DNA of 47,448 bases, from assembly GCA_902798815.1 (NCBI GenBank), contig CADBYH010000020.1:1-47448 (forward strand), in the 5' to 3' direction. The translations under genes and the position numbers were made by a program. Positions 1-47,448 of this stretch are shown piece after piece (position 1 is the first letter of the stretch; the number at the start of each line of letters is the position of its first letter). Under the pieces are notes generated by a model that worked only from the letters and a program-made list of their open reading frames with translations, searched no databases and was not told the DNA's origin. The DNA is from an uncultured Erysipelotrichaceae bacterium. Lineage in GTDB: Bacteria > Bacillota_I > Bacilli_A > RF39 > UBA660.

Positions 1-7
1 TACCCAT
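1..7 (-). CDS. 5' end of an unknown gene cut by the window edge
   Basis: Reading the minus strand toward position 1 there is a strong ribosome binding site, GGAGGTG at 21-15, then a 7-base spacer and an ATG at 7-5 followed by GGT. This is a convincing translation start, but only two codons lie in the window, so the product cannot be named. It follows the GT2 glycosyltransferase gene on the same strand by about 100 bases with no clear terminator between them, so the two could be co-transcribed. Confidence 0.5.
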
Positions 8-113
8 GAAAAAACACCTCCAAAGTTCTTTCTAAATAATATTTTAACATATTTCTATGTTCTTTTTATTTAGTGTGAACTTTAAAGGTATTATAATCTA
101 AAATTATCTTTTT

Positions 114-1049
114 TTATTTCTTTTCTTTAATTATATATACTGGTCTTTCTTTCACCTCTAAATATATTCTTGAAATATATGTACCTATTATTCCTAAGAA
201 GAATAATTGAACTCCTCCAACAAACATAATAATACATGCCATTGATGGCCATCCTGATGTTGGATCTCCATATAATAATGTTTTTACAATTATGAAAATA
301 ATTGCGATAAATGATATGAAGCAAAACAACAATCCAACATATGCTGATAATATCAATGGTGTTGTGGAGAATGAAACAATTCCTTCAATTGCATATTTAA
401 TTAAACTCTTTAATTTAAATTTTGATTCCCCATGTTCTCTATCTGGTGCTTGATATTTTAACCATTTTGTTTTAAATCCAATATATCCATAAAATCCTTT
501 AGTATATCTATTATATTCTTTCATAGATATAATAGTATCTACCATTTGTCTTGTCATAAGTCTAAAATCTCTTGCTCCTGGCATTTGTTTACTATTTGAT
601 ATCTTATCAATTAATTTATACCAAATATTTGTTAAACTTTTTCTAATAAAAGAATACCCTTCATGAGATGTAGTATATAAAGCTACACAGTCATATCCTT
701 CTTCTTTTATTCCTTTATACATATCTATTAACTTTTCTGGTGGATCTTGTAAATCAACATCCATTATTGCAACAAAATCACCTGTTGATTCACTAAGTCC
801 TGCATACATACCTGCTTCTTTTCCAAAATTTCTAGAAAAAGATACGTATCTTACTCTCTTATCTTGTTTAGATAAATCTTTCATAATTTCAAATGACTTA
901 TCTTTTGATCCATCATCAACAAATATGTATTCAAAATCTACTTCTTCCATTTTTTCTGATACTTTACATATTTCCTTATAAAAGATTGGGATTGATTGTT
1001 CTTCATTATAACATGGCACTATTATTGAAATTTTTTCCTTCTTTTCCAT
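114..1049 (-). CDS. GT2 polyprenyl-phosphate sugar transferase (DPM1/GtrB/CsbB type)
   Basis: This 311-residue membrane glycosyltransferase is expected to move a sugar from a nucleotide donor to undecaprenyl phosphate on the inner face of the membrane. The N-terminal GT-A domain has the family-2 signatures: DDGS at about residues 45-48 and DVDLQDPPE at about 97-105, where DxD binds metal and nucleotide. Two membrane segments follow at roughly 230-262 and 268-295, as in GtrB, CsbB and ArnC. The start is set by GAGGT (1060-1056), 7 bases before the ATG. A GtrII-like transferase and a GT-C-like protein nearby could use its lipid-linked sugar. The sugar cannot be read from the sequence. Family assignment is firm; the exact donor and acceptor are inference. 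Confidence 0.88.
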   Translation of the reverse strand: MEKKEKISIIVPCYNEEQSIPIFYKEICKVSEKMEEVDFEYIFVDDGSKDKSFEIMKDLSKQDKRVRYVSFSRNFGKEAGMYAGLSESTGDFVAIMDVDLQDPPEKLIDMYKGIKEEGYDCVALYTTSHEGYSFIRKSLTNIWYKLIDKISNSKQMPGARDFRLMTRQMVDTIISMKEYNRYTKGFYGYIGFKTKWLKYQAPDREHGESKFKLKSLIKYAIEGIVSFSTTPLILSAYVGLLFCFISFIAIIFIIVKTLLYGDPTSGWPSMACIIMFVGGVQLFFLGIIGTYISRIYLEVKERPVYIIKEKK

Positions 1050-1072
1050 TTTACTACCTCACTCTTACTTTA

Positions 1073-1101
1073 ATTATAATTTAATTACAGTCTTTTCGCA
1101 A
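1073..1101 (-). promoter_or_regulatory. Promoter for the GT2 gene
   Basis: On the minus strand TTGCGA (1101-1096) and TATAAT (1078-1073) are separated by 17 bases. The -10 box lies 23 bases upstream of the GT2 start codon. It suggests that this gene has its own promoter despite following the HAD gene on the same strand. Confidence 0.6.
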
Positions 1102-1124
1102 TATTAGTTAGATTATCGTTTCCA

Positions 1125-1694
1125 CTACATGTTTTTTATATCAATTTTTTCTACTTTGTTTTTTGTAACTAAATATGCTTCTTTAGCATACTCAAACATT
1201 GCTCTATCTGCCTTTATCGAATCCGAATAAAATGCTTTAATCTTTTTATTATATTTTTCTTCATATCTTTTAATTTTTTCATAATCATGACAATTCTTAG
1301 ATATAAACTTTCCAGTTTTTTTATCTACAATTGTTGCAATTATATTTGCATCTAATTTTTTTTCTAATGGTTTAAGTAGAAATTCTGGTGATGCAGAAAT
1401 AATTACATCAGTATTTTTCTTTTGTTCTAGGTACCAAGGTTTAATATTTTTATAGTTAATATCCCAAAAATCTTTTATATAATCATCAATATTATCTATT
1501 CTTTTTAAAAAAGAAAATATTTTTTCTTTAAATTTTGTTTTATCAATTATTTTAATTACATAAAGTAATGTTCCCCATAATTGAACTGGTACTTGAAGTA
1601 AAACTTTTTTATTTCTTTTCAAACAATATTTATAAAAATCAGCAGATGAATCACCATCATAAATTGTTTTATCAAAATCATATGAATTTATCAT
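1125..1694 (-). CDS. HAD-IB family phosphatase-like hydrolase
   Basis: This 189-residue protein is a haloacid-dehalogenase-superfamily hydrolase of the phosphoserine-phosphatase-like subclass IB. Motif I is DFDKT, with the nucleophile Asp6 and the general acid Asp8. Motif II is the Ser/Thr stretch IISAS at about 98-102. Motif III/IV is SDSIKAD at about 157-163, with the metal-binding acids. Its ATG overlaps the stop of the upstream GT-C-like gene (ATGA), so the two are translationally coupled. Being paired with a membrane glycosyltransferase suggests a phosphatase for a lipid or sugar phosphate intermediate, but that is inference. The substrate is unknown. Length is normal for the subfamily. 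Confidence 0.8.
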   Translation of the reverse strand: MINSYDFDKTIYDGDSSADFYKYCLKRNKKVLLQVPVQLWGTLLYVIKIIDKTKFKEKIFSFLKRIDNIDDYIKDFWDINYKNIKPWYLEQKKNTDVIISASPEFLLKPLEKKLDANIIATIVDKKTGKFISKNCHDYEKIKRYEEKYNKKIKAFYSDSIKADRAMFEYAKEAYLVTKNKVEKIDIKNM

Positions 1695-2995
1695 TTTTCT
1701 TTACCTAATCCTTTTCTATTTTCAATTTTATTTATACCTATTCCAAGTAATAAGAATAACAATATATGAAGTATATATGCATATCTTGGAGATATTTCTA
1801 TTAGTGCATAGATAAATATATATAAACTAATAATTATTTTCAATAATAATATCTTTTTATTTTTAAGACTTTTATAAGGAAAAAGACTTATTATAAATAT
1901 TAATATAATTGCATTTAAATATCCCTGATTAAATAATAATACTAAATTATTAATATTATTTCTTATTCTTAAATCATAATTAGTTTGAGTCCAAAGTATT
2001 ACTTCTTTTTTCATAAATAATACTGGTAATTTTATATTTTCTTCTTTCACTCTATTTAGTAATAATTCTTTTTGATTTGATGTATTAAAAAAAACTTTTT
2101 CATCTTCTTCATTATATATACCATTATACTTATAACTTAATCCACAATAAAATTTCCATAGTGGAGCATTATTTTTCAAATTACTATTGATTGGTGAAAC
2201 ATATAATAATGTTGATATTAATGCATTAGTTAAAAAATATACAATTATCATTATAGATGTATATGATAATACTTTTTTATAATTATTCTTTTTTATATTT
2301 ATCAAATTATAAATAGATATTCCTGCAATAAAAATAATACTTTCTGTTCTTAAAACATTTGAAATAGATAATAAACAAGCTATTAAGATAGAAAGTTTTA
2401 TATTATTCTCTTTTTTTAATAATAGATATATTACTATCAAACTAATAAGTGCCGGAATATGTTGATTTGTTAAAACTGAGTTTAAATATAATGGATAAAA
2501 ATATAATAAATAACATATAGATATAAATCTTGCTGTCTTTTCTTTAAATAATTCTTTGGTAATTAAATATATAAATAATACAATTGTAGATGTTACTAAA
2601 CTATTTATTATTTTTAAAAATAAAACTTTATTAATTATTTTAAGTAATAATGCTTGATAAATAACGTGCCCTATCTGATATGGAAATAACATAAAATAAG
2701 CATCTTTTGTAAATGAAAGATTTCCTGTTATTAATAATCTACTTGCAGAAAGCATCGTTTTAAAATCACTAACAATATCTACCTTTAAATATAAAACAAA
2801 TATTATTCTTATTATGAATGATATTATAAACAATATTATTGCAAAGTTTTTTACTTTAATTTTATTAGATAAAAAATATAATAAAAATAAGATTGGTATT
2901 GCTAAAAGGATAGATAATTTATTTTGAAAAAAAGGTATTAGTACTAAAAAAAAGAGAAATAATACAATTTCAAATAAATTTATAATTTTCTTCAT
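1691..2995 (-). CDS. Polytopic GT-C-like membrane glycosyltransferase (PMT/ArnT-related)
   Basis: The protein has about 434 residues and 10-12 hydrophobic segments over its length. After the first segments there is an extracytoplasmic loop with an acidic residue (VSDFKTM) followed by a segment ending FPYQIGH, the layout of the dolichyl/polyprenyl-phosphate sugar-dependent GT39/ArnT group. Such enzymes transfer a sugar from a lipid phosphate on the outer face of the membrane. I chose the ATG at 2995 because GATGTG lies 6 bases upstream. An in-frame GTG at 3004 would add three residues but has poor ribosome-binding spacing. It is the first gene of a unit with the HAD hydrolase (4-base overlap). 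Family assignment rests on topology and loop pattern, so moderate confidence. Confidence 0.6.
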   Translation of the reverse strand: MKKIINLFEIVLFLFFLVLIPFFQNKLSILLAIPILFLLYFLSNKIKVKNFAIILFIISFIIRIIFVLYLKVDIVSDFKTMLSASRLLITGNLSFTKDAYFMLFPYQIGHVIYQALLLKIINKVLFLKIINSLVTSTIVLFIYLITKELFKEKTARFISICYLLYFYPLYLNSVLTNQHIPALISLIVIYLLLKKENNIKLSILIACLLSISNVLRTESIIFIAGISIYNLINIKKNNYKKVLSYTSIMIIVYFLTNALISTLLYVSPINSNLKNNAPLWKFYCGLSYKYNGIYNEEDEKVFFNTSNQKELLLNRVKEENIKLPVLFMKKEVILWTQTNYDLRIRNNINNLVLLFNQGYLNAIILIFIISLFPYKSLKNKKILLLKIIISLYIFIYALIEISPRYAYILHILLFLLLGIGINKIENRKGLGKEK

Positions 2996-3019
2996 AAAAG
3001 TCACATCTTTCTTAATTAA

Positions 3020-3048
3020 AGAATACCATATACATAATTTATTTTCAA
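3020..3048 (-). promoter_or_regulatory. Promoter for the GT-C/HAD pair
   Basis: The minus strand carries TTGAAA (3048-3043), a 17-base spacer ending in TGG, and TATTCT (3025-3020), that is, both a -35 box and an extended -10. It lies just upstream of the GT-C-like gene and back to back with the promoter for the divergent GtrII-like gene. Confidence 0.6.
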
Positions 3049-3057
3049 TTATTTATA

Positions 3058-3066
3058 TGGTATAAT
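3058..3066 (+). promoter_or_regulatory. Extended -10 promoter for the GtrII-like gene
   Basis: TGGTATAAT is a full extended -10 element. No good -35 box is found 16-18 bases upstream. The predicted start of transcription, about 7 bases downstream, falls at the ribosome binding site, so the leader would be very short. Confidence 0.45.
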
Positions 3067-3082
3067 TTTCTTGGTGATTACT

Positions 3083-4546
3083 ATGAAAAAACTACTTAAG
3101 AAAAGTAATATCACATTATTTATTATTTCTATTTTTATTTTATTTATAGGACATTTTTCTTTATTTAATAAAAATATTATAAGTGCAGATATTTTACTTA
3201 ATAATAATTATTATAATGGATATTCTTGGGAGATTTCCTTAGGAAGATTTGGATTATACTTAATTGGATTTATTAAATCATATTTAAATATTGTACATAT
3301 TGATCTAATAATCAGTTTTGTTTTAATTGGAATATCTTGTATATTAATAATTGATTTATTTAATATTAAAAACAAGATTAATAAAATATTACTAATAGTA
3401 TTTATATGTTTAAACCCTATTGTATCGGCAACTTTACTTTTTAATTATTGTTCTATTGGATATTTACTTGCTTTCTTATGTGGAATATTATCGTTATACA
3501 TTTATATTAAAAGTAAGAATAAATACATAAAATATATAGTACCTACACTATTAATTGTTGCTAGTTTATCTATGTATCAGGCTTATTTATCATTTATTGT
3601 AAGTATTTATGTTATTTATTTTATAAAATGTTTATTTAATAAAAAAGTTAATTATAAAGAACTAATAAAATATGTTTTATGTATATTAATTGGAGTAATT
3701 GTTTATTTCATTATTATGAAATTATCATTATTAATATTTAATATTAATATATCTAGTTATTGTAATGCAGATAAGATATGTTTAAAAACTTTGCTTGCTA
3801 TTCCTAATAAAATTATTGAATCATATAAATTGTTTTATAGTTTTTATTTTACTGATAGTATAATGAAAAATACTTATATGCATAATAATATTATTAATAT
3901 CTTATTATTTGGAATATTTATTATTTCATTGGTTATTAATATTATTAAGAATAAAGTTAATACTATTAATATAGTTATAATAAGTATATTAGTACTATTA
4001 TTACCAATATTTTTAAATAGTGTTATATTTGTAATTGATGATAGTAAATTACAATTACTAATGGCTACTTCATATTTATGTATTCCTTGCTTGTTGTTAA
4101 GTTTTGATAATTATAATTATAGATATATTGTTTATGTAATAGTTATTTTACTTATTAGAAATTATTTAGTACAGATTCAAGCAACTTATTTAACTTTAGA
4201 AAATACATATAATAAATATGATACTATTATTTCAACAGCAATTACTAATAATATTAATGATTTAGATAAAAGATTTATTGTGATTGGAAATATTGATAAT
4301 AAAAATACTGAAATAAGTAAGATGAATTATGGTTTTATATCTGATGATGGTTTATTCTGGGATGAGTATAACTTAAGAAAACTTGGTTTTGAAAGATTTT
4401 GTAATCAATATTATGGTCTTGATCTTACTTATGGAAGTGAAGATGAATATAAATATGTATTAGATTATGACTCTGATGATTTAATTTATAATATAGATCA
4501 AATAATTGTGATAAATTTAAATAATTATAAAAAGACAGTTAATTAA
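3083..4546 (+). CDS. GtrII-like membrane glucosyltransferase-domain protein
   Basis: The protein has 487 residues and at least ten hydrophobic segments, then a soluble C-terminal part of roughly 100 residues. Early positions show the GtrII-family pattern: a Trp-containing first outer loop followed by GRFGLY, and later SMYQAYLSF in the middle of the membrane domain. GtrII-type proteins attach a sugar from undecaprenyl phosphate to a surface polymer. The GT2 enzyme at the left edge of the window would be the natural donor maker. I chose the ATG at 3083, with GGTGATT at 3073-3079 just upstream. In-frame TTG and GTG codons at 3071 and 3074 lie inside that site and are unlikely starts. The acceptor polymer is unknown. 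Confidence 0.65.
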   Translation: MKKLLKKSNITLFIISIFILFIGHFSLFNKNIISADILLNNNYYNGYSWEISLGRFGLYLIGFIKSYLNIVHIDLIISFVLIGISCILIIDLFNIKNKINKILLIVFICLNPIVSATLLFNYCSIGYLLAFLCGILSLYIYIKSKNKYIKYIVPTLLIVASLSMYQAYLSFIVSIYVIYFIKCLFNKKVNYKELIKYVLCILIGVIVYFIIMKLSLLIFNINISSYCNADKICLKTLLAIPNKIIESYKLFYSFYFTDSIMKNTYMHNNIINILLFGIFIISLVINIIKNKVNTINIVIISILVLLLPIFLNSVIFVIDDSKLQLLMATSYLCIPCLLLSFDNYNYRYIVYVIVILLIRNYLVQIQATYLTLENTYNKYDTIISTAITNNINDLDKRFIVIGNIDNKNTEISKMNYGFISDDGLFWDEYNLRKLGFERFCNQYYGLDLTYGSEDEYKYVLDYDSDDLIYNIDQIIVINLNNYKKTVN

Positions 4547-4560
4547 TAACTGTCTTTTTT
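4531..4560 (+). terminator. Intrinsic terminator containing the GtrII-like gene's stop codon
   Basis: An 11-bp stem (4531-4541 with 4547-4557) with a 5-base loop is followed by a T run. The TAA at 4544-4546 sits in the loop. A second small palindrome, CCACAA-TAA-TTGTGG at 4561-4575, follows before the convergent gene ends. Confidence 0.8.
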
Positions 4561-4578
4561 CCACAATAATTGTGGATA

Positions 4579-6141
4579 TTATTTTATGATAGTTTCAATA
4601 CTACCTATTTTATTTTTATCATAATAAATATTATTTATTGATGAAACACTAGCTAACTCTTTTATATTATTATCTTTTTTATTATATAAACTATAATCAT
4701 AATTATGATAATTAAATATCTTATAATTTAATAATCTGATATTATACAATAATTTATTATTATTATTTATATTATATTTATATATAATTATTTCTTTATC
4801 TAAAGATTTATTATCTTTTTCTAAGATAGTTGTTACATTGTATTTATTAAAATCTATTTCATTTAATAATTTCTTATTATCTTCATATACGAATAAGATA
4901 TCAGTTTTATTTCTTTTTGATAAAGATAGAATTAATATAATACATAAACTACTTACTGATGGTGAAATAATAATATGTCCTGTAAAAAATGATAAAAATA
5001 ATATTAATATTAAACTAGTATGAAGCATACAATCTTGATAATTTGTTTTTTTCTTCTTTTCTAAGATTTTATATAAAATATATAAAGTAATTATAAAAAA
5101 TATTATAAATCCTATAACTCCATGACTATAAAATATATCAAAGTAATCCATTTCAATCATTTTAGTTGTTTTATTGTTATTTATATATCCAATACCAAAT
5201 GTCTTTTGATATATATTTGATTTATTATATATTTTAGATTTTTTACTTAAAAATTTTAATCTGGAACTAAATATAAAATGATCTATTAGTTTTTCATCTT
5301 TAAATACATCTGTTATACTTTCTAATCCTAAAAAATCTAAATGTGTTCTTATATTTTTATAAAAATTAGTCTTTGGGATTATTAATAATAATGATAAACA
5401 TCCAAGTAATATAATTATCAATGATATAAATACTTGTTTATATTTTTTTGCTTTTAATAGTTTTATTCCAAAGAATATTATTGATACAAATAATGTAATT
5501 CCAAGAGATAATAATGGGGTTTTTGTTCCCATCATTAGGATAACTATTAAATACATAATACTTAATATAACTATAGGTATTATTTTTTTTGATTCATAGA
5601 AAATAATAAATAATATTGGTGTTAGTATTGAGATAATTCCACTTATTTCATTTGCTGAATTAAAAAATCCAAGTGTTCCTGCTTTTGTTATTTCATATGA
5701 CTTATATCCTATTCCTAATACTGTTGGGATAAATATCAATATTAAATAAAAGAATATTACTGTAAATAAAGTAAGATTACTTATTCTTATATTATCTTTA
5801 ATTGCGTATAATGAAACAAATAATATAGGAAAGTAAAATACTTTTACTATGTTTTGAATTTCAAAAAAATAAGATGAATCTTTATATAATAATGTACCTA
5901 TTATATAGAATATAAAGTACAAACCTATTATTAAATAAGGAATAAGAATATTTTTCTTTTTAAAAGTAAATATTACTATATAACAAATAAATATTAAAAA
6001 TAGTATTCTAATAATTATTCCAAAAGTTAAATTAAGGTTAAATGTATGAATACATACTCCTGTTATTAAATCTATAAATGGCTGTATTAATAGAAATACA
6101 CTTATTATTTTACTTATGTTCTTTTTTATATATTCATTCAT
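4579..6141 (-). CDS. O-antigen ligase/polymerase (WaaL/Wzy)-like membrane protein
   Basis: The protein has 520 residues. About 400 N-terminal residues carry 10-12 hydrophobic segments and one large outer loop near 270-330, ending in MDYFDIFYSHGVIGF. The tyrosine- and histidine-containing end of the loop before the next membrane segment is typical of the WaaL/Wzy superfamily, which ligates or polymerises lipid-linked glycans outside the membrane. The last 110 residues are soluble, Asn/Lys-rich and not part of the usual family. Their pattern (ILFVYEDN, then YDYSLYN and LASVSS) recalls the N-terminal half of a GT-B glycosyltransferase. Start: ATG at 6141 after GAGGATGAT. Family confidence is good; the polymer is unknown. 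Confidence 0.72.
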   Translation of the reverse strand: MNEYIKKNISKIISVFLLIQPFIDLITGVCIHTFNLNLTFGIIIRILFLIFICYIVIFTFKKKNILIPYLIIGLYFIFYIIGTLLYKDSSYFFEIQNIVKVFYFPILFVSLYAIKDNIRISNLTLFTVIFFYLILIFIPTVLGIGYKSYEITKAGTLGFFNSANEISGIISILTPILFIIFYESKKIIPIVILSIMYLIVILMMGTKTPLLSLGITLFVSIIFFGIKLLKAKKYKQVFISLIIILLGCLSLLLIIPKTNFYKNIRTHLDFLGLESITDVFKDEKLIDHFIFSSRLKFLSKKSKIYNKSNIYQKTFGIGYINNNKTTKMIEMDYFDIFYSHGVIGFIIFFIITLYILYKILEKKKKTNYQDCMLHTSLILILFLSFFTGHIIISPSVSSLCIILILSLSKRNKTDILFVYEDNKKLLNEIDFNKYNVTTILEKDNKSLDKEIIIYKYNINNNNKLLYNIRLLNYKIFNYHNYDYSLYNKKDNNIKELASVSSINNIYYDKNKIGSIETIIK

Positions 6142-6161
6142 ATAATCATCCTCTTGTTTAA

Positions 6162-6170
6162 ATTATATCA
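6162..6170 (-). promoter_or_regulatory. Extended -10 promoter for the ligase-like gene
   Basis: The minus strand reads TGATATAAT (6170-6162), 20 bases upstream of the start codon. No recognisable -35 box is present. Confidence 0.45.
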
Positions 6171-6308
6171 TGATAATTAATTTTTTTACTAATTCTTTAT
6201 TATATTTATCTTGTCAATTTTATTGTATTAAAATGTAAACAAAGGTCTTATAAATAGACATTACAACGATATTTTAGTAAAATATATATATAATAAGAAG
6301 GTGATAAT

Positions 6309-8408
6309 TTGGCAAATAAGAAGAAGAGTTCTTCTACAAATAAAACAGGAAATAAAAGTACTACTAAGAAAACTACTAATAATGCTGTAAAAAAAGAGAT
6401 AAAAGAAGAACCTAAAAAAGAAGAAAGTAAATTAATTAAAGAAATGAATCAACCAATTACAAAAGAATTGATTGAAAGAAATAAAAGGATTGATGAAGAA
6501 CTATGTAAAGCTCTTTCTGATAAGAATGATACTAAAGTTAAAAAGAAGAGTCATTTCTTTACTAATACTTTTATTGTAATTACTATGTTAACTTCAATGG
6601 TATGGTTTTTTATTAATATTACTAATAAGAATATTACTGTTGAAAGTATAATTAATTGTTCTATTATTGCTTTATTTTCTATTATATATTTAATGATATG
6701 TTTAACTTATAATAAGAAAAATAAAGGTTTAATATTTATAAGTTCATTATTGTTATTCAGTTATTTTATTTTTAATATTAATAATTATTATGAATTTGTT
6801 AATTTATCTACTTCATCTGTTATAGATTTAAGAGATAAAAGTCTAACTGAAGCAGTTAAATGGGCAAGTAAAAATGATATTAAAATTATTCAAGACTATG
6901 AATATAGTGATACTGTTCCTGAATATAACATTATTAGTCAAGATGTTAAAGTTGGGACTGATATAAATGATATTGAAAGCATTACTGTTTCTGTTAGTGA
7001 AGGAGCAAATCCTTCTAAAGAGATTGTTGTTCCAAGTATGTTGACTTGGGATAGTGAAAGAGTAATTAATTATGTTAAAAATAATCATTTAAATAATGTT
7101 ATTGTTGATTTTGTTGAATCTGATAAATTAAAAGATACTGTAATAGATCAAAATATTAGTGGTAATTTAAAAAGAGATGATGAATTAAAATTAACATTCT
7201 CTTATGGAGATGAAGGAAATAGTGATGTTGTTAAGTTAATCGATTTAAAGAATAAAACTAAATTTGAAATAGAATTTTATATGAAACAGCATCATTTGAA
7301 TTATGATTTTGATTATGATTTTTCTAGTAAAGTAAAAAAAGATCATGGTTTAAAACAAAGTATTTCTCCTAATGAAGATATTAATATTAATGATGCATTT
7401 ATTACTGTTACTTTAAGTAAAGGTCCTAAAATTGTTGTTCCTGATTTAAATAGTAAATCAATTACTTATATTACTAATTGGGGTATTAAAAACAGATTAA
7501 AATTAGAGTTTATTGATAAATATGATGATAATATTAAAGAAGGAAAAGTAATTGATTGTGATAAGAAAAAGGGAGATGTAATTGAACAAAAATCTTTGGT
7601 TAAAATTACTGTTTCTCTTGGTAAGTTAAAAATGCCTAAATTTAAAAATATTGATAGTTTTTATAACTGGGCTGATAAATATGAAATAAAATATGAAGTT
7701 AGATATGAATTTAGTAATAGTGTTCCTGCTGGTGAAGTAATTAGTTATTCTGTTAAGAAAGGACAAACTATTAAAAATGATGAAGCTATTATTGTTACTT
7801 TAAGTAATGGTAAGAGTTGTAAAGTTCCTAATTTAAAAGGATTAACTAAGAGTGAAGCTATTTCAAAATTAAAGAAAGAAAATCTAGAATATAATTTTGT
7901 ATATAAGAATAGTGATAAGACTAAGGATAAAGTACTAAGTCAATCTATTAGTGCTGATAGTGAAATTAGTTGTGGTATTACAATTACTGTTACTCTAAGT
8001 AATGGTAAAGGTGAAGATAGTAGTTCAATTAATAAAAGAGAAAATAATAATAATAATTCTTCAAATAATAATACTACTCCATCTAGTAATAATAACAATA
8101 ATCATAACAACAACAATAACAATAACAACAATAATAATAGTAATAATAACAATACACCTACGCCTACTCCAACATGTAATTCATGTAATATAAGATCTTC
8201 TCAAATATTCTCAGTAATAGAACAATATAATTCTTGTAGCGCTGCTGCTAGTGCATTAAGAAGTTCACTACAAAGTAAATGTCCAGGATTAACTGTTAAT
8301 GTTTCTTGTCAGAATAGAGATGGTTATGATTCAGCAGATTTTGTATCTGGATTTGATGGAGGTCCTATTACTAGTTGTGATAGTATTTCAATAGTCTTAG
8401 CAAATTAA
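6309..8408 (+). CDS. Membrane protein with six PASTA-like repeats and no kinase domain
   Basis: This 699-residue protein starts at TTG (6309), fixed by AAGGTGAT just upstream and by the in-frame Lys-rich beginning MANKKK. Order: a basic cytoplasmic region (1-80), three membrane segments (about 83-104, 111-134, 139-160), then about 400 outer residues forming six PASTA-like repeats of about 65 residues. Each repeat ends in a strand such as ITVSVSEG, ITVTLSKG or IVTLSNG. After these come an Asn-rich tract (about 580-615), a Thr-Pro stretch, and a C-terminal domain of about 75 residues with six cysteines. PASTA domains elsewhere bind peptidoglycan stem peptides or beta-lactams and are usually fused to Ser/Thr kinases. 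Here there is none, so the role is probably wall sensing or anchoring. A strong terminator follows. Confidence 0.78.
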   Translation: MANKKKSSSTNKTGNKSTTKKTTNNAVKKEIKEEPKKEESKLIKEMNQPITKELIERNKRIDEELCKALSDKNDTKVKKKSHFFTNTFIVITMLTSMVWFFINITNKNITVESIINCSIIALFSIIYLMICLTYNKKNKGLIFISSLLLFSYFIFNINNYYEFVNLSTSSVIDLRDKSLTEAVKWASKNDIKIIQDYEYSDTVPEYNIISQDVKVGTDINDIESITVSVSEGANPSKEIVVPSMLTWDSERVINYVKNNHLNNVIVDFVESDKLKDTVIDQNISGNLKRDDELKLTFSYGDEGNSDVVKLIDLKNKTKFEIEFYMKQHHLNYDFDYDFSSKVKKDHGLKQSISPNEDININDAFITVTLSKGPKIVVPDLNSKSITYITNWGIKNRLKLEFIDKYDDNIKEGKVIDCDKKKGDVIEQKSLVKITVSLGKLKMPKFKNIDSFYNWADKYEIKYEVRYEFSNSVPAGEVISYSVKKGQTIKNDEAIIVTLSNGKSCKVPNLKGLTKSEAISKLKKENLEYNFVYKNSDKTKDKVLSQSISADSEISCGITITVTLSNGKGEDSSSINKRENNNNNSSNNNTTPSSNNNNNHNNNNNNNNNNNSNNNNTPTPTPTCNSCNIRSSQIFSVIEQYNSCSAAASALRSSLQSKCPGLTVNVSCQNRDGYDSADFVSGFDGGPITSCDSISIVLAN
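8040..8156 (+). repeat. AAT/AAC triplet tract encoding an Asn homopolymer
   Basis: Inside the PASTA gene a stretch of mixed AAT and AAC codons encodes runs of Asn interrupted by a few Ser, Thr, Pro and His residues. It links the PASTA repeats to the C-terminal Cys-containing domain. The mixed codons argue against pure recent slippage, but length variation between strains is likely. Confidence 0.85.
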
Positions 8409-8426
8409 AAAAATTGTTGTAATATT

Positions 8427-8460
8427 AAAAGATATGGTATTTTTATACCATATCTTTTTT
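8427..8460 (+). terminator. Intrinsic terminator after the PASTA gene
   Basis: A perfect 14-bp stem (8427-8440 with 8445-8458) around a TTTT loop ends in a T run. The A-rich left arm means it can also act on the minus strand, where the broken TasA-like gene ends at 8459. Confidence 0.88.
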
Positions 8461-8883
8461 ATTCAATTCGGAAAGCTGGACCTACGGGTACTTCTCATCC
8501 TGAATAATCTACACCATTAAAAGAACCTAAGCTTTTAACAGCTCCTAATACCCCCTCTATGGATATATATTATTATTTCCACTATATGCACAATTAGCAT
8601 TACTACATCCTGTTTCTGTTATATAGGTATGACTTGCATCTTTTATTAATAATGGTGAATTACCACTTGTCCAATAAGAACCATTAAGTGATAATTCAAG
8701 TCCATCAGGAGATGAGATTGAAATTGTGAATTCATTATTTGAAACAGTAGAAAGACCTACAAACCAAGCATAAGTTTCTACTGAAAAAATTATTCCAGTA
8801 AGGAAGATTAGAGTAATTAATAAGAAAATTTTTCGTTCTCTATGAATTGATTTTTTATTCATATTGCATACTCTTTCTTCCAC
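8459..8883 (-). pseudogene. Broken TasA/camelysin-like secreted protein gene
   Basis: The open part (8557-8883) starts at GTG after GGAGGAG (8900-8894). It encodes a basic N-terminus, one hydrophobic segment, then TYAWFVGLSTVSNNEF, which resembles the start of SipW-processed TasA/camelysin proteins (A-W-F then a Ser/Asn-rich strand). It stops at TAG after NNNIYP. Directly downstream, in the next frame, reading continues as IEGVLGAVKSLGSFNGV, then DYSG, an in-frame TGA, and EVPVGPAFRIE followed by TAA (8461-8459). A frameshift plus a nonsense codon explain this, and middle sequence may also be lost. TGA acts as a normal stop elsewhere here, so it should not be read as Trp. The family link is moderate; the breakage is seen directly. 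Confidence 0.68.
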
Positions 8884-8937
8884 TACAAAAACACTCCTCC
8901 TATTATCTAAATTATATTATATATTTTTTTTGAGCGA

Positions 8938-8967
8938 TAAAAAAGAACTTACTTAATTGTAAGTTCT
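8938..8967 (-). terminator. Terminator overlapping the glucosaminidase stop
   Basis: A 9-bp stem (8967-8959 with 8952-8944) and 6-base loop are followed by a T run on the minus strand. The glucosaminidase stop codon lies within the 3' arm. Confidence 0.82.
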
Positions 8968-11900
8968 ATTCTATTATTTCTTTCTTTATTAACTGATATA
9001 TTATACTGCTTATTGTTTATAGTAGCTTGTTTATTTAATCTTTTCGATATATCAATTAATTCATCATAGTTAGTAGCATTTGATGTTTTTGTATATACTA
9101 GAATACTATATGTACCTGGTTCTAATTTAGAAATATCTATTTCTTTTTCATACCAAGCATATTTTTTATCTTTCTTATCTAGTGTTTCTAATTCAAATGG
9201 TCCTTCAGTACATCCAACATCAAATACTTCTTGTTCATACGTATTTGTATTCTCTAATATAACTTTACGTGTAATATTTATCTTACTATCGTATATTCCA
9301 TCAAAATCATAAGAATATGCATACATATATAGATTATTATCTTTAAAACTTATTTCATCATAACCATTAACCATATTTCTTGATGTAGGTGCTTCACTTA
9401 CTGTGAATAGTTCATCTCTAATAGATAATTCTATTGATTTTTCTTTACTTCTTTGTTGCACTTTAAAGTTGTAACCATGTTGTGAATCTTCTCCTCTTCT
9501 AGAGATATTCTTATTAAAGAAGTTATTTAAGTTTTGAAGTGTGAAATAATCATCGTTATAAGTCATCATATAAAGATTATAATCTCCGTTTGGAATATCT
9601 GTGAAATCAATATCTCCTTTAAACCATGATTCTTTATATGAATTTCCATTTTCAACACCTAAATCATATGGTGTATTTTCAGTCCATTTATTGATATCTA
9701 TTGAATATACTTCTTCTGTGGTTTTGTTTTCTAGTAATAAAGCATACTCTTTATCAGTATTATTTACATCATTAATAATTAAATAACCACTAATACTGAA
9801 TTTCTTTTTACTACTATTCCATTTTAAATCTTCTAGATATAATTCCCCATCTTTTTGATTTTCTAATAATTCTTCAATATCTACATCAGATATTGTTTCA
9901 TTATCATCAGTTTTCTTTTCTTTAACTACTACTTTTCTTTCTTTTGTTGTAGTTTTGCCTTTTGAATCAGTTACTTCATATATAACTTTATATGTTCCTG
10001 GAGTAGATTTAACTGTGTTTTCTTTTACAATTATTTTATCTGTTATATCTCCATCTTCTTGGTCATATGCAGATACACCTTTTAATTCTTTAAATTCTTC
10101 TCCTTCATATAGTTCTTTATCACTTACTATTATTTCAGGAGCAGTATTTTCTTTTATTGTTACTATTATTGTTTTTGTAGTAGTTTCATTTGAAGAATCA
10201 GTTACTTTATAAGTTACTTCATAAGTACCTGGTTTACTAGTATCAACAGCATTATTTGTTACTTCAATTTTATTTGTTATATCTCCATCTTCTTGATCAT
10301 ATGCAGATACATCTTTTAATACTTCGAAGTCTTCTCCTTCGTATAGTTCCTTATTGTTTGCATTTATTACTGGGGCATGATTTTCTATAATTGGAGTTGC
10401 TAAATCAATTCTTATATAATTACTATATCTTGCTAGAGTATAACCATAAACATTATCATTTGTTGTTAATGATACAGGTACTTTATACCATGTGTCACTA
10501 CCAACTACTTCACTTGATAATACTGGTACATAAGTGTAAGTATATAAACCACTTATTTTTGAGTATAATTTATCTTCTTTATTATAATTAACCCAAGTAT
10601 ATTGATTATCACTTGTATCAACTGTTACTTTTCCATATGAAGTATTAGTAAATTTAATTGAATCTGCTGGTACCCAGTGTTTTTGGTCATAATAGTAATC
10701 ACTTGTTACTAAATATGATACTGGTTGTCCATTTAATAATGCAGATGCATATACTATTACATATCTATCTTTCAATAAAGTTTTTCCAATTTTTGATTGA
10801 AGAGATGAATCATAGTAATATGATGTATCTTTTGTACTTATTGCAACTTTTGGTTTAAAATTATTTCCTGAATCATATAAATCATATTCATAGTTTTTAT
10901 TTGTATATTCTGTTACTTCATTTGGAGAAATATATCCATTTTTACCATTGTTTATTTTTTTGATATCTGATGCTTTTACATATACATATGAATTCCAATT
11001 ATATGCTCCTGATGTAATTTCATTATAGTTTGAGTCAATATTCAAATCACTTACTACTTTATACCATTTTTCTCCATTTGTTGTTGTCTCACCTATTATT
11101 ACTACTGCATCTTCTGCTTCTGGGTATTGATATATTACTCTTGATGATGAGTTTGCTTGTTGGTAAGCATTTGCTGGATTTTTTAAAACTCCTAATTGAT
11201 AATAATTATAATCTTGTAATCCTAATGCTTTATCCATATTGTAATAATTTGATGCCATTTTTTCAGACCAATATGTATCCGATGCATATTTAACATTCAT
11301 TCCTATCCACTTATCTCCAAATTGTGGACCAAAATATCTCCAATCTCTTGGATGTGCATAACCATATGTAATCCATTTACCTGCATATCCTAAAATACTA
11401 CTTTGGAATGTAGCATACCAATTTGCTGCTTGAGTTGGATTTGAATCTACTGCATTTAATCCAAAACCATTATTTTTATTTATTGATAGACTACTTCTAC
11501 CATTACCAGTTTCATTTCTACTTAAGCTTAATGATAATAAGGCATTTACACCATATTTTTCTTGTGCATAATAGAAGAATGTTCCTGAGCCATATAATCT
11601 TGATGTTCCGTCACTTGCTTTATGTCCATATACATTTTTTGAATATCCTAATACATTTCTTATATATTCATCTATATTAATACTTGAGTATGTTGTTTTA
11701 GTATGATTTGATAAATACATATAATAATTATAATATGGGTTGTTTTTATTAACTGCATTGTTATAATTATTATTTTTATAATCAATCATTAGTTTATTTA
11801 TACTTGTATAGAAATAGTGTCCATCAAAACTATAATATGTTCCTGGTGATAACATTTCTGGTTTTGGACCTATTGTTGATCCTCCTGATGATTTATAATC

Positions 11901-12479
11901 ATTTTGAATTTTTGTTACATAGTTATGTCTTATATAATCATTTGTAACTGTATAATTACTATATGATTTTAACCATGTGATTGGAACTATTTCATAAGCT
12001 TCTTGAGATATCCAACCTGTAAAGTTTCCTGTTCTTACTTTAGCTGTGTATACTCCTTTGGCATTAGAATAACTTGCTTCAAGTAATCCACCATCTACTC
12101 CTCCATATAATGAACCAGTATCCATATATGTATATTGTCTACTTGTTAGTTCACTATTTTCATAGAAGTAAGTTAGTGTTGTAGGATTAACACTTAAATC
12201 AAGTAATGCTTGATTAGCATCGACTATTTTTGTCTCACCATTTACTTTAGTCATTACTGCTAAATCTGCTGCGCCATTATTTCTCATATAATTTTTAGCA
12301 GCATTATAATCAGAGAAACATTCTACTTTATCAATATATCCATCTGAATGAAATCCTGCTACTTCATATTTTCCACATAAATTTCTATTTCTATAATTAT
12401 TTACATCGAAGGCATATATATTCTTACATGTAAAAAATATTACTAGAAAAAATACTAATAATTGTAATTTCTTTTTCAT
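8949..12479 (-). CDS. Secreted multidomain N-acetylglucosaminidase (GH73-like autolysin)
   Basis: The protein has 1176 residues. Order: signal peptide (1-24, ending near IYAF), an N-terminal region to about 280, a GH73-like domain (about 300-410), SH3-like wall-binding regions (about 427-515 and 535-690), two tandem DUF5011/Ig-like repeats (about 700-850, each with YDQEDGDIT), and a beta-rich C-terminal part (860-1176) that I do not recognise. The likely catalytic Glu is about residue 323 in SRNETGNG, followed by NNGFGLNAVDSNP, a close match to family 73. It would cut the glycan strands of peptidoglycan. I chose the second ATG (12479), 7 bases from GGAGG; the ATG at 12485 is only 1 base from that site. 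No sorting signal is visible. Confidence 0.85.
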   Translation of the reverse strand: MKKKLQLLVFFLVIFFTCKNIYAFDVNNYRNRNLCGKYEVAGFHSDGYIDKVECFSDYNAAKNYMRNNGAADLAVMTKVNGETKIVDANQALLDLSVNPTTLTYFYENSELTSRQYTYMDTGSLYGGVDGGLLEASYSNAKGVYTAKVRTGNFTGWISQEAYEIVPITWLKSYSNYTVTNDYIRHNYVTKIQNDYKSSGGSTIGPKPEMLSPGTYYSFDGHYFYTSINKLMIDYKNNNYNNAVNKNNPYYNYYMYLSNHTKTTYSSINIDEYIRNVLGYSKNVYGHKASDGTSRLYGSGTFFYYAQEKYGVNALLSLSLSRNETGNGRSSLSINKNNGFGLNAVDSNPTQAANWYATFQSSILGYAGKWITYGYAHPRDWRYFGPQFGDKWIGMNVKYASDTYWSEKMASNYYNMDKALGLQDYNYYQLGVLKNPANAYQQANSSSRVIYQYPEAEDAVVIIGETTTNGEKWYKVVSDLNIDSNYNEITSGAYNWNSYVYVKASDIKKINNGKNGYISPNEVTEYTNKNYEYDLYDSGNNFKPKVAISTKDTSYYYDSSLQSKIGKTLLKDRYVIVYASALLNGQPVSYLVTSDYYYDQKHWVPADSIKFTNTSYGKVTVDTSDNQYTWVNYNKEDKLYSKISGLYTYTYVPVLSSEVVGSDTWYKVPVSLTTNDNVYGYTLARYSNYIRIDLATPIIENHAPVINANNKELYEGEDFEVLKDVSAYDQEDGDITNKIEVTNNAVDTSKPGTYEVTYKVTDSSNETTTKTIIVTIKENTAPEIIVSDKELYEGEEFKELKGVSAYDQEDGDITDKIIVKENTVKSTPGTYKVIYEVTDSKGKTTTKERKVVVKEKKTDDNETISDVDIEELLENQKDGELYLEDLKWNSSKKKFSISGYLIINDVNNTDKEYALLLENKTTEEVYSIDINKWTENTPYDLGVENGNSYKESWFKGDIDFTDIPNGDYNLYMMTYNDDYFTLQNLNNFFNKNISRRGEDSQHGYNFKVQQRSKEKSIELSIRDELFTVSEAPTSRNMVNGYDEISFKDNNLYMYAYSYDFDGIYDSKINITRKVILENTNTYEQEVFDVGCTEGPFELETLDKKDKKYAWYEKEIDISKLEPGTYSILVYTKTSNATNYDELIDISKRLNKQATINNKQYNISVNKERNNRIELTIK

Positions 12480-12509
12480 ATACATACCTCCTTATATTCT
12501 ATTACTTAT

Positions 12510-12518
12510 ATTATATCA
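12510..12518 (-). promoter_or_regulatory. Extended -10 promoter for the glucosaminidase gene
   Basis: The minus strand reads TGATATAAT (12518-12510), about 30 bases upstream of the start codon. No clear -35 box is seen. Confidence 0.45.
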
Positions 12519-12630
12519 AATATTAGATGTTTAAAGATATATGATACCCCATTTCTTTGTCTTATTTTACGTTTATTTACAGTAAATTTATATGTGTTTT
12601 TTGTAAAGGAAAATGTTATTTTTTGCAAAC

Positions 12631-12659
12631 TTGATAAAATTGGTATAATTAGGTATAAT
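12631..12659 (+). promoter_or_regulatory. Sigma-A type promoter for the LCP gene
   Basis: TTGATA (12631-12636) and TATAAT (12654-12659) are separated by exactly 17 bases, 35 bases before the LCP start codon. A second TATAAT at 12644-12649 is a weaker alternative. Confidence 0.7.
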
Positions 12660-12694
12660 TTTATAGTAAGTATCTCGATGTTTGGAGGATGATT

Positions 12695-14674
12695 ATGGCA
12701 AAGAAAGAAAAGAAAAAGAAAAGTTTTTTGAATGATTTATTAGGTATATTTTTACTTACTAGTATTATATTAAGTGGTATTTTAATATATGGAATATATT
12801 TATATGATGGTATAGAGACTATTATTAGATATATTATAATGGGTCTACTTGGACTGAATGATATTAGACTTATTATTAAATTTAATAAAATAATTAAAGG
12901 AAAAACAAAGAAAAAACCCAAAAAGAAGTTATTCTTATTTGGTTTAATACTTTACTCGGCTATTTGTGGTTTCCTTGCATATGAACTTATTAATGTTTAT
13001 GGTAAGATAAGTAACGTTAATAAAACAGATGTAACTTATACATCGTATTTAATTGTTAAAAAGGATAGTCCTGTTAAGGGAATTGGTGATGTTACTGATT
13101 TAGAACTTGGTATTTTAAGTGATAAAAAGAGCCCTGATGGTTATATTGTTCCACAATTAATTATAAAAGAACATAAATTACAGGATGATAATGAAATTGT
13201 TGATTATGATGATTATACTTCTATGATGGTTGATTTATATGAAGGAAATGTTGATGGTATTTTTATTACAAGTAATTATGTTTCAATGTTTGAAGCAATT
13301 CCTGGTTATGAAAATATTAAAGATGAAACTAGAATAATTGCTAAAAAGAGTAAAACTATGAAGAAAACTTCAACATCTTCTATTGAATCATCTTCAACTG
13401 GTAAAGATATTACTCAACCATTTACTATTTTATTAATGGGTATTGATTCTACAGATGAAGTATTAACAAAGAATGCAATTGCTAATGGTGATACATTAAT
13501 ATTAATTACATTTAATCCAAAAACATTAAATGCAACTATGTTATCTATTCCAAGAGATAGTTATGTACCTATTTCTTGTTGGAGTGGTAAACCTGAAAAT
13601 AAAATAACTCATGCAGCAGCATATGGAAATGACTGTATGATAAATACAATTGAAGATTATTTTGATACTAATATTGATTATTATGCAAAAATTAATTTTA
13701 AAGGTTTAGTTAAATTAGTTGATGCTGTTGGTGGTGTTGAAGTTGATGTTCCTAAGAGACTATGTACAGATGATTCATCACGTGGTAGAGAGATTTGTAT
13801 TAATGAAGGTCATCAATTACTAAATGGAGAACAAGCTCTTGTTTATGCAAGAAATAGAAAACAACTTGCTAACGGAGATTTTGGAAGAGCTGAACATCAA
13901 CAAGAAATAATAAAAGCTTTAGTCAATAAAATGAAAGATATTAAGAATGTTAAGAAGTTTATGGAAATACTTGATACTGTTTCTAATAGTTTAGATACTA
14001 ACTTAACTACAAAACAGATATTATCATTCTATGATATTGGTAAAGATATAATTAAAAGAAGTTTAAGTAGTGATGATGCTGATCTTATTAATATTCAACA
14101 ATTATTCCTACAAGGTTCTGGACAAATGATTTATGATGAAAGAGCAAGAATGGTTTTATGGGATTATGTTCCTAATAAGAGTAGTAGAAAAGATATTATT
14201 AATGCAATGAAGGTTAATTTAGAGTTAATTGATCATACAGATGTTAAAGAGTTCCATTTCTCAATAAATGAACCATATGAAAAGAAAGTTATTGGTGAAG
14301 GTCCTTATTCAAGTACTGGTGTATATAGTCTATTACCTGACTTTACTGGTGATACTGAAGCACAAGCAAGAGCAACTGCTTCAAGACTAGGAATATCAGT
14401 TGTTTTCCAAGGATCTGGAGGTACAGTTGTATCTCAAAGTTATCCAGCAAATAAGAGAATAGATTTAATTAAAGGTAGTGTTACATTAACATTATCTGGC
14501 AATTCAAAAACTGATAAAGAAAAAGATAAAGATAAAGATGATGACAAAGATGATAAAAAAGATGACAAAGATGATAATAAACAAAATGATGATGGAAATG
14601 GAAATAATAACGATACAGGTGGAGGAAATGGTACTGGTACTGGTACTGAACCAAATAATCAACCTACAGAATAA
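12695..14674 (+). CDS. LytR-CpsA-Psr (LCP) phosphotransferase with binding-protein-like and PASTA domains
   Basis: The protein has 659 residues: three N-terminal membrane segments (about 13-38, 44-62, 78-102), a solute-binding-protein-like domain (about 114-217, starting YLIVKKDSP), the LCP domain (about 241-470), one PASTA domain (about 546-602), and a Lys/Asp then Gly/Asn tail. LCP enzymes move polyprenyl-phosphate-linked wall polymers such as teichoic acid or capsule onto peptidoglycan. The family motifs are present: NGDTLIL, IPRDSYV, KITHA, YARNRKQL and GDFGRAEHQQ, giving the conserved acids and arginines that bind the pyrophosphate lipid. I chose ATG 12695, 6 bases from GGAGG. The ATG at 12689 touches that site. 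The extra domains are unusual for the family. Confidence 0.88.
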   Translation: MAKKEKKKKSFLNDLLGIFLLTSIILSGILIYGIYLYDGIETIIRYIIMGLLGLNDIRLIIKFNKIIKGKTKKKPKKKLFLFGLILYSAICGFLAYELINVYGKISNVNKTDVTYTSYLIVKKDSPVKGIGDVTDLELGILSDKKSPDGYIVPQLIIKEHKLQDDNEIVDYDDYTSMMVDLYEGNVDGIFITSNYVSMFEAIPGYENIKDETRIIAKKSKTMKKTSTSSIESSSTGKDITQPFTILLMGIDSTDEVLTKNAIANGDTLILITFNPKTLNATMLSIPRDSYVPISCWSGKPENKITHAAAYGNDCMINTIEDYFDTNIDYYAKINFKGLVKLVDAVGGVEVDVPKRLCTDDSSRGREICINEGHQLLNGEQALVYARNRKQLANGDFGRAEHQQEIIKALVNKMKDIKNVKKFMEILDTVSNSLDTNLTTKQILSFYDIGKDIIKRSLSSDDADLINIQQLFLQGSGQMIYDERARMVLWDYVPNKSSRKDIINAMKVNLELIDHTDVKEFHFSINEPYEKKVIGEGPYSSTGVYSLLPDFTGDTEAQARATASRLGISVVFQGSGGTVVSQSYPANKRIDLIKGSVTLTLSGNSKTDKEKDKDKDDDKDDKKDDKDDNKQNDDGNGNNNDTGGGNGTGTGTEPNNQPTE

Positions 14675-14706
14675 AAAAAGAATTGAATAATCAATTCTTT
14701 TTTTTT
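14673..14706. terminator. Bidirectional terminator between convergent genes
   Basis: A 14-bp stem (14673-14686 with 14691-14704) with an ATAA loop, A-rich on one side and T-rich on the other, serves the LCP gene and the convergent minus-strand gene. Confidence 0.87.
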
Positions 14707-15331
14707 AGTCTACTTGAACTAAACTAAGTTTTATATCATCATGGATAAATACAAGTTCAGCATTTGTTTGATAATCAGAGAATAATTCATCTGTATATGA
14801 CCAATTAACTTGTACGTAGAAAGCATTCTCATCATTTTTATCACCATAGGCAAATGCTTTATTTTCTACATTCTTAACTTCTATTTCATTTACAATTGGA
14901 AGTTTTTGATTTCTATTTCCATAGATATTACTTTCTACATATTTATAATAAGTATCTTGAGCGTTTGTTAAGAAGTTTTCCATAACTCCGCTATATACAA
15001 AGTCTACTCCACCAATATCTGTCTTTGCAAGTTTATCATCTAGTGAATAGAAATCATAAACAAACATTTCTGAAATCTTTTTAACATATGCTTCTTCATC
15101 AACTTTATCTTTACTTAATATTTCTTTTAACTCAGCAAACATTTTTTTATATTTTTCTGGTTTATTTTCTTTTAATTTATATCCATATTTAGAAATATTA
15201 TCTACTACTTTTATTTCTTTGGTCTTCTCTTTCTTAAAGAATTGCTTATATACAAATATTCCTCCTATAACAATTAATACTATTAATAATACTGATATAA
15301 GTGTCTTCTTTACACCTTTTTTTAATTTCAT
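14705..15331 (-). CDS. Membrane-anchored protein of unknown function, downstream of LTA synthase
   Basis: This 208-residue protein has a short basic N-terminus, one membrane segment (about 10-32), and an outer domain of about 170 residues with a helical first half and a beta-rich second half. I do not recognise a family; the second half could be an NTF2-like fold, but that is a guess. The ATG at 15331 is chosen because AAAGGAG lies 5 bases upstream and overlaps the stop of the LTA synthase gene. An in-frame TTG further up has no support. The 11-base gap suggests one transcript with the LTA synthase, so a role in teichoic acid or wall assembly is possible. Confidence 0.7.
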   Translation of the reverse strand: MKLKKGVKKTLISVLLIVLIVIGGIFVYKQFFKKEKTKEIKVVDNISKYGYKLKENKPEKYKKMFAELKEILSKDKVDEEAYVKKISEMFVYDFYSLDDKLAKTDIGGVDFVYSGVMENFLTNAQDTYYKYVESNIYGNRNQKLPIVNEIEVKNVENKAFAYGDKNDENAFYVQVNWSYTDELFSDYQTNAELVFIHDDIKLSLVQVD

Positions 15332-15342
15332 ATTGACTCCTT

Positions 15343-17412
15343 TCAATCCTTCAAAGTACTATTCTTTTCTTTGTTAAATAAATCAAAGGTAATTATATTA
15401 TTCGATACATCTAATACTTTGTTTGTATATTCTGTATTATTTGTTATCTCTTCTTCTGTTATTGCATCTTCTACTAATGATAAGTATTCTGATTTTTGAC
15501 TGTTATAATAAAGTCTATCAGTAACCCAGTTTCCATTAGGGAAAATTACAATATTATTATTAAGGACGTTAAATATATCATTACCTAAGGCATATTTATT
15601 GTAGAAACCAAACATATTACCTAAAGTTGGCATTACGTTATACATACCTGTTACATTTGTAATAGTTTTATTTAATTTAGTATTCTTCATATCTTTTGTC
15701 CATATTATGAATGGAACTTTTCTTCCCAATTCATATTGATATGAATCATATTCTTTATAAGTTTCATCTTCGCTAGTTTTTACAGAGTCTGTTTCTTTAT
15801 CATAGTTATATAATCTATTATAGTCTTTTTTAGGTAATCTTGCATCATGATCACCATATAATACAATAACTGTATTTTCAAGTAATCCTGCTTCATCTAA
15901 ACCGTTTATAAATTCTCCTAGAGCACTATCAGCATAATGAAGGGATTTGAAGTAATTACCAAGTTTTGTTCCTTCCATATATGGATATACTTTTTCTTCT
16001 GTTGTTCCATCTTCTTTAGTAATTGTTTCTTTCATATCTACTGGGAAATCACCATACTTCTCTACATCTGAGAAAGGCGTATGATTTGATAGCATTATAA
16101 GTACTCCATACCATTTTTCATGTTCTTTATTGATAGTTTGAAGTTTCTTTATTGATTGAGAGAAGAATTCTTTATCTGATAATCCTAAACCAATAACATT
16201 TTCTTTATCTACTTTATAGTCTACTTTACTATAGAATCTATCATATCCTATACTATTATACATTCTTCTTCTATTCCAGAAGTCTGCGTTATTTGCGTGC
16301 ATACTAAATGTATAATATCCTTGTTCTTTTAATAACTGAGGTGTTGAAATATAGGTTCTATCTGAATATGATACAAATGCTGTTCCTGATTTTGTAGGTA
16401 ATAATGATGTATTATATGTTAATTCTGAATCACTACTTGTTCCTACACTTACTTGTGAATAAAAGTTTGAGAAGAACATTCCTGATTGCGCCATATTATT
16501 AAGATTTGGAGTTACTTGTTGTCCATTAAACTCTAATTCCATAGCATTTGTCATCATACTTTCTGCATGAATAACTATTACATTCTTACCTTTAAAGATA
16601 TTTGTATATTCATTTGTTGCTGGTTCTGATGATTTATCTTTATAAAAATCATTAAATTCTTTATTTGCTTGATCATATCCAAACATAGATGATATTTTTG
16701 GTTGAATTGAAGATATTAAGTCATTAACTTGATATACATAGATACCAAATCTCATTACTATATATTCTTTATTCCATTGTTTTACAAATCTCGATACATC
16801 TAAGGATGACATTGTTACTAAAAATAATAGTAATAGTGCTCCTGTAAGTCCTAATCCTTTTAATGTTTTTCTTTTTCTTTCTGCCTTTATTTCTATCTTT
16901 TTATAGTAATTTTTTCTTTTTAATCCTATATGTACTATTATTAATAATAGTGGTCCTATAATATAAACAATGTCTTTTAATTGTACTACATTTTCAACAA
17001 CAGCATCTCCAACATCACCAATATATTGTGTTAATGATAACATTGATACTGATGCAAATGATGTATAAAATGTATAATATATTGAATTAATAATACATAT
17101 TGCGGTTAAAAATATATTAAATGAAAGTAGATATGCAAATCTGTTTTTTGGTTTAAATAAATAAGAGAATGATGCTATAAAAGTTGCAACAATTGTATCT
17201 GCAAGTATTGCTTTAAATGATAAATAATTCTCTAATGAATGCATACAAAAGAATCGTAATAAAGTTGAATTTAATACGCATGCAAATACAAATACAATAA
17301 CTAGCATGTTATTGTGAAAAAATTGTTTAATTAAATGTTCTTTTTTTACTTTTTTAAGGTATTTCTTTGTCTTATTACAAAGATTATTAATTCCTATTTT
17401 TATTCTTTTCAT
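15343..17412 (-). CDS. Lipoteichoic acid synthase family protein (LtaS-like sulfatase fold)
   Basis: This 689-residue protein has five N-terminal membrane segments (about 30-200) and an outer sulfatase-fold domain (about 270-640). LtaS enzymes polymerise glycerol phosphate from phosphatidylglycerol outside the membrane. The signatures fit: HAESMM with a metal-binding Glu, then VGTSSDSE with the likely nucleophile Thr at about residue 325, FSMHANNADFWNRR, and YGDHD near the C-terminal side. Length matches LtaS/YfnI/YqgS; which paralogue it is cannot be decided, and primase or phosphoglycerol transferase activity is also possible in this family. Start: ATG 17412 after GAGGT. It heads a two-gene unit with the unknown anchored protein. 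Confidence 0.88.
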   Translation of the reverse strand: MKRIKIGINNLCNKTKKYLKKVKKEHLIKQFFHNNMLVIVFVFACVLNSTLLRFFCMHSLENYLSFKAILADTIVATFIASFSYLFKPKNRFAYLLSFNIFLTAICIINSIYYTFYTSFASVSMLSLTQYIGDVGDAVVENVVQLKDIVYIIGPLLLIIVHIGLKRKNYYKKIEIKAERKRKTLKGLGLTGALLLLFLVTMSSLDVSRFVKQWNKEYIVMRFGIYVYQVNDLISSIQPKISSMFGYDQANKEFNDFYKDKSSEPATNEYTNIFKGKNVIVIHAESMMTNAMELEFNGQQVTPNLNNMAQSGMFFSNFYSQVSVGTSSDSELTYNTSLLPTKSGTAFVSYSDRTYISTPQLLKEQGYYTFSMHANNADFWNRRRMYNSIGYDRFYSKVDYKVDKENVIGLGLSDKEFFSQSIKKLQTINKEHEKWYGVLIMLSNHTPFSDVEKYGDFPVDMKETITKEDGTTEEKVYPYMEGTKLGNYFKSLHYADSALGEFINGLDEAGLLENTVIVLYGDHDARLPKKDYNRLYNYDKETDSVKTSEDETYKEYDSYQYELGRKVPFIIWTKDMKNTKLNKTITNVTGMYNVMPTLGNMFGFYNKYALGNDIFNVLNNNIVIFPNGNWVTDRLYYNSQKSEYLSLVEDAITEEEITNNTEYTNKVLDVSNNIITFDLFNKEKNSTLKD

Positions 17413-17431
17413 ACATTACCTCACTTTCATA

Positions 17432-17460
17432 ATTATATCATTATATGTGATTATTTTCAA
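17432..17460 (-). promoter_or_regulatory. Promoter for the LTA synthase gene
   Basis: On the minus strand TTGAAA (17460-17455), a 17-base spacer ending in TGA, and TATAAT (17437-17432) form a near-consensus promoter with an extended -10, about 20 bases before the start codon. Confidence 0.72.
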
Positions 17461-17469
17461 CTTGTGTAA

Positions 17470-17503
17470 ATAAATAAATAAAGAAGACTTATTTGTCTTC
17501 TTT
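17470..17503 (-). terminator. Terminator after the YihY gene
   Basis: A 9-bp stem (17503-17495 with 17488-17480) and 6-base loop contain the stop codon. The following T tract is interrupted by A (TATTTATTTATT), so the terminator is of moderate strength. Confidence 0.65.
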
Positions 17504-18301
17504 ATATGAACTGGCATTTATAATCATTCCAAGTACGAATATGTATGATAATAGGTATACCCATAGTAGTAATACTAAAATATTTGAGATGCTTCCATAG
17601 AATATATCATATGATGCAAATTGTTCTATGTAGAATGCAAATATTTCTGTTGATAATACCCAGAGTATAGTTGTGAATAATGCTCCTTTATTTGTCGTTT
17701 TAGATGGTATTTTTTCATCTGGTGCTATTACATACATTAATTTTATGTTAATAAATAAGATTATAAGAATAATTGGATATTTCAATACACTAAGTATTTT
17801 TCTAATAACCATTACTAAATTTGTATTTCCTGTTAACTGAACTATTATTTCAGATATTGTTGATCCAAATACTGGTACAGCTAATAGGAATAAGAATAAG
17901 CCCATTAAAATGAATATCATTACAATTGCCTTTAATCTTCTACTAAAAAAACTATTTGGTTCTACTTTATATATCTCATTTGATGTATTAATCATGGAAT
18001 ATGTTCCATTACTTGCTAAAATAAATGCTGAGAAATAGAATATTATAATATTAAAATTAATTCCATCTCCTCTTATTATTCCATTAAGAAAATCTGCTAC
18101 TACAGATGGTACTGATTCATTTATTGCGACTCTAATTACTTCTGTAGATATTGATAATGCAGCCGCCATTGTAACTATCATGGCAAATAAAGGAATAATT
18201 GAAACCACAAGGAAAAAAGCAAGTTGTCCTGGTAATATTCTCATTTCTGGTTTCATCAAATATTTGAATATTTTTAATGTATATTCCCTTGCTTTTTTCA
18301 T
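17489..18301 (-). CDS. YihY/BrkB family membrane protein
   Basis: This 270-residue protein has six hydrophobic segments. The N-terminal region (KPEMRILPGQLAFFLVVSI) matches the conserved start of the YihY/virulence-factor-BrkB family. The family was once thought to be ribonuclease BN, but its biochemical role is not established. Start: ATG 18301 with AAGGTGAG upstream. It is last in a likely three-gene unit with the sensor gene (10-base gap) and the small anchored protein. Length and topology are normal for the family. Confidence 0.87.
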   Translation of the reverse strand: MKKAREYTLKIFKYLMKPEMRILPGQLAFFLVVSIIPLFAMIVTMAAALSISTEVIRVAINESVPSVVADFLNGIIRGDGINFNIIIFYFSAFILASNGTYSMINTSNEIYKVEPNSFFSRRLKAIVMIFILMGLFLFLLAVPVFGSTISEIIVQLTGNTNLVMVIRKILSVLKYPIILIILFINIKLMYVIAPDEKIPSKTTNKGALFTTILWVLSTEIFAFYIEQFASYDIFYGSISNILVLLLWVYLLSYIFVLGMIINASSYKEDK

Positions 18302-18311
18302 AACTCACCTT

Positions 18312-20351
18312 TTACTTGTATTCTTCTTTATTTGTTATCATTTCTAAAGTTGCTTCATTTATTGCATCATCTAAGGTCTTTATTTCATCAGTTATCATAC
18401 TGAAACCTATTGCTGCTCCAAATTCATGTGGTAAACTCTTCATTTCTTTTGATAATTTCTTAACATATGTATTTAATTGTCTTTCGCTATATCCAACTAA
18501 ATATATTAAGAATTCATTTCCATCTGTTCTTATAATTTCACTGTTTTCTAGTTGAGTATTAACTAGTATTCCAGCAGCTTTAATAATTAATTGATCTCCT
18601 TCTTCATGTCCATAGTTATCATTAACATATTTAACATTATTAAGATCAACCATAACTATTGCTTGAGGGAATACTTCACAATCTTCCCATTCAGGCATTT
18701 TTAAATTTAGGTAGTTTCTATTCTTTAATGAAGTTAACATATCAGTATATTTATGTCTATCTGTTATTTTAACTTTCTTTTTAGCTTTCTTTTTCTTAAT
18801 ATATAGATACATAATCGAGAAAATAATAATTGGTGTAAATATAATTATTAATATTGCTGTATAGAATTGCTCAAATGTTGTATCTTGTAATACTGAAGCA
18901 TGAAGATTTTCTAATCCTGAATTTCTATAATTATAATATGAGTTAGTGTTTATAATATAGTTAAATAAGTCATAGAATGATTTATTATTCTTTTTAACCA
19001 TAAATTTATAATCATTCATCATATTATCTTTATATATTAATTTTAATTTCTTAAATTTGTCATTTTGATAGTAAGAATATATTTCACTATCTACAACAAT
19101 TAATTTATTCTTTGATTTTTTTACTAAATCATCTAAATTATCATATACTGTAATTTTAGATCTAGAATTGTTTTTAAAATAATTGTATAGTGAATCATTT
19201 CCTAACATAGCAATTTCTTGTCCTTTAAGACTTTCAAATGATGTCACTATATGATTATCTTTTTGTCTACCTAAAACTGCATAATCTTCTATAAATGTTG
19301 ATACTGTTGCTAGATAATCATCATTAGAATAATTATAATAATCAAAGTATATGTCTACTTCTTTCTTATCAATTGCCTTTTTAAGGTCTTTTACAGAATC
19401 ATATTTAACATATTTAAAGTTAATATCTGCTAAACGAGATATTCTATTAATGTATTCTCCTGCTATTCCAGCAACTTTTCCATTTACTTTCTTTTCATAT
19501 GGTTTATTTTCTACATAACCATAAACATAATTCTTAGAAATTAACTTTGCTTTTGTTTTAGCATCTAATTTATTATTTTCTAAATAATAATCCAAGTATT
19601 CTTTATTATATTCTTTAATATATTTTGTTTGACGCCATTTATTATAGTATTTAGTAACAATATTGTTAAGTTCCTTATCTCCATCACTTAATGTTAATAC
19701 TATTTTCTTACTAATTTCAGTAAAGTAATAATTTATATAGTATTTATCTTTTTGAATTGTATAATTTATATACATAATATTTGGAACAATTAACATATCT
19801 ATTTCATCGCTATCAAGTGCACTATATAATTTTGTAATATCTTCATAGGTATTGAATGAAATATTAGTACCACTCTTTAGATAGTAACTGATTTCGTCTT
19901 CATCACCTTTTAATAGTCCAAATTTTATATTTTTCATATCTTTGATATGATTAATTCTTAAGTGTTCTTTTCCTATTGCTACATAGTTATCATAAAATAA
20001 GAATAAATCTTTTGATGTCATTTTTTCATTATTTGCTAAGATTCTTATTCTGTAACTTGTTGATGTTGAATCTTGTGTTTTAAGATATGATATTTTATTA
20101 AATTCTATACCAATGTTCTTTTCAAAATCATCGATAAAATCAAATATTACTCCGTTTCCATTTAATGCATATAAAGGATAATCATTAACTACTTCAAAGT
20201 CATATTCTTTTTCTGAATTCTCTTCTACCCATTTCTTTTCTGTTATTGTTAGGGTCGTTGTTTTATCTTGCTTATTGTAATACTTATATACGAATACAAA
20301 TGTTACAACCGCAATTATAATTGGTAAAAATATTAATATTTTTCTTTTCAT
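18312..20351 (-). CDS. Membrane sensor with two binding-protein-like domains and a degenerate GGDEF domain
   Basis: This 679-residue protein has an N-terminal membrane anchor (about 4-24), two successive outer domains resembling type-3 solute-binding proteins (about 50-265 and 272-485), a second membrane segment (about 505-530), and a cytoplasmic GGDEF-like domain (about 545-679). The domain start MLTSLKNRNYL and VDLNNVKYVNDNYGHEEGD are good matches to diguanylate cyclases. The signature loop, however, reads DGNEF (about 610-614), with Asp for the first Gly and Asn for the metal-binding Asp. It may therefore be inactive as a cyclase and act by binding nucleotide or partners. Start: ATG 20351 after GGGAG. 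The ligand is unknown. Confidence 0.82.
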   Translation of the reverse strand: MKRKILIFLPIIIAVVTFVFVYKYYNKQDKTTTLTITEKKWVEENSEKEYDFEVVNDYPLYALNGNGVIFDFIDDFEKNIGIEFNKISYLKTQDSTSTSYRIRILANNEKMTSKDLFLFYDNYVAIGKEHLRINHIKDMKNIKFGLLKGDEDEISYYLKSGTNISFNTYEDITKLYSALDSDEIDMLIVPNIMYINYTIQKDKYYINYYFTEISKKIVLTLSDGDKELNNIVTKYYNKWRQTKYIKEYNKEYLDYYLENNKLDAKTKAKLISKNYVYGYVENKPYEKKVNGKVAGIAGEYINRISRLADINFKYVKYDSVKDLKKAIDKKEVDIYFDYYNYSNDDYLATVSTFIEDYAVLGRQKDNHIVTSFESLKGQEIAMLGNDSLYNYFKNNSRSKITVYDNLDDLVKKSKNKLIVVDSEIYSYYQNDKFKKLKLIYKDNMMNDYKFMVKKNNKSFYDLFNYIINTNSYYNYRNSGLENLHASVLQDTTFEQFYTAILIIIFTPIIIFSIMYLYIKKKKAKKKVKITDRHKYTDMLTSLKNRNYLNLKMPEWEDCEVFPQAIVMVDLNNVKYVNDNYGHEEGDQLIIKAAGILVNTQLENSEIIRTDGNEFLIYLVGYSERQLNTYVKKLSKEMKSLPHEFGAAIGFSMITDEIKTLDDAINEATLEMITNKEEYK

Positions 20352-20353
20352 AA

Positions 20354-20827
20354 TTAACTCCCTGCTCTATCTTTTGTCCATGAAATATAGTCTTTTGCTC
20401 TATGTTTGTATCCAATTATTGGATATTGTTCTTTATTTGAATCGTTTAGAGCAAAGAACTGAAAATCAAAATACTTTTTTTGGTCATCATTAAATGATTC
20501 TAAGGCCTTTTCTGCTACTTTTTTTGCATCTTCTAATGAAGTTTCTGCACTAACTGTATATTCAATATTAACTATTTTCCCAGAGATTCTAAGACTTGAT
20601 TTTTCTACTGAATCTTTAATATTATTAGTTAAATTTGTTTTTTGTTCTTTTGTTATAGCAACCTTTTTTATTCCATCTAATCTCTTACCATATACAGCTT
20701 TTGATTCATCAAAAAGAAATATATTTTTTACTAATATTGCCGCAGTTAATACTAATATAAATACTGCAACTCCTACTATTATACTTAAATTTTTGTTGAT
20801 AAACTTAGTAACCTTTGTTTTTTTCAT
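20354..20827 (-). CDS. Small membrane-anchored protein of unknown function
   Basis: This 157-residue protein has a basic N-terminus, one membrane segment (about 14-34) and an outer alpha/beta domain containing VEYTVSAETSLEDAK-like structure (observed start IEYTVSAE). I do not recognise a family. Its stop lies 2 bases before the start of the GGDEF-like sensor gene, so the two are almost certainly co-transcribed and perhaps translationally coupled. A role as partner or ligand-handling protein for that sensor is a guess. Start: ATG 20827 with AGGATGTG upstream, behind a strong promoter. Confidence 0.72.
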   Translation of the reverse strand: MKKTKVTKFINKNLSIIVGVAVFILVLTAAILVKNIFLFDESKAVYGKRLDGIKKVAITKEQKTNLTNNIKDSVEKSSLRISGKIVNIEYTVSAETSLEDAKKVAEKALESFNDDQKKYFDFQFFALNDSNKEQYPIIGYKHRAKDYISWTKDRAGS

Positions 20828-20850
20828 ACTATCACATCCTAATCATATTA

Positions 20851-20879
20851 ATTATACACTAAGAGTGTCTGTTTTTCAA
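20851..20879 (-). promoter_or_regulatory. Strong promoter for the sensor/YihY unit
   Basis: TTGAAA (20879-20874) and TATAAT (20856-20851) on the minus strand are separated by 17 bases, about 24 bases before the first start codon. It is among the best consensus promoters in the window. Confidence 0.75.
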
Positions 20880-20884
20880 CTTTG

Positions 20885-22210
20885 TTATTTCAATTCTTCA
20901 AGTAATAATTCATTAGCAATTCTTGGATTTGCTTTTCCCTTAGTTTCTTTCATTACTTGTCCCATTAAGTATTTTATTGCTCTATCATGACCATTTTTAT
21001 AGTCTTCAACACTTTCTTTATTATTATCAATAATATTCTTAATTATTTTTCTTAATTCATCATCATTAGAAATATTTTCTATTCCTTGTTCTTTTATGAT
21101 TTCTTTTATAGATTTAGTACTTTCAAGGACTGTTGTTAGAATATCTTTTAAGTTTCTACTTGTAATTATGTTCTCATCATATGCCTTTACTAATTCAATA
21201 AACCTTTCTTTTGTTAAGGTTGTATCTGTAATACTTTTTTCATTCTTGTTCAAGTAAGCAGAAATATCTCCTAATAAGATGTTACTTGCTATTTTGAAAT
21301 TTATATCGTCTTCTAATAATGAATTAATATAATCACTTAGTTGGCGATTTTGAACTATTTTTTTAGCATTTACTTCTGATATTCCTTTTTCTACATATAT
21401 TTTTCTTCTTTCATCTGGAAGCATTGGAATAGTTTTCCTTACTTCTTCTATCATTTCATCTGTAAGAATTACATATGGAATATCTGGTTCTGGGAAATAT
21501 CTATAATCATTTCCTGTTTCTTTTACACGCATAAGTACCGTATCATTCTTCTTATCATCAAATCTTCTAGTTTGAGGTTTAAATGTTTTTCCTTCATCGT
21601 ATAATTTTGATTGTCTTAATATTTCTTTTTCTACTGCTAATCCAGCATTTGAAATTGAACCAATGTTTTTTATTTCTGCTTTAGTATTTAATGGGTCTGA
21701 TTCATTTTTTCTTATAGAAACATTTACATCTGCTCTCATTGAACCTTCTTCAATCTTACAGTCACTTATGTCACAGTAGAAAAGAGTTTCTCTTAGTTTT
21801 TCTAGGTATGCTTTTGCTTCTTCTCCACTAGTCATACATGGTTTTGTAACTATTTCTATTAATGGTACTCCTGCTCTATTGAAATCAAGTAAAGTCTTTA
21901 CTCCTCTATGAGCACTTTTACATGTATCTTCTTCTATATGCATTTCTTCTATATAAACTTTTTTCTTTTCTCCATTAACTTCTATTTCAAGATATCCATC
22001 ATATCCAATAGGTGTTCTTGATTGAGTTATTTGATAGTTTTTAGGTATATCTGGATAAAAATAGTTTTTTCTATCGAAATGCATCTCTCTTCTTATTTTA
22101 CAATTAAGTACTGTTGCTGCTTTTATTGCTAGGTTAACTACCTCTTCATTAAGTGTTGGAAGTGTTCCTGGATAACCTAAATCAATCACATTAGTTAAAG
22201 AATTAGCCAT
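20885..22210 (-). CDS. gatB: Asp/Glu-tRNA(Asn/Gln) amidotransferase subunit B, apparent start codon lost
   Basis: GatB is the kinase and tRNA-binding subunit of GatCAB, which converts Glu-tRNA(Gln) and Asp-tRNA(Asn) to Gln- and Asn-tRNA. The 441 residues from the first ATG include VIDLGYPGTLP, FDRKNYFYPD and SMRADVNVS, all typical, and a C-terminal YqeY-like helical part. The true N-terminus is missing from this reading: the same frame stays open upstream to 22297 and encodes TVGVEVHVELKTKTKIF, the universal GatB beginning, which would make about 470 residues, the normal length. No ATG, GTG or TTG exists in that stretch, which begins after an in-frame TAA (22300-22298) inside the gatA coding end. 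See the finding on this junction. Confidence 0.93.
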   Translation of the reverse strand: MANSLTNVIDLGYPGTLPTLNEEVVNLAIKAATVLNCKIRREMHFDRKNYFYPDIPKNYQITQSRTPIGYDGYLEIEVNGEKKKVYIEEMHIEEDTCKSAHRGVKTLLDFNRAGVPLIEIVTKPCMTSGEEAKAYLEKLRETLFYCDISDCKIEEGSMRADVNVSIRKNESDPLNTKAEIKNIGSISNAGLAVEKEILRQSKLYDEGKTFKPQTRRFDDKKNDTVLMRVKETGNDYRYFPEPDIPYVILTDEMIEEVRKTIPMLPDERRKIYVEKGISEVNAKKIVQNRQLSDYINSLLEDDINFKIASNILLGDISAYLNKNEKSITDTTLTKERFIELVKAYDENIITSRNLKDILTTVLESTKSIKEIIKEQGIENISNDDELRKIIKNIIDNNKESVEDYKNGHDRAIKYLMGQVMKETKGKANPRIANELLLEELK

Positions 22211-22281
22211 TTCTCCATATCCATTTATTGAATTTGAAAAAATTTTTGTTTTTGTTTTTAATTCAACGTGTACTTCTACTC

Positions 22282-23700
22282 CTACTGTAGGTATATATTA
22301 AAACTTGCTAATTGATAAATCTTTGCTTCTTCAAATGAATTACCTATTATTTGCATACCAATTGGCATATTATTTGAATCAAATCCAATTGGTATATTAA
22401 GTCCTGGTAATCCTGCCATATTAACTGGAATAACTAAGACATCATCCATAAAACTCTTTCTTGGATCATCCATTGGATCATCTAAGTTATATGCAGTAGT
22501 TGTTGTTGTAGGACCTATAATAAAATCGTACTTATCAAAGACTTTTTTTAATTCTTTTCTCATATCATCTCTTATTGATAGTGCTTTATTATAATAAACT
22601 TTAGCATTTTCCCCACTTAGTAAATATGAACCAACCATTATTCTTCTTTTTACTTCTTCTCCAAAACCTTCACTTCTTGTTGATAAATATAAATCATCAA
22701 TGTTCTTTGGATTTTCATAAGAGTGTCCATATCTTATACCATCAAATCTTGCTAAATTGGAGCTTGCTTCTCCCATAGCAATTATTTGATATAAAGTAAC
22801 AGCATTATCAATATATTTAACATCTATATAATCAACTTTAACATCATTTTTTTCTAAAACTTTAATAGTTTCTTTTACTTTATTTCTTATTTCATCATTT
22901 ACTATTTCACTCATAAAGAAATTTGGAACTGCTATTTTCATTTTTTTAATATCTTTTCCAATTAATCTTGTGAAATCTTCATCATCTTTATTTGCTGATG
23001 TTAAATCCTTTTCGTCTTTTCCTACAATTGCATTTAATAATAAGGCGTTTTCATATACATTTCTAGTCATTGGACCTATTTGATCAAGACTAGATGCAAA
23101 GGCTACTAATCCAAATCTTGAAACTCTACCATATGTTGGTTTCATTCCAACTATTCCTGTATAACTTGCTGGTTGACGAATAGAACCTCCTGTATCGCTT
23201 CCTAGAGCAAATAATACGTCTCTTGCTGCTATTGTTGTTGCTGATCCTCCTGATGAACCTCCTGAAATTTTATTTTTATTCCATGGATTATGGGGTGCAC
23301 TAAAATATGAAGTTCTTGATGAAGATCCCATAGCAAACTCATCCATATTTGTTTTACCTATAATAATCATATTTTTCTCTTTTATCTTTTTTACTACTGT
23401 TGCATCATATATAGGTATAAAATTATCTAATATATGAGATGCACATGTTGTTTTTAAATCCTCTGTAACAATATTATCCTTTATAGCTATTGGTAATCCA
23501 AATAGGATATTATCTACTTCTTCATTTTCTAATTCTTTTGCTCTTTTAATTGCTTCTTCTTTATTTAGTGTTATATAAGCATTTAGATCTTTATTTTTTT
23601 CAATGTTATCAAATGCTTCTTCTACTAAATCTATTGGTTTAATCTTCTTTTCTTTTAAAAGTTTGTTTATTTCTTTTATATCTTTATTTAAATATTTCAT
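22282..23700 (-). CDS. gatA: Asp/Glu-tRNA(Asn/Gln) amidotransferase subunit A, C-terminus shortened
   Basis: GatA is the glutaminase subunit of GatCAB. The amidase-signature triad is intact: Lys in AIKDNI, the cis-Ser in SGGSSGGSA and the nucleophile Ser in GSDTGGSIRQ. The protein has 472 residues and ends at IYQLASFNIYLQ. Family members normally continue about 10-15 residues after the helix that contains this sequence. The last residues and stop are read from what is clearly gatB coding sequence in another frame. I chose ATG 23700, preceded by GGAGGG and overlapping the end of gatC within 2 bases. Activity may survive, since the lost tail is not catalytic. Confidence 0.94.
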   Translation of the reverse strand: MKYLNKDIKEINKLLKEKKIKPIDLVEEAFDNIEKNKDLNAYITLNKEEAIKRAKELENEEVDNILFGLPIAIKDNIVTEDLKTTCASHILDNFIPIYDATVVKKIKEKNMIIIGKTNMDEFAMGSSSRTSYFSAPHNPWNKNKISGGSSGGSATTIAARDVLFALGSDTGGSIRQPASYTGIVGMKPTYGRVSRFGLVAFASSLDQIGPMTRNVYENALLLNAIVGKDEKDLTSANKDDEDFTRLIGKDIKKMKIAVPNFFMSEIVNDEIRNKVKETIKVLEKNDVKVDYIDVKYIDNAVTLYQIIAMGEASSNLARFDGIRYGHSYENPKNIDDLYLSTRSEGFGEEVKRRIMVGSYLLSGENAKVYYNKALSIRDDMRKELKKVFDKYDFIIGPTTTTTAYNLDDPMDDPRKSFMDDVLVIPVNMAGLPGLNIPIGFDSNNMPIGMQIIGNSFEEAKIYQLASFNIYLQ

Positions 23701-23701
23701 A

Positions 23702-24010
23702 TTAAGCACCCTCCCCATCACTTATAACAACTGGTACTTCAATATAATTTCCACTATGGCGAGGTACATTTTTTAATACTTCTTTTGGAGATAACATTTC
23801 TCCTGGTTTATCTTCTCTTAATTTTGTATTATCTTCCCAACAAGCAATTAAAATATCGTCATCATAATTGTCAGCATCATTGATTTTTTCAACATCAGAT
23901 AATAATTCTTTTAATTCTTTTTGATACTTTTCTACTTCTTTTTCTGTTAATTTTATACGTGCAAGTTCTGCGACATGTAATACTTCTTTTTTTGTTAAAA
24001 CATCACTCAT
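23702..24010 (-). CDS. gatC: Asp/Glu-tRNA(Asn/Gln) amidotransferase subunit C
   Basis: This 102-residue GatC stabilises the GatA-GatB complex by wrapping around both. It shows the typical N-terminal helix pattern (VLHVAELARIKLTEKE) and a conserved later section (LREDKPGEMLSPKEVLKNVP). It is first in the order gatC-gatA-gatB. ATG 24010 is used because GGAGG lies 8 bases upstream; an upstream in-frame TTG is too close to that site. Having gatCAB implies that the organism makes Gln-tRNA and/or Asn-tRNA by the indirect route. Confidence 0.93.
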   Translation of the reverse strand: MSDVLTKKEVLHVAELARIKLTEKEVEKYQKELKELLSDVEKINDADNYDDDILIACWEDNTKLREDKPGEMLSPKEVLKNVPRHSGNYIEVPVVISDGEGA

Positions 24011-24035
24011 GTGCAAGACCTCCTTTAACTCTATT

Positions 24036-24044
24036 ATTATACCA
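24036..24044 (-). promoter_or_regulatory. Extended -10 promoter for gatCAB
   Basis: TGGTATAAT (24044-24036 on the minus strand) lies about 26 bases before the gatC start. No -35 match is seen, as at several other promoters here. Confidence 0.5.
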
Positions 24045-24067
24045 TAAAATACGTATTTATCATTATA

Positions 24068-24508
24068 TTATTTTCTTCTATTTATTCCTAATCTTTTATA
24101 TATTTTGGCTTTATCTTTAGATAATTCTTTATCTGCTTTTATATATAGTTTTTCAACTTGTTCATTATTATTTCTTTTACTAATTCCATAGTTAATACCT
24201 TTAATTACTTCATTATGTGTTTCAAATTTTATTGCTTCTGTTTCTAATAAAACATATTCAATTAGTGCTTCGATTTGATTCTCTGTTTTATTCTCAGAAA
24301 TAATAACAAACTCATCTCCCCCAATTCTATAGACAGTATCTCCTGTTTTCTTTCTAGTTGTTTCACCATTTTCTTTTTTATATTCTATATATTCTGGAAA
24401 ATGTTCTTTTAATATTTCTGCAGTTTTCTTTATATAATAATCTCCTGCGGAATGATTTATATTATCATTTACATATTTCAATCTAAATAAGTCAAGAACA
24501 GTAAACAC
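24068..24508 (-). pseudogene. 3' part of a frameshifted GGDEF diguanylate cyclase gene
   Basis: This open stretch encodes the rest of a GGDEF domain: VLDLFRLKYVNDNINH with the substrate-site Asp region, AGDYYIKK, and an intact YRIGGDEFVII signature. Its apparent GTG start has no ribosome binding site and lies inside the domain. Upstream the same frame stays open and reads SAYQQKIDYLNRNPHIPVV, which joins naturally to the LTGLKNR end of the preceding fragment. It is therefore not an independent gene. If the shift is a sequencing error, the intact protein would be an active-looking diguanylate cyclase of about 330 residues. Confidence 0.82.
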
Positions 24509-24531
24509 TACAGGTATATGAGGATTTCTGT

Positions 24532-25062
24532 TTAAATAATCAATCTTTTGCTGATAAGCTGACGATTTTTTAATCCTGTTAATTCATCAATCTCACTTTT
24601 TTGTGTTAAATGTAAATGAATTTTCATTCTTTCTATGATTATTTTAAAAGTATTTCTTAAAACTTCCATAAATTGCATATTTTCTTCATTATCTTTAATA
24701 TTGTTATTTATTAAAACTAATAGATAAGAATCATTTTTAAATAGTTTTATAATTGATAGATTATCTATTCTATTTTCATTTATTTCTTTAGTTAAATAAC
24801 CATTTATAGAATCTATATCTATGTTATTTATAATAGTTTCAACTTCTTTTGCATTTATATTTGTTATAGTAGAGGTCTTAAAAAGATGGTGTTTTCCATC
24901 TTCACTTTTTTTATATAGTATCAAATCAGATGATTCAGTATATATTTTTGCTATATCTAATGCTCTTGGGATTCCATCAGATATATTATTTGTTTTTAAA
25001 CATTCTGTTAACATATTATAACCTATATAAAATGGTCCTTTTGACTTATCAACGTTGATCAT
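24532..25062 (-). pseudogene. 5' part of a frameshifted GAF-like/GGDEF gene
   Basis: The 176-residue product has an N-terminal sensor region of about 140 residues (mixed alpha/beta, GAF-like by pattern only) and the first helix of a GGDEF domain (SEIDELTGLKNR). It then runs out of frame as QLISKRLII and stops. ATG 25062 with AAAGGAGG upstream is a good start. Adding one T after the CGT codon at about 24562 restores the frame into the next fragment. The gene lies 25 bases after ligA and is probably transcribed with it. No membrane segment is visible, so the sensor would be cytoplasmic. Confidence 0.82.
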
Positions 25063-25087
25063 TTTTGGTCCTCCTTTTATAAATAAA

Positions 25088-27097
<2,010 letters not shown>

Positions 27098-27111
27098 TTA
27101 TTAGGGCAAAT

Positions 27112-27134
27112 AAAAAAAGAGATTACTCTTTTTT
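27112..27134 (-). terminator. Terminator after the nucleotidyltransferase gene
   Basis: A 9-bp A/T-rich stem (27134-27126 with 27121-27113) with a 4-base loop ends in a run of seven T on the minus strand. It overlaps the stop codon. Confidence 0.75.
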
Positions 27135-28032
27135 AATCCCATAAATTCTTAGGATATTCTCCATTATCATGTAGTTGTTTTAGTTGTTCTCTAACTTTTT
27201 CAACATCTTCTTTATAAGTTACCCCTAACCATTTTGCTGTTGTTGGTAAAACCTTTATTTTTATCTTATTATTTTTTATCATTTCATCCAAAACATCCGG
27301 TAATAAGAATTCACATGTGTCCATATTATCTTTATTATTTTCAAAGAATTTTACAATTTCTTTTTCTAACTCATCAAATAATACAGGAGTTAGTCCAAAC
27401 ATTAACATAGAAACCGGATTATCTAGTTTTATATCATATGGTGTTGATCCATCAAGTGGTTCACAATGAACAATATCACCATCTTTTGTTACTTTACTTT
27501 CAATGACATCAGTAAGATAACCATTGTTTTCCATACAAACACCACGTTTTACTGTTCCTTGTTCTGAAAGTGTTTCTCCTATTTTATAACCAATTACACA
27601 AAAATCTGTATTGTTTTTTAAAAAATCTCCTGCTTGCTTAAAGGCGTCATAACCAAAGAAATCATCTGCAGAAATAATAGCAAAGTTTTCATGAACTTTA
27701 TCTTTTGCACATAGAATTGCATGACCTGTTCCATATGGTTTAACTCTATCCTCTTTATAATCAAATCCTTCTGGTAATTTATCATTATTTTGGAAACAAT
27801 ACTCAACCTTTATATGTGATTCTACTCTTGCGCCAATTGTTTCTTTAAATATTTCATAGTTTTCTTCCTTAATGATAAATACAATTTTTGTAAATCCTGC
27901 TCTTATAGCATCGTAAACTGAATAGTCAATTATAAATTCATCATTAGGTCCCATTGGTTCTATTTGTTTAAGACCTCCAAATCTACTTCCCATTCCTGCC
28001 GCTAAAATAACAAGTGTAATATCTTTATTCAT
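27133..28032 (-). CDS. NTP-transferase family sugar-phosphate nucleotidyltransferase
   Basis: This 299-residue enzyme has the Rossmann-like nucleotidyltransferase start VILAAGMGSRFGG with the nucleotide-binding loop, GTGHAILCA (base and ribose contact), and ISADDFFGYDAF, the metal-binding acid. It would couple a sugar phosphate or similar phosphate with an NTP to give an activated donor. It is not a plain GalU: the GalU lysine motif after the loop is replaced by LKQIEPMGPNDE, a pattern of a less-studied NDP-sugar pyrophosphorylase subgroup. The substrate is open. The left-hand glycosyltransferases could consume its product. Start: ATG 28032 after GGAGTG. Confidence 0.82.
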   Translation of the reverse strand: MNKDITLVILAAGMGSRFGGLKQIEPMGPNDEFIIDYSVYDAIRAGFTKIVFIIKEENYEIFKETIGARVESHIKVEYCFQNNDKLPEGFDYKEDRVKPYGTGHAILCAKDKVHENFAIISADDFFGYDAFKQAGDFLKNNTDFCVIGYKIGETLSEQGTVKRGVCMENNGYLTDVIESKVTKDGDIVHCEPLDGSTPYDIKLDNPVSMLMFGLTPVLFDELEKEIVKFFENNKDNMDTCEFLLPDVLDEMIKNNKIKIKVLPTTAKWLGVTYKEDVEKVREQLKQLHDNGEYPKNLWD

Positions 28033-28053
28033 CTAATCACTCCATTTTTTTTA

Positions 28054-28062
28054 ATTATATCA
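28054..28062 (-). promoter_or_regulatory. Extended -10 promoter for the nucleotidyltransferase gene
   Basis: TGATATAAT (28062-28054 on the minus strand) lies in the short gap after pcrA, 21 bases before the start codon. Any -35 contact would be inside the pcrA coding end. Confidence 0.45.
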
Positions 28063-28069
28063 TGGGTTT

Positions 28070-30169
28070 TTATACTTTTGATAGTTTCTTATGATTTTTC
28101 ATTAACTTTTTTATTCCATGAGGATGCTTGAAAGCTACACTTACAAGTGTATTTGTAACTTCTACTACTTTTCCTGTACCAAATGTCTCATGATATACAA
28201 AATCTCCAACTTGATAGTCAACCTCTTCTTCTCTAAACATTTCATCTTTATTAATTTTTTCTTGTTTTTGTTGTGGTTCATCTTCTTTAAGATTTGATTC
28301 AATTAATTCTTTATCAATTTCTCCAATAAATCTACTAACTGGATTTACTTGTTCATTTCCAAATAATGTTCTTCTTCTAGCATTTACTAAATGAAGATCG
28401 TCTTTGGCTCTTGTGATTGCTACATAGCATAATCTTCTTTCTTCTTCAACTTCAGAATTATCCATTAATGAATTAATATGTGGAAAAATACCTTCTTCCA
28501 TACCTACTACAAATACATGATTAAATTCTAGTCCTTTTACAGAATGAACTGTCATTAGACTAATTCTATTTGGATCATCTTTATATTCTTCTACATCGCT
28601 TATTAAACTTATTTCTAATAAGAATTCTTCTAATGATATTAATCCTTCTCTTTCTTCAAAAGATTTAGTAATTGACTTAAATTCTTCAAGGTTTTCAAGT
28701 CTTATTTCTGATTCTAATGTTTCATCACTTTCTAAATCTTTTCTCATACCTGATGCATCTAATACTTTATCAATTAATTCTGTTAAAGTTATATCTTTTG
28801 ATATATCAATTAATTTTTCTATAATCTTTTTAAATTCTAATTCTTTTCCAGATGTTATTGCATCATAGATACTTATATTTTCTAAATCTGCCTTTGTTGT
28901 TAAATTTTCAATTGTTTTTAACCCAATCCCTCTTTTTGGAGTGTTAATAACTCTAAGTAGTGAAACATTATCTTTTGTGTTATGAATTAATCTTAAATAA
29001 GCAATTAAATCTTTTATTTCTTTTCTTGAATAGAAATAGAATGATCCAATTACTCTATATGGCATATTATCTTTTAATAATTCTTCTTCTAAAACACGTG
29101 ATTGAGCGTTTGTCCTGTACAGAATTGCGATATCCTTGTAATCCACATTTCTATTAATTAACTCTTTAATTTTTCTTATTACATATTGAGCCTCATCTCT
29201 TTCATTATAAGCTCTATAATATTTGATTTTTTCTCCTTTTCCTCTAGATGTCCATAGATTTTTATCTTTTCTCATTTTATTATTTTTTATTACTTGATTA
29301 GCTGCATCTAGAATAGTACTTGTTGATCTATAGTTTTCTTCTAAGAGGATTGTTTTTGCATCTTTATAATCTTTTTCAAAGTTTAGAATATTTTTATAGT
29401 TTGCTCCTCTAAAACTATAAATACTTTGAGAATCATCTCCAACACAAGTTATTAATCTGTTTTTTTCGCTTAGTAGTTTTGTCAATATATATTGTGCTTC
29501 ATTTGTATCTTGATACTCATCAATTAATATATATTTATATAAATCTTGATACTTTTCTAGCACATCAGGATATTTCTTAAATAGTTCTATTGGTAATAAT
29601 AGCAAATCATCAAAATCTACAGAGTTATTCTTTTGTAGTTTTATATTATATTTTTCATATACTTCTTTTACAACTTTTTCATAATCACTTACTGCATATC
29701 TTTCATATTGTTCTGGTGTAGTCATCTCATTTTTACAACTACTTATTTTATTTCTTATTGCCCTTGGATTATATATTTTTGGGTCTAGATTCATATCTTT
29801 TATGATTTTTTTTACTACTGTTAGTGAGTCATCACTATCCATAATGACAAAATTACTATCATATCCTAATTTTTTATAATTTTCTCTTAATAATTTAAGT
29901 CCAAAACTATGAAATGTAGATACTTGTAGTTTTTTTGCTAATGAACCAATTTGTAGATAGATTCTATCTTTCATTTCTTTTGCAGCTTTATTTGTAAATG
30001 TTATTGCTAGTATATTATAAGGACTAACATTTTTTTCTTCTATTAAATAGGCAACCTTTGTAGTTAATGTTTTTGTTTTTCCTGCTCCTGCACCGGCTAT
30101 TATTAGTAATGGACCATCATTATATAATACTGCCTCTTTTTGTTCTTTATTTAATTCTTCTAAATTCAT
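28070..30169 (-). CDS. pcrA: ATP-dependent DNA helicase PcrA (UvrD/Rep family)
   Basis: This 699-residue SF1A 3'-to-5' helicase works in repair and replication restart and removes recombinase or stalled polymerase. The motifs are complete: Walker A AGAGAGKT, motif II LIDEYQDTN, GDDSQSIYSFRGA, motif V VHSVKGLEF and motif VI CYVAITRAK. The C-terminal Tudor-like tail (FGTGKVVEV ... HGIKKLMKNHKKL) is that of PcrA, which contacts RNA polymerase. ATG 30169 is used, with AGGAAG 8 bases upstream; a GTG six bases earlier lies too close to it. Confidence 0.95.
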   Translation of the reverse strand: MNLEELNKEQKEAVLYNDGPLLIIAGAGAGKTKTLTTKVAYLIEEKNVSPYNILAITFTNKAAKEMKDRIYLQIGSLAKKLQVSTFHSFGLKLLRENYKKLGYDSNFVIMDSDDSLTVVKKIIKDMNLDPKIYNPRAIRNKISSCKNEMTTPEQYERYAVSDYEKVVKEVYEKYNIKLQKNNSVDFDDLLLLPIELFKKYPDVLEKYQDLYKYILIDEYQDTNEAQYILTKLLSEKNRLITCVGDDSQSIYSFRGANYKNILNFEKDYKDAKTILLEENYRSTSTILDAANQVIKNNKMRKDKNLWTSRGKGEKIKYYRAYNERDEAQYVIRKIKELINRNVDYKDIAILYRTNAQSRVLEEELLKDNMPYRVIGSFYFYSRKEIKDLIAYLRLIHNTKDNVSLLRVINTPKRGIGLKTIENLTTKADLENISIYDAITSGKELEFKKIIEKLIDISKDITLTELIDKVLDASGMRKDLESDETLESEIRLENLEEFKSITKSFEEREGLISLEEFLLEISLISDVEEYKDDPNRISLMTVHSVKGLEFNHVFVVGMEEGIFPHINSLMDNSEVEEERRLCYVAITRAKDDLHLVNARRRTLFGNEQVNPVSRFIGEIDKELIESNLKEDEPQQKQEKINKDEMFREEEVDYQVGDFVYHETFGTGKVVEVTNTLVSVAFKHPHGIKKLMKNHKKLSKV

Positions 30170-30192
30170 TATCACACTTCCTGTCTTTTTAT

Positions 30193-30220
30193 ATTATACA
30201 AAATGAACAAAAAAAATCAA
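30193..30220 (-). promoter_or_regulatory. Promoter for pcrA
   Basis: TTGATT (30220-30215) and TATAAT (30198-30193) on the minus strand have a 16-base spacer. The -35 box is embedded in the terminator of the preceding gene. Confidence 0.5.
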
Positions 30221-30237
30221 ACAAGTTTGTTTGATTT
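30209..30237 (-). terminator. Terminator after the membrane/coiled-coil gene
   Basis: A 10-bp stem (30237-30228 with 30223-30214) with a 4-base loop is followed by T residues on the minus strand, ending the surface protein-sortase-membrane protein unit. Confidence 0.78.
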
Positions 30238-31106
30238 TATTGCATTTTATATAAGTTTAAAAGCTCATTATATTTTTTTAATTCTTCTTGTTCGATTTTA
30301 ACTTTTTCTTGAGCTTCTTTTTCTTTTTGTTTTTGTTCATTTAACATTTTTAATAACAATTTATAATCATCTAATGTTAACATTTTTTCAAGTTCAGCTG
30401 TTTCTGGATTATTGATTTTTATAGGTTTACTTGGTGCTTTTCCATAAATACGTGAAGGTATTTCTTTTGGTGAAAAATTCTCTGGTAATTTTTTTACTTT
30501 CTTCTTTATAATTACTCTTCTTACCTTTGGTTTATAATCTTTTCTTAAGTATATTAAGAATAACTTATATATAACTAAGAATATAATCCATACTATAAAT
30601 AATGTGCTTGATAATGATATTAATGCACTTGCTGACTTGTTTTCATACACAGATGTTTGATTAAATATATCTAATGATTCATTCTTAACAATATTTAATA
30701 TAAGCATTAATAAGTAATTCATTATAATGAATACTACTACATTTAATACTCTTATTAATTTTGATGATTTAAAACTAAATATACTTATCCATAATATTAT
30801 ATTTGTTGCTATTAGCGCTGCTAAATAAACTGCAAGATTTGGAAAAAATGCTGCGATGAAGAAATTATCCATCATATATTTAAGCATTTTACCAAGAGAG
30901 TCATAGTAAGATACGCCAACAAAGATAATAACAAATAATACTATGATTGAATATATAATTCTGTTTCTAGATGCATTTTTCTTATTTGTTGTTAATAAAG
31001 TTATTCCTATGAATACTAATAATATTAAAACAACTATGTATAGATTAGAAGATTTTGATACATCTAATAGTATCTTTAACTTATCAATAAACGATAGTTT
31101 ATTCAT
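30237..31106 (-). CDS. Polytopic membrane protein with cytoplasmic coiled-coil tail
   Basis: This 289-residue protein has five or six hydrophobic segments in the first 190 residues, then a basic linker (KKKVKKLPENFSPKEI) and a C-terminal helix of about 45 residues rich in Glu/Lys/Gln, probably a coiled coil. I do not recognise a family. Its start (ATG 31106, after GGGGGGAG) lies 27 bases after the sortase stop, and all three genes share one promoter and one terminator. It is therefore a candidate partner in display or assembly of the thioester surface protein. That role is inferred only from position. Confidence 0.7.
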   Translation of the reverse strand: MNKLSFIDKLKILLDVSKSSNLYIVVLILLVFIGITLLTTNKKNASRNRIIYSIIVLFVIIFVGVSYYDSLGKMLKYMMDNFFIAAFFPNLAVYLAALIATNIILWISIFSFKSSKLIRVLNVVVFIIMNYLLMLILNIVKNESLDIFNQTSVYENKSASALISLSSTLFIVWIIFLVIYKLFLIYLRKDYKPKVRRVIIKKKVKKLPENFSPKEIPSRIYGKAPSKPIKINNPETAELEKMLTLDDYKLLLKMLNEQKQKEKEAQEKVKIEQEELKKYNELLNLYKMQ

Positions 31107-31133
31107 ATCTTACTCCCCCCTAAATTATTCTTT

Positions 31134-31778
31134 TTATTCTACACTTGTTAGTTCTGCAATATATACTGTTTGTGATGTCGAATCATTATTTGTACATGTA
31201 ATTAGTGTTAAAGTTGTTTTGCTGTAATCTCTATATATTGCTAATTTTCCTATCTTCGGTTGTTTATATATATTAACTATTGTATAGTTATATTTTTTAC
31301 CTTTATAAGTAATGTTTGCAGTATCACCTACATTAAGTTTATATAAATCATTGAAAAATGAATTCCATCCTGTTCCTGAGTGTCCTGCAATAATAAAGTT
31401 TCCATTTTCAACATCAGGATAATTTGATCCACTTACTACTAAAAGATTTTTATCAACATCATTTTCAGTTGATCTACTATCTAAAAAACCTTTAGTAAGA
31501 TTAATTTTTGGTATTGTTAAATATCCAATGTAGTCATTAGTTACTTCCCCTGTTAATTCTTCTTGTTTTTCTTCTTTTTCTTCAGGGATTACAACTAATT
31601 CAGTCCCTGTATAATATGCTTTTGACATATAGTCATAAGCATATACTTTTTCTGCTTGGATATAATTATAAAAAAGAAAGAACCCCCCAATGAGTGTTAA
31701 TAGTGCTCCAATAAAAGCTGTTACACTAGGAGGTGTTCTTCTTATTTTTTTATTATTGGTATTAGGCTTTTTTTGCAT
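31134..31778 (-). CDS. Sortase with Gln at the expected catalytic Arg
   Basis: This 214-residue membrane-anchored sortase would attach or link surface proteins carrying a C-terminal sorting signal. One membrane segment (about 18-40) is followed by the beta-barrel domain with the catalytic His in FIIAGHSGTG (about 133) and Cys in LTLITC (about 195). The Arg expected about 8 residues after Cys, in the R-x-V/I strand, is replaced by Gln (STSQTVYIAEL, about 203). I use ATG 31778, which overlaps the 3' end of the surface-protein gene by 17 bases, so translation is probably coupled. A GTG further upstream is possible. The substrate is presumably the upstream gene's VPDTA protein. The class is uncertain. 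Confidence 0.83.
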   Translation of the reverse strand: MQKKPNTNNKKIRRTPPSVTAFIGALLTLIGGFFLFYNYIQAEKVYAYDYMSKAYYTGTELVVIPEEKEEKQEELTGEVTNDYIGYLTIPKINLTKGFLDSRSTENDVDKNLLVVSGSNYPDVENGNFIIAGHSGTGWNSFFNDLYKLNVGDTANITYKGKKYNYTIVNIYKQPKIGKLAIYRDYSKTTLTLITCTNNDSTSQTVYIAELTSVE

Positions 31779-33054
31779 TTTTGTATACAAATCTAATTCC
31801 AGCACCTGTTAATACAATACCTAAAATTATCATAATTACTGATGATGCATTTGCTGTATCTGGAACATATACTTCTTTTGCATTAACAAATGTTATTTGA
31901 TGTGTTAAATGGTCTTTATCAATTGTAATTGTAAATACTTTATCACTTTTAATATAACCTGTTGGTGCACTTAATTCTTCAATTGTATATGTACCATATT
32001 CTAAGTCAGTTACTATTTCAGCTTCTTCTTTTGTAGGGAACTTATAAACTATTGTTCCATTTGAATCTTTAATTGCTAAAACAGCTCCTGCTAATGGTTT
32101 GTTAGTTTCTTGATCAACTTTTAAAATACTAACAACTGGTTTTTTAGTTTCTTTAATTAATTGTAATGTTAGTGCTGCAGATGCACTTTTTGCTGTTTTT
32201 TCAAGTAATGCTACATTTTGCATATTTGTATTAACTGGTTGATATTCATAAGCTGTATATTGAGCATTTCCTACTGCACTTGCGTTAACTTTAATTGATA
32301 AACTTTCTGCAGTAACTTTTGCTTCTGGTACTTTTACCACAAAGCTTTCATTAGCGTTAACAGTAAATTCACCAGTATAGTTAGTTCTTGCACCACTTTT
32401 TTCAATTATAGTTCCTGCTGGTGCTCCTGTTAATGATACTTTATAAGAACTAATATTTTGTGCTACAGTTGCTTTAATACTATTTGATTCATAGTATCCA
32501 TTATTTAATTTCATTGTAATATCATTTGTTGATATTGATAACTTAGTATCTGCGATTGAGATAGAATCATTTTTATGTTTAATTCCATCATTAACTAATT
32601 GTTTTACATATCTTCTTAAGTTATATGAATCAGATCCAGTGTTTTTAAATTGATCACCAAGATTTGATGTTCCTTTAACTTCATCTAAATACCACCAAAC
32701 TGCTGTTTGAGTAATATAATAGTCATATGATTTATCTCCAGTTATTGATTTATTTGGATAACCATTTTTTAATATGTAAACAATACCACCATCGATATAT
32801 TTACTATTTCTAACTATGTTTGCTTTAACATTTGCTGCTGTTGTTTTTGGCATATTTAAACAATATAAATATTTCCCATCTGTAGTTTTTTTATCACTGA
32901 AATATACACCTGCAATGTAATTTCCAGTGTATGTTGCATCTCCTAGTTGAATTGATTCACTTGCTGCATAAACTTTAGTTGTTGATGCTAGAATAATTGC
33001 TGTAGCTACAATCATTGCTAACATTTTTTTTGCAAATTTATTGAATTTTTTCAT
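31762..33054 (-). CDS. Wall-anchored surface protein with thioester (TQXA) and CnaB domains
   Basis: This 430-residue protein has a signal peptide (1-30, ending KVYAA), a TQXA thioester domain (about 40-175), a middle beta domain, a CnaB/SpaA domain (about 300-393), and a sorting signal: VPDTA at about 397-401, a hydrophobic helix and a basic tail. In thioester domains, Cys (YLYCLN, about 65) and Gln (TQTAVWW, about 116) form a bond that can couple to host molecules. The CnaB domain has the Lys (ILKVD) and Glu (IEELSAPTGY) expected for an isopeptide. VPDTA departs from LPXTG at the first and last positions. Start: ATG 33054 after GGGGGGAAG. It is first in the operon with its sortase. Confidence 0.88.
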   Translation of the reverse strand: MKKFNKFAKKMLAMIVATAIILASTTKVYAASESIQLGDATYTGNYIAGVYFSDKKTTDGKYLYCLNMPKTTAANVKANIVRNSKYIDGGIVYILKNGYPNKSITGDKSYDYYITQTAVWWYLDEVKGTSNLGDQFKNTGSDSYNLRRYVKQLVNDGIKHKNDSISIADTKLSISTNDITMKLNNGYYESNSIKATVAQNISSYKVSLTGAPAGTIIEKSGARTNYTGEFTVNANESFVVKVPEAKVTAESLSIKVNASAVGNAQYTAYEYQPVNTNMQNVALLEKTAKSASAALTLQLIKETKKPVVSILKVDQETNKPLAGAVLAIKDSNGTIVYKFPTKEEAEIVTDLEYGTYTIEELSAPTGYIKSDKVFTITIDKDHLTHQITFVNAKEVYVPDTANASSVIMIILGIVLTGAGIRFVYKNAKKA

Positions 33055-33083
33055 CTTTCTTCCCCCCAACTCAATGTGCATAT

Positions 33084-33112
33084 ATTATAACACAATAGTA
33101 TTTTTTTTGCAA
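33084..33112 (-). promoter_or_regulatory. Promoter for the surface protein/sortase operon
   Basis: TTGCAA (33112-33107), a 17-base spacer ending in TGT, and TATAAT (33089-33084) on the minus strand form a -35 plus extended -10 promoter, about 30 bases before the start codon. Confidence 0.65.
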
Positions 33113-33205
33113 CTTTTTATTTATTTTTTTATTATATATATTTTTTTTTGATTATTTATAACAACATTTTATTATTAACATAGAATATATTGTTAGGAGA
33201 GTTTT

Positions 33206-34195
33206 ATGAAAAAAAGAATATTTGTATATGTTTTATGTATAGTTACCATCTTTGTTATTACTTGTTCTGTTATGTTTAATTTTAATAAAAAGGAAAATAA
33301 GAAAATTACTCTTGCAGAGGTCGCTCATACAGTTTTTTATGCTCCAATGTATGTTGCTATTGAAAACAATTACTTCAAAGATAATGGCATTGAAATTGAT
33401 TTAGTATTGACAAGTGGAGCTGATAAAGTAGCAGCAGCTTTATTATCAAATGATGCTGACATTGGACTATGCGGAGCAGAAGCAACTATATATGTTTATA
33501 ATGGAGGAGAAAAAGATTACTTGCAGACATTTTCTCAATTGACTCAAAAGGATGGATCATTTATTGTTTCAAGAAAAAAATATAAAAACTTTAAACTGAA
33601 TGACTTAAAAGGTAAAACTGTAATTGGAGGTCGTGCGGCTGGTATGCCTGAAATGACTCTAGAGTATGCATTACAGAAAAATGGAATAGATCCTAGAAAT
33701 GATTTAAATATAGATACATCTGTTGCCTTTCCTGCTATGGGAGGAACATTTATTGGTGGATATGGAGACTTTGTTACACTTTTTGAACCAACTGCGAGTA
33801 TGGTAGAAAAACAAGGCTATGGATATGTGGTTGCGAGTGTTGGTTCTTTAGGAGGAATCGTTCCATATACGTCATTTTCTGCTCGAAAAAGTTTTTTAAA
33901 CAATAATAAAGACATAATCAAAAAATTTGATAAATCAATTCAAGAAGGTCTAGATTATGTATATAGTCATACTGATGAAGAAGTTGCTAAAACTATATTA
34001 AGTCAATTTCCTAATTCAAGTTTAAGTGAAATAACTGCAGCAGTAAAACGTTATAGAGAAACTGAAGTATGGCCAGAAAACACATCATTTACAAAAAAAT
34101 CATTTAATCATCTTCAAGAAATTATGATTAATTATGGTGAAATTAAGAAAAAAGTTAATTATAATAAATTATTCTACAAAATAAAAGGACATTAA
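33206..34195 (+). CDS. ABC importer substrate-binding protein (SsuA/ThiY/NMT1 family)
   Basis: This 329-residue protein has an N-terminal hydrophobic segment and a type-2 periplasmic-binding fold of the NMT1/THI5-like group. Telltale parts are FYAPMYVAIENNYFKDNGI, TSGADKVAAALLSNDADIGL and LKGKTVIGGRAAGMPE. It captures a small organic solute for the ATPase and permease that follow. The family carries sulfonates, nitrate or pyrimidine precursors of thiamine, and the sequence alone does not decide. The Cys near residue 20 is not in a good lipobox (VITC), so it may be held by an uncleaved helix instead. Start: ATG after AGGAGAG. Confidence 0.85.
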   Translation: MKKRIFVYVLCIVTIFVITCSVMFNFNKKENKKITLAEVAHTVFYAPMYVAIENNYFKDNGIEIDLVLTSGADKVAAALLSNDADIGLCGAEATIYVYNGGEKDYLQTFSQLTQKDGSFIVSRKKYKNFKLNDLKGKTVIGGRAAGMPEMTLEYALQKNGIDPRNDLNIDTSVAFPAMGGTFIGGYGDFVTLFEPTASMVEKQGYGYVVASVGSLGGIVPYTSFSARKSFLNNNKDIIKKFDKSIQEGLDYVYSHTDEEVAKTILSQFPNSSLSEITAAVKRYRETEVWPENTSFTKKSFNHLQEIMINYGEIKKKVNYNKLFYKIKGH

Positions 34196-34210
34196 TCATA
34201 ATGTCTTTTT
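34185..34210 (+). terminator. Weak terminator-like hairpin between binding protein and ATPase genes
   Basis: A 7-bp core stem (34188-34194 with 34199-34205), extendable with A-T pairs, is followed by TTTTT. Positioned after the binding-protein gene, it could end part of the transcripts and give more binding protein than ATPase and permease. Confidence 0.45.
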
Positions 34211-34257
34211 AATTATCAATAATAATTATTTTTCATATTATATATATAGGAGGTTTT

Positions 34258-34998
34258 ATGAAAAAAATACTTGATGTATCAAAACTAAAAAAAATTTATC
34301 ATACAAATAAAGAGGAAATATTTGCTTTAAAGGATATAAATTTTGATGTTTTTCAAGGAGAGTTTATTTCTATCGTTGGACCAAGTGGTTGTGGAAAAAG
34401 CACAATACTATCAATTTTATGCAATTTAATAGATAAGTCATCAGGAAATATATCTTTATATAATGGTAATAAAATTGCCTATATGTTACAAAATGACTCA
34501 TTATTACCTTTTATGAATGTTTTAGATAATTGTCTAATTGGATTAAAAATAAAAGGACCAATTAAAAATAGTGATAAAGAATATGTAATTAATTTATTAA
34601 AAAAATATGGGCTTGCAGATTTTATTTACAAATACCCGGATAGTTTATCTGGTGGAATGAGACAAAGGTGTGCTTTAATAAGAACATTAGCTATAAAACC
34701 AGATATTCTACTTCTTGATGAAGCAATGTCTGCATTAGATTATCAATCAAGATTAAAGATTGGTGAAGATATTTATAAAATAATAAAAAACGAAAAAAAA
34801 ACAGCTATAATGGTAACTCATGATATCGGTGAAGCTATAAGTATGTCTGATAGAGTAATTGTATTAAGTAAGCGTCCTGCAATTGTTAAAAATATATATG
34901 ATATTAAATTTGAAAACCTATCTACTCCTATAAATAATAGAAAAGATATCTGTTTTTCAAAATATTTTGATACTATATGGAGGGATTTAAATGAATGA
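34258..34998 (+). CDS. ABC importer ATPase subunit (SsuB/TauB/ThiZ-like)
   Basis: This 246-residue ATPase energises the importer. Walker A is VGPSGCGKST, the signature is LSGGMRQR, Walker B is ILLLDEAMSALD and the switch His is in VTHDIGEA. The overall pattern, with the short Q-loop section AYMLQNDSLLPF, is that of the nitrate/sulfonate/taurine/thiamine-precursor subfamily. Start: ATG 34258 after AGGAGG. Its end overlaps the permease start by 8 bases, which indicates coupled translation. Confidence 0.9.
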   Translation: MKKILDVSKLKKIYHTNKEEIFALKDINFDVFQGEFISIVGPSGCGKSTILSILCNLIDKSSGNISLYNGNKIAYMLQNDSLLPFMNVLDNCLIGLKIKGPIKNSDKEYVINLLKKYGLADFIYKYPDSLSGGMRQRCALIRTLAIKPDILLLDEAMSALDYQSRLKIGEDIYKIIKNEKKTAIMVTHDIGEAISMSDRVIVLSKRPAIVKNIYDIKFENLSTPINNRKDICFSKYFDTIWRDLNE

Positions 34999-35770
34999 TT
35001 ATAGTTATGAACATATAAATTATTTAAAAAAAATCAAATGGAATAATTTTTTCGTTTTAATAACAAGATTGTTTATTATTATCTTATTTTTGAGTCTTTG
35101 GGAATTATTTGCAAGAACAGGTTTTATTAATACCTTTTTATATTCAAGCCCTAGTATCATAATTAAAACTTTATATAGGTTATCTATTACAGGCGAATTA
35201 TTAAAACATTTAAATATTACCTTATTTGAATTAACAATTAGTTTTTTTCTTTCTACTATTTTAGGAATTACTATTGCAACCATATTCTGGAGTTGTAATT
35301 TTATTCATAAAGTATTTGATCCATATATTACTGTATTAAATTCTCTTCCAAAAGTTGCTCTTGGTCCACTTATTATTATTTGGTTTGGTGCTAGTACAAA
35401 TTCTATAATATTTATGAGTCTATTAATAAGTGTTTTTATTACTATCATAAATGTATATCATGGATTTAATTCAACTAATGAAAACTATATTACGATGATA
35501 AAAAGTTTTGGAGCTACTAAATGGCAAGTATTTAGGTATGTTGTGTTTCCTAGTAATATTAATAATATTATTTCGACATTAAAAATAAATATTTCTATGA
35601 ATTTAATTGGAATTATTATGGGAGAGTTACTTGTTTCTAAGAAAGGAATTGGATATCTTATAATGTATGGTTCACAAGTTTTTAATATTGATTTAGTAAT
35701 TACTTGTATATTTATATTAGGAATTATTTCTTATATTATGTATTACTTGATAAATAAAATAAGTAGGTAA
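34991..35770 (+). CDS. ABC importer permease subunit (SsuC/TauC/ThiX-like)
   Basis: This 259-residue protein has six hydrophobic segments and the permease EAA-loop region (INVYHGFNSTNENYITMIKSF, shortened here to its start NVYHGF and its continuation GATKWQVFRYVVFPS). The loop contacts the ATPase. The ATG at 34991 follows GGAGGGATTTAA inside the ATPase gene. It completes a three-gene importer with the binding protein upstream. Whether the binding protein is the only specificity factor is unknown. Confidence 0.88.
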   Translation: MNDYSYEHINYLKKIKWNNFFVLITRLFIIILFLSLWELFARTGFINTFLYSSPSIIIKTLYRLSITGELLKHLNITLFELTISFFLSTILGITIATIFWSCNFIHKVFDPYITVLNSLPKVALGPLIIIWFGASTNSIIFMSLLISVFITIINVYHGFNSTNENYITMIKSFGATKWQVFRYVVFPSNINNIISTLKINISMNLIGIIMGELLVSKKGIGYLIMYGSQVFNIDLVITCIFILGIISYIMYYLINKISR

Positions 35771-35787
35771 ATACCTACTTATTTTTT
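35757..35787 (+). terminator. Terminator after the ABC importer operon
   Basis: A 12-bp stem (35757-35768 with 35773-35784), 4-base loop and T run enclose the permease stop codon. A smaller stem at 35797-35814, followed by T residues, may back it up. Confidence 0.85.
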
Positions 35788-35816
35788 ATATATATTAAAT
35801 CACGCGTTTGATTTTT

Positions 35817-36566
35817 TTACACCTCAATATATACTCCAGGCATATCATCATAAATATCTAGTGCATCTCCATAGAATCCAAATACACTACCATATCCTAT
35901 TGGTGATATATTGAACATTTGAGCAGTTGTTGTAGTTGAATTTGACATTGCATGTTGATAACTACCGTATATTGTTCCTGTTCCTTGGTATATGAAGTTT
36001 TGAGTAACAACAACTTCTTCTCCAATTGGAATGTGAATAACCGCCCCAAAACCAAGTCCATTTGGATCATATTTAGTAGTGTATTCATTATTTGATGCTA
36101 ATTCTGAATATGCTGTTGTTAATGGATTTGTTAGTTTTGTTGGTCCATCTAGATATATTCCAATATCATCATAACTCTTATTTGTTGGTTCTCCAAGCCA
36201 TGTAGCTGTTAGGATAATTCTACAGAAAAGATTTCCACATACATTTGATATTTGTAGACTTTTTGCTGGACTACTAAAAAATGTATTACTATCTCTTGTT
36301 ACACCGTTTTCATTAGAATATACTTTTCTAGTTTGAACATTAGGGTTTTCAAAATCAACATCACTATACAAATCATATGTATCTTGATCTAAATATTTTA
36401 AAAACTTTTCTCCATACACTGTTTTAAAAAAGTTATACTCAGCTGTATCAAGTTCCATTCCATTTTTATTGGTATAAACTATCTCTTTAGCATATGTATT
36501 AGAACACATAAAATATGCAACTATACCTATAACAATTACTAAAATGTTTTTACAATACTTTTTCAT
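35817..36566 (-). CDS. Secreted protein of unknown function beside a membrane XRE regulator
   Basis: This 249-residue protein has a clear signal peptide (basic MKKYCKN, hydrophobic core, cleavage near NTYAKE) and then a mostly beta-rich domain. Two cysteines (VCGNLFC) are close enough to form a disulfide. I do not recognise a family, and there is no sorting signal or membrane segment after the signal peptide, so it is probably released. Start: ATG 36566 after AGGAGGAG. It lies 68 bases downstream of the membrane-anchored XRE regulator on the same strand, so the two may be one unit. A link between the regulator's outer domain and this protein is a guess. Confidence 0.72.
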   Translation of the reverse strand: MKKYCKNILVIVIGIVAYFMCSNTYAKEIVYTNKNGMELDTAEYNFFKTVYGEKFLKYLDQDTYDLYSDVDFENPNVQTRKVYSNENGVTRDSNTFFSSPAKSLQISNVCGNLFCRIILTATWLGEPTNKSYDDIGIYLDGPTKLTNPLTTAYSELASNNEYTTKYDPNGLGFGAVIHIPIGEEVVVTQNFIYQGTGTIYGSYQHAMSNSTTTTAQMFNISPIGYGSVFGFYGDALDIYDDMPGVYIEV

Positions 36567-36616
36567 TTGCTCCTCCTTTCTATTTTAATTGTAACTCGCT
36601 TTAAAATATCTGGGGA

Positions 36617-36631
36617 GCAATTAGTAATTGC
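36617..36631. repeat. 15-base perfect palindrome between the regulator and the secreted-protein gene
   Basis: GCAATTA-G-TAATTGC is a perfect inverted repeat with a 1-base centre, just after the XRE gene's stop. There is no T run, so it looks more like a protein-binding site than a terminator. Nothing else identifies it. Confidence 0.4.
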
Positions 36632-36634
36632 CTA

Positions 36635-37981
36635 CTATAAATTGTAATTTTCAGATAGCACTTCTAGATAATTAAGTAATGTATAATATACATCTAAAGA
36701 TTCTGGATTATTGTCATTATTAATATAATTTCTTTTTTCCTCTTCACCAGTGCTATATGATTTTTGAAGACAAATATCTGTTGATAAACAATTATATTGC
36801 CATACTTCTATATTTAATCCATCAAAAGCATCTATATATAATATATTATCTTTCAATACTAGTTGTGCCATTTTATTTTCTATAAGTAAGTCATAATAAG
36901 TATTTTGAGTAATTGATTTGATAATGTCATTTATTTTTTCTATAACAAGATCAAATTCATTATTTAAATTATTGTCTTCTGGAATAGTTAATTCTAATAC
37001 AGGTTCATAACTATATATAATATTTCCTTCTATAAAATCTTCTTGTTGTTCATTTGTGATAACATTATTAGTTATCTGCTGAGGTATATCATTATTTTCC
37101 ACTTTTACTTCTTCTCTAAGTTTTAGTTTTAATTCTGTTTTTTCTATTTCTTCCATCTTTATTTTATTTACTAAATCTTCTTCATCATTTTTTGTATCTT
37201 TATCTATTTTTTCTTTTACTATGCTGACAGAGTTATTACCATTTATACTCTTAAAATCATTTTTAAATTTAGGATATAAATGAAGTTTAATAACATCACA
37301 TTTACTATTATTGTATTCAATTTCTAAAAACAAACTATTACTATTCTTTATTATGTTGTTTTTAACAAGAAATTCATTATAACCATAATCGTCATTTATT
37401 AATACCTCAGTCTTTTCACTTTCAAATATAATGTTCTCTTTATTATTTTTATCTTTGTAATATAATTTTAATTTGTTTATTTCTATATCTTGAGCTTTTT
37501 CAAATTTCACTATTCTACCTAACCTAATATATGATTTGTTTTTAGTAGTAATAAGAATTCCATCGTTTGTTTTAAAATTTTCAGAATTGCCTATTACTTT
37601 ATATACTTTAATAGAATTATAATTATTAATAAAATAATAACCTAGAAAGAGTGTAACTAATATAAATGTAGATAAAATAAGAGAAGTCAATAATAGTTTT
37701 ATTCTTGATCTTTTTTTATTATTATCATCTATAAGACTTAAGGCTATTTCTTCTAAATTGTCCTCTTTATCCATTCTTTTACCTGATAATATTTCATTAA
37801 TAGATACATTAAATAAGTTGCTTAATTCAATTAATATATTTGAATCTGGAAGCGATTTACCATTTTCCCAGTTACTTATTGCTTGTCTAGTTACATGTAT
37901 TTCTTCACTTAAAGAATTTTGACTATAATTGTTTTCTATTCTTAATTCTTTAATAAATTTCCCTATTTTTTCTATATCCAT
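36635..37981 (-). CDS. Membrane-anchored XRE-family regulator with extracytoplasmic domain
   Basis: This 448-residue protein begins with an XRE helix-turn-helix (about 3-60; NNYSQNSLSEEIHVTRQAIS with recognition helix TRQAISNWENG), a linker, one membrane segment (about 95-117), then about 330 outer residues, acidic and Asn/Lys-rich, with two Cys near the C-terminus. The layout suggests a one-component signal protein that binds DNA inside and senses something outside. Start: ATG 37981 after GGTGATG; two earlier in-frame ATGs lie at or before that site. It is divergent from a double-HTH regulator and upstream of a secreted-protein gene. Its targets are unknown. Confidence 0.82.
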   Translation of the reverse strand: MDIEKIGKFIKELRIENNYSQNSLSEEIHVTRQAISNWENGKSLPDSNILIELSNLFNVSINEILSGKRMDKEDNLEEIALSLIDDNNKKRSRIKLLLTSLILSTFILVTLFLGYYFINNYNSIKVYKVIGNSENFKTNDGILITTKNKSYIRLGRIVKFEKAQDIEINKLKLYYKDKNNKENIIFESEKTEVLINDDYGYNEFLVKNNIIKNSNSLFLEIEYNNSKCDVIKLHLYPKFKNDFKSINGNNSVSIVKEKIDKDTKNDEEDLVNKIKMEEIEKTELKLKLREEVKVENNDIPQQITNNVITNEQQEDFIEGNIIYSYEPVLELTIPEDNNLNNEFDLVIEKINDIIKSITQNTYYDLLIENKMAQLVLKDNILYIDAFDGLNIEVWQYNCLSTDICLQKSYSTGEEEKRNYINNDNNPESLDVYYTLLNYLEVLSENYNL

Positions 37982-38113
37982 AAACATCACCATTTAATAG
38001 ATTAACTTAAAAATATAAAAAGTAATAAATACTATGGGTTATTTAATATTCTATTTCCCCTAATTTAAGATTGTTTCAAATTCTAAATGAAATAATTATT
38101 TTAGGTGAAGTGT

Positions 38114-38554
38114 ATGATTCCTAAAAATTTTAAATCTAGTAGAGAAGATTTGGATTTAAAGCAAAAAGATATTGCTGATTTTTTTAATTTGCATTTTTCT
38201 ACTGTTTCTGGATGGGAGACAGGTAAAGATACTATTCCAATTGAAAGATTAATAGATTATGCTAATGAGTATTATTTAAGTCTTGATTATTTATTTGGAA
38301 TAATATCAAAAAATCAAAAATATAGTCCTGTAGAACTTGATTTAGATGCTCTTGCTAAGGCATTAACAGAATTGAGACTTCGCAATAATTACACACAGGT
38401 ATATGTTGCAAAGAAATTAAATACTTCACAGTCTGCATATTCTCACTATGAAACAGCAACTAATATCATTCCAACTACATTCATTTATGGTTTAACAAAA
38501 ATATATAAACCATTTTCAATTGATGAATTGTTTGGAAGAAAGAAAATAAAATAA
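38114..38554 (+). CDS. Small regulator with two tandem XRE helix-turn-helix domains
   Basis: This 146-residue protein consists of two XRE DNA-binding domains: about 2-62 (DLKQKDIADFFNLHFSTVSG then WETGK) and about 84-140 (NNYTQVYVAKKLNTSQSAYS then HYETA). It has no separate effector domain or membrane segment. Such proteins can dimerise within one chain and bind palindromes. Start: ATG 38114, with AGGTGA 5 bases upstream; the GTG at 38105 lies within that site. It is divergent from the membrane-anchored XRE gene, and the 130-base shared region is a likely control site. TTTCA (38074-38078) and TGAAA (38088-38092) face each other there. Confidence 0.83.
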   Translation: MIPKNFKSSREDLDLKQKDIADFFNLHFSTVSGWETGKDTIPIERLIDYANEYYLSLDYLFGIISKNQKYSPVELDLDALAKALTELRLRNNYTQVYVAKKLNTSQSAYSHYETATNIIPTTFIYGLTKIYKPFSIDELFGRKKIK

Positions 38555-38578
38555 AGGAAGAATTAATCTTCCTTTTTA
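38553..38578. terminator. Bidirectional terminator between the double-HTH and ABC-F genes
   Basis: A 9-bp stem (38553-38561 with 38567-38575), 5-base loop and T run on the plus strand. A residues on the other side allow it to act also for the convergent ABC-F gene. Confidence 0.78.
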
Positions 38579-40182
38579 TTTTTCATTGATAAATAATCAT
38601 TATAATTTCCTATGTAACTTATTATTTTTTTGTTTTCTATTGAAAGAATTCTTGTTGCTATCTTGTTAATAAAAAATCTGTCATGAGAAATAATTAGTAG
38701 TGTTCCTTTATAATCATTTAATGCCTCTTCAAGTATTTCTTTTGTATTAATATCAATATGATTTGTTGGTTCATCCATTATCAATAAGTTATTATCTTCT
38801 TGCATTAAGCAGAATAGTTTTAATCTTAACTTTTCTCCACCTGATAATTTATTAATTTTAGTATATATACCTTCTGAATAGAATAGGAATTTTACTAAGG
38901 CACTTCTTAGATGTTCTTCATATCCTTCGAAAAATTTTCTTGCTTCTTCTATGACAGTTAATTCTTCATTTTCAAATTTTATATCTTGAGAAATATATCC
39001 TATCTTTATATTTGATCCTATTTTGATATTATTATCATTACTAATAATTTTTTTTATTAATGTTGATTTTCCTGATCCATTTGATCCTATTAAAACTACT
39101 TTTTCTTGATATTTAATGCTCATATTAGCGTTCTTAAATAATTCTTTATTACCAATAGTATAACAGTAATTATTAATCATAATAATATCATTACCACTTC
39201 TTGTATTAACAGAAAATGACAAATCTATTTTTTTGTTTTTCTTTGGTTTTTCTAATACTTCTATTTTTTCAAGTCTTTTTTCAATACTTGCTGCTCTTCT
39301 AAAAAAATTTTCTCCACATGGATAAGCTAATTTTCCATACTCTTTTAATCTCTTTATCGAATTCTTCATAGCAGTTATCTTTTTTTGTTGATTTTTATAT
39401 TCATTAAATTCTCTCATTATTCGCAATTCATTTTCTTTAATATAATAAGAGTAATTACCATGAAATATTTCTATTTTTTTATTATCTACTAAAAATATTT
39501 TATTTACTGTTTTATCTAAGAAAAATCTATCATGAGATATTATTACTACTGTTTTATTAAAAGTATTTAAAAACTTTTCCAATAACTCTAGCATGCTTAT
39601 ATCTAAATGATTAGTTGGTTCATCAAGCAATAGAATATCTGGTTCTTGTAATATAATTGATATTAAATTAACAATTGTTTTTTCTCCTCCTGATAAGTCA
39701 ATATACTTTCTATTCAATAAACTTGTTATGTTGAAAGCTGAAACTAGTTTATCAATTTTTGAATCAACTTCATATCCACCCATATTTTGATATTCTTCCT
39801 GTATTTTTGTATATTTAATTATATTCTTTTCAAGGTTGTTTTCATCTGATTCATTTAATTTTTTTTCATATTCTATTAATTTTTTTTCAAGATTTTTTAT
39901 TTCCTTAAATGATGAATATAATATTTCTTTTATAGTATAATTATTTAATTCTTCATTAGGATATTGAGTTAATATACCTACTTTTGCATCTTTTCTAACA
40001 ATTATTTCTCCTGTTGATGAAGATTCCTCTTTTGCAATCATTTTAAAGATTGTTGTTTTTCCACTACCATTTTGTCCAATAATTGCGATTTTTTCTTTTG
40101 ATTTAATTTCAAATGATATTTGATCAAATATCTTTTTATTACCATAATTTTTACTTACATGGTTAAATACAATATCTAACAT
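38563..40182 (-). CDS. ABC-F ATPase, probable antibiotic-resistance (ribosome protection) type
   Basis: This 539-residue soluble protein has two ABC domains and no membrane segment. Walker A motifs are IGQNGSGKT (about 36) and IGSNGSGKS; signatures are LSGGEKT and LSGGEKLRL; Walker B motifs end in LLLDEPTNHLD and LIMDEPTNHID. The interdomain linker (about 235-315, Lys/Arg-rich, FFRRAASIEKR) is the part that reaches into the ribosomal exit site in ABC-F proteins. Length and linker fit the group with VmlR, CplR, Vga and Lsa, but the drug class cannot be read from the sequence. ATG 40182 follows AAAGGATG; the GTG at 40191 overlaps it. The upstream drug-responsive-type attenuator strongly supports a resistance role. 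Confidence 0.87.
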   Translation of the reverse strand: MLDIVFNHVSKNYGNKKIFDQISFEIKSKEKIAIIGQNGSGKTTIFKMIAKEESSSTGEIIVRKDAKVGILTQYPNEELNNYTIKEILYSSFKEIKNLEKKLIEYEKKLNESDENNLEKNIIKYTKIQEEYQNMGGYEVDSKIDKLVSAFNITSLLNRKYIDLSGGEKTIVNLISIILQEPDILLLDEPTNHLDISMLELLEKFLNTFNKTVVIISHDRFFLDKTVNKIFLVDNKKIEIFHGNYSYYIKENELRIMREFNEYKNQQKKITAMKNSIKRLKEYGKLAYPCGENFFRRAASIEKRLEKIEVLEKPKKNKKIDLSFSVNTRSGNDIIMINNYCYTIGNKELFKNANMSIKYQEKVVLIGSNGSGKSTLIKKIISNDNNIKIGSNIKIGYISQDIKFENEELTVIEEARKFFEGYEEHLRSALVKFLFYSEGIYTKINKLSGGEKLRLKLFCLMQEDNNLLIMDEPTNHIDINTKEILEEALNDYKGTLLIISHDRFFINKIATRILSIENKKIISYIGNYNDYLSMKNKKED

Positions 40183-40204
40183 TTTTTTCACATCCTTTTA
40201 AACA

Positions 40205-40246
40205 TAATAAAACCTATACATCTGTATAGGTTTATACAGATGTAGG
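40205..40246 (-). terminator. Attenuator terminator in the ABC-F leader
   Basis: On the minus strand arm C (CCTACATCTGTATA, 40246-40233) pairs with arm D (TATACAGATG at 40228-40219, then a 2-base bulge and TAGG to 40213) around an AACC loop. TTTTATTATG follows. The helix ends about 23 bases before the ABC-F start codon and would block transcription by default. Confidence 0.8.
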
Positions 40247-40297
40247 CACGACAAAAACTCACACCTACATCCTTATTTTTTTAAAAGATGTGGTGTG
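40239..40297 (-). promoter_or_regulatory. Competing anti-antiterminator and antiterminator helices of the ABC-F leader
   Basis: Arm A (CACACCACATC, 40297-40287) begins 2 bases after the leader-peptide stop and pairs with arm B (GATGTAGGTGTG, 40271-40260). The start of B (GATGTAGG, 40271-40264) is also an exact complement of CCTACATC (40246-40239), the 5' arm of the terminator. A:B therefore permits the terminator, while B:C prevents it. A ribosome held near the end of the leader peptide would cover A, free B and allow read-through. Confidence 0.78.
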
Positions 40298-40299
40298 AT

Positions 40300-40335
40300 T
40301 TAATATGTGTATCCGATTACTTTGTGTATATACAT
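40300..40335 (-). CDS. Leader peptide MYIHKVIGYTY of the ABC-F attenuator
   Basis: An 11-codon reading frame starts at ATG 40335, 9 bases after AGGAG (40349-40345), and stops at TAA 40302-40300, right before the first attenuator arm. Its position between a consensus promoter and the competing helices is that of regulatory leader peptides of erm, vga and vmlR-type genes, whose translation stalls when the drug binds the ribosome. The peptide does not match any leader I can name. Which codon is the stall site is unknown. Confidence 0.8.
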   Translation of the reverse strand: MYIHKVIGYTY

Positions 40336-40356
40336 ATTAATCAACTCCTGCTATTG

Positions 40357-40384
40357 ATTATAATATTTTTTTTATATTTGTCAA
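40357..40384 (-). promoter_or_regulatory. Consensus promoter of the ABC-F transcription unit
   Basis: TTGACA (40384-40379) and TATAAT (40362-40357) on the minus strand are separated by 16 bases: both hexamers are perfect. The -35 box overlaps the TGA stop of the upstream gene. The expected start of transcription near 40350 places the leader-peptide ribosome binding site at the very 5' end of the RNA. Confidence 0.88.
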
Positions 40385-40947
40385 TCTTTTTCTACTAGTG
40401 ATCTTATTTTATCATTTTTCAATAAATCATTTTTTATATCATTAAAATTATTTATTTCATCCATTATCATGTCGCAATATCCAGATACTGTATCCATATC
40501 TACTTTATTATTATCTATTATTTTGCATTCGTAGTTATTTGTACTATTTCCTTCTATTAATAAATGACTTGTTTTATATGCTAATTCATAATTAAACTCA
40601 GTTTCACCATTTTCCAAATTAGATATAATGTTTAATGTAGTGCTTACGTCTTGTTGATATAAAAGTTTTAATTCAATGAAATCGTTTGATTCTTTTGAAA
40701 AATAGTATTCCTCATAATATGAATCCTTTTTATTTGCAATATCTTTATAATAATCATCTAAGGTATTTCCTGAAACAATTTTTTTATAGAAAATATCTTC
40801 ACTTGTTGTTTCATATCCTTCTTTACTAAACTCTTTTGCAATTTTTTTAGAGTTTGATACTTCTATTCCAATTATTACTGATGCTACTAAGATTGAACCA
40901 ATAATAATTATTATTATTAAACCAAATGAACCTTTTTCTTTATTCAT
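40381..40947 (-). CDS. Membrane-anchored protein of unknown function, partner of the TM-hydrolase fusion
   Basis: This 188-residue protein has a short charged N-terminus (MNKEKGSFG), one strongly hydrophobic segment (about 9-31), and an acidic, mostly helical outer domain with two Cys (YECKII and YCDMIM). The N-terminus faintly recalls a prepilin (KGSFGLI), but the Glu at position 5 is missing and the match should not be trusted. ATG 40947 is used because AAGGAG lies 9 bases upstream, in the 13-base gap after the preceding gene. It is probably co-transcribed with and works beside the TM-glucosaminidase fusion. No family recognised. Confidence 0.68.
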   Translation of the reverse strand: MNKEKGSFGLIIIIIIGSILVASVIIGIEVSNSKKIAKEFSKEGYETTSEDIFYKKIVSGNTLDDYYKDIANKKDSYYEEYYFSKESNDFIELKLLYQQDVSTTLNIISNLENGETEFNYELAYKTSHLLIEGNSTNNYECKIIDNNKVDMDTVSGYCDMIMDEINNFNDIKNDLLKNDKIRSLVEKD

Positions 40948-40960
40948 ATTATCATTCTCC

Positions 40961-41923
40961 TTATAATACACTTGATACTTCACCAAATAATCCATCTGCA
41001 ATACTTTTTATTCCTGATGCTCCAGATGTACAACCAGGACAATAGTGTTCAGTATATACAGAATATAAATCTGTTCCCTCATAATATGCTGCTCCTGGTG
41101 TTAAATATGACGATTTTAAAAAGTCTCCATGATAATCAATAAAATTATTTACAGATGAAAAGTATGCAAAATTACAATTTGAATTACTACCACATCCATT
41201 GGATGGATGACTTGAACTTTCACAAACTCCTCCTAAATTATTACAACTTTTACTAATTGATGATGTTGCCCATCCTGATTCTAAAGCATCTAAACCAATC
41301 ATAAAAAATACATTTATATTATATTTGTTTTCTGCTGTGATATATCCACTGGCATATGGAACTAGATTTTTTGCATTTCCTCCATATGAATTTAATATTC
41401 CAATAAGTTGAGAACTAGTCAGGTTACTTTTTTTAGTAACGTCTCCAGAATCCCATACTACATCTCCTACTTTTTGTGCTGTTCCTTCTATTGTTTGTCC
41501 ACTTCCATCTCCTGATGTGTCTTTTTCTTTTTCTTTACCTTTTTCATATCCTGATGGATCAGAATATATAGGTTTTCTTTCTTGATCAGGGTCATTTATA
41601 TATCTAGCATTTGAATCCATTTTAGCAACATTATTCCAGCAACTACTAATCTCAAAATTATCGTCTAACATCCTCATAACAACATTTACAATTACTGGTA
41701 CAAAGAAAACTATAATAGCAGCTAATACTGAATTTTTTATATTCTTTGCATATTTTTTATTATCAGGATTACTTATAAACTTAACTAAGTTTATTATACT
41801 CATTGTTATTAAAACAATAGGTGTAATTGTTCCTATTAGTGATAACATTCTTTTTACAATTGTTAAAATTCCTATCAACGCAACATCACTACATGCTGTT
41901 GATAAATCTAATATTTCTATCAT
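40961..41923 (-). CDS. VirB2/TrbC-like two-helix protein fused to a glucosaminidase-like domain
   Basis: This 320-residue protein has two N-terminal membrane helices (about 24-48 and 64-86) separated by a short charged loop, the pattern of TrbC/VirB2-like pilins. A charged Gly/Lys/Glu linker (about 110-150) and a glucosaminidase-like domain (about 170-320) follow. The likely catalytic Glu is about residue 215 (DALESGWATS), followed by SKSCNNLGGV, as in family-73 enzymes. Seven Cys in the outer part suggest disulfides. Its substrate would be peptidoglycan, and the enzyme would stay tethered to the membrane. ATG 41923 is preferred after GAGATG; two earlier ATG codons exist. The fusion is unusual. 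Confidence 0.75.
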   Translation of the reverse strand: MIEILDLSTACSDVALIGILTIVKRMLSLIGTITPIVLITMSIINLVKFISNPDNKKYAKNIKNSVLAAIIVFFVPVIVNVVMRMLDDNFEISSCWNNVAKMDSNARYINDPDQERKPIYSDPSGYEKGKEKEKDTSGDGSGQTIEGTAQKVGDVVWDSGDVTKKSNLTSSQLIGILNSYGGNAKNLVPYASGYITAENKYNINVFFMIGLDALESGWATSSISKSCNNLGGVCESSSHPSNGCGSNSNCNFAYFSSVNNFIDYHGDFLKSSYLTPGAAYYEGTDLYSVYTEHYCPGCTSGASGIKSIADGLFGEVSSVL

Positions 41924-41941
41924 ATACATCATCTCATTATG

Positions 41942-41970
41942 AATATATCATATATTTTTATTATTCTCAA
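41942..41970 (-). promoter_or_regulatory. Promoter for the TM-glucosaminidase unit
   Basis: TTGAGA (41970-41965), a 17-base spacer ending in TGA, and TATATT (41947-41942) on the minus strand, about 20 bases before the start codon. Confidence 0.58.
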
Positions 41971-42051
41971 ATTATTTATTAACAATTTTATGGTTACATT
42001 AATTATTGTTACTACTTTTTTAATCATAATATATTTTGAGAGGTGATTACT

Positions 42052-42126
42052 ATTAATTATAAATGTCTATATTTATATATTATTATTCTTGTCTTATTAG
42101 CTTTACTAATAAGATTAATATATTAA
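42052..42126 (+). CDS. Possible 24-residue membrane peptide with an ATT start
   Basis: GAGAGGTGATTACT (42038-42051) is a strong ribosome binding site, with the same GGTGATTACT spacing that precedes the ATG of the GtrII-like gene. Here the codon in the start position is ATT. From it runs (M)NYKCLYLYIIILV followed by LLALLIRLIY and TAA: a short basic start with one hydrophobic helix. A strong terminator hairpin begins right after the stop. Against it: ATT starts are rare, and no good promoter is seen. The gap between the TM-glucosaminidase gene and the FIST gene holds nothing else. Confidence 0.4.
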   Translation: MNYKCLYLYIIILVLLALLIRLIY

Positions 42127-42170
42127 AAAAAGAAGTATTTGTAGTATTTTATTACTACATACTTCTTTTT
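42127..42170. terminator. Strong bidirectional terminator
   Basis: A long stem (42127-42146 with 42153-42170, 7 + 12 bp around a 2-base bulge) with a 6-base loop, A-rich left and T-rich right. It ends the FIST/dehydrogenase unit on the minus strand and would end any transcript of the small plus-strand gene. Confidence 0.85.
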
Positions 42171-43356
42171 AATCTTTTCCAAATACTGTAAATGATAACA
42201 TCAATCCACCACATATATTGGCTGAGTGATCATCATATCCATATTCACCAAAGGTAAATGGCATTATGAAGGGTACTCCCTTTGTTTCTTTAACAATTTG
42301 TTTGGTTACTTCTTCAATCCTATCTTTTAATATTATTCTTCTAGCTCCATCGTGTATTAAAACATATGCCGCTGGATCGGAATATAGTTCACTTTTTAAT
42401 TTTTTTAACATTAAAAGTGGTCCATTGACAAGTTCATCTTCTGTTGCTTCCATTTGAACAATAGCAGTTTTTTCAATTATATCATTTCCTAGTGTAATTG
42501 TATCATCAGATATTTTTTTGGTACCTAAATCATTACCATACATTGGGTGCCTTATTATAGTAATATTTCCTAGTGGGTCTTTTATACCTAATGGTTTTCT
42601 TACAGATGCAAATAATAAATTTTTATCTTTTAATTCAAGTGGATTACTATTGGTCCAATTGGCATACTTTTTTAATGCAGAAACATGATCTATTGTAACT
42701 AATTCTCTATTATCTTTTACTTCAGTTATCAATCCCATATTATCTGATTCATTATACATTCCATCAAATTTTGTAATTATTTCACAATCAGTATAGAAAA
42801 ACGCTACTGCAACTCCATCTGAAATTACTTTATCATTACAAATTATTTTCCAATTACCATCCACATTTTCATCGGCAGCACTTCCTCCAAACATTGGAAC
42901 TCTACCAATGACATCTTGAATTCCCATTAAGTATTTTTCTTCTTCTTTAGGACTAGCTACCATATAAAAGTATGAAGGTGCTCTTGTTGTCTTTGCATTT
43001 TGGACTGCTTCTATTGCTACTTTTCTACCAATTGCTCTTGGATCTTTACCTGCTTCATGACAGCTTACTCCAACTTCTAAATCAGGATCATTAAATGACA
43101 TCATTCCTGAGAACCCTTGCTCGCTTGTTACATATCCGTCTGGTACAATAACCCCACCATTACTAGTACACCCAATTATTGGTGTATCAGTAACATCTCT
43201 TATGCCTTTAACAACCTTCTTAACATCCATATTACTGGAAGTATATAATAAATTAATTTTTATATTACTAAAATCTTTTGTAGATTTTTTTGCCGTTTCC
43301 ATCCCTGATATAAAATCATCTGGATTTATACTATATCCTACCTTTGCTTTCAACAT
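42169..43356 (-). CDS. FIST N- and C-terminal domain sensory protein
   Basis: This 395-residue soluble protein consists of the FIST_N domain (about 20-215; VTDTPIIGCTSNGGVIVPDG is characteristic, with GGSAADEN later) and the FIST_C domain (about 225-370). FIST domains are thought to bind small ligands such as amino acids and are usually fused to signalling output domains or occur alone. Here there is no output domain. ATG 43356 follows GAAGGTGATG; an upstream ATG at 43377 lies before that site, inside the end of the dehydrogenase gene. It is coupled with the iron-containing alcohol dehydrogenase (10-base gap), which suggests a metabolic link. Confidence 0.85.
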   Translation of the reverse strand: MLKAKVGYSINPDDFISGMETAKKSTKDFSNIKINLLYTSSNMDVKKVVKGIRDVTDTPIIGCTSNGGVIVPDGYVTSEQGFSGMMSFNDPDLEVGVSCHEAGKDPRAIGRKVAIEAVQNAKTTRAPSYFYMVASPKEEEKYLMGIQDVIGRVPMFGGSAADENVDGNWKIICNDKVISDGVAVAFFYTDCEIITKFDGMYNESDNMGLITEVKDNRELVTIDHVSALKKYANWTNSNPLELKDKNLLFASVRKPLGIKDPLGNITIIRHPMYGNDLGTKKISDDTITLGNDIIEKTAIVQMEATEDELVNGPLLMLKKLKSELYSDPAAYVLIHDGARRIILKDRIEEVTKQIVKETKGVPFIMPFTFGEYGYDDHSANICGGLMLSFTVFGKD

Positions 43357-43366
43357 ATCATCACCT

Positions 43367-44518
43367 TCAATATGCATTATTATATATATTAATTATATCT
43401 TCTGTAGTAACACTTCTTGGATTACCTGGAGTACAAGGATCATTTATTGCCTGTTCTGCAAGTTTTGGAATCATTTCTTTTGGTATTCCTATTTCTCTAA
43501 GAGTTTGTGGAATATTTAGTTTTCTAGATAATTCTGATACTGCGTCTACAACCTTTTCCACGGCCTCTTGTCCATCTAAATTTTCCATATTAAATCCAAA
43601 TGCTCTTCCCATGTTAACAAATAATTCTGGACATTCCTCTCCATTAAACCTTAAAACATGTGGTAATAATAGTGCATTAGCTACACCATGAGGTGTATCA
43701 AACATTGCTCCTAATGAATGCGCCATTGAGTGTACAATTCCTAAACCAACATTCGAAAATCCCATTCCTGCAATGTATTGTGCGTAGGCCATTTTTTCTA
43801 TGGCATCATTATCTTTTTCATTTGCAGCTTTTTCCAGATTCTTATAAATTAACGACATTGCATTTATGTGAAACATATCTGGGATTAGCCAACCTGCTTT
43901 TGTAATATATCCTTCCATTGCATGTGTTAATGCATCCATTCCAGTTGAAGCAGCAATTGATTGTGGCATATCTTGCATAAGATCAGGATCAATTATTGCA
44001 CATATTGGAATATCATGTACATCAACACATACCATTTTTTTAACACTTGTTTCATCAGTTATTACATAATTAATAGTTACCTCTGCAGCTGTTCCTGCTG
44101 TTGTTGGTAAAGCAAATAAAGGCATTCCTTTATTCTTGGTAGTTGCTGCTCCCTCAAGACTAACAACATCAATATGATCTGGATTATTAATAATAATTGA
44201 TATAGCTTTTGCTGTATCTATTACACTTCCTCCTCCAACAGCTACTATAGCATCTATTTTTTCTATTTGAGCAACTGTAAGTCCATCATGTACATTTTTA
44301 ATTGTTGGATTTGGTTTTATATTTTTATAAACTAAAAAATCAATATCCGAATCTTGAAGTATTTCTGCAACTTTTTTTGCCACTCCATTTTCCATAAGAG
44401 TATAATCTGTTACAAATAATACTTTTTTAAATCCTCTTGCCTTTAATTCATCAACAAGTTTATATCTTGATTCTCTTCCAAAGTATGATGTTTCATTTAG
44501 CACAATTCTATTTACCAT
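43367..44518 (-). CDS. Iron-containing (group III) alcohol dehydrogenase
   Basis: This 383-residue enzyme interconverts an alcohol and an aldehyde with NAD(P). The cofactor loop is VGGGSVIDTAKAI (about 93-105). Metal ligands are in MDALTHAMEGY (Asp, His) and in HSMAHSLGAMFDTPHG (two His). Length and motifs match the FucO/DhaT/YqhD-like family, but the exact substrate (ethanol, lactaldehyde, 1,3-propanediol and so on) is not readable. Start: ATG 44518 after GGAAGG. It is first in a unit with the FIST gene, behind a good promoter. Confidence 0.93.
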   Translation of the reverse strand: MVNRIVLNETSYFGRESRYKLVDELKARGFKKVLFVTDYTLMENGVAKKVAEILQDSDIDFLVYKNIKPNPTIKNVHDGLTVAQIEKIDAIVAVGGGSVIDTAKAISIIINNPDHIDVVSLEGAATTKNKGMPLFALPTTAGTAAEVTINYVITDETSVKKMVCVDVHDIPICAIIDPDLMQDMPQSIAASTGMDALTHAMEGYITKAGWLIPDMFHINAMSLIYKNLEKAANEKDNDAIEKMAYAQYIAGMGFSNVGLGIVHSMAHSLGAMFDTPHGVANALLLPHVLRFNGEECPELFVNMGRAFGFNMENLDGQEAVEKVVDAVSELSRKLNIPQTLREIGIPKEMIPKLAEQAINDPCTPGNPRSVTTEDIINIYNNAY

Positions 44519-44545
44519 AATTACTACCTTCCTATTCTATCATTA

Positions 44546-44573
44546 ATTATATCAATTTTTTTTTATTTGTTAA
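44546..44573 (-). promoter_or_regulatory. Promoter for the alcohol dehydrogenase/FIST unit
   Basis: TTAACA (44573-44568), a 16-base spacer ending in TGA, and TATAAT (44551-44546) on the minus strand, about 27 bases before the start codon. Confidence 0.65.
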
Positions 44574-44594
44574 ATAGATTTTTGATTTTTAATT

Positions 44595-44626
44595 TAAAAA
44601 AAACACTTTGTTTTTTAAACAAGTGT
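44595..44626 (-). terminator. Terminator after tsaD
   Basis: ACACTTGTTT pairs with AAACAAAGTGT (one bulged base) and is followed by a run of eight T on the minus strand. The tsaD stop codon lies in the loop region. Confidence 0.78.
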
Positions 44627-45619
44627 ATCTTGTGATTTTGAATTCAAATCTAGTCCTGCTATTCTTCCATCTAAGTATGCATAATAGCCTGCTGCCGCAA
44701 TCATAGTTGCATTATCTGTACAATACTTCATTGGAGGAATTGATAGATCAACATTTAATTCTTCTGTTAATTTTTCCATTGCATCTCTTAATCCAGAATT
44801 TGCTGCTACACCACCTGCAACTATTACATTTTTAATACCTTCATTAATAATTGCCTTTTTTACTTTAGTAATTATTGATGATATTGCAACATCTTGAAAA
44901 GATGCAGCAAGATCTGCTGTTCTGATTTCTTCTCCTCTTTGATTTTCATTATGTACTAAATTAATAACTGCACTTTTTAGTCCACTAAATGAAAAATTAT
45001 AACTATCATCTTGTAGTGGAATAGGAAGTTTATATGATTTATTTCCTATTTTTGCTAGTTTATCTATTTTTGGTCCACCTGGATATTCTAGATTTATTAC
45101 TCTTGCTACCTTATCGTAACATTCTCCTATTGCATCATCTAGTGTTCCACCAAGTTTTTCAAACTTATAATGTTCTGTCATTTTAATTATTTCTGTATGT
45201 CCACCACTAACTACTATAGCAAGTAGTGGGAATTTCAATTCTTTAACAAGACTATTTGCATATATATGTCCTGCAATATGATGGACTGGAATTAATGGTT
45301 TATCATATATAAATGCTAGAGTTTTTGCTGCTTCTAAGCCAACTAACAAAGAACCTATTAATCCTGGTCCATAAGTTATTGCAATCGCATCTATATCTTC
45401 TATTCCCATATTTGCTTTTTCTAAGCATTCTTCAATTACTATTGTTATATTTTTAACATGTTGTCTACTTGCTATTTCAGGAACAACTCCACCATAGTCT
45501 TTATGAATATCAATTTGACTAGAAATAACAGTAGATATTTCTTCTGTTCCGTTTTTTACTATTGAAGCACTTGTCTCATCACAACTACTCTCAATTCCAA
45601 GAATATACATATCTTTCAT
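44615..45619 (-). CDS. tsaD: tRNA t6A threonylcarbamoyltransferase TsaD
   Basis: TsaD transfers the threonylcarbamoyl group to A37 of ANN-reading tRNAs. The 334-residue length is typical. GIESSCDETS starts the ASKHA fold, VHHIAGH carries the metal-binding His pair, VVSGGHTE and GGTLDDAIGE bind nucleotide, and CTDNATMIAAAG closes the active site. Start: ATG 45619 after CAGGTGAT. It is the last gene of tsaE-tsaB-rimI-tsaD, which together hold the complex formed by TsaB, TsaD and TsaE. TsaC/Sua5, which makes the intermediate, is not in the window. Confidence 0.97.
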   Translation of the reverse strand: MKDMYILGIESSCDETSASIVKNGTEEISTVISSQIDIHKDYGGVVPEIASRQHVKNITIVIEECLEKANMGIEDIDAIAITYGPGLIGSLLVGLEAAKTLAFIYDKPLIPVHHIAGHIYANSLVKELKFPLLAIVVSGGHTEIIKMTEHYKFEKLGGTLDDAIGECYDKVARVINLEYPGGPKIDKLAKIGNKSYKLPIPLQDDSYNFSFSGLKSAVINLVHNENQRGEEIRTADLAASFQDVAISSIITKVKKAIINEGIKNVIVAGGVAANSGLRDAMEKLTEELNVDLSIPPMKYCTDNATMIAAAGYYAYLDGRIAGLDLNSKSQDTLV

Positions 45620-45652
45620 ATTATCACCTGTAGTATCTTTTTCTTTATATAT

Positions 45653-46057
45653 TTATTTGTTATTCACTTTTCTTTCCATTAGAATACCATCTATTCCATT
45701 GTAGTAATTTTTTCTGATCGCAACTTGTTTAAAACCGTTTTTCTCGTATAGTTTTATCGCATATATATTATCTTTTCTAACTTCTAACGTTATATTTTTA
45801 TTAACTTTTTGTATTAATTTTTTTAATAAGAAATCTCCTTTTCCACAATTTCTGTGGATTAAATTTATTTCGAACATATTTATCTCTGCTCTTTCATAAA
45901 TATCACTATAGTATATATATCCAATTATTTCATCTAACTCTTTTAAAATAATAACTCTTCCATATGGATTATTTATTACTTCTTTTTTTATATAATCTAC
46001 ATTAATAAAAGAATTATTTAGTAATGAAATATTATTTTTATCAATTTCTATGATCAT
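45653..46057 (-). CDS. rimI: Ribosomal-protein-alanine N-acetyltransferase RimI-like (GNAT)
   Basis: This 134-residue GNAT acetyltransferase has the acetyl-CoA loop in RNCGKGDFLLKKL (a variant of R-G-x-G-x-G/A), LEVRKDNIYAIKLYEKNGF and a C-terminal RKNYYNGIDGILM, as in RimI, which acetylates the N-terminus of ribosomal protein S18. It overlaps the tsaB stop by ATGA and sits between tsaB and tsaD, the standard place for rimI. The acetyl-CoA loop is slightly degenerate (Asn-Cys-Gly-Lys-Gly), so the activity should be regarded as likely rather than certain. Confidence 0.88.
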   Translation of the reverse strand: MIIEIDKNNISLLNNSFINVDYIKKEVINNPYGRVIILKELDEIIGYIYYSDIYERAEINMFEINLIHRNCGKGDFLLKKLIQKVNKNITLEVRKDNIYAIKLYEKNGFKQVAIRKNYYNGIDGILMERKVNNK

Positions 46058-46674
46058 ATTTTACTTTCTTCTGCTGCGGTTAGTTTTAAGTATTCAGGAT
46101 TTACCATATGTGGATTAATACTCTTTTTATTTTTACTGTTGTTAATTATTTTTAAAAAATTGGGTCTATACTCAATTAGATTAAAATTCTCATCAAACTC
46201 ATCATTTGAAATATATTCTACATTATCATATTTTTTTACATGTTTTTTTAGTTCATCTATTTTGATGTGCTGTGGAGAAAGTAATTCTTTATCCTTATTA
46301 TATATAGCTGCATACACATATCCTCTTCTCGCATTTATAATAGGAACATGAATTTTTTCATCTTCTACTGATAATGACATTGCTTCAAGCGATGTCATTG
46401 TAGTTATTGGTATATTTAAACTCCATGCAAAAACTTTTGCAATTGTTATACCTATTCTTATTCCCGTAAAGGATCCTGGTCCATTTATCACAACTATATT
46501 TGTAATATCATTTGGTTTTATATTATTTTCTTCAAACATTGAAACAATTCTTGGAAGTGCTACTTTTGATAAACTTTGCCCATATTCTTCGCAAATTTCT
46601 CCTAATATAGTATTATCTTTTACTATTGAGGAATATAGATAATTTGATGATGTATCTATGTATAGATATATCAT
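46054..46674 (-). CDS. tsaB: tRNA t6A biosynthesis protein TsaB
   Basis: TsaB is the inactive ASKHA paralogue that scaffolds TsaD and TsaE. The 206-residue protein has LYIDTSSN at the start, VVINGPGSFTGIRIG (a universal TsaB signature) and PIINARRGYVYAA. The C-terminal part is shortened and divergent, as is common. Its ATG overlaps the end of tsaE (4 bases), and its stop overlaps rimI, so the four genes are translated as a coupled set. Confidence 0.95.
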   Translation of the reverse strand: MIYLYIDTSSNYLYSSIVKDNTILGEICEEYGQSLSKVALPRIVSMFEENNIKPNDITNIVVINGPGSFTGIRIGITIAKVFAWSLNIPITTMTSLEAMSLSVEDEKIHVPIINARRGYVYAAIYNKDKELLSPQHIKIDELKKHVKKYDNVEYISNDEFDENFNLIEYRPNFLKIINNSKNKKSINPHMVNPEYLKLTAAEESKI

Positions 46675-47129
46675 AGAATTGCCTCACATAGATCTTCATA
46701 TTTTTTTCCATAAGGAGTAATAATTATTATTCTTTTATTTTCATCTTCTGATGAACTTTTTATACGAATATCAAGGCGTTTTTCTGGAATATAATCAGGT
46801 ATCATATCTGCCCACTCTATAATGGTAACACCTTTCTTTGTATAATATTCCTCTATTCCTAAGTCATCTGCGTTTCCTTCTACTCTATATACATCCATAT
46901 GAAATAATGGCATCTCACCAGAATGATATTCCTTAATAATGTTAAATGTTGGAGATGTAACTTCTTCTTTTACTTCCAATGCTTGTGCAAATCCTTTAGT
47001 AAAAACTGTTTTTCCTGTTCCTAAATCTCCTTTTAAACAAATAACCATATTAGGAAACTTTTCAGATTCAATATTTTGAGCTAATTCAATTGTCTCCTCT
47101 TCAGAATAAGTAACTATTTTATAATCCAT
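46671..47129 (-). CDS. tsaE: tRNA t6A biosynthesis ATPase TsaE
   Basis: TsaE is the P-loop ATPase that reactivates the TsaBD complex between rounds. The 152 residues contain LKGDLGTGKTVF (Walker A), TSPTFNIIKEY (switch I) and FHMDVYRVEG (Walker B-like), then IIEWADMI. I chose ATG 47129, 6 bases after AGGTGATA. The in-frame GTG at 47138 lies within that site. It is first in the operon behind a recognisable promoter. Confidence 0.95.
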   Translation of the reverse strand: MDYKIVTYSEEETIELAQNIESEKFPNMVICLKGDLGTGKTVFTKGFAQALEVKEEVTSPTFNIIKEYHSGEMPLFHMDVYRVEGNADDLGIEEYYTKKGVTIIEWADMIPDYIPEKRLDIRIKSSSEDENKRIIIITPYGKKYEDLCEAIL

Positions 47130-47147
47130 TTGTATCACCTATTTTTT

Positions 47148-47175
47148 ATTATATCAAAAAAAAAGACTTATACAA
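47148..47175 (-). promoter_or_regulatory. Promoter for the tsaE-tsaB-rimI-tsaD operon
   Basis: TTGTAT (47175-47170), a 16-base spacer ending in TGA, and TATAAT (47153-47148) on the minus strand, about 19 bases before the tsaE start. Confidence 0.62.
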
Positions 47176-47192
47176 CTCAATTTTACATTTAT

Positions 47193-47226
47193 TAAAAAAA
47201 ATATAATATGATTTACACATTATATT
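47193..47226 (-). terminator. Terminator of the rRNA operon
   Basis: On the minus strand an 11-bp stem (47226-47216 with 47210-47200, one G-U pair) with a 5-base loop is followed by seven T. It lies 24 bases after the 5S rRNA end. Confidence 0.8.
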
Positions 47227-47249
47227 TACTAAAAAAATACAAAAAAAAA

Positions 47250-47357
47250 TTCTTGGCAACGTCCTATTTTCGCATACACTATCTTCGGCGCTGAGTGGCT
47301 TAACTTCTGTGTTCGGGATGGGAACAGGTGTACCTCACTCGCTAACATAACCAAGAA
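47250..47357 (-). rRNA. rrf: 5S ribosomal RNA
   Basis: The minus strand has the universal 5S core: CCTGTTCCCATCCCGAACAC, then AGAAGTTAAGCCACTCAGCG and TAGGACGTTGCCAAG. The terminal helix forms between CTTGG at the 5' end and CCAAG at the 3' end. About 108 bases, normal for a low-GC Gram-positive. The exact ends are uncertain by a few bases. Confidence 0.97.
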
Positions 47358-47416
47358 AATATAGAGAAATAATTCTCTGAAAACTAAGATATTGTGTTCA
47401 TCAAATTATTAAATTA

Positions 47417-47448
47417 TGATTAAATCCTCGATCTATTAGTACTGGTCA
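47417..47448 (-). rRNA. rrl: 3' tip of 23S ribosomal RNA, cut by the window edge
   Basis: The last bases on the minus strand, TGACCAGTACTAATAGATCG followed by AGGATTTAATC, match the 3' end of bacterial 23S rRNA. About 60 bases separate it from 5S, with no tRNA between them. The rest of the rRNA operon lies beyond the window. Confidence 0.9.

Follow-up and report, generated by a model that had tools for sequence, protein, structure and literature searches.

A sortase clade of uncultured gut Bacilli with glutamine at the position of the active-site arginine, and a candidate membrane partner encoded behind one of its branches

Introduction

Sortases of the superfamily PF04203 (classes A–F) share a common fold, a single N-terminal membrane helix, a TLxTC motif, and a catalytic histidine, and are found next to substrates with tails resembling sorting signals. 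SafA, an actinobacterial sortase partner, is a membrane protein whose gene immediately follows that of the sortase; it has an exoplasmic Phe-Pro and guards the sortase against signal peptidase. The combination His-Cys-Arg is given as common to all sortases in the introduction of a 2026 paper (PMC13257024). In SrtA of Streptococcus pyogenes, the arginine binds the P4 and P3 carbonyls, and the threonine before the cysteine serves the oxyanion, according to two publications (PMC9520033, PMC13104033). The same publications describe a laboratory-evolved SrtA with an arginine-to-serine change that is active on LMVGG, and argue from structural work that the arginine acts in substrate binding and is not what drives catalysis. 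It has also been reported that replacement of the arginine by alanine abolishes or strongly lowers the activity of two other sortases.

In BaTIE (6fwv) and TIE-pLS20, a thioester domain (TED) containing Cys and Gln precedes a CnaB-type domain. According to its description (PMC8092201), TIE-pLS20 is not anchored by a sortase. The operon analysed here lies in a 47,448-nucleotide stretch of DNA, referred to as a whole as the window. Its sortase has the shared features of the superfamily listed above, including an adjacent substrate; however, it differs from classes A–F in the presence of glutamine in place of arginine and in the VP[DN]T signals of its substrates.

Results and discussion

Organization of the operon and its surface protein

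The operon occupies positions 30237–33081 of the minus strand and is composed of three co-directional genes encoding a surface protein, a sortase, and a third membrane protein, as had been proposed in the preliminary description. The following features are discussed below.

33084–33112, minus strand: promoter-like site preceding the operon, TTGCAA-17-TATAAT, its second hexamer preceded by TG
31762–33054, minus strand: thioester/CnaB surface protein gene, 430 amino acids, from reading frames and Pfam
32860–32862, minus strand: codon of TED Cys65 in the surface protein gene
32218–32220, minus strand: codon of the likely thioester Gln279 in the surface protein gene
31852–31866, minus strand: sorting signal VPDTA, residues 397–401 of the surface protein
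31134–31781, minus strand: sortase gene, probable start codon ATG 31781; the protein has a single N-terminal transmembrane helix
31380–31382, minus strand: codon of sortase His142
31194–31196, minus strand: codon of sortase Cys204
31170–31172, minus strand: codon of sortase Gln212
30237–31106, minus strand: third gene, 289 amino acids, five predicted membrane helices
30195–30245, minus strand: likely terminator, in which the end of the third gene and an A+T-rich hairpin are followed by a T run; fold z-score of -4.05

The frame of the surface protein opens at 33081, and its 430 residues are counted from ATG 33054; the sortase frame as listed opens at GTG 31805, and the sortase probably starts at ATG 31781 (MQKKPN...). 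The promoter-like site is a consensus match only, with 27 such sites in the region and 29.1 in shuffles. The terminator hairpin was missed by a G+C-based terminator scan. The sortase and the third gene occur together in all 79 readable loci (78 scored by script and L051 by its listed ORF), and the operon is therefore not a product of chance. These belong to a set of 80 named loci, which carry no order assignment and are the top 80 of 389 retrieved with a Gln-sortase profile. L101 of this set is truncated at its contig end; in 73 of the 80, a protein bearing an xPxT signal is encoded upstream.

The surface protein consists of a signal peptide, the TED, a CnaB/SpaA domain (residues 308–392), VPDTA, a C-terminal helix, and a basic tail. 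The TED model of Pfam (PF08341) scores 41.5 bits against a cut-off of 22.0, and the SpaA/CnaB model 65.8 bits against 23.1, which confirms the CnaB domain recognized previously. A reactive pair of Cys and Gln had also been assigned to the protein. Cys65 holds, and is kept in 88 of 90 aligned substrates. By contrast, Gln116 (TQTAVW) is part of a TQxA motif, with TQxAxW at residues 115–120. As judged from the sequence alignment, the thioester glutamine is more likely to be Gln279 (NMQNVALL), because it aligns with BaTIE 6fwv and is kept in 87 of the 90 substrates, the protein of the window among them. A hydrophobic segment and a tail of Lys/Arg follow the VPDTA signal, which departs from LPXTG, as claimed earlier, in having neither Leu at P4 nor Gly at P1′. 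Unlike BaTIE and TIE-pLS20, the surface protein is smaller, has one CnaB domain, carries the VPDTA signal, and is encoded next to a sortase.

A sortase clade with glutamine at the arginine position

The sortase is recognized by PF04203 (62.7 bits, cut-off 26.6) and TIGR01076 (50.3 bits, cut-off 39.35), and its predicted structure, with a mean pLDDT of 83.7, has the sortase fold; the structure match VIA reaches a Z of 18.0, with an rmsd of 2.4 and 133 residues aligned. The best PDB sequence match is 4d70, SrtD of Clostridium perfringens. However, none of the NCBIfam models for classes C, D, E, and F reaches its cut-off; for class D, NF033746 scores 39.2 of 165 bits and NF058671 47.1 of 140. The active site includes His142, Thr203-Cys204, and Gln212, in the numbering of the 223-residue protein. 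Gln212 is located in the last strand (residues 200–214 of the 215 in the model), in register with the arginine of R-type sortases (RYVVYADL and QTVYIAEL). The earlier reading that the enzyme retains His and Cys and has Gln at the Arg position is thus upheld.

The clade of such Q-sortases was delimited with a Gln-sortase profile, each distinct sequence scoring E under 1e-30 being counted as a member. Its 186 members have glutamine at the last-strand position in 183 cases and histidine in two, and one sequence is truncated; since they were collected with this profile, the count demonstrates the uniformity of the clade and not the overall frequency of glutamine. The histidine, the cysteine, and the threonine before it are invariant in all 186, which together with the conserved glutamine indicates that these are not decaying enzymes. 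Judging from the sequences, glutamine typifies a large clade of sortases and is no peculiarity of the operon of the window. The clade is found in the order of the window and in named gut MAGs; the genome samples seem not to reach Clostridia, where Gln sortases could also occur. Arginine is present in all 36 outside-order sortases whose tails were read (35 of 54 outside-order sortase places and one other), and, by reading of the C-terminal tails, in three further ones; three non-sortase frames and two in-order genes, one with Gln and one with Arg, were excluded. Five of 11 R-type rows slip at the arginine column of the clade alignment. A search of open-access papers retrieved no sortase with Gln replacing Arg. 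Phages and plasmids contain only distant sortase matches, with identity below 60% and query coverage below 80%, and no relative was confirmed in viral contigs.

A protein with a sorting signal is encoded directly upstream of 165 of the 186 clade sortases. Its P4 residue is Val in 146 cases and Leu in one; P2 is Asp in 78 and Asn in 58, and P1′ is Ala in 46, Gly in 44, and Ser in 24. The script that extracted the signals selects the final xPxT string; some of its choices (a few, such as L035, L041, and L154) look wrong. The same script found Val at P4 in none of 18 xPxT strings around Arg-type sortases, some of which are not sorting signals and most of which come from loci with short flanks. 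The suggestion that the replacement of arginine and the altered signal evolved together therefore survives as an association, but as a trait of the clade and not of this operon. It rests on what seems to be one origin and thus amounts to a correlation between Gln and VPxT, which probably represent one evolutionary event.

The third gene marks one branch of the clade

The third protein has five predicted membrane helices and a coiled-coil tail. The charges of its loops suggest an N-out/C-in topology with a YFPN-type motif outside. The Phe-Pro of this motif (Phe88-Pro89, codons 30840–30845, minus strand), predicted to be exoplasmic, is kept in 146 of 149 sequences, and the tail, predicted to be cytosolic, contains a conserved LTLDDYKLLL helix.

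In 65 of 70 matches, a number from which two weaker ones are excluded, the third gene is positioned 14–73 nucleotides behind a Q-sortase of the clade. It is present in 50 of 146 genomes, and the same 50 genomes hold the branch sortases, a sortase being assigned to the branch by the third gene next to it or, at five loci, by its position in the tree. In the 96 genomes without it, sortases were read in 21, none of the branch; weaker matches in the others are not included. This linkage and co-occurrence rule out a chance neighbour, and bear out the association of the third gene with sortases in relatives that had been considered previously. The clade includes many sortases without the third gene, and its presence requires three changes on a quick sortase tree (last 150 residues, 128 of 186 sequences), compared with 34.7 in shuffles. 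The third gene marks one branch of the clade and is a separate, younger matter than the Gln/VPxT trait. In three exceptional genomes of one genus (g61), to which this link is limited, the third gene lies 7–40 nucleotides behind a gene for a MurJ-like flippase. The juxtamembrane motif [AV][YF]xxM is found in 76 of 86 sortases with the third gene and in seven of 41 without, four of the seven belonging to the branch, although the independent changes are too few for a test.

The third protein could act like SafA and only shield the sortase from signal peptidase, with no role connected to lipid II, but we regard this as unlikely. Both are membrane proteins encoded directly behind a sortase, and the Phe-Pro of the third protein is nearly invariant on the predicted exoplasmic face. 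Furthermore, of 143 sortases accompanied by the third gene, 92 have a signal-peptidase-like [AVILST]xA motif behind the membrane helix, compared with five of the 43 that lack the gene (one of the five carriers and one other of the 43 are cut by a contig end). However, 51 of the 143 partner sortases lack the motif despite having the third gene, and the difference tracks subclades; pure protection is kept only as a rival because of these 51. The MurJ neighbourhood has no place in such a function. The third protein also differs from SafA in its five helices and long cytosolic coiled-coil tail; it comes from a different phylum, and SafA is far smaller. A dedicated membrane partner of one Q-sortase branch is the reading carried further below.

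Role of the arginine position

The contacts of the SrtA arginine with the P4 and P3 carbonyls, together with the activity of the arginine-to-serine variant, match what a change to glutamine with a different P4 residue would need. The laboratory-evolved SrtA-beta (Arg197Ser, LMVGG) likewise combines a polar uncharged residue in place of arginine with a changed substrate motif. By contrast, the replacement in the clade is natural and clade-wide, is to Gln and not Ser, and leaves the Pro and Thr of the motif in place.

It is improbable that Arg192, which closes the loop leading into strand 7, takes over from the lost arginine and leaves the chemistry unchanged. This residue, 12 positions before the cysteine, is present in 28 of 28 close relatives (27 of 30 loci and an own copy on C34; L012 is the window, and L023, L025, and L039 were dropped) and in 173 of the 186 clade sortases, whereas none of 11 aligned R-type sortases has Arg there. 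However, it is replaced by Lys in eight members and by Trp, Thr, and Ser in one each, and is gapped in two, while the glutamine stays, which argues against an obligatory surrogate. In the S. aureus sortase, we take the equivalent residue to lie at the distal end of the loop between strands 6 and 7, away from the active site.

A pilus operon, in which the sortase would be a polymerase of class C and the pilin would be the TED protein, is still less probable. Class C model NF033745 is the best NCBIfam match of the sortase by E-value, and CnaB domains occur in pilins; however, its 52.8 bits are far under the cut-off of 160. The sortase ends right after its last strand, at QTVYIAELTSVE, and hence has no C-terminal membrane helix; by eye, its sequence contains no DPW/DPF, the lid motif of class C (pilus) sortases, and the operon holds a single substrate gene rather than several. 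That Q-sortases are catalytically dead proteins for substrate binding or regulation is hardly credible, even though the sortase literature calls the arginine essential, given the invariant Thr, Cys, and His in 186 of 186 and the protein with a sorting signal directly preceding 165.

Proposed mechanism of surface display

We consider it fairly probable that the operon encodes a working Q-sortase, in which Gln donates hydrogen bonds to the substrate backbone, and which is served by the third protein as a dedicated partner in the membrane, on the lipid II side. Together, the three genes would equip a Gram-positive gut bacterium with a display module. Its surface protein would be exported and then held by its C-terminal helix, and the sortase would cut VPDT|A with Cys204, aided by His142 and the threonine before the cysteine. 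Gln212 on the last strand may replace the arginine as an uncharged donor of hydrogen bonds to the backbone carbonyls of P4 and P3, in a binding groove that would take Val over Leu at P4 and be lax at P1′. Resolution of the acyl enzyme by lipid II would place the adhesin on peptidoglycan, from where its TED thioester could form a bond with a surface amine. The exoplasmic YFPN face of the third protein may dock near the juxtamembrane segment ([AV][YF]xxM) of the sortase, and the protein may hold the sortase at the membrane, bring it to lipid II, or both, while its cytosolic tail may recruit something inside the cell.

More tentatively, and with somewhat less than even confidence, the clade may be an unnamed sortase class, distributed across an order of uncultured gut Bacilli, that functions without Arg, with Gln binding the substrate backbone and a groove adapted to VP[DN]T; the obligatory membrane partner acquired by one branch would then couple lipid II supply to the enzyme. 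The Gln clade with its shifted signal offers a natural test of the dispute over the role of the arginine, and might supply orthogonal sortases for protein ligation. The third protein, for its part, may represent a dedicated sortase partner in Bacillota.

Sequence relatives of the third protein

The initial view of the third protein as polytopic, with a coiled-coil tail and outside known families, agrees with its five helices and with the Pfam and PDB searches, which found no relative. Sequence matches in the PDB do not fall below E = 0.098, nor Foldseek PDB matches below E = 1.1. The only Pfam match of the protein of the window with E ≤ 0.01 is below its cut-off, at 20.0 of 21 bits; this is NAD synthase, matched in one of 28 members and rejected because it sits on the charged tail. 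Among the 28 members, no Pfam family reaches an E-value better than 0.0004. DUF6057 matches two of them, with a best E of 0.0007. Three weak matches of the third gene outside the family have E-values of 6.5e-5 to 3.4e-4.

Organization of the operon

The operon consists of three minus-strand genes encoding a surface protein with TED and CnaB domains, a sortase, and a polytopic third protein. The operon features in the preliminary description are real, and all three genes were found where it had placed them.

33112-33084, minus strand, promoter-like site (sequence match)
33054-31762, minus strand, surface protein with the sorting signal VPDTA
31781-31134, minus strand, sortase
31106-30237, minus strand, third gene

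The reading frame of the surface protein contains the likely ATG of the sortase (31781). The third gene starts 27 nt after the sortase stop codon and is followed on its 3' side by a hairpin with a T run (z -4.05). Pfam domains above the cut-off were identified in the surface protein and the sortase. The operon is flanked by plus-strand ABC-transporter-like genes and, on the other side, by a UvrD/PcrA-like helicase gene, all named by eye. Past the transporter-like genes, positions 35817-36566 of the window encode a 249-residue protein with a signal-peptide-like start.

Glutamine replaces the catalytic arginine in nearly all members of a sortase clade

The genome has five sortase places, with Gln at the Arg position on contigs C20 (the operon), C34, and C14, and Arg on C5 and C1. 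A match to the operon sortase is present in 123 of the 146 genomes sampled from the order. In the alignment of 186 distinct clade members, obtained from loci fetched from genomes of the order, together with 80 named MAG loci, the Arg position is occupied by Gln in 183, by His in two, and is truncated in one; the set was collected with a Gln-sortase profile, and the counts thus show the uniformity of the clade rather than how frequent Gln is. His, Cys, and the Thr preceding Cys are each present in all 186. The register of Gln and Arg is set by the following strand, which reads Q-x-[VI]-[YV]-I-x-x-L versus R-x-[VL]-V-x-[AG]-x-[LR]. Arg occupies the position in 36 sortases from outside the order, found with Pfam's own model, and in three additional ones (all tails read by eye; the samples represent the window's own phylum, with Clostridia seemingly absent). 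Because Gln is nearly uniform within the clade and Arg is found outside the order, the sequences indicate that Gln is a character of the clade and not a local mutation. The clade sortases of loci L195 and L199 have His at this position. Locus L006 (2823-4699, on contig C14) encodes a divergent small Gln-type sortase (LTTCSPIHNNYQLIVNC), which overlaps a VPNTH surface protein and lacks the third gene.

For 165 of the 186 clade sortases, a protein encoded upstream combines an xPxT string with a hydrophobic stretch and a basic tail, although a few of these signal picks look wrong. Position P4 is Val in 146 of the 165 substrates (Thr 5, Ile 4, Ala 4, Ser 3, His 1, Leu 1, Met 1), P2 is Asp in 78 and Asn in 58, and P1' is Ala in 46, Gly in 44, Ser in 24, Asp in 14, Asn in 13, and other residues in the remainder. 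Near Arg-type sortases, the search script that picked these signals returned 18 strings, none with Val at P4; the counts are small, and part of the strings are not sorting signals. P4 of these strings is Leu 4, Met 2, Ile 2, and Asn 1 outside the order (9 strings, 32 loci), and Asn 4, Leu 3, and Ile 2 inside it (9 strings, 22 loci). The Arg sortase on contig C1 is paired with NPSTG. Loci L251 and L281 of genome G479, from the same genus, encode class C-like Arg sortases with LPITG and LPETG substrates; these LPxTG islands may stem from contamination, which is 6% in the assembly.

The Gln and the unusual signal, described initially for this operon, are real, yet they are traits of the whole clade. 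The pairing of Gln with VPxT, initially suggested to reflect joint evolution, is a correlation, because both probably arose once.

Possible role of the glutamine

The Gln amide is a hydrogen-bond donor without charge, and citrulline in place of this Arg reportedly caused a modest loss in a semi-synthetic study. According to PMC9520033, the Arg of S. pyogenes SrtA touches the carbonyls of P4 and P3 but not that of P1, the Thr preceding Cys is positioned for the oxyanion, an Arg-to-Ala mutant is inactive, and an evolved enzyme with Ser for Arg is active on a different motif; PMC13104033 makes the same argument for S. aureus. PMC13257024 attributes His-Cys-Arg to all sortases and describes an Arg-to-Ala mutant as inactive or strongly reduced. 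A substrate-binding Arg would fit with its replacement by Gln and an altered P4. It is unlikely that Arg192, 12 residues before Cys204, acts as a surrogate for the lost Arg, because Arg192 varies across the 186 clade members, whereas Gln does not.

The third gene marks one branch of the clade

The expectation that the third gene is linked to sortases elsewhere was a good guess. A homologue follows the sortase in all 28 chosen loci and in all 79 readable loci among the 80 named ones (78 by script); in L051 the third gene is present as an overlapping frame, and the contig of L101 stops at the Cys codon. Among the order genomes, 50 of 146 have the third gene. Of 70 strong matches, a set that leaves out two with E above 1e-5, 65 are located 14-73 nt downstream of a clade sortase. 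The other five are arranged differently. In genome G100, the third gene is in a sortase cluster with an intervening substrate gene, and in G024 it and the sortase are at contig ends in matching orientations. In three genomes of one genus (G093, G108, G121), it lies 7, 40, and 32 nt behind a MurJ/Polysacc_synt-type gene, named by Pfam in G108 and G121 and elsewhere by sequence likeness. PcsB-type M23 hydrolases, named by Pfam, adjoin the site in G093 and G121.

The presence of the third gene requires 3 changes on a tree of 128 sortases, versus 34.7 in shuffles. The genomes with a sortase of this branch and those with the third gene are the identical 50, where a locus was assigned to the branch if a third gene adjoins its sortase or, in five cases, by tree position. 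Another 21 genomes with sortases that were read have neither. Class-wide (296 genomes), third-gene matches outside the family are limited to three weak ones. The third gene belongs to one branch of the clade.

Loci L109 and L118 have the sortase and third gene without a recognisable upstream substrate; therefore, these two genes are more tightly linked to each other than to the adhesin. Loci L277 (5588-8645), L278 (2681-5396), and L279 (5377-8060), all from one genus, have a relocated third gene that immediately follows a MurJ-like flippase gene, and nearby PcsB-type M23 hydrolases have a common C-terminal ending like Q[IL]P...[YF]..R. At locus L280 (4303-6078), a 591-residue protein combines a sortase domain at residues 373-537 with a tail rich in Glu and Thr; its gene converges with a copy of the third gene at a contig end.

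Predicted topology and docking of the third protein

The third protein has zero Pfam matches above the cut-off, nothing below E = 0.098 among PDB sequences, and nothing below E = 1.1 in Foldseek with a model of fair quality (pLDDT 84.7). Segments 39-47, 111-120, and 187-205 have a net loop charge of about +3, and segments 67-90 and 140-156 of about -0.8. Because of these charges, the N-terminus and segments 67-90 and 140-156 are predicted to be outside, and the tail inside. Phe88 is conserved in 146 of 149 aligned proteins, and so is Pro89; the alignment took matches with E up to 1e-8, together with the five differently arranged copies and that of the window. Tyr94, Tyr154, and Trp173 are also strongly kept, as is Leu255 of the tail where aligned. 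A juxtamembrane motif, [AVIL][YFWH]xx[MIFV], occurs in 76 of 86 sortases with the third gene and in 7 of 41 without it; four of these seven belong to the branch where the gene relocated. The pattern, drawn from few independent changes, suggests a docking site.

Proposed mechanism and host wall

We propose that the sortase is functional and would use Gln as a donor to the substrate backbone, with VP[DN]T proteins as substrates and lipid II as the acceptor; the third protein would be a dedicated membrane partner close to lipid II. In PMC10868615, a peptidoglycan wall is predicted for most species of the order RF39, to which this genome probably belongs, with an m-DAP-type pathway missing some steps, and srtA/B sortases are reported missing from RFN20 and ML615J-28 and not from RF39. 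Among 90 aligned substrates selected for TQxAxW, the putative thioester residues Cys65 and Gln279 of the TED are present in 88 and 87, respectively. Because its TED retains both residues, the surface protein is likely to be a covalent adhesin.
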